From an uncultured Verrucomicrobiota bacterium (GTDB lineage: Bacteria > Verrucomicrobiota > Kiritimatiellia > Kiritimatiellales > Tichowtungiaceae), in NCBI GenBank assembly GCA_903826865.1, contig CAIKGD010000009.1:1-64000 (forward strand): DNA of 64,000 nucleotides. Direction: 5' to 3'. The notes beneath the pieces were generated by a model. It ran no database searches. It worked only from the letters and a program-made list of their open reading frames with translations, and had not been told where the DNA came from. A program made the position numbers and the translations under genes. This document shows positions 1-64,000 of the stretch, piece after piece. Within the stretch, counting starts at the first letter, position 1; each line of letters opens with the position of its first letter.

Positions 1-24
1 GAAGTGAAGAGAATTAAACTGTGA
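1..24 (+). CDS. 3' end of an upstream GH106 paralogue (partial)
   Basis: The first eight codons read EVKRIKL followed by TGA. The next two GH106 genes end in EVKKIKL plus stop, and the third has EVKKIDLQ close to its end. The sequence that follows the stop (TGATACAACCGCAACAGGAAA) closely matches the junction after the first complete copy near 3520. This is therefore seen as the tail of another tandem GH106 gene that lies mostly outside the window. Only the last codons are visible, so nothing can be said about its catalytic part. Confidence 0.75.
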   Translation, partial: EVKRIKL

Positions 25-47
25 TACAACCGCAACAGGAAATCAAA

Positions 48-3000
48 ATGAAGAATACAACCCTAATGCTAATGCTTGTCTGTTCAATTCTTTGCGGAAC
101 ACACGTTCAGGCCGCCGATGCGCTGGAGCAGGGATTCAAAACTCCGCCTGAATCAGCAAAACCGTGGGTTTACTGGATGTGGATGAACGGCAACCTCACA
201 AAGGAAGGCATCACGGCCGACCTCGAGGCGATGCACCGCGTCGGCATCAGCGGCGCACTCATTATGAGCGTGTCCGCCTTCATTCCGCCGGGACGGGTGG
301 ATTTCATGACAGACGAATGGCGCGGAATGCTGCAGCACGCATTGCGTGAAGCCGACCGGCTGGGTATTAAAATCAATTTGAATAACGCCGACGGTTGGGC
401 GGGAAGCTGCGGGCCTTGGAATACCATCGAGCATTCAATGCAGGTTCTGACCTCGAGCGAAACACGCATTGCCGGGCCATGCAGGTACGCCCGGAAGCTG
501 CCTGCCCCGCCGGCCAAAAAGGCCGATGCTGAACTCAGCACACCCGAGGCAAATACGCCCTATTACCGCGATATCGCAGTCTATGCGCTGCGGTCGCCGG
601 ACGGCGACACTTCGACAATGCGGGAATGCAAACCGGTGGTAACCGCCGGTGATTCGAAATTTGAAGGTGCCAAAGTCGTTGACGGTCGTTCTGGAACCGT
701 TTCTCCGCTGCCGCTGCCCGAGCCGGGCAAGCCGCAGTATATTCAACTTCAATTCGCCAAGCCTTTTACCGCGCGGGCATGTATTTTGCACACAAAACCC
801 GGGGCGCAGGCAGAGTCTGGTGAACTGATGGTTTCTGATGACGGAGTCACCTACACTCGTGCAGGAAGCCTTGCCATGGCTATTAGAACCCAATCTGATG
901 TAATGGCTGAAACTGCTTTTCAACCGGTTTCGGGAAAGTTTTACCGGATCGTTTTCACGAAAGTGCATCCCAAGTCGAAGCTGCCCGGCATGATGAATGT
1001 TGCTGAGATAGAACTTTTCCACGAGGTGCGGGTCCCAGATTGGAGGGATAAGGCGGGATTCACATATCGATACAGTTCCGGCAGTATTAATGCTGATTGG
1101 CCGTCAACCGGAGCACTTCGAGGCGAAGACATTGTTGATGTCACGAAATTTCTCTCAGCTGACGGTACACTCAACTGGGACGTGCCGCCGGGGAATTGGA
1201 TCATCCTGCGTGTTGGTCACACGACGACGGGCAGAGTCGGTCATCCGTGCACGCCGAACGGCACCGGGCTGGAGTGCGACAAAATGAGCAAAGAGGCCAT
1301 GGATATTCATTTCGCCGGCTTTCTCGGAAAGATGATCAAAGAGGCCGGAGCGCTGACTGGAAAAACACTGTTTGCCACGCACATTGATTCATGGGAACAG
1401 GGTGTGCAGAATTGGACACCGAAATTCCGGGAGGAGTTTCTGGCACGCCGCGGATACGATCCGCTGAAGTTTCTGCCCGTTGAATTTGGTTATGCGGTTG
1501 ACTCCGCAGAAGTCAGCGAGCGCTTTCTTCTGGATTTCCGCACGACCTGCGCTGATTTGATCGCCGATAACTATTTTGGATATCTTCGGACACTGGCAAA
1601 CAAACACGGGATGCTTTTTTCGAGCGAGGCGTATGGAGGAGACTTCGACAATTTCCGGTGCGCACTTCAGGCTGACATTCCGATGGGCGAATTCTGGGTT
1701 GGAAAAAATACCGCCCGGACAATTGTGGCTCCTGTATCTGCCGGACATGCCGCCGGAAAGAAAATTATCGCAGCGGAAGCCTTTACCGCCGGTCTCGGGG
1801 ATGGTGCTGTACTTCCCTGGAACAGCGGGTGGAGGGACTATCCTTTTGCCCTCAAGGCACTCGGTGACAGGATGTATGCAGGCGGTATCAACCGGTTCAT
1901 TTTGTCCAGTTCTTGCCAGGAGCCGTGGACGAACCGGCTGCCCGGCATGACCTTTGGTCCGTATGGGATTCATTTTGAACGGACGAGCACCTGGTTTGAA
2001 CAGAGTACGGCGTGGCTTTCCTACCTTTCGCGCTGTCAATATCTGCTTCAAGAGGGACTGTTTGCCGCCGACTGTTGTGTTTTACGGAGTGAAGTCGGGC
2101 CGAATTTTTCACAAGTTGCAAAAAACATACATTTTGACGGCTATGGGTATGACTATGTAAGCAGCGAAATCCTGCTGACTATGACGATTCATGATGGGCT
2201 GCTCCGGCTTCCGTCCGGTATGCAGTACCGGGTACTGGTGCTGTCTGACGGAGATCGCATGACTCCTGCCGCAACGCGCAATATCCGCGAGCTGGTTCGT
2301 GATGGTGCTGTCGTCCTCGGTCCGAAGCCGGTAAAGTCACCCAGCCTTCAGAATTATCCGGATTGTGACAAAGAGGTGAAGGCCATTGCAGATGAGGTCT
2401 GGGGCGACTGCGACGGGAAAGCGAAGCAGGAGCATTCGTACGGGAAAGGCAGAGTTTTCTGGGGCAAGCCGCTGGCGGCGGTTTTCTCCGCGATCCGCCT
2501 TGCGCCTGATTTCGAGTCGAAATCCGCTGCGGGCGAAACGAAAATAAACTGGATTCACCGGCGTGCCGGCGATGCAGAAGTCTATTTCGTCGCCAGCGAG
2601 ACCAATGTTCAAACAACGGTTGATGCAACCTTCCGCGTTACCGGCAAGATTCCGGAATTCTGGTATCCGGATACGGGCCGCATCGAAACCGTCGGCGTCT
2701 GGAAAACGGAGAACGGGCGCACGATAGTGCCGATCAAATTTGATCCGTGCGGCTCGGTATTCGTTGTATTCCGTAAGGCGGGTACGCCCGGAATTACCGC
2801 ACTCACCGGTGCGGACTCTGCAATACGGGTTTCCCCGTCGGGAGCCGAGCTGGTTGCCTGTGAAAACGGCCGCTATGAAGTCACATCGGCAGCGGGAGCA
2901 AAATCCGTTGAAGTCACCGGCGTTCCCAAACCTCTTGCGGTGACTGGACCGTGGCAAGTTTCCTTCCCGCCGAAGCTTGGTGCACCTCCGTCGGCTGTAT

Positions 3001-3521
3001 TTGAAAAACTGATTTCGTGGCCTGAACATACGGAAGAGGGAATCAAATACTTTTCCGGCAGCGCGACTTACACGAAGGAAATAGATATTCCGGTAACTAT
3101 GGTGAAGAAAGACCTCGAACTGTCGCTTGATCTCGGCCAGGTCGAAGTCATTGCCGAAGTGAATGTGAACGGCAAGGATGCGGGAATCCTCTGGAAGCTG
3201 CCGTTCAGAACCGACATCACCGCGCTGGTGAAACCGGGAAAGAACACGCTGAAAATCCGCGTGACGAATCTCTGGATCAACCGGCTTATCGGCGACGAAT
3301 TTAAACCGCCATATTTAAAGTGGGAAACTACTGGAAAATTCGGTTTCGGAGGTCCCCTTGAATGGCCGGACTGGGTGAAAGACGGCGGGCCGGTTCCGGA
3401 TACCGGACGCGTCACGTTCGCCACATGGCAACACTGGACGAAAGAGGATAAGCCGGTTCCCTCGGGCCTGCTCGGACCGGTGACGATTCGGGCGGCGGAA
3501 GTGAAGAAAATCAAACTCTGA
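48..3521 (+). CDS. GH106 family alpha-L-rhamnosidase, exported (tandem copy 1)
   Basis: About 1157 aa, typical for GH106, which release terminal alpha-L-rhamnose from complex glycans. The ATG at 48 is chosen because AGGAAA precedes it and it gives a clean signal peptide (MKNTTLMLMLVCSILCGTHVQA). The in-frame GTG at 21 lies inside the stop region of the previous gene. After the N-terminal barrel start (SAKPWVYWMWMNGN) comes a discoidin-like beta-sandwich at roughly residues 210-325. The barrel continues with THIDSWEQG...FREEF and AAEAFTAG, which hold the two conserved Glu that are likely catalytic, and there is a C-terminal GH2-like beta-sandwich (VNVNGKDAGILWK...LWINRLIGDE). It sits in a head-to-tail array with 24 bp to the next copy, so co-transcription is likely. 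Family assignment is firm; the substrate is inferred. Confidence 0.9.
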   Translation: MKNTTLMLMLVCSILCGTHVQAADALEQGFKTPPESAKPWVYWMWMNGNLTKEGITADLEAMHRVGISGALIMSVSAFIPPGRVDFMTDEWRGMLQHALREADRLGIKINLNNADGWAGSCGPWNTIEHSMQVLTSSETRIAGPCRYARKLPAPPAKKADAELSTPEANTPYYRDIAVYALRSPDGDTSTMRECKPVVTAGDSKFEGAKVVDGRSGTVSPLPLPEPGKPQYIQLQFAKPFTARACILHTKPGAQAESGELMVSDDGVTYTRAGSLAMAIRTQSDVMAETAFQPVSGKFYRIVFTKVHPKSKLPGMMNVAEIELFHEVRVPDWRDKAGFTYRYSSGSINADWPSTGALRGEDIVDVTKFLSADGTLNWDVPPGNWIILRVGHTTTGRVGHPCTPNGTGLECDKMSKEAMDIHFAGFLGKMIKEAGALTGKTLFATHIDSWEQGVQNWTPKFREEFLARRGYDPLKFLPVEFGYAVDSAEVSERFLLDFRTTCADLIADNYFGYLRTLANKHGMLFSSEAYGGDFDNFRCALQADIPMGEFWVGKNTARTIVAPVSAGHAAGKKIIAAEAFTAGLGDGAVLPWNSGWRDYPFALKALGDRMYAGGINRFILSSSCQEPWTNRLPGMTFGPYGIHFERTSTWFEQSTAWLSYLSRCQYLLQEGLFAADCCVLRSEVGPNFSQVAKNIHFDGYGYDYVSSEILLTMTIHDGLLRLPSGMQYRVLVLSDGDRMTPAATRNIRELVRDGAVVLGPKPVKSPSLQNYPDCDKEVKAIADEVWGDCDGKAKQEHSYGKGRVFWGKPLAAVFSAIRLAPDFESKSAAGETKINWIHRRAGDAEVYFVASETNVQTTVDATFRVTGKIPEFWYPDTGRIETVGVWKTENGRTIVPIKFDPCGSVFVVFRKAGTPGITALTGADSAIRVSPSGAELVACENGRYEVTSAAGAKSVEVTGVPKPLAVTGPWQVSFPPKLGAPPSAVFEKLISWPEHTEEGIKYFSGSATYTKEIDIPVTMVKKDLELSLDLGQVEVIAEVNVNGKDAGILWKLPFRTDITALVKPGKNTLKIRVTNLWINRLIGDEFKPPYLKWETTGKFGFGGPLEWPDWVKDGGPVPDTGRVTFATWQHWTKEDKPVPSGLLGPVTIRAAEVKKIKL

Positions 3522-3545
3522 TGCAATCGTAACAGGAAATAAAAA

Positions 3546-6500
3546 ATGAAAAATGCAGCCTTAATCCTTACACTCATCTGTTCCATACTTTGCGGAACAC
3601 ACGTTTACGCCGCCGATGCGCTGGAGCAGGGATTTTTCTCTCCGCCCGCGCAGGCCAAACCCTGGATTTACTGGTGCTGGCTGAACGGGAATATCACCAA
3701 AGAAGGGATTACCGCTGATCTCGAGGCAATGAAAAAAACCGGTATGGGCGGAATGCTGCTTCTCAATCTGGCCGGAGCTGTCCCCGCCGGACCGGTAAAA
3801 ATGCTGAGCGATGAGTGGCGCGATTGCATGAGTTATGCGGCGGCCGAAGCCAAGCGGCTCGGGCTCTCGCTTTCCATCATGAACGATTATGGCGCAGTCG
3901 GTGCCGGCGGCCCGTGGATAAAACCCGAAGAGTCCATGCAGATACTCACCTGGTCCGAGACCGCTACAACGGGCTCGGGGCGTTTTTCCGGCACGCTGAA
4001 AAAGCCGTTCTGCTCGACGGATTATTATCGCGACGTCGCTGTACTGGCCTTCCCGACGCCGGGCGGCGGAAAACCGTTTGCCTCATTCAATCCGAAAATC
4101 ACCGCGAATATCGCCGGATTTGACGGGAAAAATCTAACCGATGGCGACCCGGATACACGCTGGAAACTGTCGGCGAAAGAGCGTGCCGAATTGAAATACA
4201 TCCAGATCGAGTTTCCTGCGCCGTTCACCGCCCAGACACTGGTCCTTGAATTCGGCGGCAGCAGAGCCGCAAACACCATCGGCGTACAGATTTCCAATGA
4301 CGGAACCCGTTTCACCTCTGTTGCGGATGTGTCCATCGGCAGAAATCTTGAAAAAGGATATGAGCGGCTCAAGGGTCTCTGTCGAAACACCATCCAATTT
4401 CCGCCGAGCACCGGTCGCTTTTTCAGGATTTCTTTTCCCGATGTATCCGACCGACAAAAAAAACTGGAAATTGCGGATATCCGGCTTTTATCAACGCCGA
4501 GGATTCGTAACGCCGAACACAAGGGCGGATTCGTGACCGTCGGGAGCCACGGCTCCGGCTTGTCGTTTCTTGCCAACGAAACCGTTCCTGCTGCCGGGAT
4601 TGCGCCGGAACGCATCATCGACCTGACCGGGAAAATGAGTGCGGGCGGTGTGCTCACCTGGGATGTGCCGGCGGGTGAATGGACGATTCTGCGCATCGGG
4701 CATACTCCAACTGTGCAGCGTATCTACGGACCGGATAAGGAAGAGAGTCTCGACTGCGACAAACTCGATCCGAAGGGCATCGAGGCGCAGTTCGCGCGGT
4801 ATATCGATCCGCTTATCGCAAAAAGCGCACCGCTCGACAATGCGCTGCGTGATATCCATATCGACAGTTGGGAGAGCGGCCCGCAGAACTGGACGGGCAT
4901 CTTCCGCGAGGAATTCAAAAAGCGCCGCGGATATGACCTTCTTCCGTATCTTCCGGTCATCGCCGGCGGATTTATTGTTACGGACAGCAAATCTTCCGAA
5001 CGGTTTTTGCGGGACTTCCGGGTAACGATTGCAGAACTTATCCGGGACAACTACTACGGACGTGCGCGCGAACTCTGCCATCAGCGCGGTCTGCATTTGA
5101 GCGCGGAAGCCTCGGGTCCCCAGCAATATCTGTTTGACGGGCTCGGCTATCAAAGCAAAACCGATGTGCCGATGGGAGAATTCTGGACGCACGAAGGCAA
5201 TGAGCCGGAGGCAAAATTCTGGACGAACGAGAATACGCCGTATCCGGACAATAAGATCGCGGCATCGGCGGCGCATACCTGCAATCTCCCGTTCACGGCG
5301 GCTGAGGCGTTCACGGGTGCAGACAAATTCACGGCCTATCCGTTTTCCGTAAAAAGCCTCGGCGACCTCGCGTTTTGTCTGGGAATCAACCGTCTTACTT
5401 TTCATGTGTCCGCCCACCAGCCGTGGATGAATATTGCGCCGGGAATGGAGATGAGCAAATGGGGGTTGTCGTTTGTACGGACGCAGACGTGGTGGGATCA
5501 GGGTGCGCCGTGGATCGATTACATAACCCGCAGCCAGTATCTCCTCCAGCAGGGACTCTTTGTCGCGGACATCGTCTGCCTTACCGGAGAAAATGTTCCT
5601 AATAAGCTGTATTTCAAAGACCCGCGTACCGAGTTCAAGCCGGCCATTCCCGCCGGATACGACTATGACGGCTGCGCGGACGAAGTGTTTTTCAAGAATA
5701 TGAAGGTGGTGAACGGACGGCTTGTCCTGCCGCACGGGATGAGCTACAGCCTGCTCCTGCTGCCGGACTCAACAACCATGACACCGGAACGCGCCCGTAC
5801 GATCAAAAATCTGGTTGCCGCCGGAGCGACAGTGGTCGGTCCGAAACCGGACAGGTCTCCCTCGCTGTCGGGATTTCCGTCCTGCGATGCGGAGGTGAAA
5901 AAAATCGCCGACGAGGTCTGGGGTCCGGACGGAGCAAAAGATCATGTATTCGGCAAAGGCCATGTTCGTGCCGGCACGTTCGAAGAAATCTTCCGTTCCA
6001 TGAATCTTGCGCCCGACTTCGAGTGCGCCGCTTCCGGCACGGCGGAAATAAATTATATCCACCGCATTGCCGGCAATGCGGACATCTACTTTCTCGCCAA
6101 TCGAAAAGACCGGGTGGAAAATGCAGTCTGCACATTCCGCGTTACCGGCAAGGTGCCGGAATTCTGGCATCCGGACACCGGTATCATCGAACCCTGTGCG
6201 GTTTATGAAGCCGTAAACGGCCGTATCCGCATACCGGTTCATTTCGACCGCCGCGGCTCCGTGTTCGTTATATTCCGGTCTGCTTCGAAGAAGGGCGGCC
6301 TTATTCAAGTGCGGCGGAACGGATTGTCTATAAACGATCTCAGTTGCCGAATGGCGAACGACGCAGTCAGCGCTGAATTCAAGCAGGGCGGACATTATGA
6401 ATTTGTAACGGCCGCCGGCACGAAGACCTTCGATATTTCCGTTCCGGAGCCGATGGTTGTCGGCGGACCGTGGGAAGTGAGTTTTCTGCCAAAACTCGGC

Positions 6501-7022
6501 GCGCCGGAAAAGGCGGTATTCCAAAAACTGATTTCGTGGCCGGAGCACAGCGATCCCGGGATCAAATACTTCTCCGGCACCGCGACCTACCGCACGGCAT
6601 TTGATTGTCCGGCGGAATTGATTGCGAAAGACCGCCGCCTGTACCTCGATCTCGGGGATGTTCAGGTAAGCGCCGAAGTTATTCTTAACGGCAGAAATCT
6701 CGGTGTTTGCTGGAAGCCGCCGTTCCGCGCGGACATTACCGATGTTGTCAAGCCGGGCAGTAATGCACTTGAAGTCAAGGTGGTGAACCTCTGGCCGAAC
6801 CGGCTTATCGGCGACGAGCAATTGCCGGAGGATTGTAAACATCGTGCGGAGGGGCCCTCGCATGAATGGCCGGACTGGCTGGTGAACCATACGCCGCGGA
6901 CGAGCGGACGAATCGCGTTTTCGACGTGGAAACACTGGAATAAAGACGACAAACTGCTGCCGTCGGGCCTGCTCGGCCCGGTGACGATTCAGGCGGCGGA
7001 AGTGAAGAAAATTAAACTTTGA
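3546..7022 (+). CDS. GH106 family alpha-L-rhamnosidase, exported (tandem copy 2, divergent)
   Basis: 1158 aa with the signal peptide MKNAALILTLICSILCGTHVYA and start context AACAGGAAATAAAAAATG. The architecture matches the neighbours: barrel start (AKPWIYWCWLNGN), discoidin-like insert near residues 195-325, IHIDSWESGPQNWTGIFREEF, FTAAEAFTGAD, then a C-terminal beta-sandwich ending EVKKIKL. It is clearly the outlier of the three copies: residues 80-330 differ strongly and the substrate-facing loops around 'EGNEPEAKFWTNENTPYP' have extra residues. It probably takes a different rhamnosyl linkage or decoration than copies 1 and 3 (inference). The signal peptide and the 3' end remain close to copy 1. 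Confidence 0.9.
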   Translation: MKNAALILTLICSILCGTHVYAADALEQGFFSPPAQAKPWIYWCWLNGNITKEGITADLEAMKKTGMGGMLLLNLAGAVPAGPVKMLSDEWRDCMSYAAAEAKRLGLSLSIMNDYGAVGAGGPWIKPEESMQILTWSETATTGSGRFSGTLKKPFCSTDYYRDVAVLAFPTPGGGKPFASFNPKITANIAGFDGKNLTDGDPDTRWKLSAKERAELKYIQIEFPAPFTAQTLVLEFGGSRAANTIGVQISNDGTRFTSVADVSIGRNLEKGYERLKGLCRNTIQFPPSTGRFFRISFPDVSDRQKKLEIADIRLLSTPRIRNAEHKGGFVTVGSHGSGLSFLANETVPAAGIAPERIIDLTGKMSAGGVLTWDVPAGEWTILRIGHTPTVQRIYGPDKEESLDCDKLDPKGIEAQFARYIDPLIAKSAPLDNALRDIHIDSWESGPQNWTGIFREEFKKRRGYDLLPYLPVIAGGFIVTDSKSSERFLRDFRVTIAELIRDNYYGRARELCHQRGLHLSAEASGPQQYLFDGLGYQSKTDVPMGEFWTHEGNEPEAKFWTNENTPYPDNKIAASAAHTCNLPFTAAEAFTGADKFTAYPFSVKSLGDLAFCLGINRLTFHVSAHQPWMNIAPGMEMSKWGLSFVRTQTWWDQGAPWIDYITRSQYLLQQGLFVADIVCLTGENVPNKLYFKDPRTEFKPAIPAGYDYDGCADEVFFKNMKVVNGRLVLPHGMSYSLLLLPDSTTMTPERARTIKNLVAAGATVVGPKPDRSPSLSGFPSCDAEVKKIADEVWGPDGAKDHVFGKGHVRAGTFEEIFRSMNLAPDFECAASGTAEINYIHRIAGNADIYFLANRKDRVENAVCTFRVTGKVPEFWHPDTGIIEPCAVYEAVNGRIRIPVHFDRRGSVFVIFRSASKKGGLIQVRRNGLSINDLSCRMANDAVSAEFKQGGHYEFVTAAGTKTFDISVPEPMVVGGPWEVSFLPKLGAPEKAVFQKLISWPEHSDPGIKYFSGTATYRTAFDCPAELIAKDRRLYLDLGDVQVSAEVILNGRNLGVCWKPPFRADITDVVKPGSNALEVKVVNLWPNRLIGDEQLPEDCKHRAEGPSHEWPDWLVNHTPRTSGRIAFSTWKHWNKDDKLLPSGLLGPVTIQAAEVKKIKL

Positions 7023-7046
7023 TACAAGGCAAAAGGGTATCGGAAA

Positions 7047-10000
7047 ATGAGAAATACAGCCTTAATACTTATACTCATCTGTTCCGCACTTTTCGGAACA
7101 TCCGCCCGTGCCGCCGATGCGCTGGAGCAGGGATTTAAAACTCCGCCCGACTCCGCCAAACCATGGGTTTACTGGTTCTGGATGAACGGTAATATCACCA
7201 AGGAAGGCATCACAGCCGACCTTGAGGCTATGAAGCGCGTCGGAATCGGCGGGGCGGTGATGATGAGCGTGTCCGGCTTAATCCCTCAAGGCCGGGTGGA
7301 TTTCCTGACGGAAGAATGGCGCGGCATGTTTCAACATGCGATGAGCGAGGCGAGCAGACTGGGTATCCAAATCACAATGAACAATGCGGACGGTAGCGCG
7401 GGAAGCGGAGGTCCGTGGAATTCAGTAGAACATTCAATGCAGATTCTGACCTCAAGCAAAACGAACATTGCCGGACCGTGTAAGCTTTCACAGAAACTTC
7501 CATTGCCGCGGATTTTCAAATGCCAGTTTGAAATTGGCTCCCCGGAGGCGACGGAACCGTACTATCGCGATATCGCGGTGTTTGCCCTCAGGTTGTCTGT
7601 TGAAAACACTGCAACAATGCGGCAAGTCCCGTCCGTAGTGACTGCCAGCAGCTTGAAATTTGACGGTTCACAAATCATTGATGACAGGGACGACACTGAC
7701 ACACCACTGCCGCTGCCGGAACCAGGCAAGCCGCAGTTCATCGAATTTCAGTTCTCGAAACCCTTCACTGCAAGGTCACTTACTGTACATATTAAAAAAG
7801 GACCGCAAGAGGTCTCGGGAGAGCTTATGGTTTCTGATGATGGCGTAAAGTATACCCATGTGTCGGAAATTAAAACGCGCAGTAACAAATTCGTTATGAC
7901 ATTTGGCGCAATGGTAGACATTTCATTTCCGCCGGTTACCGGCAAATTCTACAGAATTGTTTTTACTAAAGCTGGCCGGGGGTCAGCACGGCCTGGTTTG
8001 ATGAACATTGCTGAAATTGAACTGCATAACAGGCTGCAAGTCCCGAATTGGCGCAACAAGGCGGGATTCATGTTTGGATACAATCCTGTTATGATTAACA
8101 CAAACTGGTTCGATCATACGGGATCGGCGCAGCGGGCCGATATTATTGATGTTACAAAATATCTTGCGACGGACGGCACACTCAACTGGAACGTTCCGGC
8201 AGGCAACTGGACAATCCTGCGTGTCGGTCATACGTCGACAGGCAAAATGGGCCATCCCTGTACGCCAAACGGCATTGGCCTTGAATGTGACAAGATGAGC
8301 AAAGAGGCACTCGAGATTCATTTTGCGGGTTTTTTAGAGAAGATGATTTTGGATAGCGGATCCCTGGCCGGAAAAACACTGATAGCTACACATATTGACT
8401 CGTATGAGGAAGGTCCGCAGAACTGGACACCGAAATTCCGGGAGGAATTCCAGACGCGGAGAGGATACGATCTGCTTCCACTGTTACCGGTGGCTTTGGG
8501 GTATGCCGTCGAATCTCCTGAGGTAAGCGAACGGTTCCTGTGGGATTTCCGCAGAACGTGCGCCGACCTGATGGCTGACAATACTTATGGGTATCTTAGA
8601 ACTTTGGCCGGCAGATTTGGGATGAAACTTTCGGCGGAACCATACAACGGAGATTTTGATTATCTTCAGAGTGCTGTCAGGGTTGATATTCCGATGGGCG
8701 AGTTCACGACCGGAAATATGAACGCCCGCGGAATAGAAGCAGCTGCTTCGGCAGCGCATACTATGGGACACAGGTATGCGGGAGCAGAGGCATTTACAGC
8801 CCACTCGGAAAGTGCCGGCTGGCGGGATCATCCATTCTTTCTTAAAGCGCTGGGAGATATCATGTATTCAAGCGGTATCAATCGGTTCGTTCTTCACCGC
8901 TGGGCTCTACAGCCGTGGACTAACCGCCCGCCCGGCATGACACTGGGACCATGGGGAAGTCATATTGAACGGACGACCACCTGGTTTGAACAGGGAACGG
9001 CGTGGTTTACCTATCTTTCACGCTGCCAGTATCTTCTCCAGGAAGGTTCATTCGCCGCTGATTTCTGTGTTTTTACCGGCGAATATTCGCCAAATAAACC
9101 GGAACTGCCCCAATGCGTGAATACTTCCGGCTACAGTTACGATTTTCTGAACAGCGAAATCCTGCTGACAGCGACGGTTCACAACGGGGCCATCGAGCTC
9201 CCGTCGGGCATGCGGTATCGCGTGCTGGTGCTACCTGAGGACGTATTCATGACTCCTGCCGTGGCCCGCAAGATCCGCGAACTGGTCCGCGGCGGGGCCG
9301 TCGTCCTCGGCCCGAAGCCGGAGCGTTCGCCGAGCCTGCAGAACTTTCCGGATTGCGACAAAGAAGTGAAAGCAATCGCCGCCGAGGTCTGGGGCGACTG
9401 CGACGGGAAAACGAAGCAGGAATATCCCTCCGGAAAAGGCAAAGTCTTCTGGGGCAAACCGCTGGCGGACGTCTTTTCCTCGATTGGCGTTGCGCCGGAT
9501 TTCGAGTCGAAAGCCACCGCAGGCAAAACAAAAATCCACTGGATACACCGGCACGAAGGCGAAGCGGAGGTGTATTTTGTCGCCAGCGAGACCAATGCCC
9601 AAACGGCGGTGGATGCCACCTTCCGCGTGGATGGCAAAGTGCCCGAATTCTGGTATCCGGATACGGGACGCATCGAAACCGTTGGCGTCTGGAAAACGGA
9701 AAACGGTCGCACGATAGTGCCGATCAATTTCGACCCGTGCGGCTCGGTGTTCGTCGTATTCCGCAAACCGGGCACGCCGGAATTCACCGCGCTCAGCGGC
9801 CCGAAATCATCGGGCACAACCGACGCGCAAATCCGGATGTCCCCCAAGGGATTCGAACTGGTGGCGGGGGAAAACGGCCGCTACGAAATCGCGTCGGCGT
9901 CTGGAACAAAATCCGTGGAAATCACCGGTGTTCCAGAACCCCTTGCTGTGACGGGTCCATGGAAAGTTTCCTTCCCGCCGAAGTTCGGTGCGCCGCCGGC

Positions 10001-10547
10001 GGCCGTGTTTGAAAAGCTCATTTCGTGGCCCGAACATACGGTAGAGGGGATTAAATATTTCTCCGGCAGCGCAACCTATACGAAGGAAATCGATATCCCG
10101 GCCGACATGATCGGGAAAGACATCAAGCTAACGCTTGATCTGGGAAAAGTCGAAGTCATCGCCGAGGTGAACGTGAACGGCAAAGATGACGGAATTCTCT
10201 GGAAGCCGCCGTTCAAAACTGACATCACCGCGCTGGTGAAACCGGGAAAGAACACGCTTAAAATCCGCGTGACGAATCTTTGGATCAACCGGCTCATCGG
10301 CGACGAATTCAAGCCGCCGTATTTGAAGTGGAAAAGCACTGGGAAAAATGATGATGGCGGTCCGGCTGAATGGCCGGACTGGGTGAAAGACGGCGGATCT
10401 GTTCCGGACACCGGACGCATCACGTTCACCACATGGCATCATTGGAAGAAAGAGGACAAGCCGGTTCCGTCGGGACTGCTCGGGCCGGTGACGATTCAGG
10501 CGGCGGAAGTGAAGAAAATCGACCTGCAATTCAAAGGAGGAAGGTAA
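7047..10547 (+). CDS. GH106 family alpha-L-rhamnosidase, exported (tandem copy 3)
   Basis: 1166 aa with signal peptide MRNTALILILICSALFGTSARA. Domain order is as in copy 1, and the sequence is much closer to copy 1 than to copy 2, for example NADGSAGSGGPWNSVEHSMQ and CTPNGIGLECDKMSKEAL. The putative catalytic Glu motifs are ATHIDSYEEG and GAEAFTAH. The C-terminus differs from the other copies: EVKKID is followed by LQFKGGR, because the stop has moved to give a TAATG overlap with rhaM. That overlap and the AAAGGAGGAAGG inside its last codons couple this rhamnosidase to the mutarotase gene. Confidence 0.9.
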   Translation: MRNTALILILICSALFGTSARAADALEQGFKTPPDSAKPWVYWFWMNGNITKEGITADLEAMKRVGIGGAVMMSVSGLIPQGRVDFLTEEWRGMFQHAMSEASRLGIQITMNNADGSAGSGGPWNSVEHSMQILTSSKTNIAGPCKLSQKLPLPRIFKCQFEIGSPEATEPYYRDIAVFALRLSVENTATMRQVPSVVTASSLKFDGSQIIDDRDDTDTPLPLPEPGKPQFIEFQFSKPFTARSLTVHIKKGPQEVSGELMVSDDGVKYTHVSEIKTRSNKFVMTFGAMVDISFPPVTGKFYRIVFTKAGRGSARPGLMNIAEIELHNRLQVPNWRNKAGFMFGYNPVMINTNWFDHTGSAQRADIIDVTKYLATDGTLNWNVPAGNWTILRVGHTSTGKMGHPCTPNGIGLECDKMSKEALEIHFAGFLEKMILDSGSLAGKTLIATHIDSYEEGPQNWTPKFREEFQTRRGYDLLPLLPVALGYAVESPEVSERFLWDFRRTCADLMADNTYGYLRTLAGRFGMKLSAEPYNGDFDYLQSAVRVDIPMGEFTTGNMNARGIEAAASAAHTMGHRYAGAEAFTAHSESAGWRDHPFFLKALGDIMYSSGINRFVLHRWALQPWTNRPPGMTLGPWGSHIERTTTWFEQGTAWFTYLSRCQYLLQEGSFAADFCVFTGEYSPNKPELPQCVNTSGYSYDFLNSEILLTATVHNGAIELPSGMRYRVLVLPEDVFMTPAVARKIRELVRGGAVVLGPKPERSPSLQNFPDCDKEVKAIAAEVWGDCDGKTKQEYPSGKGKVFWGKPLADVFSSIGVAPDFESKATAGKTKIHWIHRHEGEAEVYFVASETNAQTAVDATFRVDGKVPEFWYPDTGRIETVGVWKTENGRTIVPINFDPCGSVFVVFRKPGTPEFTALSGPKSSGTTDAQIRMSPKGFELVAGENGRYEIASASGTKSVEITGVPEPLAVTGPWKVSFPPKFGAPPAAVFEKLISWPEHTVEGIKYFSGSATYTKEIDIPADMIGKDIKLTLDLGKVEVIAEVNVNGKDDGILWKPPFKTDITALVKPGKNTLKIRVTNLWINRLIGDEFKPPYLKWKSTGKNDDGGPAEWPDWVKDGGSVPDTGRITFTTWHHWKKEDKPVPSGLLGPVTIQAAEVKKIDLQFKGGR

Positions 10548-10861
10548 TGAACCGAGGCGCGTTTAAAATGAAATTGAAGCCGGGGTTTGAAGCGGAATAT
10601 AAAAAACGGCATGACGAAATATGGCCGGAACTTTCGCGGAAACTCACAGAAGCCGGAGTGTCTGACTATTCAATTTTTCTGGATGCGGAAACGCTGACAC
10701 TTTTTGCGGTTCAAAAACTTTCGGATAAAAACACGGCGGCAAAGCTTCCATCCGACCCGGTCGTGCGGAAGTGGTGGAACTACATGTCGGATATCATGGA
10801 AACCAATCCCGACAAGTCGCCGGTTTGTGTTCCGCTGAACGAAGTTTTTCACATGGATTAA
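10547..10861 (+). CDS. rhaM: L-rhamnose mutarotase
   Basis: 104 aa, the same length as E. coli RhaM (YiiL). It interconverts the alpha and beta anomers of L-rhamnose in the cytoplasm and so feeds rhamnose isomerase. The family active-site residues are present at the expected places: Tyr18 and His22 in EYKKRHDEIWPEL, and Trp76-Trp77 in VVRKWWNYM. The ATG overlaps the stop of the GH106 gene by one base and has a very strong AAAGGAGG site. Its position directly behind the rhamnosidase array supports rhamnose as the product of that array. No rhaA, rhaB or rhaD is visible in the window. Confidence 0.92.
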   Translation: MNRGAFKMKLKPGFEAEYKKRHDEIWPELSRKLTEAGVSDYSIFLDAETLTLFAVQKLSDKNTAAKLPSDPVVRKWWNYMSDIMETNPDKSPVCVPLNEVFHMD

Positions 10862-10876
10862 TCAACAGGAGTGGCT

Positions 10877-11980
10877 ATGACACCAAGAGAACGGGTATTA
10901 CGGGCATTTAAACGGGCCGAAGGGCTGCCGGATCGTGTGCCGGTGCAGTTTGAGTTTTGTGCGCAGCTTTATGACCACTTTTCCAAAAAGCTGGGCATTC
11001 CGATGCATTACACCAAAAACATCTTTGAAGATGTGACCTACCGCATCAGCGGCAATGAAATTCGCACGGCGATGGGGTGCGATGTCGTGGTGACCGGCGC
11101 CTCGGAATACCGTGGATTCAAACCGGAAAAATTTCCGGACGGAACCTGGCTGAATGAATACGGCATGCGGATGCGGCAGGGGCCGATCTATGTGGAAATT
11201 GTCGAACCGCCGCTTAAAAACGCGGAAACCGCCGCCGCTGTCGCCGCTTACCGGTGGCCCGATCCGGATGCGCCGGGCCGCTATGACGATGCCGAAGCGC
11301 TGGTGAAAAAATACAAAGACGACCATGTGATCATCGGCGATATCGAAGTGACCATCTTCTCGCTGGCGCAGACGCTGGCCGGCATGGAAAAACTTCTGAT
11401 GGATATGGCCGGGGAGGAAGAATACGTGGTGCCGCTCTTCAAGGCCTGTGCGGAGTTCCAGACTCAAATCGGCTTACGGTTGATCGAGCGCGGAGTTGAT
11501 GCCATCTGGGTCGGTGACGACTTCGGCGGGCAGGACGGGCTGCTGATGTCGCCCTCCATGTTCGAGGAGCAGCTCATGCCGCTTTATAAACAGATGATCG
11601 ACCGCTTTAAGGTTGCCAATCCCGATATCATTCCAATTCTCCATTGCGACGGAGCGGTCAGCAAGCTGCTGCCGCAGATCTGCGAGATCGGCTTCGAGGT
11701 TTTTAATCCGGTGCAGCCGGGAGTGCCCGGTCACGGCGTGAAGGAGATGAAGGACGGCTTCGGCGATCTGTTTGCGTTTTGGGGCGCGATCGATCAGCAG
11801 CATCTGCTGCCCAAAGGTTCTGACGCAGAGCTGGAAGCGGACATCAAAGAAAAGATCAGTGTCCTCGGTGCGGGCGGCGGTTATATGATTTCGCCGGCGC
11901 ACATTATTCAGAACGATATTTCGCCGGAGCGGGTGGAAAAATTCATTGAGCTGTGTCTGCTGCATGGAAAATACAAATAA
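10877..11980 (+). CDS. Uroporphyrinogen decarboxylase-like (URO-D superfamily) protein, copy 1
   Basis: 367 aa, cytoplasmic. The ATG at 10877 is preceded by AGGAG with 5 bp spacing; an upstream GTG at 10871 would overlap the ribosome site. It starts MTPRERVLRAFKRAEGLPDRVPVQ, the usual opening of URO-D-like proteins, and has the barrel motifs GDDFGGQDGLLMSP, ILHCDGAVSKLLP and NPVQPGVPG. It is not a haem-pathway HemE: it sits in a rhamnose operon and lacks the HemE N-terminal signature. The superfamily also holds corrinoid methyltransferases (MtaA/MtbA type), but here the zinc-ligand motif HxC is replaced by HCDG. A role in handling methylated sugars is possible and unproven. Confidence 0.8.
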   Translation: MTPRERVLRAFKRAEGLPDRVPVQFEFCAQLYDHFSKKLGIPMHYTKNIFEDVTYRISGNEIRTAMGCDVVVTGASEYRGFKPEKFPDGTWLNEYGMRMRQGPIYVEIVEPPLKNAETAAAVAAYRWPDPDAPGRYDDAEALVKKYKDDHVIIGDIEVTIFSLAQTLAGMEKLLMDMAGEEEYVVPLFKACAEFQTQIGLRLIERGVDAIWVGDDFGGQDGLLMSPSMFEEQLMPLYKQMIDRFKVANPDIIPILHCDGAVSKLLPQICEIGFEVFNPVQPGVPGHGVKEMKDGFGDLFAFWGAIDQQHLLPKGSDAELEADIKEKISVLGAGGGYMISPAHIIQNDISPERVEKFIELCLLHGKYK

Positions 11981-11992
11981 GGAAAGAGTCGA

Positions 11993-12826
11993 ATGGAAAC
12001 AGGAATTTCTTCAATCGTCCGTCGGCGCCGTGCCGGGGGAAACAGCTTGCGGGTCGTTATTCAAAGTATTCTGCTGCTGACGGCTGTCAGATCATTTGCG
12101 TTCGAAAAACTGCCGCTGCCGACGGATCTCTTTGAGGTGGACGGGCGCGAAGCATTCGTTATGTCTGCGCAGAATTCAGGCGGAGAGAAACCTTGGGTCT
12201 GGTATGCACCGACTCTGACTAAACTGCCGAATGCCGGGCACACATGGTATTTCGAACGCCTGCTTACGAATGGGATCAGCGTGGCGGGAATCAATCTGGG
12301 AGAAGTCAGAGGTTCGCCGGAAAGCACGGAGAAGTTCACGGCGTTTTATGAGGAAATGGTTCGCCGGGGATATTCAAAAAAGCCGGTTCTGCTCGGACAG
12401 AGCCGCGGCGGGTTGATGATGCTGACCTGGGCGATGCGGCATCCTGACAAAGTGACGGCGTTTGCGGGGATTTATCCGGTTTGCAATCTGGCGAGCTGGC
12501 CGATGAAAAACTCAAAACCGGCGGTGTTGAATGATTACAAACTGTCCGAAGCAGAACTGGTTGCAAATTTAAGCCGCTATAACCCGGTTGATAACCTGCA
12601 AGGCCTGCTGGCAAACAAGGTGCCGCTGTTTATTGTGCACGGCAACGCGGATGTTGTGGTGCCTTATGAGGATAACGGAGGAGTGCTCAAGCAACGCTAC
12701 GAAGCGGGCGGTGGAAAGATTGAGGTCAAGATCATTGATGGACTTGGCCACACCGTTAAGCCTGAATTTTTCGAATGCGAAGAACTGCTGGATTTCATTT
12801 TCAAGCAGACCGCCGGGAAGAAATAA
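11993..12826 (+). CDS. Alpha/beta hydrolase, exported, probable esterase
   Basis: 277 aa. A basic stretch (VRRRRAGG) precedes a hydrophobic segment (VVIQSILLLTAVRSFA), consistent with an export signal. The nucleophile elbow is LLGQSRGGLMML (Ser in GxSxG), the acid is likely the Asp in FIVHGNADVVVP, and the His is in DGLGHTVKPEFF, so a full Ser-Asp-His triad is present. GGAAAGAG precedes the ATG, and the gene follows the URO-D-like gene by 12 bp. In this setting it probably removes acetyl or other acyl groups from the polysaccharide. A peptidase of the prolyl-oligopeptidase type is the main alternative. Confidence 0.75.
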   Translation: METGISSIVRRRRAGGNSLRVVIQSILLLTAVRSFAFEKLPLPTDLFEVDGREAFVMSAQNSGGEKPWVWYAPTLTKLPNAGHTWYFERLLTNGISVAGINLGEVRGSPESTEKFTAFYEEMVRRGYSKKPVLLGQSRGGLMMLTWAMRHPDKVTAFAGIYPVCNLASWPMKNSKPAVLNDYKLSEAELVANLSRYNPVDNLQGLLANKVPLFIVHGNADVVVPYEDNGGVLKQRYEAGGGKIEVKIIDGLGHTVKPEFFECEELLDFIFKQTAGKK

Positions 12827-12865
12827 AACAGCTGAAGTAATGGATATGCAACGGGAGTATCGAAC

Positions 12866-14038
12866 ATGAAACATAAAGAAACGATGACATCGCGGGAACG
12901 GATGCTGAAAGCCCTGAATTTTAAAACGCCTGACCGGGTTCCGATTGACCTCGGCGGCAACCAGACGGGGATTCACAAGAACGCCTATCTGAATCTGGTG
13001 AAACACCTTGGACTGAATGAACAAATCAAGATCATGGATGCGGTTCAGCAACTGGCCCAGCCGTCGGAGGATGTGCTGAAACGATTCCGCGTGGACACCC
13101 GCTACATCCGGGCAGGTGCCGGAGAAGGGTATGACGGAACCATTAAACGAAACACCCGGAACGGCAAACTGTGGCACGACCTGAAGGACGAATTCGGAGT
13201 GGTCTGGAGCATGCCGGACAGCAACCCGCTTTACATGGACATTTCGCATCATCCGCTCTCCGGTGCGACGCTGGCCGACCTGAAAGACTACCCGTGGCCG
13301 AAGGGGAATGATCCGGCGCGGTTCGCCGGGCTGCGGGAGCGGGCGCTGGAGTTGAAGGAGGAAACGCCGTATGCCGTGGTCAGCGGCATTGCCGGAGTGG
13401 TGTATGAGTACTGCTGGTATCTACGCGGGCTGGAAGACTGGCTTTGTGATCTGATGACTGAACCGGAGTTTTGCGAGGCGCTGATTGATCAGACGTGTAA
13501 ATTCTGGATGGGCTACTTTGAAGGCTTCCTCAACGAAGTCGGAGATTTAGTCGACGTGATTATGATCGGCGACGATCTGGCCGGGCAGTCCGGGCCTCTG
13601 TTCAATCCTGAAACATACCGTTCGATCGTCAAGCCCCGGCATAAAAAGCTGGCGCAATATATCCGCTCCCGCACGCAGGCGAAGATCTGGTATCACACCT
13701 GCGGAAACTGCCGGGTTTACATTCCGGAACTGAAGGACAACGGAGTGGATATTCTCAATCCGGTTCAGACCAGTGCGCACAATATGGATCCTGCCGAGCT
13801 GAAAGCGGAATGGGGCGGAAAGATGGTTTTCTGGGGCGGCGGATGCGACTCGCAGCACGTGCTGCCGACGGGCACGCCGGAAGCGGTCTATGAAGACACC
13901 CGCCGCAATGTGGAGATTCTGAAGCAGGGCGGCGGATACGTGTTCAACAACATCCACAACATTCAGGGCGAAGTTCCGCCGGAAAATATTACGGCCATGT
14001 ATGATGCCGCGTATGAGCACGGGTTTTATAAATCCTGA
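12866..14038 (+). CDS. URO-D superfamily protein, copy 2 (methyltransferase-like HxCG motif)
   Basis: 390 aa, cytoplasmic, with CGGGAG upstream of the ATG. It starts TSRERMLKALNFKTPDRVPIDLGG and contains GDDLAGQSGPLFNPETYRS. The metal-site motif is YHTCGNC, that is H-x-C-G, as in the zinc-dependent corrinoid methyltransferases MtaA/MtbA. The usual late Cys of those enzymes is not evident; NNIHNIQGEVPPENI occupies that place. It is only distantly similar to the other two URO-D-like proteins in the window. It lies between the esterase and fucU, so it is likely part of the same catabolic operon. No corrinoid protein gene is nearby. Confidence 0.8.
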   Translation: MKHKETMTSRERMLKALNFKTPDRVPIDLGGNQTGIHKNAYLNLVKHLGLNEQIKIMDAVQQLAQPSEDVLKRFRVDTRYIRAGAGEGYDGTIKRNTRNGKLWHDLKDEFGVVWSMPDSNPLYMDISHHPLSGATLADLKDYPWPKGNDPARFAGLRERALELKEETPYAVVSGIAGVVYEYCWYLRGLEDWLCDLMTEPEFCEALIDQTCKFWMGYFEGFLNEVGDLVDVIMIGDDLAGQSGPLFNPETYRSIVKPRHKKLAQYIRSRTQAKIWYHTCGNCRVYIPELKDNGVDILNPVQTSAHNMDPAELKAEWGGKMVFWGGGCDSQHVLPTGTPEAVYEDTRRNVEILKQGGGYVFNNIHNIQGEVPPENITAMYDAAYEHGFYKS

Positions 14039-14145
14039 AGGCCTTGTTTATGAGCTGCGGTGTGTGTAAAGATCGCGGTATATTTTTTACGATCAGGTGC
14101 CGGCGGCGGTGTACAAGGTGAGTTCGTCAATTAAAGGAGGTCGCA

Positions 14146-14577
14146 ATGCTTAAAGGAATTTCTCCGGTTATCAGTCCGGAGCTGTTGAAGATTATGGCTG
14201 AAATGGGACACGGCGATGAAATCATTCTGGCCGATGCTCATTTTCCGGGGCACACCTTTTGCAAGACGGTGATTCGTGCCGACGGATTGCGCATTCCCGC
14301 TCTGCTGGAAGGTATCCTGCCGCTGTTCGAACTCGACAGCTATGCCGACCCGCTCATTATGATGGCCGCTGTCGAAGGCGATAAACTCGACCCGAAAGTC
14401 GAAGCCGCCTACATGAAGGCCGTCCGAAAATCTGCACCGAAGGCTCCGGCCGTGAAACGCATCGACCGCTTTGCGTTTTATGATCGCGCTGAAAAAGCTT
14501 TTGCCTGCGTCATGACCGGCGAACTCGCCAAGTACGGCAACATCATTCTCAAAAAAGGCGTCACGCCGGTTTGTTGA
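14146..14577 (+). CDS. fucU: L-fucose mutarotase (FucU/RbsD family)
   Basis: 143 aa, as expected for FucU. It catalyses anomer exchange of L-fucose in the cytoplasm. Family signature residues are in [17 protein letters not shown] near the N-terminus and [13 protein letters not shown] at the C-terminus. A perfect AAAGGAGG lies 5 bp before the ATG. Its 3' end overlaps the convergent LacI-type gene by 17 bp. Together with rhaM upstream and fucosidases downstream, it shows that both fucose and rhamnose are products of this locus. RbsD (ribose pyranase) is the alternative family member but fits the context less well. Confidence 0.85.
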
Positions 14578-15601
14578 GCGGCCGGGCAGACGCTCTGGTG
14601 ACCAGATCGGGAGCAACCAATTCACGCCGGATGCCGCCGACGGCGGTGCCGTTAACACGATCCAGATACATTTGCGCGGCAATCGCCCCGATTTTTTGAG
14701 GATGCTGATCAAAGGTGGTCAGCGGAATATTGCAATTGCCGGACGAGTCATTCCCGAAACCAATGATTGAAATATCGCCGGGAATGGAGAGGCCGGTTTC
14801 TTCGACGGAAGAAACGACCCATTCCGCTACCGGATCATTGTAGCAAAAAACGGCTGTTGGACGGCTGGTCTGCTGTTTGAAAAAGTTCAGCAGAGACTCT
14901 TTTGCATTTTTCTGATCAGTGCTGATCGATTTGCAGCAGGCATTAGGCGATTCGCTGAGCACTTTGCGAAAGCCTGTCTCGCGATGACGGGATGTGCTGA
15001 CAGAATTCCCCGCACCGACAAACAGCATGTTCCTGTGTCCCAGTGAGATTAAGTATTCCGCCGCCGCTTTACCCCCGGCTTCGTCATCGGTGCCGGCAAA
15101 ATCGGTGCTGATTTTGGCCATTTCTCGGTCAACCAGAATCAGCGGGATATTACGTTCCCAGATTTCTTCAAAGTAGGAGCGTTCGAATTCTTCACAGCTC
15201 GGCCGCAGAATGATTCCATCTACACGGCGGTCGACCAGTTGATGAATAATGCGCCGCTCCAGAAGTTCATCTTCTTTTTTGAGGATGGCGTAGTTCCAGC
15301 TGAGCAGCATGATTGTTTTGTTGTTCAGGAAGACTTCATGAATGCCGCTGATAATCTGACTGTAAAAAAAATCAGAGGCGGGAATCATGACACCTGCGGT
15401 GCCGGTTTCTCCGGTTTGCATACCGAGAACCAGTGCGTTCGGGCGGTATTTGAGACGATCTGCAATCGCGAAAATCTTTTTCTTTGTTTTGTCGGCGTAT
15501 TTTCCGCCCTTATTGCTGAGGATGCGCGACACTGTGGTGAGGGTGACGCCCGCCTCTTCGGCAATGGTCTTCATGGTGACGTTTTCTTTTAGCCCGGCCA
15601 T
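14561..15601 (-). CDS. LacI family transcriptional regulator
   Basis: 346 aa. The start at 15601 is chosen because AGGAG lies just upstream and the helix-turn-helix then falls at the N-terminus ([19 protein letters not shown]), followed by the hinge helix ([16 protein letters not shown]). The periplasmic-binding-like effector domain contains [30 protein letters not shown] and [10 protein letters not shown]. It is transcribed divergently from the GH95 gene and convergently to fucU, so it probably controls the locus in response to a fucose- or rhamnose-derived sugar. The longer open frame upstream is low-quality and has no ribosome site. Confidence 0.9.
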
Positions 15602-15626
15602 TTTACACTCCTGATTGGTCTTCGGG

Positions 15627-15654
15627 ATAGTAATAGGATTTGTCCGGTTGTCAA
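15627..15654 (-). promoter_or_regulatory. Promoter of the LacI-type regulator
   Basis: On the minus strand TTGACA (15654-15649) is followed after 16 bp by TACTAT (15632-15627). This predicts transcription starting about 20 bases before the AGGAG-ATG of the regulator. The -35 element is a perfect consensus. Confidence 0.6.
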
Positions 15655-15711
15655 TGAACAGACGGGACTGGTTTTCGTAATGTAAGTAGTTGCATAAAGG
15701 GAAATAGTTTG

Positions 15712-15729
15712 CCATCCTGCGCAGGCTGG
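15712..15729. promoter_or_regulatory. Candidate LacI-type operator palindrome
   Basis: CCATCCTGC is followed directly by GCAGGCTGG, an 18 bp palindrome with eight of nine pairs matching and a central CG, as in many LacI-family operators. It lies between the divergent regulator and GH95 genes, 14 bp before the GH95 start codon, and covers the likely ribosome-site region. The role as operator is inferred from position and symmetry. Confidence 0.45.
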
Positions 15730-15743
15730 AGTTGGATCGGCGC

Positions 15744-18032
15744 ATGAAAAACAAACTGATTATGAAATATCCTGCCGCCTGGTGGGGCGCAAAATGGCGC
15801 GACGCGATCCCGTCCGGCAACGGTATCACCGGCGCGGCGGTGTACGGCGCGGTACACCAAGAAACCGTTCTGCTGACGCATGAGGATTTGTGGTGCGGCG
15901 TAAAGACGAAGGAACTGCCCGATATAAGCGCGAAGCTGCCTGAAGTACGCCGGTTGCTTTTTGCAGGCAAAGCCGAAGTTGCCGACCGTGTTCTTGCCGA
16001 TGAGCTGGAGCGGCTTGATTATTTTCCAAACATCGGAACTCCGCTTCCGCTGGGGGATTTGAAAATCAAGATGCCTGTCGGCAAAGGTTTTCGCAACTAC
16101 CGCCGGATACTGAATATGGAGACCGGCGAAGTTACCGTTTGCTGGCAGGACGGTGCTGCCGCCTATGAACGGAACCTGTTTGTTTCACGGGCAGACGATT
16201 TGGTGGCGATGGAGATTAAATGCACCGGCGGGCCGCTGACCGTTGAGGTGTCTCTTGATTTGCATGACCGTTCGGACGTTCGTTTGCCCGGGAACGGAGT
16301 TGCTGCGCTGCCCGAAGCACTTGAAGTGCTGTCCGATGAATCCGGAATCATTCGTTACGCCGCGCGCAATGACGACGGCACCGATTTCGGCGCGGTCGCC
16401 CGGATTGTTAAAACAGACAGCACCGCGCTGGTGGTGCTGAAGCTTTTTGTTAAGGGCGAGCGTCGGTCCTCTTGGGTGCGTTTGCAGCGTGAGCTTGAAG
16501 CGACGGTCATGGATTATCAGGCGCTGCTGGCTCCGCATGCCGCTGAACACGGCGGACTGTTCCGCCGCGCAAAACTCGATCTGGGCGGTTCCGCGGACGG
16601 GCACAGTCTTTCGAATGAAGAACTTTTGATGGAGGCCTATCAGGGAGAAGCGCCAATTGCGCTGGTGGAAAAAATGTGGGCCTACGGACGCTATCTGCTG
16701 ATTTCCAGTTCACGGGCGGGCGGACAGCCCTGTCATTTACTCGGGCTGTGGTGCGGGGAATATGCAGGGTTCTGGGCCTTCAACATGGCCAACGAAAATA
16801 TGCAGATGATTTACTGGCAGGCACTTTCCGGCGGGATGTCCGAAACGCTGCTTCCGGTTTTTGATTATTTTGACCGCCTGATGGATGATTTCCGTGAGAA
16901 TGCCCGCAAGCTGTACGGCTGTCGCGGAATTTATATTCCGGCCGTTACGACTCCGCCGTCAGGACTGCTTAAGACCGTTTATCCTCACATCATTCACTGG
17001 ACCGGCGCGGCGGCCTGGATGGCACAGCATTATTACGATTATTACCTCTACACCGGTAACGAAACCTTTCTTCGTGAACGCGCTCTGCCGTTTCTGCGCG
17101 AGACCGCGCTCTTCTACGAGGATTTCTTTATGGCCGGCGATGACGGATTTTTCGTGAGCGCGCCGTCGAACTCGCCCGAAAATAATCCGGGGAATTACTG
17201 GGACGGTAACGGCATGGGAATGGCGATGGAAACCACCATCAATGCCACCATGGATTTTGCGCTGGCCAAAGAAGTGCTTACGCATTTGATAGAGGGTTCC
17301 GAATTGACCGGGGTGTACCGGAACGATATTCCTAAATGGACGGCCATGCTGGCGCGGATTCCGGCCTATCAGATCAACGCAGACAACGCGGTCAAAGAAT
17401 GGATGCACCCGTTCTTTCTGGATAACTACCATCACCGGCATCAGTCGCATATTTATCCGGTTTTCCCGGGCACCGAAGTGACGCGCGAATCCGATTTGGA
17501 TTTGTTTGCCGCTTTTGAAACCGCAATTTATAAGAGACTCGAAATCGGCATCAGCGAGCAGACCGGCTGGTCGCTGGCGCACATGGCGCATGTGTTTGCG
17601 AGAATGAACGACGGCGATCAGGCGCTTGACTGTCTCAACCTGATTTCACGTTCCTGCGTGAAAAACAATTTTCTCACCACTCACAACGACTGGCGTGGAA
17701 TGGGTATCGGGGTCGAGATGGACTGGGCTCCGTTCCAGATTGATGCCAACATGGGCTGGGCGTCTGCCGTGCAGGAGATGCTGCTGTTTTCTGTGCCGGG
17801 AAAAATTTCGATTCTGCCGGCGCTGCCGGAGAAATGGAGCTGCGGATCTGTTTCAGGTCTGATGGCGCGCGGCGGGGTGCGGGTTTCCATCGAGTGGAAC
17901 AAAAAAACGGTCAGCGCGAACCTCTGCTCGGTCAAAGATCAGAGCATCGAATTTTCGATAGATGGCGGAGAGAGGCGGGCCGTTGAGTTGAAAGCGGGTG
18001 TCGTTTTCCAATGGTTGGAAAAAACAGGATGA
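15744..18032 (+). CDS. GH95 family alpha-L-fucosidase/galactosidase, cytoplasmic
   Basis: About 762 aa. The ATG at 15744 (MKNKLIMKYPAAWWGAKWRDAIPSGNG) is preferred over the TTG at 15732. There is no signal peptide, so it probably works on imported oligosaccharides. GH95 signatures are visible: the N-terminal beta-domain (GNGITGAAVYGAVHQETVLL), SAPSNSPENNPGNYW, and near the end FQIDANMGWASAVQEMLL with the family Asp, then ILPALPEKWSCGSVSGLMARGG. Family members are inverting alpha-1,2-L-fucosidases or related galactosidases. It is first in a transcription unit divergent from the regulator, with a symporter downstream. Its last codons lie in a TTTTCCAATGGTTGGAAAA palindrome. Confidence 0.88.
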   Translation: MKNKLIMKYPAAWWGAKWRDAIPSGNGITGAAVYGAVHQETVLLTHEDLWCGVKTKELPDISAKLPEVRRLLFAGKAEVADRVLADELERLDYFPNIGTPLPLGDLKIKMPVGKGFRNYRRILNMETGEVTVCWQDGAAAYERNLFVSRADDLVAMEIKCTGGPLTVEVSLDLHDRSDVRLPGNGVAALPEALEVLSDESGIIRYAARNDDGTDFGAVARIVKTDSTALVVLKLFVKGERRSSWVRLQRELEATVMDYQALLAPHAAEHGGLFRRAKLDLGGSADGHSLSNEELLMEAYQGEAPIALVEKMWAYGRYLLISSSRAGGQPCHLLGLWCGEYAGFWAFNMANENMQMIYWQALSGGMSETLLPVFDYFDRLMDDFRENARKLYGCRGIYIPAVTTPPSGLLKTVYPHIIHWTGAAAWMAQHYYDYYLYTGNETFLRERALPFLRETALFYEDFFMAGDDGFFVSAPSNSPENNPGNYWDGNGMGMAMETTINATMDFALAKEVLTHLIEGSELTGVYRNDIPKWTAMLARIPAYQINADNAVKEWMHPFFLDNYHHRHQSHIYPVFPGTEVTRESDLDLFAAFETAIYKRLEIGISEQTGWSLAHMAHVFARMNDGDQALDCLNLISRSCVKNNFLTTHNDWRGMGIGVEMDWAPFQIDANMGWASAVQEMLLFSVPGKISILPALPEKWSCGSVSGLMARGGVRVSIEWNKKTVSANLCSVKDQSIEFSIDGGERRAVELKAGVVFQWLEKTG
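18004..18022. repeat. Palindromic motif TTTTCCAATGGTTGGAAAA
   Basis: Short inverted repeat that encodes the last residues of GH95 (FQWLEK). Close relatives occur near 27903, 30160, 46387 and 59794. Confidence 0.6.
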
Positions 18033-18054
18033 AATTTGAAACGTAGTAGAACGG

Positions 18055-18085
18055 GCGTCCCGCTCGTTTTGAGCAAGCGGGACGC
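18055..18085. repeat. Hairpin repeat between GH95 and symporter genes
   Basis: GCGTCCCGCT and AGCGGGACGC form a perfect 10 bp stem with an 11-base loop. It has no T-tract, so it is not a standard terminator. It may stabilise the GH95 3' end or be a dispersed palindrome. Confidence 0.6.
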
Positions 18086-18136
18086 TTGCGATATATTTCA
18101 TTCGCGGGTAATAAGTTAAGGATTATGAGGTGAAGT

Positions 18137-20002
18137 ATGCATTGGATTGACTGGATCATTGTCGCGGCGTTTCTTGCCCTGAATGTCGGCATCGGGATTT
18201 TTTTCAGCCGGAGGAGCGGAAAGAATGTCGACTCCTACTTTGTTTCAGGCCGTACACTGGTGTGGTATATCGCAGGCGCCTCCATGATTGCCACGGCGTT
18301 TGCCGCCGATACACCGCTGTGGGTCAGTTCGCTGGTTCGCCAGTACGGCATTCACGCCGTCTGGCAGTACTGGACACCCTTGATCGGTTGCGCCCTGTCG
18401 GTGGTGCTCTTCAGCCGCATGTGGCGCCGCACCGGCGTGGTGACCGATAACGAAGTGCTTGAGCTGCGCTATACCGGCAAGTCCGCCCGGACACTGCGCG
18501 GGATTACCGCCGCTTTCGGGGCTCTGCTCATTTGCCCGATGATTATCGGCTGGGTAACCAAAGCGATGGTGACCATTGCGCAGGAAGCGCTCGGCATCAG
18601 CGGGCAGACCTTCATAATTCTCGGCCTGTCGATTCCGGCGGACATGGCCGTGACGATCATCATTATGGTCTCTGCGGTCATCGTCTCCACCTGCGGGGGA
18701 CTGATGGGGGCGGTTTACAGTGATTTTATTCAGTTCCTGATCGCAACCGCCGGAGCCTTTATGCTGGCGGTTCTGTCCGTCAAAGAGGTCGGCGGATTGA
18801 AATCGATGGTGGAGCAGCTGTCTGCCAACAGCAGCTGGTTGGGACACAGCCTGAACATGGCACCGCAAATTGCGATGAATATCACGCCGGGCGGGCAGGC
18901 CGGCACCATGTCGATCTGGAATGCGATCGGGTTTTTCCTCATTTTATGGTGGGGCAATGCGCTTTGCGGCGGCTATCAGGCGCAACGGGTGCTGGCCTGT
19001 AAAGACACACGCCACGCTTCGAACGCCCTGCTGATGTATACCATTGTCTATTTTGCCGTTCTCAGCTGGCCTTGGATCGCCGTTTCACTTTCATCCCTGA
19101 TTGTTTTTCCGGACATGGGTGCGGCGGGGAATGATGCGGCCTATCCGCGCATGTTGTTACGTGTTCTTCCGGTCGGGTTGCGCGGCATCATGATCGGCAC
19201 GCTGATTGCCGCCTTTACTTCTACGATTCAGACCATGTTCAACTGGGGGTCGAGTTATATCGTCAACGACCTCTACCGCCGGTTCATGTTCAAGAAAGCA
19301 TCGGACAAACACTACGTACGCGTTTCGCGCGTACTGACCGTACTGGTTGCTTTTGCCGGCGGAGTGATCGCTTTCCATGCCAGCAATATTCAGCAGCTGC
19401 TGGGCATTTTTTATGTGGTGGGCGGCGGCGGCATGCTGGTCGGTGCTCTCCGCTGGCTCTGGTGGAGAATCAATGCCGCCGGGGAGATTGCGGCGTTCGT
19501 TGTCAACTGGGTCGTGGGCATTCTGATGCTTTTCGGGCATGTCATTTTCCGTCTGGACGCGCCGCTGCTGGATCGTCCGATGAGCTGGCTGCTGCGGCTC
19601 CCCGCCGGCGTCAGCTTCACCCATGATTACGACCTGCTCGGAGCGCGCATGCTGTTCATGGTGATTGTCGGAGTCGTTACAGTGGTCGCCGTTTCGCTCT
19701 GTACACCGGCGGTTGATAAAGAACAGCTCAAAAAATTTGTGATCCGCACCCGCATTCACCGTCCGGGCTGGGGGCCTGTCATTCGCGAGATCGAAGGGTA
19801 CAAGCCGGCGCAGACCATTCCCCAGACCCTTTTTGACTGGGCACTGGTTCTTGCAACAGTCGGTTCACTGCTGTTCGCCATGGCGGATCTGACCCGGAAC
19901 CTTCTGCCGCAAGCGGCCGGATTGTTTGCCCTTTTTGTTGTGCTGCTGGTCTGGGTGCTTTGGCGCACCCGCAAAGAACTGGAGTCTGAAATTGCTGATT
20001 GA
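18137..20002 (+). CDS. Sodium:solute symporter (SSS family), probable sugar importer
   Basis: 621 aa polytopic inner-membrane protein. The N-terminal helix (WIIVAAFLALNVGIGIFFS) is followed by the SSS-type GKNVDSYFVSGRTLVWY, and many further hydrophobic helices alternate with short loops. It is longer than the minimal 13-TM members, with a charged segment near residues 515-560 and a last helix pair before LWRTRKELESEIAD. SSS proteins couple Na+ entry to uptake of sugars or other solutes. Between GH95 and a sulfatase it is the only visible transporter of the locus, so it likely imports fucose, rhamnose or small oligosaccharides. Substrate is inferred. Confidence 0.88.
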   Translation: MHWIDWIIVAAFLALNVGIGIFFSRRSGKNVDSYFVSGRTLVWYIAGASMIATAFAADTPLWVSSLVRQYGIHAVWQYWTPLIGCALSVVLFSRMWRRTGVVTDNEVLELRYTGKSARTLRGITAAFGALLICPMIIGWVTKAMVTIAQEALGISGQTFIILGLSIPADMAVTIIIMVSAVIVSTCGGLMGAVYSDFIQFLIATAGAFMLAVLSVKEVGGLKSMVEQLSANSSWLGHSLNMAPQIAMNITPGGQAGTMSIWNAIGFFLILWWGNALCGGYQAQRVLACKDTRHASNALLMYTIVYFAVLSWPWIAVSLSSLIVFPDMGAAGNDAAYPRMLLRVLPVGLRGIMIGTLIAAFTSTIQTMFNWGSSYIVNDLYRRFMFKKASDKHYVRVSRVLTVLVAFAGGVIAFHASNIQQLLGIFYVVGGGGMLVGALRWLWWRINAAGEIAAFVVNWVVGILMLFGHVIFRLDAPLLDRPMSWLLRLPAGVSFTHDYDLLGARMLFMVIVGVVTVVAVSLCTPAVDKEQLKKFVIRTRIHRPGWGPVIREIEGYKPAQTIPQTLFDWALVLATVGSLLFAMADLTRNLLPQAAGLFALFVVLLVWVLWRTRKELESEIAD

Positions 20003-20042
20003 TGCCGGAATTATTTCCATGGAATAGCAGAAAAGGAGTCGT

Positions 20043-21608
20043 ATGAAATATTTTTCTCTGATCATCAGTGCATCGGCGTCTTTTGCCGGGCTGGCCCGGA
20101 CGGATGCCGCCGAACCGGCCCGGCCCAATATTGTTTTTATTTATGCCGATGACTGGGGCTGGGGCGATCTGTCGTGCCACGGAAGCACCTGGCTGAAAAC
20201 TCCGAACATTGACCGGCTTGCGAGCGAAGGAATTGATTTCCAGCAGTTTAATGTACTCAACCCGGTATGTTCGCCGAGCCGCGTGGCGGCGATGACGGGT
20301 CGCTATCCTTCCCGCTTCGGCATAAACACAGTCTTCGGCGATACAAAGCCGGGGCCTGAGATGCCGGACTGGCTGGACGGCAACGCACCCACTGCCGCCC
20401 GCTATCTCAAAGCCTCCGGCTACCGTACGGCGCATTTCGGCAAATGGCACATGGGAGATATGCCGGATAATCCGGCGATGGCTGATTACGGTTTTGACGA
20501 GTCGGCGGTCTATCACGGGCCGGGGCCGAAAATTCCGCTGCATGAAATCGGCAGCTATGCGGCACGGTTTATTGAGGCCAATAAAGACCGGCCTTTCTTT
20601 GTGGATGTCTGGCTGCACGAAAGTCATGTGACGCACGACCCGACGCCGGAGTCTCTGGAGAAGTGGAAAAATCTCGACGAACAAAAGCGGATCTATGCCG
20701 CTGTCATTACCGACGGCGACAACGAGGTCGGCAAGGTGCTCGACGCGCTTGAGAAAGCCGGCGTGGCAAAAAACACCCTTGTTGTTTTCTCCAGCGATAA
20801 CGGCCCTGAAAGCACCGGCAGCGTTAATAACAAAAGACGTTCCGGCGGATACGGAACTTATTACAGCATTGGTGAAACCGGAGGCCTGCGCGGACGCAAA
20901 CGCAGTCTCTTTGAAGGCGGTGTGCGCACACCCTGCATCGTCCGCTGGCCGGGACATGCACCGGCTGGCATCACGAATAATGTTACCGATTTCACCGCCG
21001 TGGATCTGCTGCCCACGTTTTGCGCCGCCGCAGGCGTTATTCCGCCCGTCGAAGCGAATGGAGACGGCGAAAATCTGATCAAGGCGCTGAACGGCGAACC
21101 CGTCATCCGCACACGGCCTGTATTCTGGTTGCACACAGGCAAAGACGCCGAGCCCGACTGGTGGCCGCGGCTGGCTGTTCGCGACGGCGAGTGGAAATTG
21201 CTGATGACCTATGATGCAAAACGGGTGGAGCTGCACCGCATCACCGAAGACCGTGCTGAATCCGTTAATCTGGCGGGGCAGTATCCCGAAGTGGTTTCGC
21301 GCCTGACAAAAATGGCTCTCGACTGGTATGCCACGCTGCCTAAGAAGGCGGATCCGGCGTGTATCAGTAAGGGAAAACCTGTCGCGGACACGGCACCCCG
21401 GGAAAACAGAAAAACAGATCAGTCTGCCGGGAAAGTAAAACCTGATCGCGCCAAAGCCTTTGTCCGCTGGGACACAAACCGCGACGATGTACTGACGCTT
21501 GATGAATACAAAGCCGGCCTGCCGGGGCAGTCCGATCTCGAAGCGCGTTTTGCCCTCTTTGATACCGACGGCGACGGTAAGCTGACCCGCGAGGAGTTCG
21601 TAAAATAA
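20043..21608 (+). CDS. S1 sulfatase with C-terminal EF-hand pair, exported
   Basis: 521 aa with a signal peptide (MKYFSLIISASASFAGLARTDA) and AAAGGAG before the ATG. The S1 core starts RPNIVFIYADDWGWGDLSCHG, with metal-binding Asp pair, and carries the formylglycine signature CSPSR in NPVCSPSRVAAMTGRYPSR. HFGKWHMGD and SSDNGPE complete the active site. After a linker, two EF-hand loops close the protein (DTNRDDVLTLDEY and DTDGDGKLTREEF). It hydrolyses sulfate esters on the polysaccharide. The Cys-type site needs formylglycine-generating enzyme or an anaerobic maturase, neither seen here. The sulfated position cannot be told from sequence. Confidence 0.9.
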   Translation: MKYFSLIISASASFAGLARTDAAEPARPNIVFIYADDWGWGDLSCHGSTWLKTPNIDRLASEGIDFQQFNVLNPVCSPSRVAAMTGRYPSRFGINTVFGDTKPGPEMPDWLDGNAPTAARYLKASGYRTAHFGKWHMGDMPDNPAMADYGFDESAVYHGPGPKIPLHEIGSYAARFIEANKDRPFFVDVWLHESHVTHDPTPESLEKWKNLDEQKRIYAAVITDGDNEVGKVLDALEKAGVAKNTLVVFSSDNGPESTGSVNNKRRSGGYGTYYSIGETGGLRGRKRSLFEGGVRTPCIVRWPGHAPAGITNNVTDFTAVDLLPTFCAAAGVIPPVEANGDGENLIKALNGEPVIRTRPVFWLHTGKDAEPDWWPRLAVRDGEWKLLMTYDAKRVELHRITEDRAESVNLAGQYPEVVSRLTKMALDWYATLPKKADPACISKGKPVADTAPRENRKTDQSAGKVKPDRAKAFVRWDTNRDDVLTLDEYKAGLPGQSDLEARFALFDTDGDGKLTREEFVK

Positions 21609-21631
21609 CAGCCTGAAGAAAGGATCTCGCC

Positions 21632-22846
21632 ATGAAATACATTTTTTATACTGCCACAGCTTTGTTGCTGGCACCGCTGGCTGTCTTTTCGGCCGATGAA
21701 TTTTCTGCGCAGCGCGGGCAGGTGCTTGCACTCGGCAGCCTCACGAATCCGCCCGCTATGCAAACGGCGGCGGGCTTTACATCCACCGCTGATTTAAAAG
21801 CCGTTTATTACGATGCGTTGGACTGGAAAGGTTCGCCGACCAAAGTATTCGCCTGGCTTGGACTTCCGGCCAACCGCACCGGCAAAGTGCCCGGTATCGT
21901 GCTGGTGCATGGCGGCGGCGGAACCGCCTATAAGGAATGGGTTAAACTTTGGAACGAGCACGGTTTTGCCGCCATCAGCATTGCCGTCGAGGGGCAGACG
22001 GACATTGCTGATAAAAACGGAGTTGGCGGCAAATGGCAGCAGAATCGCCGGCCCGGTCCGGCGCGGAACGGAATTTACGGCGACTCGGCCGAACCGCTGA
22101 AAGACCAGTGGATGTACCACGCCGTGGCGGATACCATTCTCGCCAACTCGCTGTTGCGTTCTTTGCCGGAAGTGGATGCGGACAAGGTTGGTGTGATGGG
22201 CATTTCCTGGGGTGGCGTGATTACCAGTACGATCATGGGAATAGATGACCGCTTTGCGTTCGCCATTCCGACTTACGGATGCGGAAATCTGGCGGAAGCG
22301 GGCAACCAGTATGGCAGGGCGCTCGGCAATAATGAACTCTATAAGCAGGTGTGGGATCCGATGGTGCGAATAGATCGTGCGAAGATGCCGGTACTTTGGT
22401 TTTCGTGGCCGCAGGATCAGCATTTTCCGCTCGATAAGCAGGCCGCCTGTTATCGCGCCGCGCCCGGTCCGCACATGGTGACACTCATTCCCGGCATGCA
22501 TCACAGTCACCCCTCCGGCTGGACTCCGCCCGATAGTTATGCGTTTGCCGGGAGCGTTGTGCGCGACGGGAAGCCGTGGTGCCGACCGATAGAGTGTCGC
22601 GTGTCGGGTGGCGGGTGTCAGGCGGAATTTTCGTCCTCCAAACCGCTCGAAAAAGCTGTACTGATTTCAACAACCGATACCGGTGTTACCGGATCCCGGA
22701 AATGGATTGAATCGCCTGCCGCGCTGACGAGGGAAGGGGATGCGTGGATTGCGTCCGCCCCGTTGTCCGCCGGAACCACGGCCTGGTTCATCAATGTGCA
22801 CAGCGGCGAGTTGACGGTGAGTTCTGAATTTCAGGAGAAAGAGTGA
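21632..22846 (+). CDS. Alpha/beta hydrolase, acetyl xylan esterase-like, exported
   Basis: 404 aa with signal peptide (MKYIFYTATALLLAPLAVFSA). The hydrolase core has the oxyanion region GIVLVHGGGGTAYKEW, the nucleophile elbow VGVMGISWGGVITS, an acidic residue in WPQDQHFPL and a His in MHHSHPSGW. A C-terminal beta-rich segment of about 100 aa follows. The family is like dienelactone hydrolases and acetyl-xylan esterases that deacylate polysaccharides. The gene overlaps the next one by GTGA, which indicates translational coupling to the unknown 824-residue protein. Confidence 0.78.
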   Translation: MKYIFYTATALLLAPLAVFSADEFSAQRGQVLALGSLTNPPAMQTAAGFTSTADLKAVYYDALDWKGSPTKVFAWLGLPANRTGKVPGIVLVHGGGGTAYKEWVKLWNEHGFAAISIAVEGQTDIADKNGVGGKWQQNRRPGPARNGIYGDSAEPLKDQWMYHAVADTILANSLLRSLPEVDADKVGVMGISWGGVITSTIMGIDDRFAFAIPTYGCGNLAEAGNQYGRALGNNELYKQVWDPMVRIDRAKMPVLWFSWPQDQHFPLDKQAACYRAAPGPHMVTLIPGMHHSHPSGWTPPDSYAFAGSVVRDGKPWCRPIECRVSGGGCQAEFSSSKPLEKAVLISTTDTGVTGSRKWIESPAALTREGDAWIASAPLSAGTTAWFINVHSGELTVSSEFQEKE

Positions 22847-25317
22847 ATTTGAAACGGTTAGCTGTGGTTTTTTTTACCGGGATCACCGGGCTTGCCCCGG
22901 CGGCGGAAGATGGAGAAACCGGGCGCAACCGGAATTATACATTCATCTATTTTGAAAACGGGTATCCGACCCGGCTGCAGTGCCGGCGTCCGCAGAGTCA
23001 GGCCAATCTGGCGGCGCGCGAAAATCCTGATCTGGTGATCCAGACCGGATTCTACAGCCTGCGGCTGGATTGCAACGACATGAAGCTGACCGGTTATGAC
23101 GCAGTGCAGGGTTCGGACTACATCACGGCTTTGAATGAGGATGTAACGGTTTTTTCTCCGGCGGATCTGTCGCTGAAAATGGTTAAAGATGGTGTCGAAT
23201 ATACCTGCACCTCGGCGAGGGTTCAGGATGCCAAAAACGACTTTGTGCGATTGATTGAGAGCGGGCAGTTTGTTCAGCGCTTCGATCATTTGGGACTGGT
23301 TTTCACAGCGGACAACGGTGACGTACTCAAAAGTACCGGCCGGTTTGAAGTGACCGCCTGGCCCGATCATGCGGTTTTCAATCTGGATATCTCCGGAGTT
23401 CCCGGAGTGACAAAAACCGAGATCCGGCTAACGTCGCCTTCGGGTAAAGTCCATCAGGCCGTTGAGCAGGGAAAGCAGGTTGTGCTTATGCTCCGGCCTC
23501 ATTCAGATCAGGAATACGAGCCGCTGAAAGCGCCGGACTGTTTGCGCAGTGCATCCGATTTGAAAACGGGCGCGGCGCTGGTCTGTGATTTCGACGAGGC
23601 CGAGGCCGGACTGAAAATCAACCTGCCGCTCGCTGAAGTAAAGTTTCCTGCCGGCACCAACCGTTTAGATGAGTTTATGATCGAGATTAAAAACCCGTCG
23701 TCCAGTCCGCAGCAGATACCCCTGATCTTTAACGAAACGAGGGCGGTGGCGATCACGGGAACCAGCATGATGCTGTGCGAAGAAGACGGCCGCCCGTCCG
23801 GAATTCCCGTGCAGGTTTCAAAGAACTGGCACAATGAAGCGGGAAATCGCGTTGTGCATGACGGGCCGTGGCTGCGAGGCTATACGGTGGTGCCTCTGCA
23901 GGGAAATGAGACGAAGACCTTCCGGCTGCGGGTGGTCACCGGCTACTGGGGCGGCGTGCCGGCCGTTTCGTATGCCCAGCTTTGCCTTATCGGCTATGGC
24001 GGCAGCTGGCAGTGGGACGAAAGCGCGCTCGGCTGCTGGGGCGAGTCGATGTGTTACGATCCGGCCCAGCATCTGGGATCCGCCTTCATTGATGATGTGC
24101 GCCCGGCCTTCACGACCGGACGGAGCGGGAACGCCTATGAATGGACGGAGAATGTCGGCGGCGGCGAGTTTCTGATCTATACGGATCGGAAAGATAAATA
24201 TCACTGGACAAAGAAGGTGAAGACCGCCTATCACTGGACCGGGCCGAACATGACCGAGGTGTTGTATTCAGGAGTGACCGATGATGATAAAATCCGGTTC
24301 AACTACAGGATCCGTTCAGTACGCACCGGCGATTATCATCGCCGGTTTCACGCCTATGAATACCGGTTTTTAGATCGGGTTGATTCTCCGGATCGGCTCG
24401 TTTTTTATCAGATGGCGGCCGACTTTTACAACACGCCGGAGTTCGACCTGTCTTATTGCGGTGACAAAGACGGACTGCAATCAACCCATGTCCGCAAGGA
24501 TGGCTTGAAAGGGTATGCGGGGAAGCCGATTCCCTTTAACGACACCTGGCTGGCGATTGACGACACAACCTGCGGAGATGTTGATTATGCTGGCGGAACC
24601 CGGGCGCGCCGGGGACTCCTGTCTCTTTCTTCAACACTTAATGGCCTGGATTTTCCCGTCTATCTGCATCCTTATGGTCCATCCAAAAAAGGAGACAAAC
24701 AGACGTTTGACATGAGTTCTGATTCCGTGCGCCGTTCCTGGTCTGCCGGGGATGTGGTGAAAGGTGAGCTGGAGTTTATCCTGCCGCCCAAGACGGCTGC
24801 CGTGTACTGGGGTGTGGATCATGAGTTTACAGGCCGCCTGAAAACTTACGGCACAAACGTATGGCTGGCCGTTGCCGATGAACATAAGTATAATGTCCAT
24901 CTGAGCCTTGTTGTGCATCAAGGACAGTTGCTCAACAACTATCCAGTTGAAATCCGCGCCGCGCCCGAAGTCAATGGCGTGCTGGCCGACTTTACCATTG
25001 AACAGGGCGGTATCGGGCATGTGCCGGTCATTCTTCGGGGCGTGCCTTCCGGTTGCACGCTGAGAGTCGAGTGCCGTCTTAACGGGAAGTGGGATGCACT
25101 CGATTCCGCCGCCTGTCAGGGAATTCTGGCGGTTGACGGCACTCAGGATCGTGTATTCAACATCGCCCGCCCGTCTACGGATCTGAGTAAAGACTGGCGG
25201 GTGCGCGTCAAAGCGGAGTGGTGCCGGACTCCGTCCGGCGTTCAGGCTCCGCATCGGAGTGCGGAGCCACGAGGCAGGGCCGGACTCAACCCCGGTGCTC
25301 TTAATAGGTGGATATAA
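22843..25317 (+). CDS. Unrecognised large exported protein (824 aa)
   Basis: GTG start with AGGAG 5 bp upstream, overlapping the esterase stop. A short signal (LAVVFFTGITGLAPAA) leads into a protein rich in beta-strand-like alternation and aromatic residues with no domain that I recognise. Notable segments are GYGGSWQWDESALGCWGESMCYDPAQ near residue 390, WTENVGGGEFLIY, and a C-terminal region that resembles carbohydrate-binding beta-sandwich. Its place between an esterase and a sulfatase suggests a polysaccharide-active enzyme or binding protein. The last 25 codons (from about 25245) lie in hairpin repeat sequence and are unlikely to be native. Confidence 0.75.
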   Translation: MNLKRLAVVFFTGITGLAPAAEDGETGRNRNYTFIYFENGYPTRLQCRRPQSQANLAARENPDLVIQTGFYSLRLDCNDMKLTGYDAVQGSDYITALNEDVTVFSPADLSLKMVKDGVEYTCTSARVQDAKNDFVRLIESGQFVQRFDHLGLVFTADNGDVLKSTGRFEVTAWPDHAVFNLDISGVPGVTKTEIRLTSPSGKVHQAVEQGKQVVLMLRPHSDQEYEPLKAPDCLRSASDLKTGAALVCDFDEAEAGLKINLPLAEVKFPAGTNRLDEFMIEIKNPSSSPQQIPLIFNETRAVAITGTSMMLCEEDGRPSGIPVQVSKNWHNEAGNRVVHDGPWLRGYTVVPLQGNETKTFRLRVVTGYWGGVPAVSYAQLCLIGYGGSWQWDESALGCWGESMCYDPAQHLGSAFIDDVRPAFTTGRSGNAYEWTENVGGGEFLIYTDRKDKYHWTKKVKTAYHWTGPNMTEVLYSGVTDDDKIRFNYRIRSVRTGDYHRRFHAYEYRFLDRVDSPDRLVFYQMAADFYNTPEFDLSYCGDKDGLQSTHVRKDGLKGYAGKPIPFNDTWLAIDDTTCGDVDYAGGTRARRGLLSLSSTLNGLDFPVYLHPYGPSKKGDKQTFDMSSDSVRRSWSAGDVVKGELEFILPPKTAAVYWGVDHEFTGRLKTYGTNVWLAVADEHKYNVHLSLVVHQGQLLNNYPVEIRAAPEVNGVLADFTIEQGGIGHVPVILRGVPSGCTLRVECRLNGKWDALDSAACQGILAVDGTQDRVFNIARPSTDLSKDWRVRVKAEWCRTPSGVQAPHRSAEPRGRAGLNPGALNRWI
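25245..25268. repeat. Hairpin repeat at the 3' end of the 824-aa gene
   Basis: GGCTCCGCA and TGCGGAGCC form a perfect 9 bp stem around TCGGAG. The repeat is translated in frame as QAPHRSAEPRG, which looks like repeat insertion that moved the stop codon downstream. Confidence 0.6.
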
Positions 25318-25328
25318 AAAAGCGGACA

Positions 25329-28169
25329 ATGAGAAACAAAATCACACAGGGAATTATCGGAGCCGCCGGAATGCTTGGTGCCGGTATGGCTCATGCAGAC
25401 CGGCCGGCGCAGCCGAACTTTCTGATCATTCTGGCAGACGATCTGGGCTGGCAGGATATCAAGTGCTATGACATTGGGACGCCATCGGTTTTTGAGACGC
25501 CTTACATTGATGCGCTGTCCAAAGAAGGGATCCTTTTCAAACAGGCCTATTCGCCCGCGCCGACCTGTGCGCCGAGCCGTTGCGGGATCATGAGCGGAAA
25601 ATATCCGGCGCGGCTGCATAAAACCCAGGTGGAAGGCGGGGTCTGTCCCAAGCCGTACCGCACCTCTACCTACCGGATGATGGATCCGTATTACAATGCG
25701 CGGCTGGAATTGAGTGAGATTACCATTGCCGAGGCTCTCAAACCCGACGGCTATTTCAGCGGGCAGATCGGCAAATGGCATCTGGCGATCCAGCATAATT
25801 CGTTTCCCCAGCCCGGGGATCAGGGGTTTGACTGGGATCGCCCTGACCGGGGCGTCACAGTGGCGATGACGGATCGTTCGACCGGCTTCGCCACGACGAA
25901 TTCAACCGACATCTACAAGCTGGATGAAAACGGCTTTGCATATGACCAGACGACTGAAAACGCTCTGGCGTTTCTCGCAGAAGCCGTCGCGACCAATCAA
26001 CCCTTTTTCTGCTACTACGCCACATGGCTGGTTCATGTACCGATTCAGATGCGAACCGAACGGTTGCTTCAGAAATACTGCGCGAAGATGGGAATATCCT
26101 ATCCGCTGGACGGGAACGACATTACCACGCCAGGGCAGCACAATCCCTATTATGCCGCGATGGTTGAAACACTGGATTATTCGGTGCACCGTGTTGTTAC
26201 CTATCTGAAAAATACGGATGATCCGCGCTGGCCGGGACATAAGCTGATTGAAAACACTTATATCTTTTTTACGTCCGATAACGGCGGGTGCGAAAATAAC
26301 GGTGCCGAAGTCATTACAGACAACTTCCCGCTGAATCTCGGCAAGCACTGGCTTCAGGAAGGCGGGGTGCGTGTGCCGTTTATTGCTGCCGGCCCCGGCA
26401 TTGCCACGAATGTCATCAGCGAAGTGATGGTCAATGGATTGGATTTATATCCAACGATTCTTTCGCTGGCCGGGCTTCCTGTTCCTGACCGGCTCGACGG
26501 GTGTGATCTGAGTGCCCTGCTGTTAAACAATCCGCAGAATGCGAATCTGGTTACCAACCGGATCGGAGCTGTGCGCGACACCATGTACTGGCATTTTCCG
26601 CACGGATTGGCTCTGCACAGCGCGATCCGCAAGGGCGGATGGAAGCTGTTCCGCAATTACGACTATGTCGATAATGCCGCCAAGGATCAGTATGACCTTT
26701 ATCAGCTTTATGACGACAGCGGAGTCTGGAAAGACATCGGAGAATCCGTTGATCTTGCCGGTCAGGATATAAACCGCGCCGCGCAGCTGTCCGCCGAATT
26801 AAATAACTGGCTGGCTGCAGAAAATGCGAGTTTCCCGTCTTACAACCCGAAATATCCCGGAACACTGGCTCACAAGGGCGATATCCCGACGGTACTGAAC
26901 TCCGGCAGCAGCAACGGAGTTGCATGGATCACCTTCAGCGGTAATGTGAGCCGGGCCGATTTTCTGTACACGCTGAACGGCGGCGTGGGAGCGGATGAAG
27001 AGTGGTTCTTGCTGCCTGCCGAACTTGATCCTGCGGGCGGACGAGCCACGGCGGTAATTCCGGACGGCACGACCCACTATCTGTTCGATCTGATCGACAC
27101 AAACAATTTTCTGGTCAGTTCGGTTGACGTGGGTCAGCAGATTGACGGGCTGAAAGATTCGGTCTTTGCTCCGCGTTACATCAGAGAGCCGGATTCGCGG
27201 GCAACGATCCTGAGTGCCGGAACGCAGTTCCCGACGAACAGTTTGATCATCAGCAATGCCGTCGGCACAGCAAACGGCGTACCGCTTGCTGACAATACCA
27301 ACGCGATCATTCAGGCGGGCGGGCAAACTTTTACGCTGTCGGCACCGACTTTATTGAGCAAGCTTACGCTTCAGGCGGCGGCGGCCCTTACCTTCGGTTC
27401 CGGCAGTAACGATCTGGTCTTGTGGATCGGATCCTACAGCAATGGCGAACCCGGTCTCGCGGCGGCGGATACAAAGGTTTTCGCATCGGTTGATCTGTCC
27501 GGAAAGACCTTTGCGAGTCTGGGCTACTACACAATCGATTTTACCGACAGTATTTTGCCCGCTGGAACCTATGCCTTTCAGCTCGCATGGCGCTCCAATG
27601 CAACCGACCATTACATACGATGGCGGCGGGCGGATGGCGACGGCGCCTATGCCGGCGGCGGGCGGCTCTACATGTCGTCGGGCTCGACTATTTACCTTCC
27701 GTTTTCCGGCGCCGCGGTCGATACAAACGATGTCGTTTTTGCCCTGCACGGCAGTATGCTCGCAGGCTATGACCTGTGGGCATACCAATGTGGGCTGGTG
27801 AAAGAGAATTCCGACCCGGTTGCCGACCCGGACGGCGACGGCGTAAACAACCTGATTGAGTACGCGCTCGGCGGAGTTCCGAACCTTGGAACCAGCTGCG
27901 GATTTTTCCCAAGGTTTGGAAAAAGCGGGGACGGAAGTTTCCAGGGGCTGGAATACATTTATCGCAGGCGCCGCGACGCGGCGGCACACGGACTGACTTA
28001 CACAGTGGAGGAGGCTTCTAATTTGACGGCGGTGGTGTGGGGCACCAATAATATCACCGAGACCGGTGCGGGCATTATCGACAGTGATTTTGAAGAGGTC
28101 ACCAACCGTATTTCTAACGCAGGGGAACCCGCCGGCTTCGTCCGCTTGAAAGTCGGAGTCGGGGAATGA
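25329..28169 (+). CDS. S1 sulfatase with long C-terminal extension and DPDGDG module, exported
   Basis: About 946 aa from ATG 25329; a GTG at 25308 is an alternative start. The signal region is ITQGIIGAAGMLGAGMAHA. The sulfatase core has QPNFLIILADDLGWQDIKC, the formylglycine signature CAPSR, GQIGKWHLAIQ and FTSDNGGCENNG. From about residue 520 a long beta-rich region follows, then a C-terminal module WAYQCGLV...DPDGDGVNNLIEYALGG and a final beta-domain ending FVRLKVGVGE. That module also ends the GH71/99-like protein and is probably a cell-surface or sorting domain. Unlike the other two sulfatases it has no EF-hand tail; the next gene encodes one separately. Confidence 0.88.
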   Translation: MRNKITQGIIGAAGMLGAGMAHADRPAQPNFLIILADDLGWQDIKCYDIGTPSVFETPYIDALSKEGILFKQAYSPAPTCAPSRCGIMSGKYPARLHKTQVEGGVCPKPYRTSTYRMMDPYYNARLELSEITIAEALKPDGYFSGQIGKWHLAIQHNSFPQPGDQGFDWDRPDRGVTVAMTDRSTGFATTNSTDIYKLDENGFAYDQTTENALAFLAEAVATNQPFFCYYATWLVHVPIQMRTERLLQKYCAKMGISYPLDGNDITTPGQHNPYYAAMVETLDYSVHRVVTYLKNTDDPRWPGHKLIENTYIFFTSDNGGCENNGAEVITDNFPLNLGKHWLQEGGVRVPFIAAGPGIATNVISEVMVNGLDLYPTILSLAGLPVPDRLDGCDLSALLLNNPQNANLVTNRIGAVRDTMYWHFPHGLALHSAIRKGGWKLFRNYDYVDNAAKDQYDLYQLYDDSGVWKDIGESVDLAGQDINRAAQLSAELNNWLAAENASFPSYNPKYPGTLAHKGDIPTVLNSGSSNGVAWITFSGNVSRADFLYTLNGGVGADEEWFLLPAELDPAGGRATAVIPDGTTHYLFDLIDTNNFLVSSVDVGQQIDGLKDSVFAPRYIREPDSRATILSAGTQFPTNSLIISNAVGTANGVPLADNTNAIIQAGGQTFTLSAPTLLSKLTLQAAAALTFGSGSNDLVLWIGSYSNGEPGLAAADTKVFASVDLSGKTFASLGYYTIDFTDSILPAGTYAFQLAWRSNATDHYIRWRRADGDGAYAGGGRLYMSSGSTIYLPFSGAAVDTNDVVFALHGSMLAGYDLWAYQCGLVKENSDPVADPDGDGVNNLIEYALGGVPNLGTSCGFFPRFGKSGDGSFQGLEYIYRRRRDAAAHGLTYTVEEASNLTAVVWGTNNITETGAGIIDSDFEEVTNRISNAGEPAGFVRLKVGVGE
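27903..27924. repeat. Palindromic motif, TTGGAAAA family
   Basis: TTTTTCCCAAGG followed by TTTGGAAAAA, inside the sulfatase coding region (encodes FFPRFGKS). Confidence 0.4.
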
Positions 28170-28200
28170 GAAAAAAGAACGCGGAAAAGGAGATAAAATC

Positions 28201-28548
28201 ATGAAAAAAGAAATCGCAATCGCAGCCATCGCAATCGTCACCGCATCCAGCGCGCCGGCTGTCCTGAATCGTGGAATGGCGCCCTCGATGGATACGGACA
28301 AAGACGGGAAAATCTCCCAAGAGGAATATATCGTGTGCTTCACTACGAAATTTACCCGTATGGATAAAAACAGCGACGGCGTGCTGACCCGGGATGAATT
28401 TGCCTTTGCGTCAGCATTCAACGCCGGCGATACAAACAAGGACGATCAGCTGACCCTTGATGAGTACCAGCTTCTCTATAAGAAGTTGTTTGTGAATGGA
28501 CATGACGTAAACAAAGACGGTTTTGTCACAGATGACGAGATGAAATAA
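28201..28548 (+). CDS. Small exported EF-hand protein, homologous to a sulfatase tail
   Basis: 115 aa with a signal-like N-terminus (KKEIAIAAIAIVTASSAPA) and AAAAGGAG before the ATG. Four EF-hand loops are present: DTDKDGKISQEEY, DKNSDGVLTRDEF, DTNKDDQLTLDEY and DVNKDGFVTDDEM. Spacing and flanks match the four-loop tail of the sulfatase at 31154-33010 (EEY, EF, LY-K-F and DEM positions all correspond). It follows by 31 bp the one sulfatase that lacks such a tail. It likely binds calcium outside the cytoplasm and may dock to that sulfatase or to a shared surface partner (inference). Confidence 0.85.
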   Translation: MKKEIAIAAIAIVTASSAPAVLNRGMAPSMDTDKDGKISQEEYIVCFTTKFTRMDKNSDGVLTRDEFAFASAFNAGDTNKDDQLTLDEYQLLYKKLFVNGHDVNKDGFVTDDEMK

Positions 28549-28646
28549 CGGGGAGGGTTGCGGCGTTTGACTCGTGAAGTGCTCTTGCTGGAGGTCTGGC
28601 GTCGGCAAAGAATGGAAGAGGATGATGGAGAAGGGCTAAAGTTGGA

Positions 28647-30140
28647 ATGTTTGCGACAAAGCGAAATATAAATCAAATAGTGGCGCTTTCGGTTTTCGTC
28701 TGGGTGGCAAGAATTCAGTCGGGGCAGGCCGCCGAAGCGAACTTGGCTGAAGATCCTTTTGCGCTGGAGCAGGCGAAGTCTCAGGTATCGGCAGATCGTC
28801 CGTGGGTGGGGCGTACGCCAGAAGAGATTCGTGAATGGGCGAAGAAAAATCTCCCTAACAAATTGACTGCCAAATACATAATCGATACCAAGGCGCATCC
28901 CGAGTGGGCTTGGTTCCGCAAATCGGGGCTGGGGCTGTTTCTTCACTGGGGGTTGGCGAGCGTGGAGCCGAATAACGGTGACGGCTGGGCGGTGGTTTGG
29001 TCAAAGCAAAAGGAACAAGCAAAGCGGAAGATGATTCTTCCCGAGGATATGTTCGCCGTGGCCGAAACATGGAACCCCCAGAAGTATGATCCGAATAAAT
29101 GGCTGGCGGCCGCGAGTAAAGCGGGCTTCGGTTATTCCGTACTGACGACGCGCCATCATGCCGGCTACTGCCTCTGGCCGAGTGATAATGGGATCTGGGA
29201 TACCGGCGACTACATGAACGGTCGCGATCTGGTGAAGGACTATGTCGAAGCATCACGCAAAAACGGCCTGCGGGTCGGGTTTTACTATTCCGGCCCGAAC
29301 TGGCATTACGAGTATAAGAACCGGGAGTTTATGTGGCCGCCCCAGAGGGATTTTCGGATCAACTACAAGCATGAGAAGATCGATGTATCTGCCAAGTTGA
29401 CTCCTCTTATGACCAGTAGCGGCCCAGCGGAGAAGGCCGAATCTGAAGGACAGGTCCGGGAGCTGATGAGCAATTACGGCCCGATTGATGTCATCTGGTG
29501 GGACGGAAATGTGGCGATGACGGAAGAAGAACTGCGGCCGATGCAACCCGGCATTTTCGTGGCGCGCGGCAATATTGCGACGCCGGAAGGCCCGCAGCAG
29601 GCAGCCAGCCAAAACGTCAAGATCGTCAATGAATGCGGCTGGTGGTGGGAGGCGTGTCTTAAATCTGAAAACACGTTTACCCCGAATTGGCATTACGGGA
29701 AAGAGTGCGAAACCAACCATTGGGATGCCAATAAACTTCTGACTGAACTGATCCGCTGCCGCTCACTGGGCGGCAACCTGCTCGTCAATGTTCCCCCGCG
29801 CGGCACCGGCGAGATGATGGAGTGGTTCTATACAATGTGCGATGAAATGGCCGGTTGGATGAAACATTCCCGCGAGGCTGTCTACGATGTGGATCTCGAC
29901 GCGCCGCTGCCGACGCTTGATAAAACGCAAAACTACACAACTAAACGCGGGAACATCTGGTATTCCCTGCCGGACGACCGGAGCATCGTGTTTATCCATG
30001 ACGTTAAATGCCCGGTCTCGGTGACCCTGCTGAGAACAGGCGAGGCGATTGATTTTGACTATCGTGACGGAGCCCTGCGCGGTGTTGTTCCAAAGGCGAT
30101 GCTAACCCGCCTGCCGGATATGGTAAAAATCGTTTTTTGA
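28647..30140 (+). CDS. GH29 family alpha-L-fucosidase, exported
   Basis: 497 aa with a signal-like N-terminus (IVALSVFVWVARIQSGQA). GH29 features are clear: WFRKSGLGLFLHWGLASV, SVLTTRHHAGYCLWPS, LRVGFYYSGPNWHYE, and YGPIDVIWWDGN, in which the Asp is the retaining nucleophile by family comparison. It releases alpha-linked L-fucose, here presumably from sulfated fucan oligosaccharides after desulfation. It is preceded by about 100 bp without a gene and followed by an esterase. No strong ribosome site is visible before the ATG. Confidence 0.9.
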   Translation: MFATKRNINQIVALSVFVWVARIQSGQAAEANLAEDPFALEQAKSQVSADRPWVGRTPEEIREWAKKNLPNKLTAKYIIDTKAHPEWAWFRKSGLGLFLHWGLASVEPNNGDGWAVVWSKQKEQAKRKMILPEDMFAVAETWNPQKYDPNKWLAAASKAGFGYSVLTTRHHAGYCLWPSDNGIWDTGDYMNGRDLVKDYVEASRKNGLRVGFYYSGPNWHYEYKNREFMWPPQRDFRINYKHEKIDVSAKLTPLMTSSGPAEKAESEGQVRELMSNYGPIDVIWWDGNVAMTEEELRPMQPGIFVARGNIATPEGPQQAASQNVKIVNECGWWWEACLKSENTFTPNWHYGKECETNHWDANKLLTELIRCRSLGGNLLVNVPPRGTGEMMEWFYTMCDEMAGWMKHSREAVYDVDLDAPLPTLDKTQNYTTKRGNIWYSLPDDRSIVFIHDVKCPVSVTLLRTGEAIDFDYRDGALRGVVPKAMLTRLPDMVKIVF

Positions 30141-30159
30141 AAATAATGACGGGAATCGA

Positions 30160-30176
30160 TCCAACCATTGGAAAAA
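30160..30176. repeat. Partial TTGGAAAA-family palindrome
   Basis: TCCAACCATTGGAAAAA, lacking the full left arm, in the 52 bp between the fucosidase and esterase genes. Confidence 0.35.
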
Positions 30177-30192
30177 CGGAGATCTGAAGAAA

Positions 30193-31059
30193 ATGAAAAT
30201 GAATTTTATTGCGGCTTTCTTTGCAGTGGTTTTAAGCGCGTTCGGAGCAGAGCTTCCCAATACGCAGTGGATTTACAAGACTGTCGGAGGCAAAGAGCTG
30301 AAAATGGATGTGTTTTTACCGGGGAATTATGAGTCAGGGAAAATTTTTCCGGCGGTCGTTTTTTTCCACGGCGGCAGTTGGCGCGAAGGCACGCCGGATA
30401 TGCAGTATCCGGATTGCGCTTACTTGAGCAAACGGGGGATGATCGCCGTCGCCGTTGATTACCGGCTGAAGGATCGCGACCATGTCGAGGTTCCGCTCGA
30501 ATGTGTCAAAGATGCCAGATCCGCGATCCGTTTCCTGCGGAAGAACGCTGAAAAGCTGAAGGTGGATACCGGGAAAATTGTTGTTGCCGGAGATTCCGCA
30601 GGCGGGCAGCTTGCTGCCGCCTTGGCGATGATCACGGATCAAAAGATGAATGATGATTGCTACGATCTTTCGATTTCATACCGGCCTGATGCACTGATTT
30701 TGCATAACCCTTATTTCAAATGCCAGCCGGAGCTTTCACCGGCAAACTATATTGCTGCCGGACTGCCGCCGGTTATTACATTTTTAGGAGATCAGGATCA
30801 GGCGATTACTGTTGAAAGTCTGGCGGCGTTTCATAAGGCCCTTAAACAGGCCGGAAATTCGTCCGTTTTATATGTCGGCAAGGGCGGCAAACACGGCTTT
30901 TGCAACGGACGCAATAAATGGAACCGCTTTTTCTACTGGTCTCTGGATATGGAAGATCAGTTTCTGGTTAAACACGGAATCCTGTCCGGTGCATCCAACG
31001 TGCAACGCCCCGAAGGGGTGACTCCGCTTCAACCGGCTGAGTACGACGTGTATGATTAA
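30193..31059 (+). CDS. Alpha/beta hydrolase (BD-FAE / HSL-like esterase), exported
   Basis: 288 aa with signal peptide (MKMNFIAAFFAVVLSAFGA). Motifs are the oxyanion HGGSW in VVFFHGGSWREG, the nucleophile elbow VVAGDSAGGQLAAAL, the acid in FLGDQDQAITV and the His in GGKHGFCNG. These define the HSL / BD-FAE esterase group, which hydrolyse acetyl or feruloyl-type esters on carbohydrates. It lies between a fucosidase and a sulfatase, so deacylation of the same polymer is the likely role. The last 20 residues (LQPAEYDVYD) appear extra to the fold. Confidence 0.82.
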   Translation: MKMNFIAAFFAVVLSAFGAELPNTQWIYKTVGGKELKMDVFLPGNYESGKIFPAVVFFHGGSWREGTPDMQYPDCAYLSKRGMIAVAVDYRLKDRDHVEVPLECVKDARSAIRFLRKNAEKLKVDTGKIVVAGDSAGGQLAAALAMITDQKMNDDCYDLSISYRPDALILHNPYFKCQPELSPANYIAAGLPPVITFLGDQDQAITVESLAAFHKALKQAGNSSVLYVGKGGKHGFCNGRNKWNRFFYWSLDMEDQFLVKHGILSGASNVQRPEGVTPLQPAEYDVYD

Positions 31060-31153
31060 AAGCAGCTTGATGCCATTTAGGATAAAAGGGGTTTTCTTGC
31101 TGGAATCGGAGTTCGAGATACAGAGTATATAATGCAATAAGATGGAGGATGTA

Positions 31154-33010
31154 ATGAACCGCAATGACATTTTTAAAACCGTAAACATGGGGCTGACTCT
31201 GATGACACCGGCAATCGGCCTGTACGCGGTGGAATCCTCGGCGCAGAAACCTAACATTATCTTTATCCTGACCGATGATCAGGGCTACGGCGATCTGGGG
31301 CGGCATGGACATCCTTTTCTGGAGACGCCGAATTTAGATCGTCTGTACGATGAAAGCGTGCGTTTTGATAACTTCTATGTGAGTCCGTCCTGTTCCCCGT
31401 CGCGTGCGGCGATTATGACCGGCATGCATGAGTTCGAAAATGGCGTCACTCATACGTTGCAGCCGCGCGAACATCTCTTTAAAGATGCAATTACGCTGCC
31501 TCAACTGCTGAAAACCGTCGGTTACAGCACCGGCATTATCGGGAAATGGCATTTGGGCGACGGTAAGGGATATGACCCTAAAGACCGGGGATTCGACTGG
31601 TATTCAACCAATCAGGGCGGCCCCCACGAACATTTTGATCCTGTAATGATTCGTAACGGAGTGCGCGAGAAAAAACAGGGGTTTCGGGAAGATCGTTTTT
31701 TTGATGAAGCGATGGCGTTTATTGACGAAAACCGGGGCAAGCCGTTTTTCTGTTATCTGGCAACCTATTCACCTCATGCGCCGCTGAATGCGCCCAAGGA
31801 CTTGATTGCGAAGTATCGCGCGAAAGGGTTGAACGAAAAGCACGCCACCTATCTGGCGATGGTGGATAACATTGATCAGAACCTCGGTCGTATGATGCAG
31901 TTTCTTAAAGAACGGGGACTCGAAGAAAATACCATTATTATGCTGATGAATGACAACGGAGAGACTGAAGGGCTTGATGTATACAATGCCGGCATGCGCG
32001 GCTGCAAGTGCACCATATGGGAAGGCGGCACACGGGCCATGTCTTTATGGAAATGGCCGGGGCGCTGGCAACCTCATACCGTGACCAGCCTGACCGCGCA
32101 TCTGGATATTCTGCCAACGCTCTGTGATTTCGGGGGTGTGACCGTTCCTGACACCCTGAAACCGAAACTGGAAGGCTTCGACCTTCGGCCCTTGCTGGAG
32201 TCGCAGAAAGATAAGTGGCAGCATAATGACCGCATTCTGTTTCATCATGTCGGACGCTGGCCGAGCGGTCTGGCAGCATCGCATAAATACGCGATGGCGG
32301 CCGTGCGGCAGGGGAATTATCTTCTCGTGCACAGCACGCCCTGTGATGATCCCGAATGCTTGAAATATATGAGTCAATGCACAACCCTGCTGGGAGTCCG
32401 GAAGGGGCTGACCGCCACGACGTATACCACCAATGCCCAGTTCAACTGGGGTGCCAGCCCGGCTGACCGCTGGGTTCTGTTTGATGTCAAAAAAGACCCC
32501 GCCTGTCAAAATGACATGTCGGCGCAGATGCCGGAACTGGTCTCAACTCTGGTGGCGGCTTATGACAAGTGGTGGGATACCACCTATCCGGTCATGATCG
32601 AACGGGGCGGCGACAAGGGCGATCCCAATGCGGGGGAAGAACACTCGAAGCGTGAACACGCATTGTCGGCTGATACAAAACGTAAAGCGGTCGATGCTCC
32701 TGCGGAAGTTGCGGTTCCGGCTGACAGTTCAAAACAGGAATCAGCCATGTTCAAGCGCATGGATGTCAATGGCGATCAAAAGGTGACGAAAGAGGAATAT
32801 CTTGGACTGTTTATTCCGAACTTTTCACCGAAAGATGCCGATAAAGACGGCGTTCTTAACAAAGGGGAATTCCCGTATCCCGCGTTTGAACGCGCGGATG
32901 CGGATCGGGACGGGAAGCTCACTCCGGCTGAATTCGAAGCGCTCTATTCAAAGCAGTTCGATGACCGGGATAAAAATAAAAACGGTATTATCACCGCCGA
33001 TGAGATGTAA
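31154..33010 (+). CDS. S1 sulfatase with four EF-hands, exported
   Basis: About 618 aa. The ATG at 31154 is chosen because GGAGG ends 5 bp before it. After a signal region (VNMGLTLMTPAIGLYA) comes the sulfatase core: KPNIIFILTDDQGYGDLGRHG, formylglycine signature CSPSR in VSPSCSPSRAAIMTG, GIIGKWHLGDG, and MLMNDNGETEG. A Ser/Lys-rich linker leads to a four-loop EF-hand domain (DVNGDQKVTKEEY, DADKDGVLNKGEF, DADRDGKLTPAEF, DKNKNGIITADEM). It removes sulfate from the polymer. The tail is homologous to the free protein at 28201-28548. Confidence 0.9.
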   Translation: MNRNDIFKTVNMGLTLMTPAIGLYAVESSAQKPNIIFILTDDQGYGDLGRHGHPFLETPNLDRLYDESVRFDNFYVSPSCSPSRAAIMTGMHEFENGVTHTLQPREHLFKDAITLPQLLKTVGYSTGIIGKWHLGDGKGYDPKDRGFDWYSTNQGGPHEHFDPVMIRNGVREKKQGFREDRFFDEAMAFIDENRGKPFFCYLATYSPHAPLNAPKDLIAKYRAKGLNEKHATYLAMVDNIDQNLGRMMQFLKERGLEENTIIMLMNDNGETEGLDVYNAGMRGCKCTIWEGGTRAMSLWKWPGRWQPHTVTSLTAHLDILPTLCDFGGVTVPDTLKPKLEGFDLRPLLESQKDKWQHNDRILFHHVGRWPSGLAASHKYAMAAVRQGNYLLVHSTPCDDPECLKYMSQCTTLLGVRKGLTATTYTTNAQFNWGASPADRWVLFDVKKDPACQNDMSAQMPELVSTLVAAYDKWWDTTYPVMIERGGDKGDPNAGEEHSKREHALSADTKRKAVDAPAEVAVPADSSKQESAMFKRMDVNGDQKVTKEEYLGLFIPNFSPKDADKDGVLNKGEFPYPAFERADADRDGKLTPAEFEALYSKQFDDRDKNKNGIITADEM

Positions 33011-33076
33011 GGTTGCGGAGCCCCGGTCTAAGGACTCATTTCGGATACAACACTTACTTAGCAGAAAGAATGACAA

Positions 33077-34276
33077 TTGAAGCGGTCGAGGTTGATTTTT
33101 ATAGGGGTTCTATCGATATCGGCATTCTGCAAGGGAGCCGATGCCGATCGGTTTCCTGATTTCAGCTGGGACACGGTGCCGCGCTATATGCACGTGAGGA
33201 AGTCCACCGCTTTTACTAAAGAAGAAATTCAATATCTGGCATCCTTTCCCCTGATTACCTTTGAAAAAACAACGGGGATAAAGGACTCCGGCAGTACCGA
33301 GAAAGGAACCCTGAAGGCGGCGGAAGCGGTCAAGCAAATCAATCCCCGCACGAAAATCTTATACTACCGGAATATTCTGGTTCATTATCCGGTGTATGAT
33401 GCGGATGCGGCGCTGAAATCCATCCGTAAGGCCTTTCTCGTCGATCAAAAAGGGAATACCAGACTGGTGCGGGGAACCGTGCAAGCTTACGACCTGTCGA
33501 ACCGGGCGGTTCAGTCGTGGTGGCTGGATAATGCGGAAAAGATGTGTTCCTCGGAATATATCGATGGTCTCTTCGTCGATGGAAATATTAAAGTTCTTGA
33601 GCCAGGCTACCTGACCGGGGCGGTAGGCGCGGCCAAACAGGCCGACGTCGAACGCGCATATCATGAGGTGATGAGAAAGCTGCCGGAAACTATCGGGACG
33701 GGAAAGCTGGTTCTTGCCAACATCATCCGGGCGCGTTTTCCAAAGTCCGGACTCGAATACATAAATTGTTTTGACGGTTCGTATATCGAGGGTTTTGAAC
33801 ACGCCGTTGGCGGACTTTCCCGCGAAGACTATATGGCTAAAGGCATTGCGGCTGTTCAAACCGCAGCACGTGAAGGAAGAATCATTGCATTTACCATCGG
33901 CATGGGAAAAGACAAGGATGAGGCCGGGCTGGGTACGGATGAAGTCCGTGATCAGGCTTCCAGCTGGGATGCCGTTCGGCAGCGGTTTGTTTATTCACTG
34001 GCTTTGTATTTAATTTGCGCCGAAAAATACAGTTACTTCATGGCCTCCGACGGGTATGGCGTTGATAGCGGCAACAACCTGTTCTGGATGAAAAGTATTC
34101 CGGAGTATTCTTTTCCGTTGGGGGAGCCGAAAGGTCCGGCTGTGAAACGCGGTTGCACTTATACCCGGGAATTTGAACATGCCCGTGTTTTTCTCGATAT
34201 CGAAAAGGAAACCGCCGGAATCGCTTGGGAAAACAGGAAAGAGGCATCCGGAACCCGTACACAAAAGGAAGAATGA
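33077..34276 (+). CDS. Exported putative glycoside hydrolase-like protein (GHL15-type)
   Basis: 399 aa from a TTG start with AGAAAG upstream; this gives the signal peptide KRSRLIFIGVLSISAFCKGA. The body suggests a TIM barrel: ILYYRNILVHYPVYD, a strand ending in Asp (YIDGLFVDGNIKV), LEYINCFDGSYIEGFEHA and IIAFTIGMGKDKDE. The order and the carboxylates at strand ends resemble the hypothetical glycosyl hydrolase-like family 15; this is from memory of the family and not a search. The stop overlaps the next gene as ATGA. Another uncharacterised barrel hydrolase is the alternative. Confidence 0.6.
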   Translation: MKRSRLIFIGVLSISAFCKGADADRFPDFSWDTVPRYMHVRKSTAFTKEEIQYLASFPLITFEKTTGIKDSGSTEKGTLKAAEAVKQINPRTKILYYRNILVHYPVYDADAALKSIRKAFLVDQKGNTRLVRGTVQAYDLSNRAVQSWWLDNAEKMCSSEYIDGLFVDGNIKVLEPGYLTGAVGAAKQADVERAYHEVMRKLPETIGTGKLVLANIIRARFPKSGLEYINCFDGSYIEGFEHAVGGLSREDYMAKGIAAVQTAAREGRIIAFTIGMGKDKDEAGLGTDEVRDQASSWDAVRQRFVYSLALYLICAEKYSYFMASDGYGVDSGNNLFWMKSIPEYSFPLGEPKGPAVKRGCTYTREFEHARVFLDIEKETAGIAWENRKEASGTRTQKEE

Positions 34277-35790
34277 TGAACTTACGTAATGCAATTGTCT
34301 TGGCTTGTGCAATAGGGTTGGTCGGTTGCCAGAGCCGCGCAGCCTCGGTGCTGGATATTTTTCCGGGCTCCGGCCTGAGCGCCGGAACCGGCCGAACCGT
34401 TTGCTCGTTTGATTATGAACAGTCCGGTTCAAAATGGACGCCCGGTCTGGACGAAGAAAAGGTGTTTCTGGCCTCACTGCAAGGCGATGGCTGGCGGCTC
34501 GGCGTCGGCAAGGGCGGGCAGATTTATTCGTTGCGCGGGCCGTTCGGTGAATCGGTTCCGCCGCAACGTATCGTATCGCCATGGAATGATGAAGTCTGGC
34601 AGTTTGTCATCACCAGCGAAAAACTGGTCGGTCCGGTTCAGGATTATCAGAATGCCAATCCGAAACTGCGGGAAACGACCATGCCGCTGACGTATTTTAT
34701 TCATCAGGCAGGTATCTATGTGCAGGGGAAAGGGTTCGATGGAGGACGGGTGTCTGCCCCGTTCTACTCGCCCTGCCTGCGGAAACGCTGGAATGCGGAA
34801 ACCAAGACGCTGGAACTGGTCAACTGGATGCAGCAGGCGCGTACGCCGTGCGTTTGGAAATCCGGCATACTGGTTTACACGGCGTACCGTGATCTTGGGA
34901 GAGGCATCGTTGAAGTTAATCAGGTTGTCCACAATTTCGGCGCTGAAAAACTGGATTATCTCAACGCTCCGTGGGGCGGGGTGCGGCCTTCTGTTTTTCC
35001 GTTTACCATCCTGTCAAATCCCGACGGCTCATGGCAGGAGGTGGCGGGCACATGGGGCTGGGACGGCGTTCCTGACCGCGATCTGAATAAAACCGGAGGA
35101 TGGGAAGCCTGGGTGCAAAACCCAAAAGACGATGACAGTCCGGCACTGGCGCTGGTTTTCGGCATCGGTGGTGAGAGTCCGGGTACCGGACGCCAGTTTA
35201 TTTCCTGGGGGACAGCGGGCGAGGGCAAAGTGCGTGACTATCAGGTCACTGCTCTGCAGGCTTCAAAGACAGACTTGCAGCCTGGCGACTCGCTCTCCGT
35301 GCGGTGGTATCTTGTCGCAGGAGAATTTTCAAAAGTCCGGAAACTCGCCGCAGAGGTTTCAGGGAAAGCCGGCATCAGCCGGATCGAATTCAAAGATTCC
35401 GCCAAGCAACCCGTCTGGATTACTGACGGCAAAGTTGTCACCGAAGGCGGGGGCGCGCCGTGGATTGAACTCCGCGCGTTTCCGGTGAAAGGCGCCGTTC
35501 CGGTTTTTCTGCTCGAGGATAAGCGAACCGGAGAGCAGATCATTACCGCCGATCCGTATGCTTTGGCGGAGACCGAACCGTATCCTAACCCGTTGCCGGC
35601 GGATCTTGCCATCCACGACCTCTACAACAACCGCGTGGTCTATAAACAGTATCTCCCGCATATCGGTTACGAAAATCTGCTCGGATATGCCTATGCTGAA
35701 AAGCCGGATGAAATACCTGCCGCCAAAATTCGATGCCCGAAAGAAATCGTATTAGACAAATCGGCTGCTGAACTTTGGTTTCCGCAATAA
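34273..35790 (+). CDS. Unrecognised lipoprotein (505 aa)
   Basis: The ATG at 34273 overlaps the previous stop and follows AAGGAAGA. The N-terminus MMNLRNAIVLACAIGLVGCQS has a lipobox (LVGC), so it should be membrane-anchored and exported. The rest is beta-rich and aromatic, with no domain I know: WRLGVGKGGQIYSLRGPFGE, SPWNDEVWQFV, NAPWGGVRPSVFPF and GTWGWDGVPD. Such patterns fit a carbohydrate-binding or novel hydrolase fold. A decayed copy of its first part lies at 36909-37176. It is co-transcribed with a GHL15-like gene and a URO-D-like gene. Confidence 0.75.
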   Translation: MMNLRNAIVLACAIGLVGCQSRAASVLDIFPGSGLSAGTGRTVCSFDYEQSGSKWTPGLDEEKVFLASLQGDGWRLGVGKGGQIYSLRGPFGESVPPQRIVSPWNDEVWQFVITSEKLVGPVQDYQNANPKLRETTMPLTYFIHQAGIYVQGKGFDGGRVSAPFYSPCLRKRWNAETKTLELVNWMQQARTPCVWKSGILVYTAYRDLGRGIVEVNQVVHNFGAEKLDYLNAPWGGVRPSVFPFTILSNPDGSWQEVAGTWGWDGVPDRDLNKTGGWEAWVQNPKDDDSPALALVFGIGGESPGTGRQFISWGTAGEGKVRDYQVTALQASKTDLQPGDSLSVRWYLVAGEFSKVRKLAAEVSGKAGISRIEFKDSAKQPVWITDGKVVTEGGGAPWIELRAFPVKGAVPVFLLEDKRTGEQIITADPYALAETEPYPNPLPADLAIHDLYNNRVVYKQYLPHIGYENLLGYAYAEKPDEIPAAKIRCPKEIVLDKSAAELWFPQ

Positions 35791-35846
35791 GAATGGGCAC
35801 ATATCTTTTCCGGCAAGAGTGCCTTAAAAATAAGGAGAATATAGAG

Positions 35847-36902
35847 ATGTCCTACGAAATCGGAATGGCGGCGTTAAATCTGAAGATGCCGGGACGTGTA
35901 GCGCGTACCGAGTATTCTGCCGAGTTTCACTGGGATTTGGTGAAAGCTGTTACCGGCATAGCGGTAACGCCGCAGGACAGTCCGGAAAAACAGACTTACG
36001 CTTCTGCCGCGTTCCGCAAAGCATGGGACTATGATCTGGTCTGGAATATCCTGATTCATTGTCATGAGCTGGATGCCTGCCGGACAGATATGGGTCATGC
36101 CGAGTATGCCTCCGGCGGAACGGACCGGCGCGATACGGTGTATTGTCCGTTTAAGGAGCCGGAGGAGGTCTGGAACTTTCAGCCGATGGAAACCTATGGA
36201 CTTCTCGATCAGGCAACGCTGATTCAGCGGTTCGAGTCAGACTATGCCCTGCGGTGCGCCCAGACGCCGGATGCTGTGAATATGACGGGAATATATATCA
36301 CCTTGATTTCAGGCCTGCTGGAAATTTTCGGCTGGGATATGATGCTGCTCGGGCTTTCCGATCCGCACGCCTTCGGGAAAGTGGCCGACCGGTATGCGGA
36401 GTGGATCGGTCAATACTTTGAAGCGCTGGCCGCCAGCAATGTGCCGGTGGTGATGATCCACGACGACATCGTCTGGTCGTCCGGGCCGTTCTGCGCTCCG
36501 GAGTGGTACCGGCAGTTTGTATTTCCAAATTATAAAAAGCTGTTTGCTCCGATTCTGGAGAGCGGAAAAAAACTGATTTTTACTTCAGATGGCGATTTTT
36601 CTTTGTTCATCGACGACATTGCCGGCTGCGGTGTCCATGCGTTTGTGATGGAGCCGTACACCGACATGAAGTACATCGCTGAAAAATACGGCAGAACCCA
36701 TGCGTTCATCGGCAATGTAGATACCCGCGCTCTGCTGTCAGGCCCCAAAGATAAAATTGAAAACGAAGTGAAGCGGTGCATGAACATAGGCAAAAACTGC
36801 CCGGGCTATTTTATGGCGGTAGGCAACCACATCCCGGCCAATACGCCGGTCGAAAATGCGCTTTATTATAACGAAAAATACAGGAGAATGGGTGTCCGGT
36901 AA
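35847..36902 (+). CDS. URO-D superfamily protein, copy 3
   Basis: 351 aa from ATG 35847 (AAGGAG 9 bp upstream); a longer upstream frame lacks a ribosome site. Barrel motifs are MIHDDIVWSSGPFCAPEWYRQ, KLIFTSDGDFSLFIDDI and GNVDTRALLSGPKDKIENEV, with FMAVGNHIPANTPVENALYY near the end. The HxC zinc motif of corrinoid methyltransferases is replaced by TSDGD, and the late Cys by Asn (GNHIPANTP). It is therefore neither a normal HemE nor a standard MtaA-type enzyme. Its repeated presence in the glycan locus points to a sugar-linked role that cannot be named. Confidence 0.78.
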   Translation: MSYEIGMAALNLKMPGRVARTEYSAEFHWDLVKAVTGIAVTPQDSPEKQTYASAAFRKAWDYDLVWNILIHCHELDACRTDMGHAEYASGGTDRRDTVYCPFKEPEEVWNFQPMETYGLLDQATLIQRFESDYALRCAQTPDAVNMTGIYITLISGLLEIFGWDMMLLGLSDPHAFGKVADRYAEWIGQYFEALAASNVPVVMIHDDIVWSSGPFCAPEWYRQFVFPNYKKLFAPILESGKKLIFTSDGDFSLFIDDIAGCGVHAFVMEPYTDMKYIAEKYGRTHAFIGNVDTRALLSGPKDKIENEVKRCMNIGKNCPGYFMAVGNHIPANTPVENALYYNEKYRRMGVR

Positions 36903-36908
36903 CTCGCC

Positions 36909-37176
36909 GGATATCTTTCCGGCGTCCGGTCTGAGCGCCGGAACCGGCCGAACTGTTTGCTCGTTTGATTATGAACAGTCCGGTTCAAAATGAACGCCCG
37001 GTCTGAACGAAGAAAAGGTGTTTCTGGCCTCCATGACTGGCGACTCGGCATCGGCAAAGGCGGGCAGATTTATTCATTACGCGGGTCGTTTGGTGAATCG
37101 GTTCCTCCGCAGCGTATCGTATCGCCGTGGAATGATGAAGTCTGGCAGTTTGTCATCACCAGCGAAAAACTGTCCG
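36909..37176 (+). pseudogene. Decayed partial duplicate of the 505-aa lipoprotein gene
   Basis: This stretch matches 34355-34636 closely, from GGATAT.TTTCCGG through GATGAAGTCTGGCAGTTTGTC. It lacks the start and signal peptide, has TGG changed to TGA (TCAAAATGAACGCC against TCAAAATGGACGCC), and has a net loss of about 14 bases near 37035. It ends abruptly after GCGAAAAACTGTCCG. The intact copy and this remnant flank the third URO-D-like gene, which suggests a past tandem duplication followed by decay. It fills most of the gap between 36903 and 37246. Confidence 0.88.
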
Positions 37177-37246
37177 TTCCCGCTGCATCTTGATTTGTTG
37201 CTTGCAGAAACCCGGGCCTCCTTACACAATATTAAAGGAGTTACAG

Positions 37247-39607
37247 ATGAAAACGCGTAATACATTCGCCTTTTTATGGTTTTGCTGTTCGGTGGCCGCC
37301 GGATCCGCCCCTGCGGCTTTGAATGAATGGACCTTCGAAAACGATGCGGCCGGGCTGATGCTGTCTCAGGCGGTTGACTCCGGCACAGACCATGCCGTGT
37401 TCGCTGCGGGCGGGGCAGGATTTCTTGAAACGGATGGTGACGGACGGCTGGTTTGCAGACATGTGGATGAAGGCGTGACAAACGGCATGTGGTTCAGCGG
37501 TGCCATACTGGATGCGGATGTGGCCAATGCGGCTTCAGGTGTTCACTACCTGCGTTATGATTTCAATTATGACCTGTCGGAACCGGAACGTGTAAACGGC
37601 TCCGTCCTGGGATTAAGTTTTATCGACAGTTCAGGAACCAATATCGCAGGGCTGGTTTTTTTATACGACCGCGGCAATACCAATATTCCTGTCCCGTACC
37701 GCACAGTGTCACTGGCTGAGGATTTGTCCCTCCGGGGGAAGGTGTCTGCGATTGCAAAAGTGGATATGGATACTCACACCATGGCTGTCTGGTATGACTT
37801 AACCGGTGCGAACCGGTTTAACGAGAGCCTGCCTGCAACCAGTAATATTCCGGTTAGGCTGACTTCGATTGATAAATTACGGTTTCAGGCAACCGGCGAT
37901 TTCCGGTCAGGCGGTTCAACCGATTACGCTGCCGTGGACAATATCCGTACTGCTTCGACATGGGCTGAAATTGTGTCCGGCCCGGCGGCATCAGTGGATG
38001 CCTCGACGCTGTCGAACAAAGTCATGTGCGGGTATCAGGGGTGGTTCACTGCGGATGGGGATGGCGGCTTGAACGGCTGGCGGCACTGGTCAACGAACGG
38101 TGTAATTCCAAACGGAAGCAACCTCTCCGTTGACATGTATCCCGATCTCTCCGAGTTTTCCTCAAATGAGCTGTTCGCTACCGCCATGACCAAAAACGGT
38201 AATCCGGCGTATTTATATTCCGGGAGAACATACGCAACCGTGAACCGTCACGTCAGATGGATGAAAGAGTACGGAATCGACGGAATTTTTGCACAGCGGT
38301 TTGTAGCGGTGCTGACTTCAGCAAAATATACGGCCCACATGAATGCTGTACGGACAAATTTGCAGGCCAGTTGCGAGGAATACCGGCGTATATTTGCGAT
38401 CATGTATGACGTTTCCGGGGCGAATGAATCCAACTTTTGGGATGTCATGCGAAATGACTGGATCAGCCTGGTTGATTCCGGCATGACCGATTCTCCGATG
38501 TACCTCAAGCATAACGGGAAACCCGTTTTAGGTATTTGGGGGTTTGGATTCAAAGACGGGGTACATCCTCCCACGAATGCTGCGGATGCCCAGACCATTA
38601 TCAACTGGTTTCACACGAATGCGCCCGAAAAATACAGGGCGACGCTTGTCGGAGGAGTTCCCACCTACTGGAAGACTTTAATCGAGGATTCCCGGCCAGC
38701 TCCGGCGTGGGCAGCCGTTTACCGTTCCTTCGATATAATCAGTCCGTGGATGGTGGGACGGTACAGGGATCAGGACGGAGCCGATTCCTGGAAAAATAAT
38801 CAGCTCATACCGGACATCGCGGAGGCGCAAAGCTACGGCAAAGAGTATCTGCCGGTCATCTGGCCCGGCACTTCATGGCATAATTTACAAATCAATCATC
38901 CCGAGAATAATAATCAGACGAATTTCATTCCCCGGCAGGGCGGTGCTTTCTACTGGCGGCAGGCCTACAATGCGGTATCTGCCGAAGGTGTGCGCATGAT
39001 CTATATCGCCATGTTTGACGAAGTGGACGAGTCCACTGCAATCTACAAACTCGCGCGGACTGCGTCCGATGCTCCTGATCAGGGCTACTGGCTCACTCTG
39101 GATGCGGACGGATATTCTTTGCCGAGCGACTGGTATCTTCGTCTTGCCGATGAAACCGGCCGGATGCTCAGGCGGGAAACGCCGGTGACTGCAACGATGC
39201 CTGCTGATCCCGGCCCGCATTACACGGCCCGCGGCACCCCGCTGACCTGGCTGGAATCAAACGGATTAACAAAAAACGGATATGAAAACGCGGATGTGAG
39301 CGACACCGACCAGGACGGCATGCAGGCCTGGGCCGAATACATTACCGGTACGATGCCCACCAACAGCTCCAGCCTGTTCAGCATTACCGCTTTTTCGGTC
39401 AATTCCGGAAATGCCGCCGTTATTTCCTGGCCGTCTGCTGCCGGACGGCAATATTCTGTTTACATGGCAACGAATCTTTCCGGCGGCGTTACCAACCTTT
39501 CGGGTTTTACCGGCGTACCCGGAGTTTCAGGCACCATGAGCTGCACAAATACCACCCCCGGCGCGGGTGCAAAATTTTACAGGGTGAAGGTGAATCTGAA
39601 CCCCTGA
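37247..39607 (+). CDS. GH71/99-like glycoside hydrolase, exported, with C-terminal sorting-like module
   Basis: About 786 aa from ATG 37247 (AAAGGAG, 6 bp spacing). The signal peptide is FAFLWFCCSVAAGSAPAA. Residues 25-235 form a LamG-like beta-domain (WTFENDAAG...). The catalytic part starts VMCGYQGWFTADGDGGLNGWRHW and has RHVRWMKEYGIDGIFAQRF, PVLGIWGFGF and YIAMFDEVDE, features of the GH71/GH99-like barrel group. The C-terminus has DTDQDGMQAWAEYITGTMPTN and a beta-domain ending FYRVKVNL, like the sulfatase at 25329. GH99 acts on mannans; the substrate here is not evident. Confidence 0.75.
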   Translation: MKTRNTFAFLWFCCSVAAGSAPAALNEWTFENDAAGLMLSQAVDSGTDHAVFAAGGAGFLETDGDGRLVCRHVDEGVTNGMWFSGAILDADVANAASGVHYLRYDFNYDLSEPERVNGSVLGLSFIDSSGTNIAGLVFLYDRGNTNIPVPYRTVSLAEDLSLRGKVSAIAKVDMDTHTMAVWYDLTGANRFNESLPATSNIPVRLTSIDKLRFQATGDFRSGGSTDYAAVDNIRTASTWAEIVSGPAASVDASTLSNKVMCGYQGWFTADGDGGLNGWRHWSTNGVIPNGSNLSVDMYPDLSEFSSNELFATAMTKNGNPAYLYSGRTYATVNRHVRWMKEYGIDGIFAQRFVAVLTSAKYTAHMNAVRTNLQASCEEYRRIFAIMYDVSGANESNFWDVMRNDWISLVDSGMTDSPMYLKHNGKPVLGIWGFGFKDGVHPPTNAADAQTIINWFHTNAPEKYRATLVGGVPTYWKTLIEDSRPAPAWAAVYRSFDIISPWMVGRYRDQDGADSWKNNQLIPDIAEAQSYGKEYLPVIWPGTSWHNLQINHPENNNQTNFIPRQGGAFYWRQAYNAVSAEGVRMIYIAMFDEVDESTAIYKLARTASDAPDQGYWLTLDADGYSLPSDWYLRLADETGRMLRRETPVTATMPADPGPHYTARGTPLTWLESNGLTKNGYENADVSDTDQDGMQAWAEYITGTMPTNSSSLFSITAFSVNSGNAAVISWPSAAGRQYSVYMATNLSGGVTNLSGFTGVPGVSGTMSCTNTTPGAGAKFYRVKVNLNP

Positions 39608-39669
39608 CCCGTTTCCTGATGCATGATGCCGGGACGCGCGCTCGTAATACATAAACACCTTTCGCGGGC

Positions 39670-39698
39670 TTGATGCTGCGGTGTGTGTGTTTTACTAT
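39670..39698 (+). promoter_or_regulatory. Promoter of purine nucleoside phosphorylase gene
   Basis: TTGATG (39670-39675) and TACTAT (39693-39698) are separated by 17 bp. The predicted start of transcription is at or within a base or two of the ATG at 39705, so the mRNA may be leaderless; no Shine-Dalgarno sequence is present. Confidence 0.5.
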
Positions 39699-39704
39699 CA
39701 CGCC

Positions 39705-40541
39705 ATGCAGGCAATCAGTCAGGCAGCAATGGGCGAGGCCGTCGCCGCCGTTAAAAAAGCATGGCCGCAGGCGAAGCCGCGACTTGGCATTATCCTTGGC
39801 TCCGGCTGGGGCGAGGCCGTCAGCGGGTTCACCGTCAAAGCCGAGTTGCCGTATGCAAAAATTCCGAACCTCGGAAAAGCCGGCGCGCCGGGTCATGCAG
39901 GGGAACTGCTTTACGCTGAACTTGGCGGAAAGGAACTTTTTATTTTTCAGGGCCGGCACCACATCTATGAAGGCGAAGGCTGGACGCCGGTCATTCTGCC
40001 GGTCTGGATTCTTAAACAGTTCGGAGCGCAAACCGTCCTGCTCACCAACGCCTCCGGCGGCATCCGTGAAGACCTGCGGCCCGGTACGCTGATGGCGATT
40101 GAAGATCACATCAACCTGCTCGGCGGCAGTCCGTTGACCGGTCCGCATAATCCGGCGTTCGGTGAACGGTTTCCCGATCAGACCGCCGTCTATGACCACG
40201 ACCTGCGGCAGGCTCTGATCGCCGCCGGCGCGGATGCTTCCGGCGTTTATCTCGCGACCGCCGGACCGTCCTTTGAAACACCCGCCGAGATCCGCGCATT
40301 CCGCGCGCTCGGCGCCGATGTGGTCGGCATGTCCACCGTCCCGGAAGCGGTTTTCGCCAATGCGCTCGGTCTGAAAATTGCAGGCCTCACCTGTGTCTGT
40401 AACTGGGCGGCGGGACTCGGCGATGAAAAGCTCACGGCTGAAGATGTTCTCCGCACAGCGACAGAAACGATGCCGCATATGCGCACAGTGCTTGAAGGAT
40501 TTGCAGAACGGACTTTCCGTATACGGCAGAGTGCGGATTAA
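39705..40541 (+). CDS. punA: Purine-nucleoside phosphorylase
   Basis: 278 aa. Cleaves purine nucleosides with phosphate in the salvage pathway, in the cytoplasm. Diagnostic stretches of the trimeric PNP type are LGIILGSGWGEAV, FQGRHHIYEG, LTNASGGIRE, and TAGPSFETPAEIRAFRALG with GADVVGMSTVPEAV. Start at ATG 39705 gives the standard N-terminus; an in-frame GTG lies eight codons upstream but overlaps the promoter. The 3' end overlaps convergent dapB by 4 bp. The catabolic locus ends just before it. Confidence 0.9.
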   Translation: MQAISQAAMGEAVAAVKKAWPQAKPRLGIILGSGWGEAVSGFTVKAELPYAKIPNLGKAGAPGHAGELLYAELGGKELFIFQGRHHIYEGEGWTPVILPVWILKQFGAQTVLLTNASGGIREDLRPGTLMAIEDHINLLGGSPLTGPHNPAFGERFPDQTAVYDHDLRQALIAAGADASGVYLATAGPSFETPAEIRAFRALGADVVGMSTVPEAVFANALGLKIAGLTCVCNWAAGLGDEKLTAEDVLRTATETMPHMRTVLEGFAERTFRIRQSAD

Positions 40542-41350
40542 AGTCCGAGGACGTTTTTCATGCTGTAAAGGCCGGGCTTCTGCTGAACCACCCACGCTGC
40601 GGCGTTGAGCGCGCCTATCGCGAAGGTTTCCCGGCTGGTTGCGCGGTGCGAAAGTTCAATCATTTCGCCGGTTCCGGCCATCAGTACGGTATGGTCGCCG
40701 ACAATATCGCCGCCGCGCACCGCATGAAATCCGATCTCGTCTTTCGTCCGCACGCCGGGCAGACCGGTGCGTCCGTCGCGTTGCGATTTTTTCAAATTCA
40801 GCCCTGCGCCGTCGGCGGCGGCTTTGCCGAGCATCAGCGCCGTACCGCTCGGAGCATCCTTCTTCTGGTTGTGATGCCGCTCGATGATTTCAATATCGTA
40901 GCCGCGTGCATGCAGTAATTTTGCCGCTTCTTTGACGAGGTTGCAGAGCAGGTTGACGCCGAGGCTCATGTTTCCTGACATCACAACCGGAACAGCCTTT
41001 GCGGCTTTCTGCACCTCCGCCAGCTCGGCATCGCCGAGACCGGTCGTGCCGATTACCCAGGCGGTTTTCCATTCCGCGATGCGCCCGGCGTTGCCCGCCG
41101 TGCCGAAGTGGGAGGTGAAATCAATAATAACGTCCGCGCCCGGTGCGACAGCGGCAAGGTCAGTCGTAATTTTTACGCCCGCTTCTCTGGTTCCGGCAGC
41201 CAGCCCGGCATCTTTGCCGATGTCCGGAACATCCCAGAGATCAATCGCGCCGGCCAGTTGCAGACCTGCGACCTTCTGTTCCTGAATAAAGCGGATCAGC
41301 ATTTTGCCCATGCGGCCCGCCGCGCCCTGAATAACAACTTTTGTGCTCAT
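40538..41350 (-). CDS. dapB: 4-hydroxy-tetrahydrodipicolinate reductase
   Basis: 270 aa from ATG 41350 (GGAG upstream); the longer frame adds residues outside the family. It reduces 4-hydroxy-tetrahydrodipicolinate with NAD(P)H in the diaminopimelate/lysine pathway. Visible features are the nucleotide-binding GAAGRMGKML, GTTGLGDAEL, the catalytic ERHHNQKKDAPSGTAL (second His and Lys), and GFHAVRGGDIVGDHTV. Length matches the family. No other dap gene is adjacent, so it is a stand-alone biosynthetic gene. Confidence 0.95.
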   Translation of the reverse strand: MSTKVVIQGAAGRMGKMLIRFIQEQKVAGLQLAGAIDLWDVPDIGKDAGLAAGTREAGVKITTDLAAVAPGADVIIDFTSHFGTAGNAGRIAEWKTAWVIGTTGLGDAELAEVQKAAKAVPVVMSGNMSLGVNLLCNLVKEAAKLLHARGYDIEIIERHHNQKKDAPSGTALMLGKAAADGAGLNLKKSQRDGRTGLPGVRTKDEIGFHAVRGGDIVGDHTVLMAGTGEMIELSHRATSRETFAIGALNAAAWVVQQKPGLYSMKNVLGL

Positions 41351-41504
41351 AAGTGGTTCTCCGGACGTGTTTGTAGCAGAAGGGCCGGGGGGAAACAAAG
41401 TTGTTTTCTAAAAAGGCTGGCGATCCGGGCGCGGAACCGGAAAGATGTGCGCTCCAATTTTGACCGATAACTTTTAACCATTAACCGACAACCGAGGTTT
41501 CCCC

Positions 41505-42599
41505 ATGTCTTTTGAAAGCGGTTCCATCAGCTTCCGGATGTTTTATGTGCCCGGCGAACTGCCGAAGGATATTCACGAAAAGTTTGCCGCCGACGTACTC
41601 GGCTCGGTCGATTACCTGCTCGACGAGGAACTTCACGGCTGGGTCGGACATCGCCATCTGCTCGACCGCGACATCAACGAAGGATCGGCCTGGCCGTCCG
41701 GCTTCCTGCGGCTGACGCTGACGCAGGCCCAGCGTAAAATTCCCGCTTCGCTCCTGCGCGCCGAATGCCGCATGGAAGAACTGGCCCGCATGCAGGCCGA
41801 GCACCGCGACTACGTCAACCGCGCCACCCGCAGCGAAATCAAAAAGCAGGTGATGGAGCGGCTCCTGCCGCAGATGCCGCCGCAGCTCAAAGGCATCGAC
41901 TTCTGCTGCGACCCGAAAGAAAAAATCCTCTACGCCTCCGCGCTTTCCGAAAAACAGCTCGACGCTTTCCTGATCAACTTCGGCAAAACCACCGGCGTCA
42001 AACTGATTCCGGTTGATCCGGTTTCCGCCGCGTGGAGCGAAGCGCGCTGCCGCGCCGACCAGTGGTCGCCCTGGAGTTTCGCCGCCGAGCAGTGGGCCGA
42101 CTGTATGCCCGGCCGCGAATTCCTCATGTGGCTCTGGTTTATGTCCGAAGCCAAAGGCGGTGAAGTCGATCTGCCTGAAGGCGGAACCTTTGCTGTGCTG
42201 GTCGAAGGACCATTGCTGTTCGATCAGGAAGAGCAGGGCGAAACCGCCATCCGCAAAGGCGAGCCGATGCTCAGCGCCGAAACACGCGCCGCGCTGCTCA
42301 GCGGTAAAAAACTGCGCCGCGCCAAACTCACGCTGGCGCGCGGCGAAGAGTGCTGGACCGTTACGCTCGACGCCGACTCATTCGCTTTCCGCAGTATCAA
42401 GCTTCCGCCGACCGAAGCCATCGATGCCGAAGGCCGTTTTCAGGAACGGATGGAAATGCTCGAAACCTTCCGTCAGGCGATCCTTGGTCTCTACTGCACC
42501 TTCGCCAAACTGCGCGACGACAAAGCAACGTGCAAAAACCTCGACGTTGAAATGAAAGCCTGGATGTCCGCTCGCCCCTCCCGCAAACTATCCGAGTAG
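41505..42599 (+). CDS. rdgC: RdgC-like recombination-associated protein
   Basis: 364 aa. The order of segments resembles RdgC, the ring-shaped DNA-binding protein that restrains RecA: an N-terminal beta region, GWVGHRHLLD, FLRLTLTQAQRKIPASLLRAE, then RATRSEIKKQVMERLLPQMPP followed by IDFCCDPKEKILYASALSEKQLD, as in the RdgC core. The C-terminal half (LWFMSEAKGGEVDL...FAFRSIKLPP) also fits that length class. The N-terminus differs from the proteobacterial MLWFKN form. Assignment rests on pattern memory. It is preceded by about 150 bp and stands alone. Confidence 0.6.
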   Translation: MSFESGSISFRMFYVPGELPKDIHEKFAADVLGSVDYLLDEELHGWVGHRHLLDRDINEGSAWPSGFLRLTLTQAQRKIPASLLRAECRMEELARMQAEHRDYVNRATRSEIKKQVMERLLPQMPPQLKGIDFCCDPKEKILYASALSEKQLDAFLINFGKTTGVKLIPVDPVSAAWSEARCRADQWSPWSFAAEQWADCMPGREFLMWLWFMSEAKGGEVDLPEGGTFAVLVEGPLLFDQEEQGETAIRKGEPMLSAETRAALLSGKKLRRAKLTLARGEECWTVTLDADSFAFRSIKLPPTEAIDAEGRFQERMEMLETFRQAILGLYCTFAKLRDDKATCKNLDVEMKAWMSARPSRKLSE

Positions 42600-42655
42600 G
42601 AATAATTTTTACTATTGTAATTGGAAGGACGGTAAAATAAGCGGCTGATTTTGAT

Positions 42656-42961
42656 TCATGAATCTTCGCTTAAAAGTTCGTCAACAGCCTGTTTACTTCG
42701 TTTGTTCTGGAGTCTTCTATTGCAGGTAGGACAGACCGTCTTCTGTTCACCTTTAATATCCCATGTGTACTTTGTCTTTTTGAGTGCTGCTCCGCAAACT
42801 TGGCATGAGCCTGTCCTAGACCCTAGCGACATAAGAACTCCAAGAACAATGATGATTAAAACACCAATCCACGCCCATGTCGGGTGTTCTGCAAACAGCC
42901 AGACAGTAATACCTATTACGATAAGACAACCAAATCCGCCGCCAGATTTTTTTCTTGCCAT
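42656..42961 (-). CDS. Small two-TM protein with C-terminal zinc ribbon
   Basis: 101 aa. A basic N-terminus (MARKKSGGG) precedes two hydrophobic segments (FGCLIVIGITVWLFA and WAWIGVLIIIVLGVLMSL). A zinc-ribbon-like pair of CxxC motifs follows (CQVCG and CPTCN, 24 residues apart). GAGGG lies before the ATG. The family has no function known to me. The region is more A/T-rich than its neighbours. Confidence 0.75.
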   Translation of the reverse strand: MARKKSGGGFGCLIVIGITVWLFAEHPTWAWIGVLIIIVLGVLMSLGSRTGSCQVCGAALKKTKYTWDIKGEQKTVCPTCNRRLQNKRSKQAVDELLSEDS

Positions 42962-43017
42962 CTGATTACCCTCTCTTCGTTGCAGATTCGCATGTAGCTC
43001 TGATGCTTTAGACTTTA

Positions 43018-43488
43018 TTATTTAAAAAACCGAATGGAACACGGGTAAGGCCAGATTTCGCCGTTGCCGGCTTTTATCGCGCCGATGATCGGGAAGACGA
43101 TGCCGAGTATGCCGAGTATGAACAGCAGGGCAAATCCGATCAGGATAAAGCAGAGCGGGACGATGATGAGCAGCAGGACAAATTCGGTGAGAATCCAGTT
43201 CATGACGGTTTTGCCGTGCCGGTCGATGATTGCGGATTCATCTTTTTTGACCTGCCACAGGATGAGCGGGACGATCAGTCCGGCCAGCGGAAGAACGTAG
43301 GTCATGAATTGCGAGAGGTGGAGGAACAGTCCCCAGGTATTCACGTCCAGGCCGGCGGGCCGGATCTGCTGTTCCTCCGGACGGTTTTGCGCCAGCAGGG
43401 ATTCTTTGGCGTCCTGATATTCCTGCTCGGAGATGGCTCCGGCCTGTTTGAGTTCGTTCAGTTTCTGAATTTCGTCGGCAAGGCTCAT
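43018..43488 (-). CDS. SHOCT + DUF4870 membrane protein
   Basis: 156 aa from ATG 43488 with AAAGGAG upstream. The N-terminal 35 residues (LADEIQKLNELKQAGAISEQEY) form a SHOCT-like helical motif. Then comes the DUF4870/Tic20-like membrane part: LDVNTWGLFLHLSQFMTYVLP, VPLILWQVKKDESAIIDRHGK, and two further helices ending in IKAGNGEIWPYP. Such proteins are inner-membrane and of unknown function. A promoter for the divergent helicase gene lies upstream of it. Confidence 0.85.
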   Translation of the reverse strand: MSLADEIQKLNELKQAGAISEQEYQDAKESLLAQNRPEEQQIRPAGLDVNTWGLFLHLSQFMTYVLPLAGLIVPLILWQVKKDESAIIDRHGKTVMNWILTEFVLLLIIVPLCFILIGFALLFILGILGIVFPIIGAIKAGNGEIWPYPCSIRFFK

Positions 43489-43570
43489 GGTGTCTCCTTT
43501 AAGTGTCTGGCAGAACGGCACGGTTTTAACACTCCAACGGTCAGGTGGCAAAATGTTTTGGAATCTTAGG

Positions 43571-43599
43571 TTGACACGGACGCGGCATAAGCCTACAAC
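43571..43599 (+). promoter_or_regulatory. Promoter of the DEAD-box helicase gene
   Basis: TTGACA (43571-43576), 17 bp, TACAAC (43594-43599). It implies a 5' leader of about 110 bases before the helicase ATG, as in some cold-regulated helicase genes. Confidence 0.5.
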
Positions 43600-43718
43600 C
43601 CTCGCCTCAATCCGGTCTGCATATCGCGGGCCGCACGCTGCGGGTTACGCAGTATCTTCTTTCCTACACGTCCGGCAGGCAGAGATTTTTGAAATATTCC
43701 GGACGGAAAAGAAGGTTC

Positions 43719-45029
43719 ATGAAATCACAAAATGTATTCGCGGCTCTGATCGAGCCGCTGCAGCGCGCTGTGGCCGAAGAAGGCTACACGACTCCCACTC
43801 CGATTCAGCAGCAGGCGATTCCGCATCTGCTGGAAGGCCGCGACCTGCTCGGTTGCGCGCAGACCGGTACCGGCAAAACCGCCGCGTTCACGCTGCCGCT
43901 CCTGCAGGAAATGACGCAGACGAAAAAGACCGCGCCCGGCGGAAGGCCGCGCGCGCTGATCCTCACGCCGACGCGCGAACTGGCCGCCCAGATCGGCGAC
44001 AGCATCAAAACGTACGGACGTTACCTGAACGTCACCCATACGGTGATTTTCGGCGGCGTCGGCCAGAATCCGCAGGTTCAGGCACTGCGCCGCGGACTCG
44101 ATGTGGTTGTTGCCACGCCGGGTCGTCTGATCGACCTGATGGGGCAGGGCCATATCAAGCTCGACCAGATTGAGCTGTTCATTCTCGACGAAGCCGACCG
44201 CATGCTCGACATGGGCTTTATTCCCTCCGTCCGCAAGGTGATCGCCAAGCTGCCGCAAAAGCGCCATTCGCTCTTTTTCTCGGCGACGATGCCGCCGGTA
44301 GTCGCCGGACTGGCGAAGGAACTGCTGCATAATCCGGTACAGATCACGATTGATCCGGGTCAGCCGACGGTTGAGCGCATCGCGCAGAAACTGATGTTCG
44401 TCGATAAAGAGAACAAGGATGAGCTGCTGATTGATTTGATCACCGACCACAATATGGACAAGGTTATTGTCTTCACCCGCACCAAGCACGGTGCGGACAA
44501 AGTGGTCCGGCAGCTTATGTCGGCAGGTATCAGCTCCGCGGCCATTCACGGCAATAAATCGCAGAACGCCCGCACGACGGCGCTGCACAATTTCAAGACC
44601 GGCAAACTGCGCGCGATGGTCGCCACCGACATCGCCGCCCGCGGTCTGGATGTGGACGGCATCACGCACGTGGTGAATTACGATCTGCCCGAAGAACCGG
44701 AAACGTATATTCACCGCATCGGCCGCACCGCCCGCGCCGGAATGGACGGCGACGCCGTTGCGTTCTGCGCCGCTCGCGAACGCGACTTTCTGCGTGATAT
44801 TGAAAAGCTGATCCGCAAACCCATTTCCGTGGATAAGACGCACAAATATCATTCCGAAGATGCGCGCAACGCCACCGGTGCCGCGGCACGGCCCGAGCCG
44901 AAATCGCGGCAGGGCGGCGGACGCCGTTTCTCCGTACCTTCGTCCCGCGGACCAAGTCAGGGCCATTCGCCGCGTCCGGCACATAGAGGCGGATCGTTTT
45001 CGCCGCGCCGGACATCGTCGCCCCGGTAA
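43719..45029 (+). CDS. rhlE: DEAD-box ATP-dependent RNA helicase (RhlE-like)
   Basis: About 436 aa from ATG 43719 (GAAGG upstream); a TTG at 43689 is less likely. All helicase motifs are visible: Q motif ([13 protein letters not shown]), [34 protein letters not shown] in [17 protein letters not shown] in [17 protein letters not shown] and [10 protein letters not shown]. The C-terminus is basic and Gly/Ser/Arg-rich ([13 protein letters not shown]...), like RhlE-type tails that bind RNA. It unwinds RNA in decay or ribosome assembly. The predicted long leader suggests post-transcriptional control. Confidence 0.92.
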
Positions 45030-45050
45030 TTGAAAACTGTTGGCTGTTAC

Positions 45051-45105
45051 TTTGGAGGGACGGCTTCCACGCCGTCCGCCGGTCGCGGTGGAACGCGACC
45101 CTCCG
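45051..45105. repeat. REPIN-like double hairpin (family B)
   Basis: Starts TTTGGAGGG and ends CCCTCCGG. In between are two perfect stems: GGACGGC/GCCGTCC and GGTCGCG/CGCGACC. Its head (GGAGnG) and layout match the REP pairs near 51600, 53068 and 56304, though the stem sequences differ. It lies just after the helicase gene. Confidence 0.65.
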
Positions 45106-45116
45106 GAAAACGGCAG

Positions 45117-45251
45117 CAGAGTTCACTGAGGCACAGAGCAGTTTAATATGCTGGAACCGATGCAGGTAGAAGAGAGACCCATGGTCTCTGAAATGATTTT
45201 TCCCTGCTGTAATTTTTGACATCTTTCGTCTCTGTGCCTCAGTGAACTCTG
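45117..45251. repeat. MITE-like element with 22 bp perfect inverted repeats
   Basis: Arms CAGAGTTCACTGAGGCACAG(AG) at 45117-45138 and its exact complement at 45230-45251. The centre holds a second hairpin (AGAGACC, CAT, GGTCTCT at 45173-45189). No protein is encoded. Together with the neighbouring repeats it accounts for most of the gene-free stretch 45030-45449. Confidence 0.65.
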
Positions 45252-45306
45252 TGATTTATGTGAAAGCGGGTTGCCGATTCCGGCGGCCGCTCCTTTCGTC
45301 TAAAAG

Positions 45307-45400
45307 GCGCAGAGTGACAGAGGAACAAAGGCACAGAGTGACAGCGGCACAAAGTGAACCATATCCTGCTTTGTTTCTTTGTCTCTCTGCACCTTTGCTC
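45307..45400. repeat. Tandem 24-bp repeat with imperfect inverted partner
   Basis: Two 24 bp units (GCGCAGAGTGACAGAGGAAC... and GCACAGAGTGACAGCGGCAC...) lie at 45307-45330 and 45331-45354. A partly complementary CTTTGT...CTCTCTGCACCTTTGCTCC follows at 45369-45400, so the RNA could fold into a long hairpin just upstream of rph. Confidence 0.55.
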
Positions 45401-45449
45401 CTGCTTTCCAATTGCAATCAGGACCGGCTTCAGGATAATGAGCGCTCTT

Positions 45450-46229
45450 ATGGATAAAAAACCGTTCAACAAGATCAATACAGGCATCAACCTCGAGGAG
45501 TTTATCAACGTGGCAGAACTGCGATACGACGGACGGAAACCGGACCAGCTGCGTCCGGTAAAATTCACCCGCGATTTCACCATCAACGCCAAAGCTTCGG
45601 TGCTGGTGGAGATGGGCAACACCAAAGTCATCTGCGCCGTGAGCGTGGACGAAAACGTACCCGGCTGGATGCGCGCACAGAATGTCGAAGGCGGCTGGGT
45701 GACTTCGGAATACTCGATGCTGCCGAGCGCGACGCCCGACCGCGCCAAGCGCGAGTCCACCGCCGGTAAGCTCGGCGGACGCACCATGGAAATTCAGCGG
45801 CTGATCGGCCGCGCGCTCCGTTCGGTGATTGATCTCAAGAAACTGGGTCGCCGCCAGCTCTATATTGACTGCGACGTGATTCAGGCCGACGGCGGAACCC
45901 GCACGGCTTCGATCACCGGTGCTTATGTCGCGCTGCGCATGGCGATGGATCGTCTGCTTGAAGAAAAAATGATCAAAGAAGATCCGATCAAAGAAGCGAT
46001 CGCCGCCATCAGCGTCGGCATTTGCAAAGGCGTGCCGCTGCTCGACCTCTGCTACTTTGAAGACTCCAAAGCGGAAGTCGACATGAACGTTGTTATGACC
46101 GCCTCCGGCAAACTGGTCGAAATACAGGGCACCGCCGAAGAAGAACCCTTCACCAAAGAGCAGATGGCTAAAATGATGGATCTCGCCGAGAAGGGGATTA
46201 AAGAGCTGCTCGAAGCGCAGAAGGCGTGA
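45450..46229 (+). CDS. rph: Ribonuclease PH
   Basis: 259 aa from ATG 45450; an ATG at 45438 (AGGA only 2 bp before it) is an alternative. It is the phosphorolytic 3'-5' exonuclease that trims tRNA 3' ends. Family signatures are [77 protein letters not shown] and DMNVVMT. An N-terminal extension of about 20 residues ([18 protein letters not shown]) is unusual. Repeats fill the upstream region, and a strong terminator lies about 200 bp downstream. Confidence 0.93.
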
Positions 46230-46386
46230 CGATATTCGATATTGGATATCCGCTCATTTTTTCTTGAGAAATCCATGCCGCACTCCTGTTGATCAACGTG
46301 GTCAATTCGTCAGTTAAAGCGCCTTCGGCACGAGAGGTTTTAGCAGGTTGGTGGGAGGAGCGGCAAGCGCGGCGGGCGGTAAAGAT

Positions 46387-46404
46387 TTTCCAATGTTTGG
46401 AAAC
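46387..46404. repeat. Palindromic motif TTTTCCAATGTTTGGAAA
   Basis: A member of the TTGGAAAA palindrome family, directly before the repeat-type terminator that follows rph. Confidence 0.55.
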
Positions 46405-46408
46405 TCAA

Positions 46409-46453
46409 CCCACCCCGACCTTCGGTCACCCCTCCGGCCGAGGGGTTTTTTTG
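46409..46453 (+). terminator. Rho-independent terminator derived from a dispersed repeat (family C)
   Basis: CCCCTC (46430-46435), loop CGGCC, GAGGGG (46441-46446), then seven T. The sequence before it (CCCACCCCGACCTTCGGTCA) with the terminator stem forms the same repeat that is found inside pheT at 57798-57840. It lies between rph and the convergent icd gene. Confidence 0.75.
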
Positions 46454-46484
46454 TGTTTTTTGCGCTTTTTTGTGGCTAAAATTC

Positions 46485-48719
<2,235 letters not shown>

Positions 48720-48792
48720 TCAGTTAAATCAACTTTCCGGAAGACACGGCGCGTTGCTGCCGTCCCGCTGGTGTATATGATGAAGGCGGCCT

Positions 48793-50364
48793 TTATTTGG
48801 CGTATTCGATGGCGCGGGTTTCGCGGATGACGGTCACTTTGACCTGACCGGGATATTTGACTTCGGTCTGAATGCGGTTGGCGATTTCGCGGGCAAGAAT
48901 CAGTGCGCGGGCATCGTCCACTTTGGCACCTTCCACCATCACGCGCAGTTCGCGGCCGGCCTGAATCGCGTAGCATTTGTCGACGCCTTTGAAGGACAGG
49001 GCGATTTTTTCGAGTTTGTCGAGGCGCTGGAAATAGAGATCCGTGGTATCCATGCGTGCACCGGGGCGGGCGGCGGTCATCGCATCGGCGGCGGCGGCCA
49101 GTACCGCATAGACGCTGCTCTTTTCGACATCCTCGTGGTGCGCGGCGACGGCGTTGTAAACCAGCGGGACTTCGCCGTATTTGCGCAGCAGGTTGGCGCC
49201 GATCACGGCGTGGGAACCTTCCACCTCATGGTCAACAGCTTTGCCGAGGTCGTGAAAAATACCGACGCGTTTGGCAAGAACAACATCCAGACCGAGGTCG
49301 GCGGCCATCATGCCCATTAACGAGGCCATTTCGACAGAGTGGTCGAGTACATTCTGTTTATAGCTGGTACGATACTTCAGGCGGCCCAGAATTTTAACCA
49401 GCTCAGGTGCAACGCCCGGAATGCCGAGTTTGTAGAGTGCGTCTTCGCCGGCCTGCCGCATGATTTCATCAATTTCGGTGCGGGTCTTTTTGACCGTCTC
49501 TTCGATACTGGCAGGATGAATGCGTCCGTCCGCCATCAGTTTTTCCAGCGCGACGCGGGCCACTTCGCGGCGCACAGGATCAAAGCTGGAAAGCTGTACC
49601 ATGCCGGGCGTTTCATCAATGATCAGATTGACGCCGGATTCCATTTCAAAGGAGCGGAAATTGCGGCCTTCCTTGCCGATCAGGCGGCCTTTCATGTCCT
49701 CGGAAGGCAGGGCTACCTGCGTTACGGTTAAATTGCTGACGTGTTCGCCGGCATAGCGCTCAATAGCCGAACAGATCACATCGCGGGCTTCTGCCCGGGA
49801 TTTTTCATAAATTTCTTTCTGCTGGTGACGGATCAGTCCGCTGAGTTCACCTTCCAGCTCTTTTTCCATTTGATCCATGATCAGCTTGCGTGCGTCTTCT
49901 TTGGAAAGGTTGGCTGCTTCCTGAATCTGGCGGTTTTCCTTTTCGATGCAGTCCTTCAGTTCTTTCTGCTGCGCCCGGAGCTCTTCGTTCAATTGCACCG
50001 CTTTATCGAGTTTTTCAGTCAAAGTGCGGTCTTTAGTTTCGAGCAGTTCGAGTTTGCGGGAAATATCTTTTTCGCGGGCAACCACCCGGTCTTCCAGTGC
50101 AATAATGCTCTGCCGTTTGGTTTCCTGCTCCTTTTCGGCCCGTTCGCGCGCCTTGAGCACCTCTTCGCGGGCGGTCACATTCCCTTCGTGCACGATGGCT
50201 TCCGCCTTTTTGCGGGCTTCATCCATAATCACCGATCCGCGGTGACTGGCCGCCACGGCATTGGTGCGCGTCAGATAGGCGTGGAAAAAGAAGCCGAGAA
50301 TGACGAACCCGACATTTATGATGAAGCCTTGTACGCTGCTTAACCAGATTTCTATGCTGTCCAT
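48793..50364 (-). CDS. rny: Ribonuclease Y
   Basis: 523 aa. Membrane-anchored endoribonuclease that starts mRNA decay. Features in order: N-terminal TM helix (VQGFIINVGFVILGFFFHAYL), a long Glu/Lys/Arg coiled coil to about residue 190, a KH domain (VALPSEDMKGRLIGKEGRNFRSFE) and the HD domain with VGIFHDLGKAVDHEVEGSH. Residues VIRETRAIEYAK end the protein, as in other members. It is last of the minus-strand run rarA, RAYT, cyclo-ligase, rny. Confidence 0.96.
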   Translation of the reverse strand: MDSIEIWLSSVQGFIINVGFVILGFFFHAYLTRTNAVAASHRGSVIMDEARKKAEAIVHEGNVTAREEVLKARERAEKEQETKRQSIIALEDRVVAREKDISRKLELLETKDRTLTEKLDKAVQLNEELRAQQKELKDCIEKENRQIQEAANLSKEDARKLIMDQMEKELEGELSGLIRHQQKEIYEKSRAEARDVICSAIERYAGEHVSNLTVTQVALPSEDMKGRLIGKEGRNFRSFEMESGVNLIIDETPGMVQLSSFDPVRREVARVALEKLMADGRIHPASIEETVKKTRTEIDEIMRQAGEDALYKLGIPGVAPELVKILGRLKYRTSYKQNVLDHSVEMASLMGMMAADLGLDVVLAKRVGIFHDLGKAVDHEVEGSHAVIGANLLRKYGEVPLVYNAVAAHHEDVEKSSVYAVLAAAADAMTAARPGARMDTTDLYFQRLDKLEKIALSFKGVDKCYAIQAGRELRVMVEGAKVDDARALILAREIANRIQTEVKYPGQVKVTVIRETRAIEYAK

Positions 50365-50429
50365 GAGTGTGCCTTTATTTCAGAGTTTTATTTTCGTGCA
50401 GTGAGCATAACTCTGACCGCGATGAATGT

Positions 50430-50981
50430 CTAATGTTCGTCGCAAACATTAAAAATTTTCGTATCAGTCACCACCACATCCATCCGGATGTCATGTTCCT
50501 CCGCCGGAATGCTTTGCAAATGCTGAAATCCGAAGCAAACGCCGGCACGCACTGCGCAGTACTGCGGCAGCAGCCGGTCATAAAACCCGCCGCCGCGCCC
50601 GATCCGGCGGCCCGCGAGGTCAAAGGCCGTGCCTGGTACAATAATCAGATCGAGTTCGTCTTCCGCCGCGAAAACCGGAACCGCCGGTTCCGGAATGCCG
50701 AAACGCCCCTTGTTCAGCTCGCTGGTCAGCCGCGCCAGCCGGTAAAGGCCGACGGCCTCATCGTACGCCGGAACGTAGATTTTTTTCCCCGGTGTCTGGA
50801 AGATCGGGGTAATGTCCACCTCATCAGGCAGAGGCATATATGCGCCGACGGCCCGCGCCGACCGGAACGCATCCAAGGTTTGTAACTTCTGGACGACTTT
50901 GCCGCCCAGGGCCGCCAGACCTTGGAATCCTAAGGCCTTCTTTTGTCCGGCAATTTGCGTGCGTATTTCCGCTTTCGTCAT
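50430..50981 (-). CDS. ygfA: 5-formyltetrahydrofolate cyclo-ligase
   Basis: 183 aa. Converts 5-formyl-THF to 5,10-methenyl-THF with ATP. Signatures are MTKAEIRTQIAGQKKAL, VGAYMPLPDEVDITP, LIIVPGTAFDLAGRRIGRGGGFYDRLL, the last containing the family motif. Its ATG overlaps the stop of the RAYT gene by four bases (ATGA). In many proteobacteria this gene lies directly behind the 6S RNA gene; here a 6S candidate lies 2.2 kb upstream on the same strand, separated by rarA and the RAYT. Confidence 0.92.
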   Translation of the reverse strand: MTKAEIRTQIAGQKKALGFQGLAALGGKVVQKLQTLDAFRSARAVGAYMPLPDEVDITPIFQTPGKKIYVPAYDEAVGLYRLARLTSELNKGRFGIPEPAVPVFAAEDELDLIIVPGTAFDLAGRRIGRGGGFYDRLLPQYCAVRAGVCFGFQHLQSIPAEEHDIRMDVVVTDTKIFNVCDEH

Positions 50982-51580
50982 AACGGGCTTTCGTGTTTGG
51001 AGTGCGGCGGCTTGACGCCGCTTTTATTTTCGATGTTGATCGGGATGGCATCGTATGGGTCGGTTACATTTACACTATCTGTTTTAAAACCCTGTATGGT
51101 TTTATAGAACGCGTTGCCGGCGAACCGGGCAAACCATCCGGCGGAACACCAAGGATAGTTTTCCGCGTTATGAACTACGCCGTGGTGAACCGGGTTTTGA
51201 TGCACGTACTTTAACCGGGGAAAATAAGAACTTTGATAGGTAATGCGGCTGTCAAAATACTGGTACCAAACCTTACGTCCGGGATCATTATCTTCTTTGT
51301 TCAGTTGTATGGCCGTGACGGTATGGAGCTTAGACAGCATTTTGGGAAGCGTTCCGGGGTGTTCAGGAGAAGATACAATAAAGTGGTAATGATTGGAGAG
51401 CACCGCCCAGGCTTGCAGTCGCCAGCCGAATTCTTCAGCGATCTCAAATAAAGTGTTTTGAACGAAGGTGAGCCTTGAAGGCCTGTCAAGGTGATGACAT
51501 TTCCGATAGGTGCCGCAAGTCACCATGTAGATGCCTTGTTCTTCGAGTATGTGAAGCGGAGCATGTGGCCACTGTTTCAT
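50978..51580 (-). CDS. REP-associated tyrosine transposase (RAYT), Y1_Tnp family
   Basis: 200 aa. The HUH nuclease fold is shown by YMVTCGTYRKCHHLDRP, LSNHYHFIVSSPEHPG (His-x-His metal site) and LKYVHQNPVHHGVV (probable catalytic Tyr). These single-copy domesticated enzymes act on REP sequences. REP elements flank it: one inside its 3' end (50996-51025, translated as KSGVKPPHSK) and a cluster just upstream (51601-51706). It is joined to the cyclo-ligase gene by a four-base overlap, so it seems inserted between rarA and that gene. Confidence 0.88.
   Translation of the reverse strand: MKQWPHAPLHILEEQGIYMVTCGTYRKCHHLDRPSRLTFVQNTLFEIAEEFGWRLQAWAVLSNHYHFIVSSPEHPGTLPKMLSKLHTVTAIQLNKEDNDPGRKVWYQYFDSRITYQSSYFPRLKYVHQNPVHHGVVHNAENYPWCSAGWFARFAGNAFYKTIQGFKTDSVNVTDPYDAIPINIENKSGVKPPHSKHESPL
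50996..51025. repeat. REP element (family A), inside RAYT 3' end
   Basis: TTTGGAGTGCGGCGGCTTGA followed by CGCCGCTTTT: head GGAGTG, then the GCGGCG...CGCCGC hairpin. Confidence 0.85.
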
Positions 51581-51600
51581 GTGTTCAGGGTAAGATATAG

Positions 51601-51706
51601 AAAAGCGGCGTCAAGCCGCCGCTTCAGCTTTGCAAGACAAAGCGCTGTCGAGCCAGCGCACTCCATATTTTCTGCTTTGGAGTGCGGCGGCTTGACGCCG
51701 CTTTCA
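51601..51706. repeat. REP cluster (three family A units)
   Basis: Units at 51601-51623 (AAAAGCGGCGTCAAGCCGCC), 51639-51666 (AAAGCGCTGTCGAGCCAGCG...) and 51677-51706 (TTTGGAGTGCGGCGGCTTGA...). They lie between the RAYT start and the rarA stop, in alternating orientation. The last unit overlaps the end of rarA. Confidence 0.85.
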
Positions 51707-53017
51707 CTTCTTCTTCCGGATAGACGCCCAGTACTCCAGCCGTTTTTTGAGCGTCTCTTCGTAGCCCTGATCGGTCGGCGCGTAATAAATCCGGTCCGTC
51801 GGCACATATTCCTGATCAACGAAATGGTCTTTGCCGTTGTGGGCGTATTTATATTTCACATCGCCCTTGCCGGGATGCGGCGCATTTTTGAGATGATCGG
51901 GCACCGGCAGGGTGCGCCCGTTTTCCACATCGGCCAGCGCCGCGTCAATGGCGAGATAACTCGCGTTGCTCTTGGGTGCGCAGGCGAGATAGGTTGTCGC
52001 TTGCGCCAGAATGATGCGGGCTTCCGGCATGCCGACAAAATCCACCGCCTGTATCGCCGCTGTCGCCACCGACAGTCCGCGCGGATCGGCATTACCGATA
52101 TCTTCGGAGGCGAGAATCACCAGCCGCCGCGCGATAAAACGCGGGTCTTCGCCCGCATAAATCATTTTCGCCAGCCAGTAGATCGCCGCATTCGGGTCGG
52201 AGCCGCGCACGCTTTTGATGAACGCCGAAATAGTATCGTAGTGCTCGTCCTCGTCGTGATCGTACGAAACCGCTTTTTTCTGAACGGATTCTTCCGTTTC
52301 ATGGCGCGTCAGGTGGACGATGCCGTTTTCGCCGGGCGGCGTAGTGAGCGCGGCGATTTCAAGTGCGTTGAGTGCGCGCCGCGCATCGCCTTCGCAAACG
52401 GTCGCCAGATGCGCCAGTGCATCGGCATCGGCGGTGACCAGCCCGTTGAGTCCTGCCGGATGTTCCATGGCGCGCTTCAGTACGGACTTGATCGCCTCTT
52501 CGCTGAGCGGGTTGAGCTGGAAAATCTGGGAGCGGGAGTTGAGCGGCGTGTTAATGAAAAAGAATGGATTATGCGTCGTCGCGCCGATCAGAATAATGTC
52601 GCCGCTTTCGACATAGGGCAGGAGAACATCCTGCTGCGATTTGTTGAAGCGGTGGATTTCGTCGATGAAGAGAATGGTGTCCTGCTTATGGATTTTTTTC
52701 CATCCGGCGGCCTGTTCAAGCAGTTTGCGCAGAATGGCAACGTTGGCCAGTACGCCGCTGGTGCGCTCGAACCGGCGGTCGGTAACCAGCGCAATCACCT
52801 CGGCCAGCGAAGTTTTGCCGCAGCCGGGCGGGCCGTAAAGAATGACGCTCGAAATGCGATCGGCCTCAATCGCGCGGCGCAGCAGCTTGCCCGCGCCGAG
52901 GATATGATCCTGTCCGGCGATTTCGTCGAGCGTGCGCGGACGCATCCGCGCCGCCAGCGGCGCGGTGCCTGCCCCCGGGTTCGGGCGACCGGACGGTTTT
53001 TCCTCAAAAAGTTCCAT
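51704..53017 (-). CDS. rarA: Replication-associated recombination protein A (RarA/MgsA AAA+ ATPase)
   Basis: 437 aa. AAA+ clamp-loader-like ATPase acting at stalled replication forks. Features: RMRPRTLDEIAGQDHILG, Walker A ILYGPPGCGKTSLAEV, Walker B FIDEIHRFNKSQQD, ATTHNPFFFINTPLNSRSQIF, sensor EGDARRALNALE, and the C-terminal tetramerisation part (SDPNAAIYWLAKMIYAGEDPRFIARRLV). The ATG at 53017 gives the normal N-terminus MELFEEKPSGRP. It follows the 6S RNA candidate on the same strand; a REP pair and a terminator intervene. Confidence 0.95.
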   Translation of the reverse strand: MELFEEKPSGRPNPGAGTAPLAARMRPRTLDEIAGQDHILGAGKLLRRAIEADRISSVILYGPPGCGKTSLAEVIALVTDRRFERTSGVLANVAILRKLLEQAAGWKKIHKQDTILFIDEIHRFNKSQQDVLLPYVESGDIILIGATTHNPFFFINTPLNSRSQIFQLNPLSEEAIKSVLKRAMEHPAGLNGLVTADADALAHLATVCEGDARRALNALEIAALTTPPGENGIVHLTRHETEESVQKKAVSYDHDEDEHYDTISAFIKSVRGSDPNAAIYWLAKMIYAGEDPRFIARRLVILASEDIGNADPRGLSVATAAIQAVDFVGMPEARIILAQATTYLACAPKSNASYLAIDAALADVENGRTLPVPDHLKNAPHPGKGDVKYKYAHNGKDHFVDQEYVPTDRIYYAPTDQGYEETLKKRLEYWASIRKKK

Positions 53018-53067
53018 GGCGGAGATTTAACCACTAATCAGTACTGATCGACACTAATTTTAATCAA

Positions 53068-53147
53068 TTTGGAGTGCGGCGGCTTGACGCCGCTTTTCTT
53101 CATAACTCGTTTTTGGTCAAAGCGCTGTCGAGCCAGCGCACTCCAAA
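53068..53147. repeat. REP pair (REPIN-like, family A)
   Basis: A forward unit (TTTGGAGTGCGGCGGCTTGA... at 53068-53098) and an inverted unit (AAAGCGCTGTCGAGCCAGCG... ending ACTCC at 53119-53147) form an 80 bp element between rarA and the terminator of the 6S region. Confidence 0.85.
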
Positions 53148-53150
53148 AAA

Positions 53151-53178
53151 AACCGCTCCGGTTTTCACCGAAGCGGTT
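53151..53178 (-). terminator. Second terminator behind the 6S RNA candidate
   Basis: AACCGCTcCGGT and ACCGaAGCGGTT form an 11-pair stem with a TTTC loop. On the minus strand a run of T follows (A-run 53145-53152), so it ends minus-strand transcripts that read past the 6S terminator. Confidence 0.7.
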
Positions 53179-53180
53179 TT

Positions 53181-53380
53181 AAAAAAGAGCCCGTGCCGGA
53201 GAGGCTCATTTCCGAACCCTGATTTACAAGGTGGGCGCCCTAAAGTGAAGATGGAATACATCAGCACTGTCCTGAGCGCCCTATATTTTATTGTTATCGG
53301 ATCGGAAACTTGTTGCCAGACCGGGCGGGCTTAAATTTTAAAGAACACCGTGAGAGTTCTGCTTCTTCTCTTCCTCACGT
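53181..53380 (-). ncRNA. ssrS: 6S RNA candidate
   Basis: No protein fits here, but an RNA gene does. A consensus promoter (53414-53386) predicts a start near 53380, and GAGCC/GGGCTC plus six T ends it at 53181. Folded on the minus strand it shows the 6S plan. A closing stem pairs GCCCGCCCGG with CCGGCACGGGC (53330-53321 with 53199-53189). The next helix pairs TTTCCGATCC with GGTTCGGAAA (53308-53299 with 53218-53209). A large open bubble is followed by an upper stem GGGCGC/GCGCCC (53281-53276 with 53238-53233). The 3' side CCCACCTTGTAAATCAGGGT recalls CACCTTGAACC...GGTTCAAG of other 6S RNAs. Synteny with ygfA supports it. Confidence 0.72.
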
Positions 53381-53385
53381 CTCAG

Positions 53386-53414
53386 ATATTACGCCCGCAG
53401 TATTTTGGCGTCAA
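53386..53414 (-). promoter_or_regulatory. Promoter of the 6S RNA candidate
   Basis: Minus strand: TTGACG (53414-53409), 17 bp, TAATAT (53391-53386). One mismatch in the -35 box and two in the -10 box make it one of the strongest sigma-70-type promoters in the window. Confidence 0.7.
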
Positions 53415-53475
53415 CCTCAACCTTCACGGATAATATTGCTGCACAGGATATCCGTATTTGGACAATTTCCGAGTG

Positions 53476-53646
53476 TTACAGCCGCCACCAGTCCTCTGCG
53501 GCAGAGTTCGCCTGCAACAAAGAACTGACTTGAATTGCCTCTTGAGCTTTTTTCTTCAGCCACCAGCTCCTCCAATTTTTAAAACCACTGAGTTCATGTT
53601 CTTGAAAATGCGCCCAAAGATCACGAAGAGTTAGCCGTGGTTGCAA
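53476..53646 (-). other. Possible out-of-frame extension of the small hydrophobic protein
   Basis: An open frame of 56 codons (from a TTG) overlaps the end of the 64-residue membrane protein by 16 bp in another frame. It reads LTLRDLWAHFQEHELSGFKN...WWLKKKAQEA...SAAEDWWRL, which looks like a plausible amphipathic, Trp-rich cytoplasmic tail. It could be the C-terminus of the upstream gene after a frameshift, or chance. Apart from this, nothing is recognised in 53415-53630. Confidence 0.3.
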
Positions 53647-53825
53647 ACGGTAATCAGCAGGGCTATCAACAGCAGGAAAACTATCGGTCGCCAGAAGTAG
53701 ATCAAGATTCCAAGCAAAAGCAGCAGAACAATCAATGGAATGGCCACCATTACCAGAAATTTTAAAAGAAAAGAGAGCACCATAAGAAAAAATACAAAGA
53801 CAAGACCTAGGATCTCTAACGACAT
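53631..53825 (-). CDS. Small hydrophobic membrane protein
   Basis: 64 aa, almost wholly hydrophobic: LGLVFVFFLMVLSFLLKFLVMVAIPLIVLL and a further segment YFWRPIVFLLLIALLITV, so two or three membrane helices. GGGAAA precedes the ATG weakly. It is last in a minus-strand series of five genes and lies 41 bp after the two-TM coiled-coil protein. No family is recognised. The downstream frame may continue it through a frameshift. Confidence 0.55.
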   Translation of the reverse strand: MSLEILGLVFVFFLMVLSFLLKFLVMVAIPLIVLLLLLGILIYFWRPIVFLLLIALLITVCNHG

Positions 53826-53866
53826 ACGTTTTCCCGAATTTTACAATCATTGCATTTGCTGATCGT

Positions 53867-54898
53867 CTACAGGCGCAACTTTTTATCCACCTTTTCACCT
53901 TGAACCATTTCTACGGCCCGTACGGTGCATTTAAGGAAGCTATTGCGAAGTTTCTGGTACTCTTCCTCGGTTGTCAGTCCGATGCTATATCCGCGATATT
54001 TAGCGGAATAAGTCCATAATGGCTCGGGAAAATCAGTGGGTTTTTCATCTGGAGAAGCCCAAATTCCAACCTTGGGAGTTTTCCCCATAGACATATAAAA
54101 GCAGTTCTTCACCTTTCCTGATTCCTGCACTACCGTAACGAACGAAATCGCCGTTTTAGTAAACTTCAACGGGCCGATGTCCGTGAATTTATTCGAAATT
54201 TCTGAATGCATATCCTCGGCAACCCGCAAAGCCAGTTTGCTCGGTCCTTCAAGTCCGCGTTCTTTCTGAACCCCCAGCCACTCATTCTTTCCGCCGGCAA
54301 TGTAATTAATCCTGCCGCTTACCTTGTTTTGCAGCGCCTGATTTGTCTTCTCCATCTTTTGAAACACGGTATGAATCTGGCTTGCGTTTGCCTGTGAAAG
54401 TCCTAATTCCTTTCTGAAATACAGGCTCATTTCCATCAGGTCGCTGAGAATATCGGGCGTGATAATAATATCCTCGGCCTTATCACCGTCTGTATCGCCG
54501 GGCTCACCTGCGATTTTTTTATACATCTCCGTGTATTTCTCAATAATTTCATCGGAGGCGAGCATCGCAATACGCATAGACATAAACTGAAGAGCCTTAA
54601 CTTCAGCGGCATCAATGACCCCGTCCTCAAGAATGCCGTCGAACCTATCTAGCACCTCGTTGAACAATTTGAGCCGCTCATCAAAGACACGCTGATCGCG
54701 AGACTTCTCCTGTTCCACCTCAGTCTGTTTATTCAACAGAACCATCGTGATGGTTGCGGCGAAAATGGTACCAAAAGCCGCTGAAGCAAACTGCAATGCT
54801 GTTTGATCCTTTAATAATTCGAATAGCGGGCGGAAGCCAAAAGCCGCCGCCCCAGCCAGTACAATTACCCCGACGAATGCGCCGTTTATTTTTTTCAT
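53867..54898 (-). CDS. Unrecognised two-TM, coiled-coil protein
   Basis: 343 aa. Two N-terminal membrane helices (FVGVIVLAGAAAFGFRPLF and ASAAFGTIFAATITMVLL) are followed by a charged, probably coiled-coil stretch (EVEQEKSRDQRVFDERLKLF), a helical middle part, and from about residue 230 a beta-rich part (FTKTAISFVTVVQESGKVKN...WTYSAKYRGYSIGL). The topology suggests a cytoplasmic sensor or structural domain tethered to the inner membrane. No known domain is seen. It lies 13 bp behind the DUF4236 gene, so the two are probably co-expressed. Confidence 0.75.
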   Translation of the reverse strand: MKKINGAFVGVIVLAGAAAFGFRPLFELLKDQTALQFASAAFGTIFAATITMVLLNKQTEVEQEKSRDQRVFDERLKLFNEVLDRFDGILEDGVIDAAEVKALQFMSMRIAMLASDEIIEKYTEMYKKIAGEPGDTDGDKAEDIIITPDILSDLMEMSLYFRKELGLSQANASQIHTVFQKMEKTNQALQNKVSGRINYIAGGKNEWLGVQKERGLEGPSKLALRVAEDMHSEISNKFTDIGPLKFTKTAISFVTVVQESGKVKNCFYMSMGKTPKVGIWASPDEKPTDFPEPLWTYSAKYRGYSIGLTTEEEYQKLRNSFLKCTVRAVEMVQGEKVDKKLRL

Positions 54899-54911
54899 TA
54901 AGCCCTTATTG

Positions 54912-55103
54912 CTATTTCTTTCCAGACCGTGTGGTTACATGTCGAATGCCGGTTCCCGGAATGCTCAAGGTCGTCCGCGTTACCCCGTTCGGCGAAGTCC
55001 CAATCCGGAACCCTTTAAAGCCAAAACTGAGCCCAACACCAGATTTAGAGAGATTGATATTGACCGGGCCAAGTTTAATTTTTTTTCTGAATTGCAGTCC
55101 CAT
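54912..55103 (-). CDS. DUF4236 domain protein
   Basis: 63 aa from ATG 55103, chosen for AGGAG 5 bp upstream. The sequence MGLQFRKKIKLGPVNINLSK continues SGVGLSFGFKGFRIGTSPNG and ends in a predicted beta pattern with LSIPGTGIRHVT. This is the DUF4236 pattern (FRKSIKLGPG..NLSKSGVS....G...G.PGTG). Function of the domain is unknown; it often sits at the N-terminus of larger envelope-related proteins, and here it stands alone. It is third of five genes in the cluster. Confidence 0.85.
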   Translation of the reverse strand: MGLQFRKKIKLGPVNINLSKSGVGLSFGFKGFRIGTSPNGVTRTTLSIPGTGIRHVTTRSGKK

Positions 55104-55152
55104 ATACACTCCTAATCTTTATTCCTTTTTTTGAGCTTAAAAATGCTGTCAG

Positions 55153-55587
55153 TTAGCGGGAGAGCAACACTACGACCACGATTACGACCACAATTATAAT
55201 AGCGATCAACCCCGTCTTGTTTGACTTCTTTGTGGGCACATCGACATCGTTTGTTGTGCTGGCGGCATTCGACTTCCCAGACAAGCTGGTAAGCGTCACG
55301 CCATTGTCTGCCAAATTCCTCTGAAGGTCTTCGATTTGTACTTTGACACCCAGAACATCCAAGAATTTTTTCTCTACATTGCCGACCAGCATTTTCCCAT
55401 TAATTTCGATAGCTCCTTCCGGGCTCCATTCTTTGCTTGTTTTATCAGTCCGTACGCGGGCCAGCGTCGTACTGTCATCAGCAAATTTAACGCCATTATA
55501 GATTCTGATGCCGACACCATAGGCGGCTTTAAATTCATTTTTTAACGTTTCAACCTTTGTTCTGCCATGCGCACTGATATGGGCCAT
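55153..55587 (-). CDS. Small paralogue pair member with C-terminal TM anchor
   Basis: 144 aa from ATG 55587 (AAGGAG upstream). The N-terminal 100 residues (TKVETLKNEFKAAYGVGIRI, then YNGVKFADD, GAIEINGKMLVGNVEKKFLD, LGVKVQIEDL) match the protein encoded directly upstream. A Ser/Thr/Asn linker leads to a C-terminal membrane helix (TGLIAIIIVVVIVVVVLLSR), so this copy is tail-anchored with its domain inside the cell. The family is one I cannot name. The pair looks like a duplicated domain of which one copy acquired a membrane anchor. Confidence 0.8.
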   Translation of the reverse strand: MAHISAHGRTKVETLKNEFKAAYGVGIRIYNGVKFADDSTTLARVRTDKTSKEWSPEGAIEINGKMLVGNVEKKFLDVLGVKVQIEDLQRNLADNGVTLTSLSGKSNAASTTNDVDVPTKKSNKTGLIAIIIVVVIVVVVLLSR

Positions 55588-55652
55588 AAAAATCTCCTTA
55601 GAAATTAGAACTGCCATCCGGAGGAACGCTCCCTCCGGATGGTTATATTTGC

Positions 55653-55949
55653 TTATTTACACAGGGAAGCCAGCGTAACGGAGTTGTCCGCCAGCTCGCC
55701 GTCTTTGTTCTCGACCTGCACCTTAACCCCGAGTTGCTCCATAAATTTCTTTTCAAGGTTTCCGGCCAGCATCTTGGCGTTGATCGCAATTTCACCCTCT
55801 TTTTTCTCTGTGCGGACAGACGCGAGAGAGGCGTCATCATCGGCAAATTTAACACCATTGTAGATTCTGATTCCAACGCCGTATGCCGCTTTGAATTCTT
55901 TCTTGAACGTCCCGACCTTTTTTCTTCCATTTGCTGTGATCTGAGCCAT
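55653..55949 (-). CDS. Small soluble paralogue pair member
   Basis: 98 aa from ATG 55949 (AAGGAG upstream). MAQITANGRKKVGTFKKEFK, then AAYGVGIRIYNGVKFADDDA, IAINAKMLAGNLEKKFME and LGVKVQVENKDGELADN align residue by residue with the tail-anchored paralogue downstream. It lacks the linker and membrane helix and should be cytoplasmic. It is the first gene of the minus-strand cluster; 65 bp separate it from its paralogue. Function unknown. Confidence 0.8.
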   Translation of the reverse strand: MAQITANGRKKVGTFKKEFKAAYGVGIRIYNGVKFADDDASLASVRTEKKEGEIAINAKMLAGNLEKKFMEQLGVKVQVENKDGELADNSVTLASLCK

Positions 55950-56024
55950 TTTCCTGTCTCCTTGGTTGCGGTTTCTGTTTAGGGAATCCGCCCAAAAAAA
56001 GAGCGCGGACTCCAAGCCCACGTC

Positions 56025-56137
56025 TCATCTGAGGTATCGCCAGACACCTTGTCGGAAACATGAAACAAGGAGCCGCGCCACAGGGGCGCGTTCCCGTTCA
56101 GTTGTTTCCGACACAAAAACTGGCGATTTTCAGATGA
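56025..56137. repeat. Long hairpin element with imperfect 34-bp inverted repeats
   Basis: Arms at 56025-56059 and 56104-56137 share CAGATGA, CTGGCGAT and GTTTCCGACA in order, as complements. The loop contains another stem (CGCGCC/GGCGCG near 56075-56090). It lies right upstream of the cluster 53631-55949. It may be a MITE, a structured leader or a phage-type attachment element. Confidence 0.6.
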
Positions 56138-56303
56138 AACAAAACTGCGCGTTAACGCATTAAAATTTGGCCGCTTTCCGCGGCAGTTATCAGTTCATAG
56201 TTAATTGGTTTCAGTTTCTTATTTGAAAAGCGATGCTCTTGCATCACAGAGCCGAAAATAATCTTCGCGCTCGGCTTTGCACAGCAGTTTCTGGAGAAAT
56301 ATG

Positions 56304-56386
56304 CTCTGGAGTGCGGCGGCTGGACGCCGCTTTGCATTTTTCTCTGGTTTAAGTGAAAGCGGTCTCAAGCGACCGCACTCCAAAAA
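56304..56386. repeat. REP pair (REPIN-like, family A)
   Basis: Forward unit CTCTGGAGTGCGGCGGCTGG(ACGCCGC) at 56304-56334 and inverted unit GAAAGCGGTCTCAAGCGACC(GCACTCC) at 56355-56386. One stem differs from the other copies by compensating bases (GCGGTC/GACCGC), so hairpin shape is kept. Confidence 0.8.
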
Positions 56387-56475
56387 ATCTGCACGGTCAC
56401 GTTCCACCGTTTGCGGCTTAGCGCCTTTGCGAGAGAACTTTTTATCCTTCGCGGATAACAGCGGGGCAACAGCTA

Positions 56476-56874
56476 TTATGACCAGTCGGCTATGTTCAAC
56501 CCTTTGATTCGTTTAAAATCACGGGTGTTGTTGGTAACGAGCGTTGCGTCAACCGATCTGGCATGAGCTGCAATCAGCAAATCCATAGCCCCGACCGGAG
56601 TTCCATCCCGTTCCAGTTGCGCCCGGATTTCTCCGTAGTGTTGCGCCGCCGAGGGAGCGAATGGAAGAATTGTGAGCGGGGACAGAAATTCCATGAGAGC
56701 CAACCGGTTTTTTTCCGGATCAGCACTTTTTTCGCATCCGTACTCGAGTTCGCTGACTGTGATCGAGGAGATCAGCAAATCTTCAGGGCGGTGCAGGGTG
56801 ATCCGTTTTATGACTGCCGGGTTTTTCTGCCGGATGATAAAAATGCAGATATTGGTATCCAGCATGTATTGCAT
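56476..56874 (-). CDS. vapC: VapC family PIN-domain toxin
   Basis: 132 aa. PIN-domain ribonuclease, a toxin that cleaves tRNA or rRNA when free. The acidic active-site residues are in place: Asp in MLDTNICIFII, Glu in SITVSELEYG, Asp in GAMDLLIAAHA and Asp in VTNNTRDFKRI. Its ATG shares one base with the stop of vapB (TGATG), the usual type II toxin-antitoxin layout. It closes the A/T-rich island next to pheT. Confidence 0.93.
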   Translation of the reverse strand: MQYMLDTNICIFIIRQKNPAVIKRITLHRPEDLLISSITVSELEYGCEKSADPEKNRLALMEFLSPLTILPFAPSAAQHYGEIRAQLERDGTPVGAMDLLIAAHARSVDATLVTNNTRDFKRIKGLNIADWS

Positions 56875-57098
56875 CAGAAGACCCGCTGATCAAGTTCCGG
56901 CTGTTTACGCTCCTCCATAAAATCGCCGGTAAAGCGCTTGAGGCTGGCAACAAAACCTGCCCAGGGAGTTTTACGGGGGATGAGCATAATGACTCCGTCG
57001 AGGCTGGTAATAAAAACATCAGATCCATCCAGACGGTATTCTTTCGGCAGGCGTACTGCCTGACTGCGACCATTATTAAAAAGTTTGGCGGTTTGCAT
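56874..57098 (-). CDS. vapB: VapB family antitoxin
   Basis: 74 aa from ATG 57098, with AAAGGAGG just upstream; a longer frame lacks such a site. The N-terminal swapped-hairpin DNA-binding domain reads MQTAKLFNNGRSQAVRLPKE, typical of VapB/AbrB-type antitoxins, and the C-terminal part (WAGFVASLKRFTGDFMEERK) should wrap the toxin. It probably represses its own promoter through the tandem TATACCAAA sites upstream. Confidence 0.92.
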   Translation of the reverse strand: MQTAKLFNNGRSQAVRLPKEYRLDGSDVFITSLDGVIMLIPRKTPWAGFVASLKRFTGDFMEERKQPELDQRVF

Positions 57099-57114
57099 CT
57101 TTCCTCCTTTGATA

Positions 57115-57135
57115 TATACCAAAGTGTATACCAAA
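57115..57135. promoter_or_regulatory. Candidate vapBC operator
   Basis: TATACCAAA occurs at 57115-57123 and again at 57127-57135, 12 bp apart, about one helical turn, and partly forms GTATAC palindromes. It lies 17 bp before the vapB start. Confidence 0.5.
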
Positions 57136-57146
57136 AAAACCGATTG

Positions 57147-59582
57147 TCAACCTTCACGGATAACGGCAGCGACGGCGGAACAGACTTTTTTACCGACGGT
57201 TTCGTGAAAGGCATTGACCTTTTCGTCGGTCAGTGTGCCGGCCGCTGAGCGGTAGACAAAGCTGAACGCGAGGCTCTTTTTGCCTTTCTCCAGTGTCTTG
57301 CCGCGAAAGACATCGAAGAGCTTTACGCTTTCCAGTTCGGCAGGCGCGGCGCTTCGGACAGCTTTCAGAATTTCTTCGTGGCGGACGGCTTCATCCACGA
57401 CAAACGCGAAGTCGCGCTCGACCGCCGGATAGAGCGGAATATCTTTTACTTCACTCCGCTTCCAGACATTGGAAATCAGCGGTTCAAGATTCAGTTCGGC
57501 GGCGGCGACCGGATCGTTCAGCCGCCACTCTTTGCGCGCGGCGGAATTGATCAGGCCGATGACGCCGATCTTTTCTTTGCCGGAAAGCACGGCAACGGCG
57601 CGGCCCGCTTCAAAGGCCGGACTTTCCATACACAGGAAGCTCACGTCTGTAACCTTCTGTGCATCGAGCAGTTTTTTAACCAGCCCTTTGAGCCAGAGAA
57701 ATACTTCTTCTTCGCCGATGGCGCGTTGCTTGTCGAGTGCGCCGCGTCCGGCGGCGCCCATCAGTCCAAGGCAGACTTTTTCGGTCTGCACCGGAGTCCC
57801 CTCCATAGGAGGGGTGCCCGAAGGGCGGGGTGGGTTTTTCGCAAAGGTGCGGCCGATCTCAAAAAAGACGGCTTCGTCAATCTGGCGCGATTTGTTGCGG
57901 CCAAGGCTCTCGATCATTTGCGGGATGAGCGAGGTGCGCAGTACTGACTGTTCGGCGCTGATCGGATGAGGCAGCTCTTCACGGGCGGCGCGGTCTTCTT
58001 TACCGAAAAGGTCGAGCAGCGGATGACTGACCAGCGTGTAGTTCATGATTTCCCGCGCACCGAAACCGACGAGATTCTTGCGGCAGGCGGTGACGGCGCG
58101 GATGCGGTTGTCCTGCGCACCGGCGACAACTTCAGCGACCGGCAGTTTTTCCGGAATCTTATCCACGCCGTGCAGGCGGGCGACTTCTTCGATCATATCC
58201 ACTTCGCGTTCGAGGTCGTCGCGGAAGGCCGGAATTTCCAGCACCGCTTTTTCCGCATCGCTGGAGAGAATAACAATTTCCAAAGCCTGGAAAATTTTCT
58301 TCATCGTTTCGACCGGCACGTCGAGGCCGATCAGCGTACAGACATTGGCCCAGCGGACGGTGATCTGCCGTTTGGGTTTCGGCGCTGGATAAACATCCAC
58401 AACGCCTTTGCAGACTTTGGCACCGGCCAGTTCGCTCATCAGCGCGGCGGCGCGGCGGCTGGCCCATTCGACGGTGGCGGCGCTGACGCCGCGCTGGTAG
58501 CGGTAAGAACTTTCCGTGAAGAGGCCTAGCCCTTTGGCCGTGGCGCGGATGCCGGACTGTTCGAACGTCGCGCTTTCGAGCAGGATGGTGGAGGTATTGT
58601 CTTTGATTTCGGTATTGGCCCCGCCCATAACACCGGCGAGCGCGACGGCTTTTCCGGCGTCGGCGATGACGAGCATTTCTTCCGTCAACTGGCGCTCTGT
58701 TCCGTCGAGCGTGGTGAACTTTTCATCCTTGGCGGCGCGGCGGACGATAATTTTGCCGTCCTTGAGCAGCGTGTAGTCGAAGGCGTGCAACGGGTGACCG
58801 GTTTCGAGCAGAACGTAGTTGGTGACGTCCACGACGTTGTTGATCGAACGGATGCCGCAGGCTTCGAGGCGGCGCTTCATCCAGTCGGGCGACGGGCCGA
58901 TCTTGGCGCCTTTCAGAACGCGGGCGGTATAGCGCGGGCATTTGCCGGAATCTTTTATTTCCACGCTGACTTCTTTTTCGACCGGCTCGGAACATTCCTT
59001 CAGTTCGATGGACGGCATCTTGAGCGGCTTACCGTAGATGGCGGCGACTTCGCGGGCGATGCCGATAATGCTGAGGCAGTCGGGGCGGTTCGGGGTGATT
59101 TCCAGTTCAAAAACGGTTTCCGCCGGGCCCATCACGGCGGCGAGCGGCGTGCCGGGTTTGAGCGAAGCGTCCAGAACGAGCAGGCCGGAATGGTCTTCGC
59201 CGAGGCCGAGTTCATCTTTGGCGCAGAGCATGCCGAGCGATTCGACGCCGCGGATTTTGGCTTTCTTGAGCTTAATGCCGCACGGCAGCGTCGTACCGAC
59301 GGTGGCGAACGGATATTTGCCGCCGACCGCAACATTCGGCGCGCCGCAGACGACGCGCAGGGTTTCGGTTGCGCCGTACTCGACGGTGCAGAGGCGCAAT
59401 TTATCGGCGTCCGGATGCGGTTCGATCTGTTTCACTTCGCCGACGACCACACCTTCAAAGGTGCCGCCGAGCGTTTCGATATTTTCGACTTCGAGTCCGG
59501 CAAACGTCAGTTTGTCGGAAAGCCCCGCGATCGTGTCGTCAAAATCCACAACTTCCTTCAGCCAGCTCAGCGCAAATTTCAT
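57147..59582 (-). CDS. pheT: Phenylalanine--tRNA ligase beta subunit
   Basis: 811 aa. Tetrameric PheRS charges tRNA-Phe; the beta subunit carries editing and tRNA anticodon-arm domains. Order: [14 protein letters not shown], tRNA-binding EMAP-like domain ([18 protein letters not shown]-type region near residue 50), B3/4 editing domain ([17 protein letters not shown]...), B5 ([15 protein letters not shown]), and a C-terminal anticodon-binding fold ending [12 protein letters not shown]. pheS is normally directly upstream but is absent here. The stretch [18 protein letters not shown] near residue 590 is translated dispersed repeat. Confidence 0.95.
57798..57840 (-). repeat. Family C repeat inserted in frame in pheT
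   Basis: CCCCTCC/GGAGGGG (7 bp stem, loop ATA) and GCCC/GGGC, followed by a T-run on the + strand. In reverse complement it matches the rph terminator repeat at 46409-46453 (CCCACCCCGnCCTTCGGnCA then CCCCTCC). It encodes [13 protein letters not shown]. Confidence 0.75.
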
Positions 59583-59793
59583 AGTAAGTTCCCGAAGAAT
59601 TGGAATGATGGAACGGTGGAATGGCGGAATAATGGGGCCGGTCGAATTCTATTGCTTCCCGTCTTCACGGGCTCCCTGCCACTATTCCTGTATTCCAACA
59701 ATCCAACATTCCTTTGTTTGAATGGGCGGCAGTTAAACATGAACGGCTATTCCGGGCAAGCGCACAGGCGGGGCTTAATTAAGCGGGAAAGGA

Positions 59794-59814
59794 TTTTTCC
59801 AATGGCTGGAAAAA
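59794..59814. repeat. Palindromic motif, TTGGAAAA family
   Basis: TTTTTCCAATGG and CTGGAAAAA, a near-perfect palindrome 36 bp before the ldhA start. The remainder of the pheT-ldhA gap (59583-59849) also has loosely inverted GGAATG/CATTCC-rich tracts. Confidence 0.55.
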
Positions 59815-59849
59815 GAATATCTTGAGGGTCAGCAACAGGAGCCGCCGTT

Positions 59850-60893
59850 ATGAAAAAAATCATCTTTTTTGACGCCAAACCGTACGACCAGGAATTTTTT
59901 GATCGCGCCAACGCGAAGCACGGCTATGAAATTAAATACATCAGCAACCGGCTGTCGGCGGATACCGCGCCGCTGGCGGCGGGCTATGACGCCGTCTGCG
60001 CGTTTGTGAACGACGATCTTTCCGCGCCGGTGGTGGACATCCTGTACAACAACGGCATCCGGATGATCGCGATGCGCTGTGCCGGATACAACAACGTCGA
60101 TCTCAAAGCTGTTTTCGGCAGAATCCACGTCGGACGAGTGCCGGCCTATTCACCGTATGCCGTTGCCGAACACGCCGTCGCGCTGATCATGGCGCTCAAC
60201 CGTAAAACGCACAAAGCGTACAACCGCACCCGCGACAGCAACTTTGCGCTCGGCGGACTGCTCGGTTTCGATCTGCACGGTAAAACCGCCGGGATCATCG
60301 GAACCGGAAAGATCGGCCAGGTTCTGGCCGGGATTTTGAAAGGGTTCGGACTGCGCGTGCTGGCGTTCGACCGGTTTCCGAAAACGGACTGGGCCGCTGG
60401 AGCGGGCGTCGAATATGTCCCGCTGGAAGAACTGTACCGGCAGTCGGACATCATCAGCCTGCACTGTCCGCTGACACCCGAAACGGAGTACATGATCAAT
60501 GCCGCGAGTCTGGCGCAGATGAAAGACGGCGTCATGCTGATCAACACCAGCCGGGGCGCGCTGATTCAAACGCAGGATCTGATTGATGCGCTCAAAAGCG
60601 GCAAGGCCGGGTTTGCCGGGCTGGATGTCTATGAGGAAGAAGACGGATATTTCTTTGAAGACCGCTCCAGCGAAGTGCTGACCGACGATGTGCTGGCACG
60701 GCTGTTCACCTTCCCGAACGTGCTGGTTACGGCGCATCAGGCCTTCTTCACCAAAGAGGCGCTCAGCAACATCGCCGAAACCACGCTTTCCAATCTGGAT
60801 GTTTTTTTCCGTGGCGAAAGCATGGCTAACGAAATCTGCTACCGCTGCAGCAAGGACTCCTGTCCCCGGCAGCAAAAAGGTAAGTGTTTTTGA
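59850..60893 (+). CDS. ldhA: D-lactate dehydrogenase-type 2-hydroxyacid dehydrogenase
   Basis: 347 aa. NAD-dependent reduction of pyruvate to D-lactate is the usual reaction. Signatures: CAGYNNVDLKAV, GKTAGIIGTGKIGQV (dinucleotide fold), Arg in NTSRGALIQTQ, Glu in LDVYEEEDGYFFED and His in VTAHQAFFTKEAL, the last being typical of the LdhA branch. CAGGAG lies before the ATG. The C-terminus is unusual: CYRCSKDSCPRQQKGKCF has four Cys in a CxxCx4Cx7C pattern that could bind metal or respond to redox. Confidence 0.9.
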   Translation: MKKIIFFDAKPYDQEFFDRANAKHGYEIKYISNRLSADTAPLAAGYDAVCAFVNDDLSAPVVDILYNNGIRMIAMRCAGYNNVDLKAVFGRIHVGRVPAYSPYAVAEHAVALIMALNRKTHKAYNRTRDSNFALGGLLGFDLHGKTAGIIGTGKIGQVLAGILKGFGLRVLAFDRFPKTDWAAGAGVEYVPLEELYRQSDIISLHCPLTPETEYMINAASLAQMKDGVMLINTSRGALIQTQDLIDALKSGKAGFAGLDVYEEEDGYFFEDRSSEVLTDDVLARLFTFPNVLVTAHQAFFTKEALSNIAETTLSNLDVFFRGESMANEICYRCSKDSCPRQQKGKCF

Positions 60894-60939
60894 GATAAGG
60901 ATTGAAAAAGCCGCCACTGTGCGCATGATTCAGAACATT

Positions 60940-61221
60940 ATGGTTGAGGTAAAGGCAGTTATCAAAAACGAAGCGGGAATTCACTGCCGGCCGACTGCGC
61001 TGCTCACTCAGGCCGCTGCCGGATACAAAGGAACCATCACGGTCATCGCGCCCTCCGGAACCTGCCATCTCGGCTCTGCACTGGAACTGCTGATGCTCGG
61101 ACTCGAACAAGGTACGCAAATCGCCATTCAGGCCGAAGGTTTTGACGAAGCCGCCGCCGCCGCAAAATTCAAAGAACTCTTTGAGACCGAGTTCGACTTT
61201 CCCAACGCCGGGCAGGGGTAG
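60940..61221 (+). CDS. ptsH: HPr family phosphocarrier protein
   Basis: 93 aa from ATG 60940; ATG 60925 would add five residues. VEVKAVIKNEAGIHCRPTAL holds the phosphorylatable His in a slightly unusual GIHCRPTA (usually GLHARPAA). The regulatory Ser region is HLGSALELLMLGLEQG and the end EGFDEAAAAAKFKELFE fits the family. No enzyme I, EII or HPr kinase is near. With a symporter as the only sugar transporter in view, it more likely has a regulatory than a transport role (inference). Confidence 0.85.
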   Translation: MVEVKAVIKNEAGIHCRPTALLTQAAAGYKGTITVIAPSGTCHLGSALELLMLGLEQGTQIAIQAEGFDEAAAAAKFKELFETEFDFPNAGQG

Positions 61222-61290
61222 CGGCAACGCGGTTTGCCTCGAGGATACATTTCCGTTTTCAACACTTAATTGATCTGTTAAACAGTTTGT

Positions 61291-62700
61291 GTGATTTATC
61301 AGGTACCACAAGAAGTTGAACAGCTCTTTGCCGGAGCAGCAGCCTATCGCCGGCTCATATCCGGCGGCGAAGTCCGCGAAACCGCCGGCCGTTATTTCCC
61401 TTATACGGAACGCCACCTGCAGGCCCTCTGGTTCGACGACCGCCTGCGCCCGAAAGAGCTGAAAACTTCGCGCGGCGAGCCGGTGGCGGTTGAAAATTCC
61501 GGACGCTGGAATCTCGAAGCGGGGCCGGACTTTTCCGGTGCGGTGCTTTTGATCGGGCGCGAAAAGCGGCGCATTGCCGGCGACGCCGAGATTCATATTT
61601 TTTCCAATGACTGGAAAAACCACGGCCACCACAATGATCCGCGTTACTCGAACGTCCGCTTTCATATCGTCTGGTTTCCCGGCAAGACGGACGAAACGCT
61701 GTTTCCGCCCGGCACACTGCATATTCCGCTGGCAGACGCCTGCACCGCCGATCTGGAAAGTATCGATCTTTCCGCCTATCCGTATCAGGAGCCGCGGGCG
61801 CGGTCTTTTTTCCCATGCCTTGGACAGAATCCCGACGAAATTTCCCGCTGGCTGGAAAGTGCGGGCGAGGAACGGCTCCGGCAGAAAACCCTGCGCATGG
61901 CGTGGCTGATACAACGGCGTGGTGAAGCGCAGGCGCTCTACGAAGAAACCGCCGCTGCGCTCGGCTACAAGCACAACAAAGCGCCGTTCCGTAAGCTGGC
62001 GCAAAGTCTGCCGCTCGAAGCGCTCGCGCCGTACGGCGCGGACTGGAAAACCGTTTACGCCGTTCTGCTCGGCATCTCCGGACTGCTCCCGAAACAGCCC
62101 GGCCCGAACTGGCCGGACGCTTCGAAAAAAGAGCTGCGCTCCCTCTGGGACTGCTGGTGGCGCGAGCAGCATAAATGGGAAGACGTTGCTCCGCTCGATA
62201 AAAACGAATGGCGGCTTTCCGGTCTGCGCCCGCTCAATCATCCCGTCCGCCGCCTTTGCGCTTTGGCGCAATGGATTGCAGATGGATTTTTCTCGGGTAG
62301 GGCGCGTTCGCCGAACGCGCCGCCAGTCCAGCGAGCGGACGGCTCGGGCTCCGGTGAGCTTGCCGAACTGCGAGCCGTCCCTGCCGACCGGCAAGAATGC
62401 TTTTGGAGCACACACACCGGCTGGAGTGGAAAAGAAAAACGAGCCGAGCTGGTCGGCGCGGACCGCGCGCAGGCCATTGAGATCAACGTGATCGTGCCGT
62501 ACCGGCTGGCGAGGGGGCAGGGTGATGCTCTGAACCGGTTGCCCGTTGAGCCGCTGAACAGCGTCATCCGTGAAACCGCCTGTACGCTTTTCGGCCCCGA
62601 CCATTCGCCGAAACTTTACCGCACCGCGCTTGCCCGCCAGGGACTCATTCAGATTTTCAATGACTTCATCCTGACCGGACGGCTTGATGAACTGTCCTGA
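61291..62700 (+). CDS. DUF2851 family protein
   Basis: 469 aa from GTG 61291; no clear ribosome site. Family features are ERHLQALWFDDRLRPKELKT, VENSGRWNLEAGPDFSGAVL, AGDAEIHIFSNDWKNHGHH and YSNVRFHIVWF. The acidic and His residues (GPDF, EIH, HGH) resemble a nuclease-like active site, but function is unknown. Near residues 334-372 it contains an inserted hairpin repeat (62301-62379) translated as RARSPNAPPVQRADGSGSG. The protein remains open through it, so the insert is either tolerated or an exposed loop. Confidence 0.85.
   Translation: MIYQVPQEVEQLFAGAAAYRRLISGGEVRETAGRYFPYTERHLQALWFDDRLRPKELKTSRGEPVAVENSGRWNLEAGPDFSGAVLLIGREKRRIAGDAEIHIFSNDWKNHGHHNDPRYSNVRFHIVWFPGKTDETLFPPGTLHIPLADACTADLESIDLSAYPYQEPRARSFFPCLGQNPDEISRWLESAGEERLRQKTLRMAWLIQRRGEAQALYEETAAALGYKHNKAPFRKLAQSLPLEALAPYGADWKTVYAVLLGISGLLPKQPGPNWPDASKKELRSLWDCWWREQHKWEDVAPLDKNEWRLSGLRPLNHPVRRLCALAQWIADGFFSGRARSPNAPPVQRADGSGSGELAELRAVPADRQECFWSTHTGWSGKEKRAELVGADRAQAIEINVIVPYRLARGQGDALNRLPVEPLNSVIRETACTLFGPDHSPKLYRTALARQGLIQIFNDFILTGRLDELS
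62301..62379. repeat. In-frame double hairpin repeat in the DUF2851 gene
   Basis: First stem GGCGCGTTC/GAACGCGCC (62301-62321, loop GCC); second stem GACGGCTCG/CGAGCCGTC (62338-62346 and 62371-62379). Both are perfect 9 bp. Confidence 0.7.
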
Positions 62701-62940
62701 ATCTTCATTTCTTAATTTTTCAGCGGTGTTTTATCTCGCCGTTTTTCAGTGCGGCGAAGGCCTGTTAGCCATTTGCCCCGCCACAGAATCGGCAAACTTG
62801 TGCTGTCGGTTGTACTGTCCAAGTTGCTACGCTGATTCGTGTCTTAGCCGAATTAATTCCCTAGCATTGGATTTTTAAAACCAGTACCGCTTTGCATCTG
62901 GAGGATTGCACAAAACCTCGGGAACAGGCAGGGTTTGCGC

Positions 62941-64000
62941 ATGGTAAAAGGATCCGGGCAGTACAGAATTATTCTGGCGGTTTTGTTGCAGTTTGCTCTG
63001 GTACAGGCAGCTCCGGTCTGTTTTATCGACGCGAAGCAGCAGGGCAGTTTCAATATCGGCGCGGCGCAAGTCACCATTTCCCGCGAATACGAAGAAGCTT
63101 CAATTAACCGCGACCTGCTGATCATCGATTATTCCATACCGGCGCAGACGGCAGCCGGTGTCTGGGCCAAGGAGTATCCCGCTTCGCTGGCCGCCGGTCT
63201 CGTTGATGTGATCGAGCTCGGTATTTATATTCCCGAAGGCCAGCTCTCCGGCGTTGCTCTGGCGGTTGAGATTAAGGGATCCGCCGGAACCCAGCGGTTT
63301 CCGGTTCGGCCCGGTTCGGGCTGGAATACGGTGCACGAACTGCTCGACTGGAAAAAAATCGGCAGTCTTAACGAAACGGTACTGCTGATTCAGCGCACCG
63401 GCGGCGACGATCCGGCGGTTGGAAGAATCCGGCTGGACATGACTTTTCGTGAACTTCCCCTTTGGCAGAAACTGCGCAGCACCCTCTGGGGGCGGCTGGG
63501 CGGTGTGACGGTATTCAGTCTGCTGATAAGTCTGCTGGTGTCGGTCATCCGGCGCAAAATGAAAGTCGCCGTGACCGGGCTCGCCCGCGATCTGGCTTTC
63601 GGCATTGCGACGGTGCTGATTGCTTCGTCGGTGCTGGGTGTTTATGAGCTGGGCCGAATGAACCCGCTTGATTCCGGCTGGTTCTGTTTTTATATCGCCG
63701 CCGCCGGGGTGGTGATCAGCTTTCTGCTCAAAATCACACTGGCCGGGCGGCCGGCTTTCGCGGGCGAAACATTGCGGAGCGCATTATTCCCAGGACTGCT
63801 GGCCGCTGCCGCCAGTAAAGGAGTTTTATGGCAGGCCCCGGATTCGCTCGCCGGGTTCTTCCAGCTCAGCGGTTTCGGCGCGGCGCTTTTTGTGCTGATC
63901 TATCACGTTGCCAATGTCTGCCGCCTCACGATGCGGCGGAAGCACCTTGGTCTGATCGGCGGCGCAACCATTACCGCGACTCCGTTCGTGTTCGGATTAC
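62941..64000 (+). CDS. Polytopic membrane protein, N-terminal part (runs off the window)
   Basis: Open from ATG 62941 to the end, 353 codons without a stop. GGCAGGG lies 8 bp before the ATG. A signal or first TM helix (RIILAVLLQFALVQAAPVCF) is followed by an extracytoplasmic beta-rich domain of about 155 residues (FNIGAAQVTISREYEEASIN...), then at least five membrane helices starting VTVFSLLISLLVSVIRR. The layout, an N-terminal extracytoplasmic sensor-like domain plus membrane bundle, recalls 7TM receptor-type signalling proteins, but no family is certain. The 240 bp before it show no gene. Confidence 0.7.
   Translation, partial: MVKGSGQYRIILAVLLQFALVQAAPVCFIDAKQQGSFNIGAAQVTISREYEEASINRDLLIIDYSIPAQTAAGVWAKEYPASLAAGLVDVIELGIYIPEGQLSGVALAVEIKGSAGTQRFPVRPGSGWNTVHELLDWKKIGSLNETVLLIQRTGGDDPAVGRIRLDMTFRELPLWQKLRSTLWGRLGGVTVFSLLISLLVSVIRRKMKVAVTGLARDLAFGIATVLIASSVLGVYELGRMNPLDSGWFCFYIAAAGVVISFLLKITLAGRPAFAGETLRSALFPGLLAAAASKGVLWQAPDSLAGFFQLSGFGAALFVLIYHVANVCRLTMRRKHLGLIGGATITATPFVFGL

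Follow-up and report, generated by a model that had tools for sequence, protein, structure and literature searches.

A low-GC island inserted at the 3′ end of pheT in an uncultured Verrucomicrobiota bacterium carries a previously undescribed cargo operon, which is present in two of 14 genus genomes. Four genes are real: P1 and P2, which encode paralogous small proteins; a gene for a stand-alone DUF4236 protein; and 2TM, which encodes a protein with two predicted transmembrane (TM) segments. A fifth, a small ORF, is doubtful. The cluster was singled out in an earlier reading of the window (the whole 64,000-nt stretch of DNA that was analysed), and it merited a second look for a reason that in part differs from the one then given: the description is largely borne out, but the DNA that was inserted runs from 53434 to 57146, includes vapBC and excludes 6S RNA, and this mobile carrier had been missed. 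Coordinates are collected in Table 1.

Table 1. Features of the pheT island and its borders (positions in the window)
Feature	Position	Strand	Basis
Inserted island, units A + B	53434..57146	.	not present in congener 6S-pheT regions
Outer attachment-site-like copy of pheT 3′ end, TTATCCGTGAAGGTTGA on -	53417..53433	-	17-bp direct repeat
Internal variant copy of pheT 3′ end, TTATCCGCGAAGGATAA; parts units A and B	56442..56458	-	
Native pheT 3′ end, inner attachment-site-like copy	57147..57163	-	last pheT codons + stop
P1, soluble form of domain, two tandem repeats, 98 aa	55653..55949	-	repeat test, model
P2, duplicated alpha/beta domain + linker + C-terminal TM segment, 144 aa	55153..55587	-	
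Stand-alone DUF4236 protein, 63 aa	54912..55103	-	PF14020 E 5e-19
2TM, N-terminal two-TM/helical module + C-terminal domain of predicted YdhG-like fold	53867..54898	-	
Small hydrophobic ORF, 64 aa (doubtful gene)	53631..53825	-	ORF only
Imperfect inverted repeat, 25-nt arms, upstream of P1	56036..56127	.	repeat search
vapC toxin gene, unit B cargo	56476..56874	-	NF047863 E 2e-54, PIN domain
vapB antitoxin gene, unit B cargo, ATG 57098	56874..57098	-	NF047862 E 5e-28, NF040493 E 2e-21
REP-type hairpin inside unit A	56307..56382	.	inverted-repeat search
Second REP-type hairpin, outside island	53068-53147		

An island at the 3′ end of pheT

Evidence of insertion came from a comparison of positions 51500-59800 with the corresponding part of congener genomes, which revealed 3.7 kb of extra DNA between the 6S region and pheT. 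In G013, G004, G007, G010 and G003 the 3′ end of pheT comes immediately after rarA and the 6S region; in G012 and G008, compared at the 6S-pheT junction, the 6S region likewise adjoins pheT without an insert. The site is empty, then, in seven congeners. An insert between rarA and pheT in G009 was considered as a similar island and set aside, a second pheT end not being found.

The borders of the island are telling. The 17 bases TCAACCTTCACGGATAA are identical at 53417 and 57147, forming a direct repeat that marks both edges, and beyond the outer copy the DNA resembles the sequence that follows pheT in G013 (TGAGGTTGAC versus TGAGCTTGAC). A third copy, read on the pheT strand, encodes VIREG-stop and differs from the border copies. 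Across the 2.64-Mb assembly a degenerate form of the repeat motif has no mismatch-free site other than these three; three more sites match with two mismatches. We conclude that the island was very probably inserted site-specifically at the 3′ end of pheT. Moreover, because there are two border copies and an internal variant copy of a motif that is otherwise absent without mismatch, it is likely that one attachment site carries a stack of two units, neither with an integrase: unit A (53417-56441, 3.0 kb), which carries the P1-P2-DUF4236-2TM operon, and unit B (56442-57146, 0.7 kb), which carries vapBC.

No recombinase or relaxase match was found among P1, P2, the DUF4236 protein, 2TM, the small ORF, vapC and vapB, and neither a circular form nor transfer was observed. 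This lack of an integrase would also suit insertion by transposition with a long target duplication – effected by a REP-associated tyrosine transposase or by some other transposase – and REP hairpins lie near, as does a REP-associated tyrosine transposase gene (50978-51580). Yet the repeat is the exact end of a coding gene, restores the pheT stop codon and is present in three copies of which the middle one is divergent, a pattern that is a feature of site-specific islands (PMC5704250); transposition is thus very improbable.

Site-specific integration also finds precedent. Judged by its sequence, the pheT island resembles the accretion of CIMEs (cis-mobilizable elements), which keep their attachment sites but have lost the genes for integration and transfer, and which can become stacked by accretion (PMC5704250, PMC3146451). 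In CIMEs and tandem accretion islands – those related to ICESt1, and the ssrA islands of Dehalococcoides – attachment sites lie as direct repeats at both ends, as they do at pheT (PMC5704250, PMC3146451). Like these, the pheT island enters the 3′ end of a gene that stays intact, has an internal repeat between its stacked units (56442-56458), is of low GC, lacks integration and transfer genes, and is missing from relatives, here seven of them. It departs from known CIMEs in the very small size of its units (3.0 and 0.7 kb), in its target (pheT) and in its phylum (Verrucomicrobiota); a helper element, or excision, is not known for it.

The original prediction had described an A/T-rich island unlike its surroundings, flanked by a 6S RNA gene, vapBC and REPs, and these features are real. 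The GC content of the cluster is 0.457 compared to 0.546 for the window, placing it among the lowest 0.6% of equal-length stretches in the window. The 6S RNA is a full-length match (38.8 bits, E 1.4e-5) that falls below the Rfam gathering score of 46.4 bits, and is further backed by conserved DNA beside pheT in congeners. The vapB gene is preceded by the leader AAAGGAGG.

The operon and its paralogous pair

P1, P2, DUF4236 and 2TM lie on one strand, with 65, 49 and 13 bp between successive genes and Shine-Dalgarno-like leaders in front of them; very probably they form a functional operon. The inverted repeat upstream of P1 is a possible control element. Of the five-gene cluster first proposed, then, four genes stand: the ORF at 53631-53825, which is almost uniformly hydrophobic and has no family match, is doubtful because its leader is weak, it has no relatives and it lacks a counterpart in G013, the second species. 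A 140-aa ORF in another frame (53476-53898) was also considered and rejected, no relatives being found. That the cluster belongs to no known type of system, as had been stated, accords with our searches: PADLOC-DB 2.0.0 gave no convincing match for the five cluster proteins (the best rows, E 0.0006 and 0.016, cover short stretches), and no housekeeping complex matches them.

P1 and P2 are indeed the paralogues, one soluble and one tail-anchored, that they had been taken for: they are 71% identical, and the single hydrophobic segment of P2 is C-terminal (residues 120-144). Alignment of the two halves of P1 scores 14 s.d. above that of shuffled sequences (z = 14), and the two proteins evidently share one domain, a tandem duplication of two repeats. 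Neither has a family match. An AF2 model of P1, built from a four-sequence alignment (pLDDT 81), shows beta-alpha-beta twice, and the nearest solved structures are ubiquitins, with scores (Foldseek E 0.04, VIA Z 4.1) below significance. Ubiquitin contains GKQLEDGRTLSDY, of which a stretch in both repeats of P1 and P2, G..[FL]AD..-TLAS, is reminiscent. Profile comparison lends kinship no support, the hhalign probability being 0.5%. Each repeat is, besides, shorter than ubiquitin, and no conjugation or protease gene lies near. The first viral Foldseek match of P1, W6B1I5 of Erwinia phage Ea35-70 (probably Ea357_128; E 0.011, prob 0.99, TM 0.53), was not taken as a relative because sequence similarity is absent (profile E 7.9).

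The distribution of the pair is narrow. Searches of viral contigs, phages and plasmids, one of them with an artificial consensus-like query, found no relatives; the P1/P2 profile found none in 388 genomes of the phylum and, in 288 genomes of the class, none beyond the window genome and G013; and a scan of genome contigs returned only the G013 contig. Weak partial rows do occur in the phylum and class samples, several of them in one reading frame of ~820 aa in congeners.

The stand-alone DUF4236 protein is also as predicted, scoring 69 bits against a gathering cut-off of 27 (Pfam PF14020). It is a full family match that stands alone in an operon here, whereas in phages DUF4236 is often the N-terminus of longer proteins. 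Only three of the 14 genus genomes have DUF4236, and two of the three have the P1-P2-DUF4236-2TM operon; the two proteins are 73% identical. The listed ORF starts two codons earlier than the gene in Table 1; the leader fits the internal ATG instead.

Apart from the window genome, only G013 (MAG Kiruna_bin-04469) has P1 and P2 among the 14 genus genomes. Scattered genes in relatives would have spoken against a single system, but G013 keeps the order P1, P2, DUF4236, 2TM, with an extra 219-aa gene ahead of 2TM; whole-operon linkage rests on these two genomes of one genus. The G013 operon adjoins proA, has a divergent XRE regulator upstream, and is followed by a 165-aa gene and a SoFic-like Fic gene. 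Its locus is unrelated to pheT, and the neighbourhood of proA varies among congeners. A clear flanking repeat was not found at this copy; a 17-bp match shared by coding sequences (L005 4362/10137) was rejected as an attachment site.

Divergence between the two copies points to purifying selection on both P1 (dN 0.23, dS 2.4) and P2 (86% identity; dN 0.08, dS 0.48). P2 matches rarA and pheT in dS (0.49), whereas synonymous divergence in the other three operon genes approaches or reaches saturation; the tail of P2 is even less diverged (dS 0.13). Given these low values beside saturated operon partners, we see a sign of recombination at P2.

2TM and its relatives

The hydrophobic segments of 2TM are N-terminal, in keeping with the two-TM protein first described, and belong to a two-TM/helical module of ~190 residues. 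No Pfam family scores above cut-off, SLATT-type and other named two-TM families included. Structure prediction had been proposed as a check: the model of residues 202-342 superimposes on 2oc6 (YdhG/DUF1801) with Z 9.8 and rmsd 3.0 over 114 residues (the next row has Z 6.6), in a region of pLDDT only 57-84 and with no sequence match, while outside this C-terminal domain the model is poor (mean pLDDT 51).

The N-terminal module has relatives in several settings. In the same genome a 450-aa paralogue lies beside SHOCT and DUF1016 genes, and the family is also represented in two genomes from other parts of the phylum; one of these members ends 4 nt before a GmrSD_N gene. Within the class, among 346 genomes, only the window genome and G013 have the module; a scan of viral collections found none. 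Plasmid relatives, first reached via a tblastn match of E 0.2, number 54 records, and the relationship is reciprocal: comparison of the 2TM module with the plasmid family gives E 1.8e-18, and the reverse finds the window 2TM at E 1.4e-10. From these comparisons the N-terminal module emerges as a family whose C-termini are exchangeable.

Four plasmids, each from a different genus, have the 2TM relative after HdeD, two of them with an MscS-type channel in between; in a Klebsiella plasmid the relative is followed by trx-GI and the heat-resistance locus antiporter. As a review gives the order HdeD, ORF10 (hypothetical), thioredoxin for this locus (PMC7685784), the plasmid relatives are, by gene order, probably ORF10 of the TLPQC/LHR locus. 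Proteomics of the heat-resistance locus detected a hypothetical protein, and a figure legend in that study places hypothetical proteins in a group with a possible link to envelope stress (PMC7010813). ORF10-type proteins share with 2TM a two-TM N-terminus and a helical region; they differ in being 206-234 aa long, in lacking the C-terminal YdhG-like domain and in their neighbours. No gene for a small heat-shock protein, ClpG/ClpK, HdeD, thioredoxin or a Kef-type antiporter lies in or beside the island, where all ORFs are otherwise accounted for. What the relatives in stress and restriction contexts have in common with the operon is confined to the N-terminal module of 2TM and does not extend to P1, P2 or DUF4236.

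What the operon might do

A critical issue is the function of the cargo. We propose that units A and B were placed by a recombinase that may have been supplied elsewhere or since lost, and that the operon products would assemble an inner-membrane complex. 2TM would be the core in the membrane and would present its YdhG-like domain to the cytosol; P2 would tether to the membrane a copy of the domain that P1 provides as a soluble protein; and, because both share this one domain, P1 could exchange with P2 or titrate it. DUF4236 would be a small accessory. Such a complex might guard the cell against envelope damage caused by phage or by chemical or heat stress. We infer the formation of the complex, the exchange of P1 with P2 and the protective role, and as a whole this explanation – integrase-less island cargo encoding a protective inner-membrane complex – is tentative, falling a little short of being probable. 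A role in either envelope stress or defence, the two taken together, is somewhat better founded and is on balance probable. It had been suggested originally, and the contexts of the 2TM relatives (GmrSD, DUF1016/SHOCT, ORF10) and the Fic gene of G013 give it indirect backing; of the sensor that had been part of the suggestion there is no sign.

Defence and stress tolerance are about equally likely, each being possible but by itself rather doubtful. Were the operon an anti-phage system, P1/P2 or the YdhG-like domain would sense infection and the two-TM module would damage the inner membrane, leading to cell death or arrest that stops the phage. The mobile island stacked with vapBC, the 2TM relatives that adjoin GmrSD_N and DUF1016 (PDC-S02) genes, and the SoFic-like gene downstream of the G013 operon are all in accord with this, as is the rapid divergence of 2TM (40% identity to its G013 counterpart, compared to 86% for P2). 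In Pseudomonas aeruginosa pheT often adjoins immune systems (PMC10250203), which may be read as a parallel to the present island, not as proof. Neighbouring genes are association only, however; a PADLOC match is lacking for every cluster protein, and the plasmid relatives of 2TM sit in stress-tolerance islands instead.

Those same plasmid relatives are the strength of the argument for tolerance to envelope or protein damage, by which 2TM would work as ORF10-type proteins do in the heat-resistance locus, with P1, P2 and DUF4236 adapting it to the host. The reciprocal profile matches, the constant place of the relatives after HdeD and before trx-GI, the position of ORF10 in the locus (PMC7685784) and the grouping of LHR hypothetical proteins as possibly envelope-stress related (PMC7010813) all point this way. 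Against it, the operon here is without a chaperone, HdeD, thioredoxin or antiporter gene, and ORF10 is itself a hypothetical protein with which the relatives are identified by gene order.

Element maintenance or exclusion – the operon stabilising the island or blocking the entry of related elements – comes behind both and is improbable: cargo on a small island alongside vapBC, and the divergent XRE regulator at the G013 operon, would suit it, but it leaves homology to chromosomal and stress-island proteins unexplained, and the operon has no toxin-antitoxin pattern.

Returning to the protective membrane complex, its most far-reaching form would be a new mobile, membrane-anchored system of immunity or envelope protection, in which the soluble and tail-anchored versions of a duplicated domain control a two-TM effector and which travels on tiny islands that lack an integrase and use the 3′ end of pheT. 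In this full form we consider it unlikely.

The pheT island nonetheless presents a small and clean case of what looks like accretion without an integrase at a protein-coding gene. The repeats of the pheT end allow cargo to be recognised without an integrase, and other pheT 3′ ends of Verrucomicrobiota can therefore be screened for more. In addition, the probable ORF10 of heat-resistance plasmids is now tied to a wider two-TM family, one member of which lies directly beside a restriction gene: a link that leads to testable hypotheses for the function of ORF10.

Divergence and viral matches of the cargo proteins

Between the window and the only other one of 14 genomes of the genus that carries the P1–P2 operon, synonymous divergence of P2, the tail-anchored paralogue of P1, equals that of core genes, while its operon neighbours are near saturation; the transmembrane tail of P2 is closer still (dS 0.13). 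We take this pattern as a sign of recombination at P2. Ea357_128 of Erwinia phage Ea35-70 lacks sequence similarity to soluble P1; it is probably W6B1I5, which ranked first among the viral fold matches to P1 (TM 0.53). One viral contig encodes a DUF4236 protein whose C-terminus carries a hydrophobic segment; a tape-measure-like gene follows directly.

Relatives of the 2TM module

The genome of the window encodes, on contig C48, a 450-aa 2TM paralogue whose C-terminus is unrelated to that of 2TM; beside it are genes for a SHOCT protein, for a DUF1016_N protein (PADLOC PDC-S02) and for another membrane protein. The C-terminus differs again in G131, from elsewhere in the phylum, where a GmrSD_N (PF03235) gene lies 4 nt past the end of the module gene: a possible two-gene restriction-associated operon. 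Relatives also follow HdeD in heat-resistance-type plasmid loci of Klebsiella, Caulobacter, Sphingomonas and Psychrobacter, and are the probable equivalent of ORF10, judging by gene order.

The island, its surroundings and the proA region

The full-length 6S RNA candidate scores below the Rfam gathering score, although the DNA encoding it is conserved in congeners, where it lies next to pheT; the Rfam model may cover this lineage poorly. An imperfect inverted repeat (25-nt arms) immediately upstream of P1 is possibly an operator or leader hairpin. Overlapping the small hydrophobic ORF in another frame is a 140-aa ORF, perhaps a gene remnant, whose final 60 residues are protein-like in appearance and tryptophan-rich, and lack a match. 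Finally, proA-side accessory genes differ in every congener examined: the proA side is likely a second insertion hotspot.

Coordinates of the features discussed
Feature	Position	Remark
REP-associated tyrosine transposase gene	window:50978-51580	
REP-type hairpin, ~80 bp	window:53068-53147	outside island
REP-type hairpin, ~80 bp	window:56307-56382	inside island
6S RNA candidate	window:53185-53333 (-)	
140-aa ORF	window:53476-53898 (-)	
Inverted repeat	window:56036-56127	
P2	window:55153-55587	
P2, congener	L005:8846-9268	
Ea357_128	L098:45183-45473	
DUF4236, viral contig	L116:1176-1520	
450-aa paralogue locus	L012:6453-9800	
2TM-module/GmrSD_N locus, G131	L119:1522-5305	
Plasmid 2TM-module relatives	L124:4980-5672, L125:4953-5573, L126:4998-5630, L127:4980-5684	after HdeD
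proA-side accessory genes	L086:5540-8143	Fic + 406-aa membrane protein
proA-side accessory genes	L087:6600-7800	184/196-aa pair
proA-side accessory genes	L005:4656-9984	Fic + P1–P2 operon
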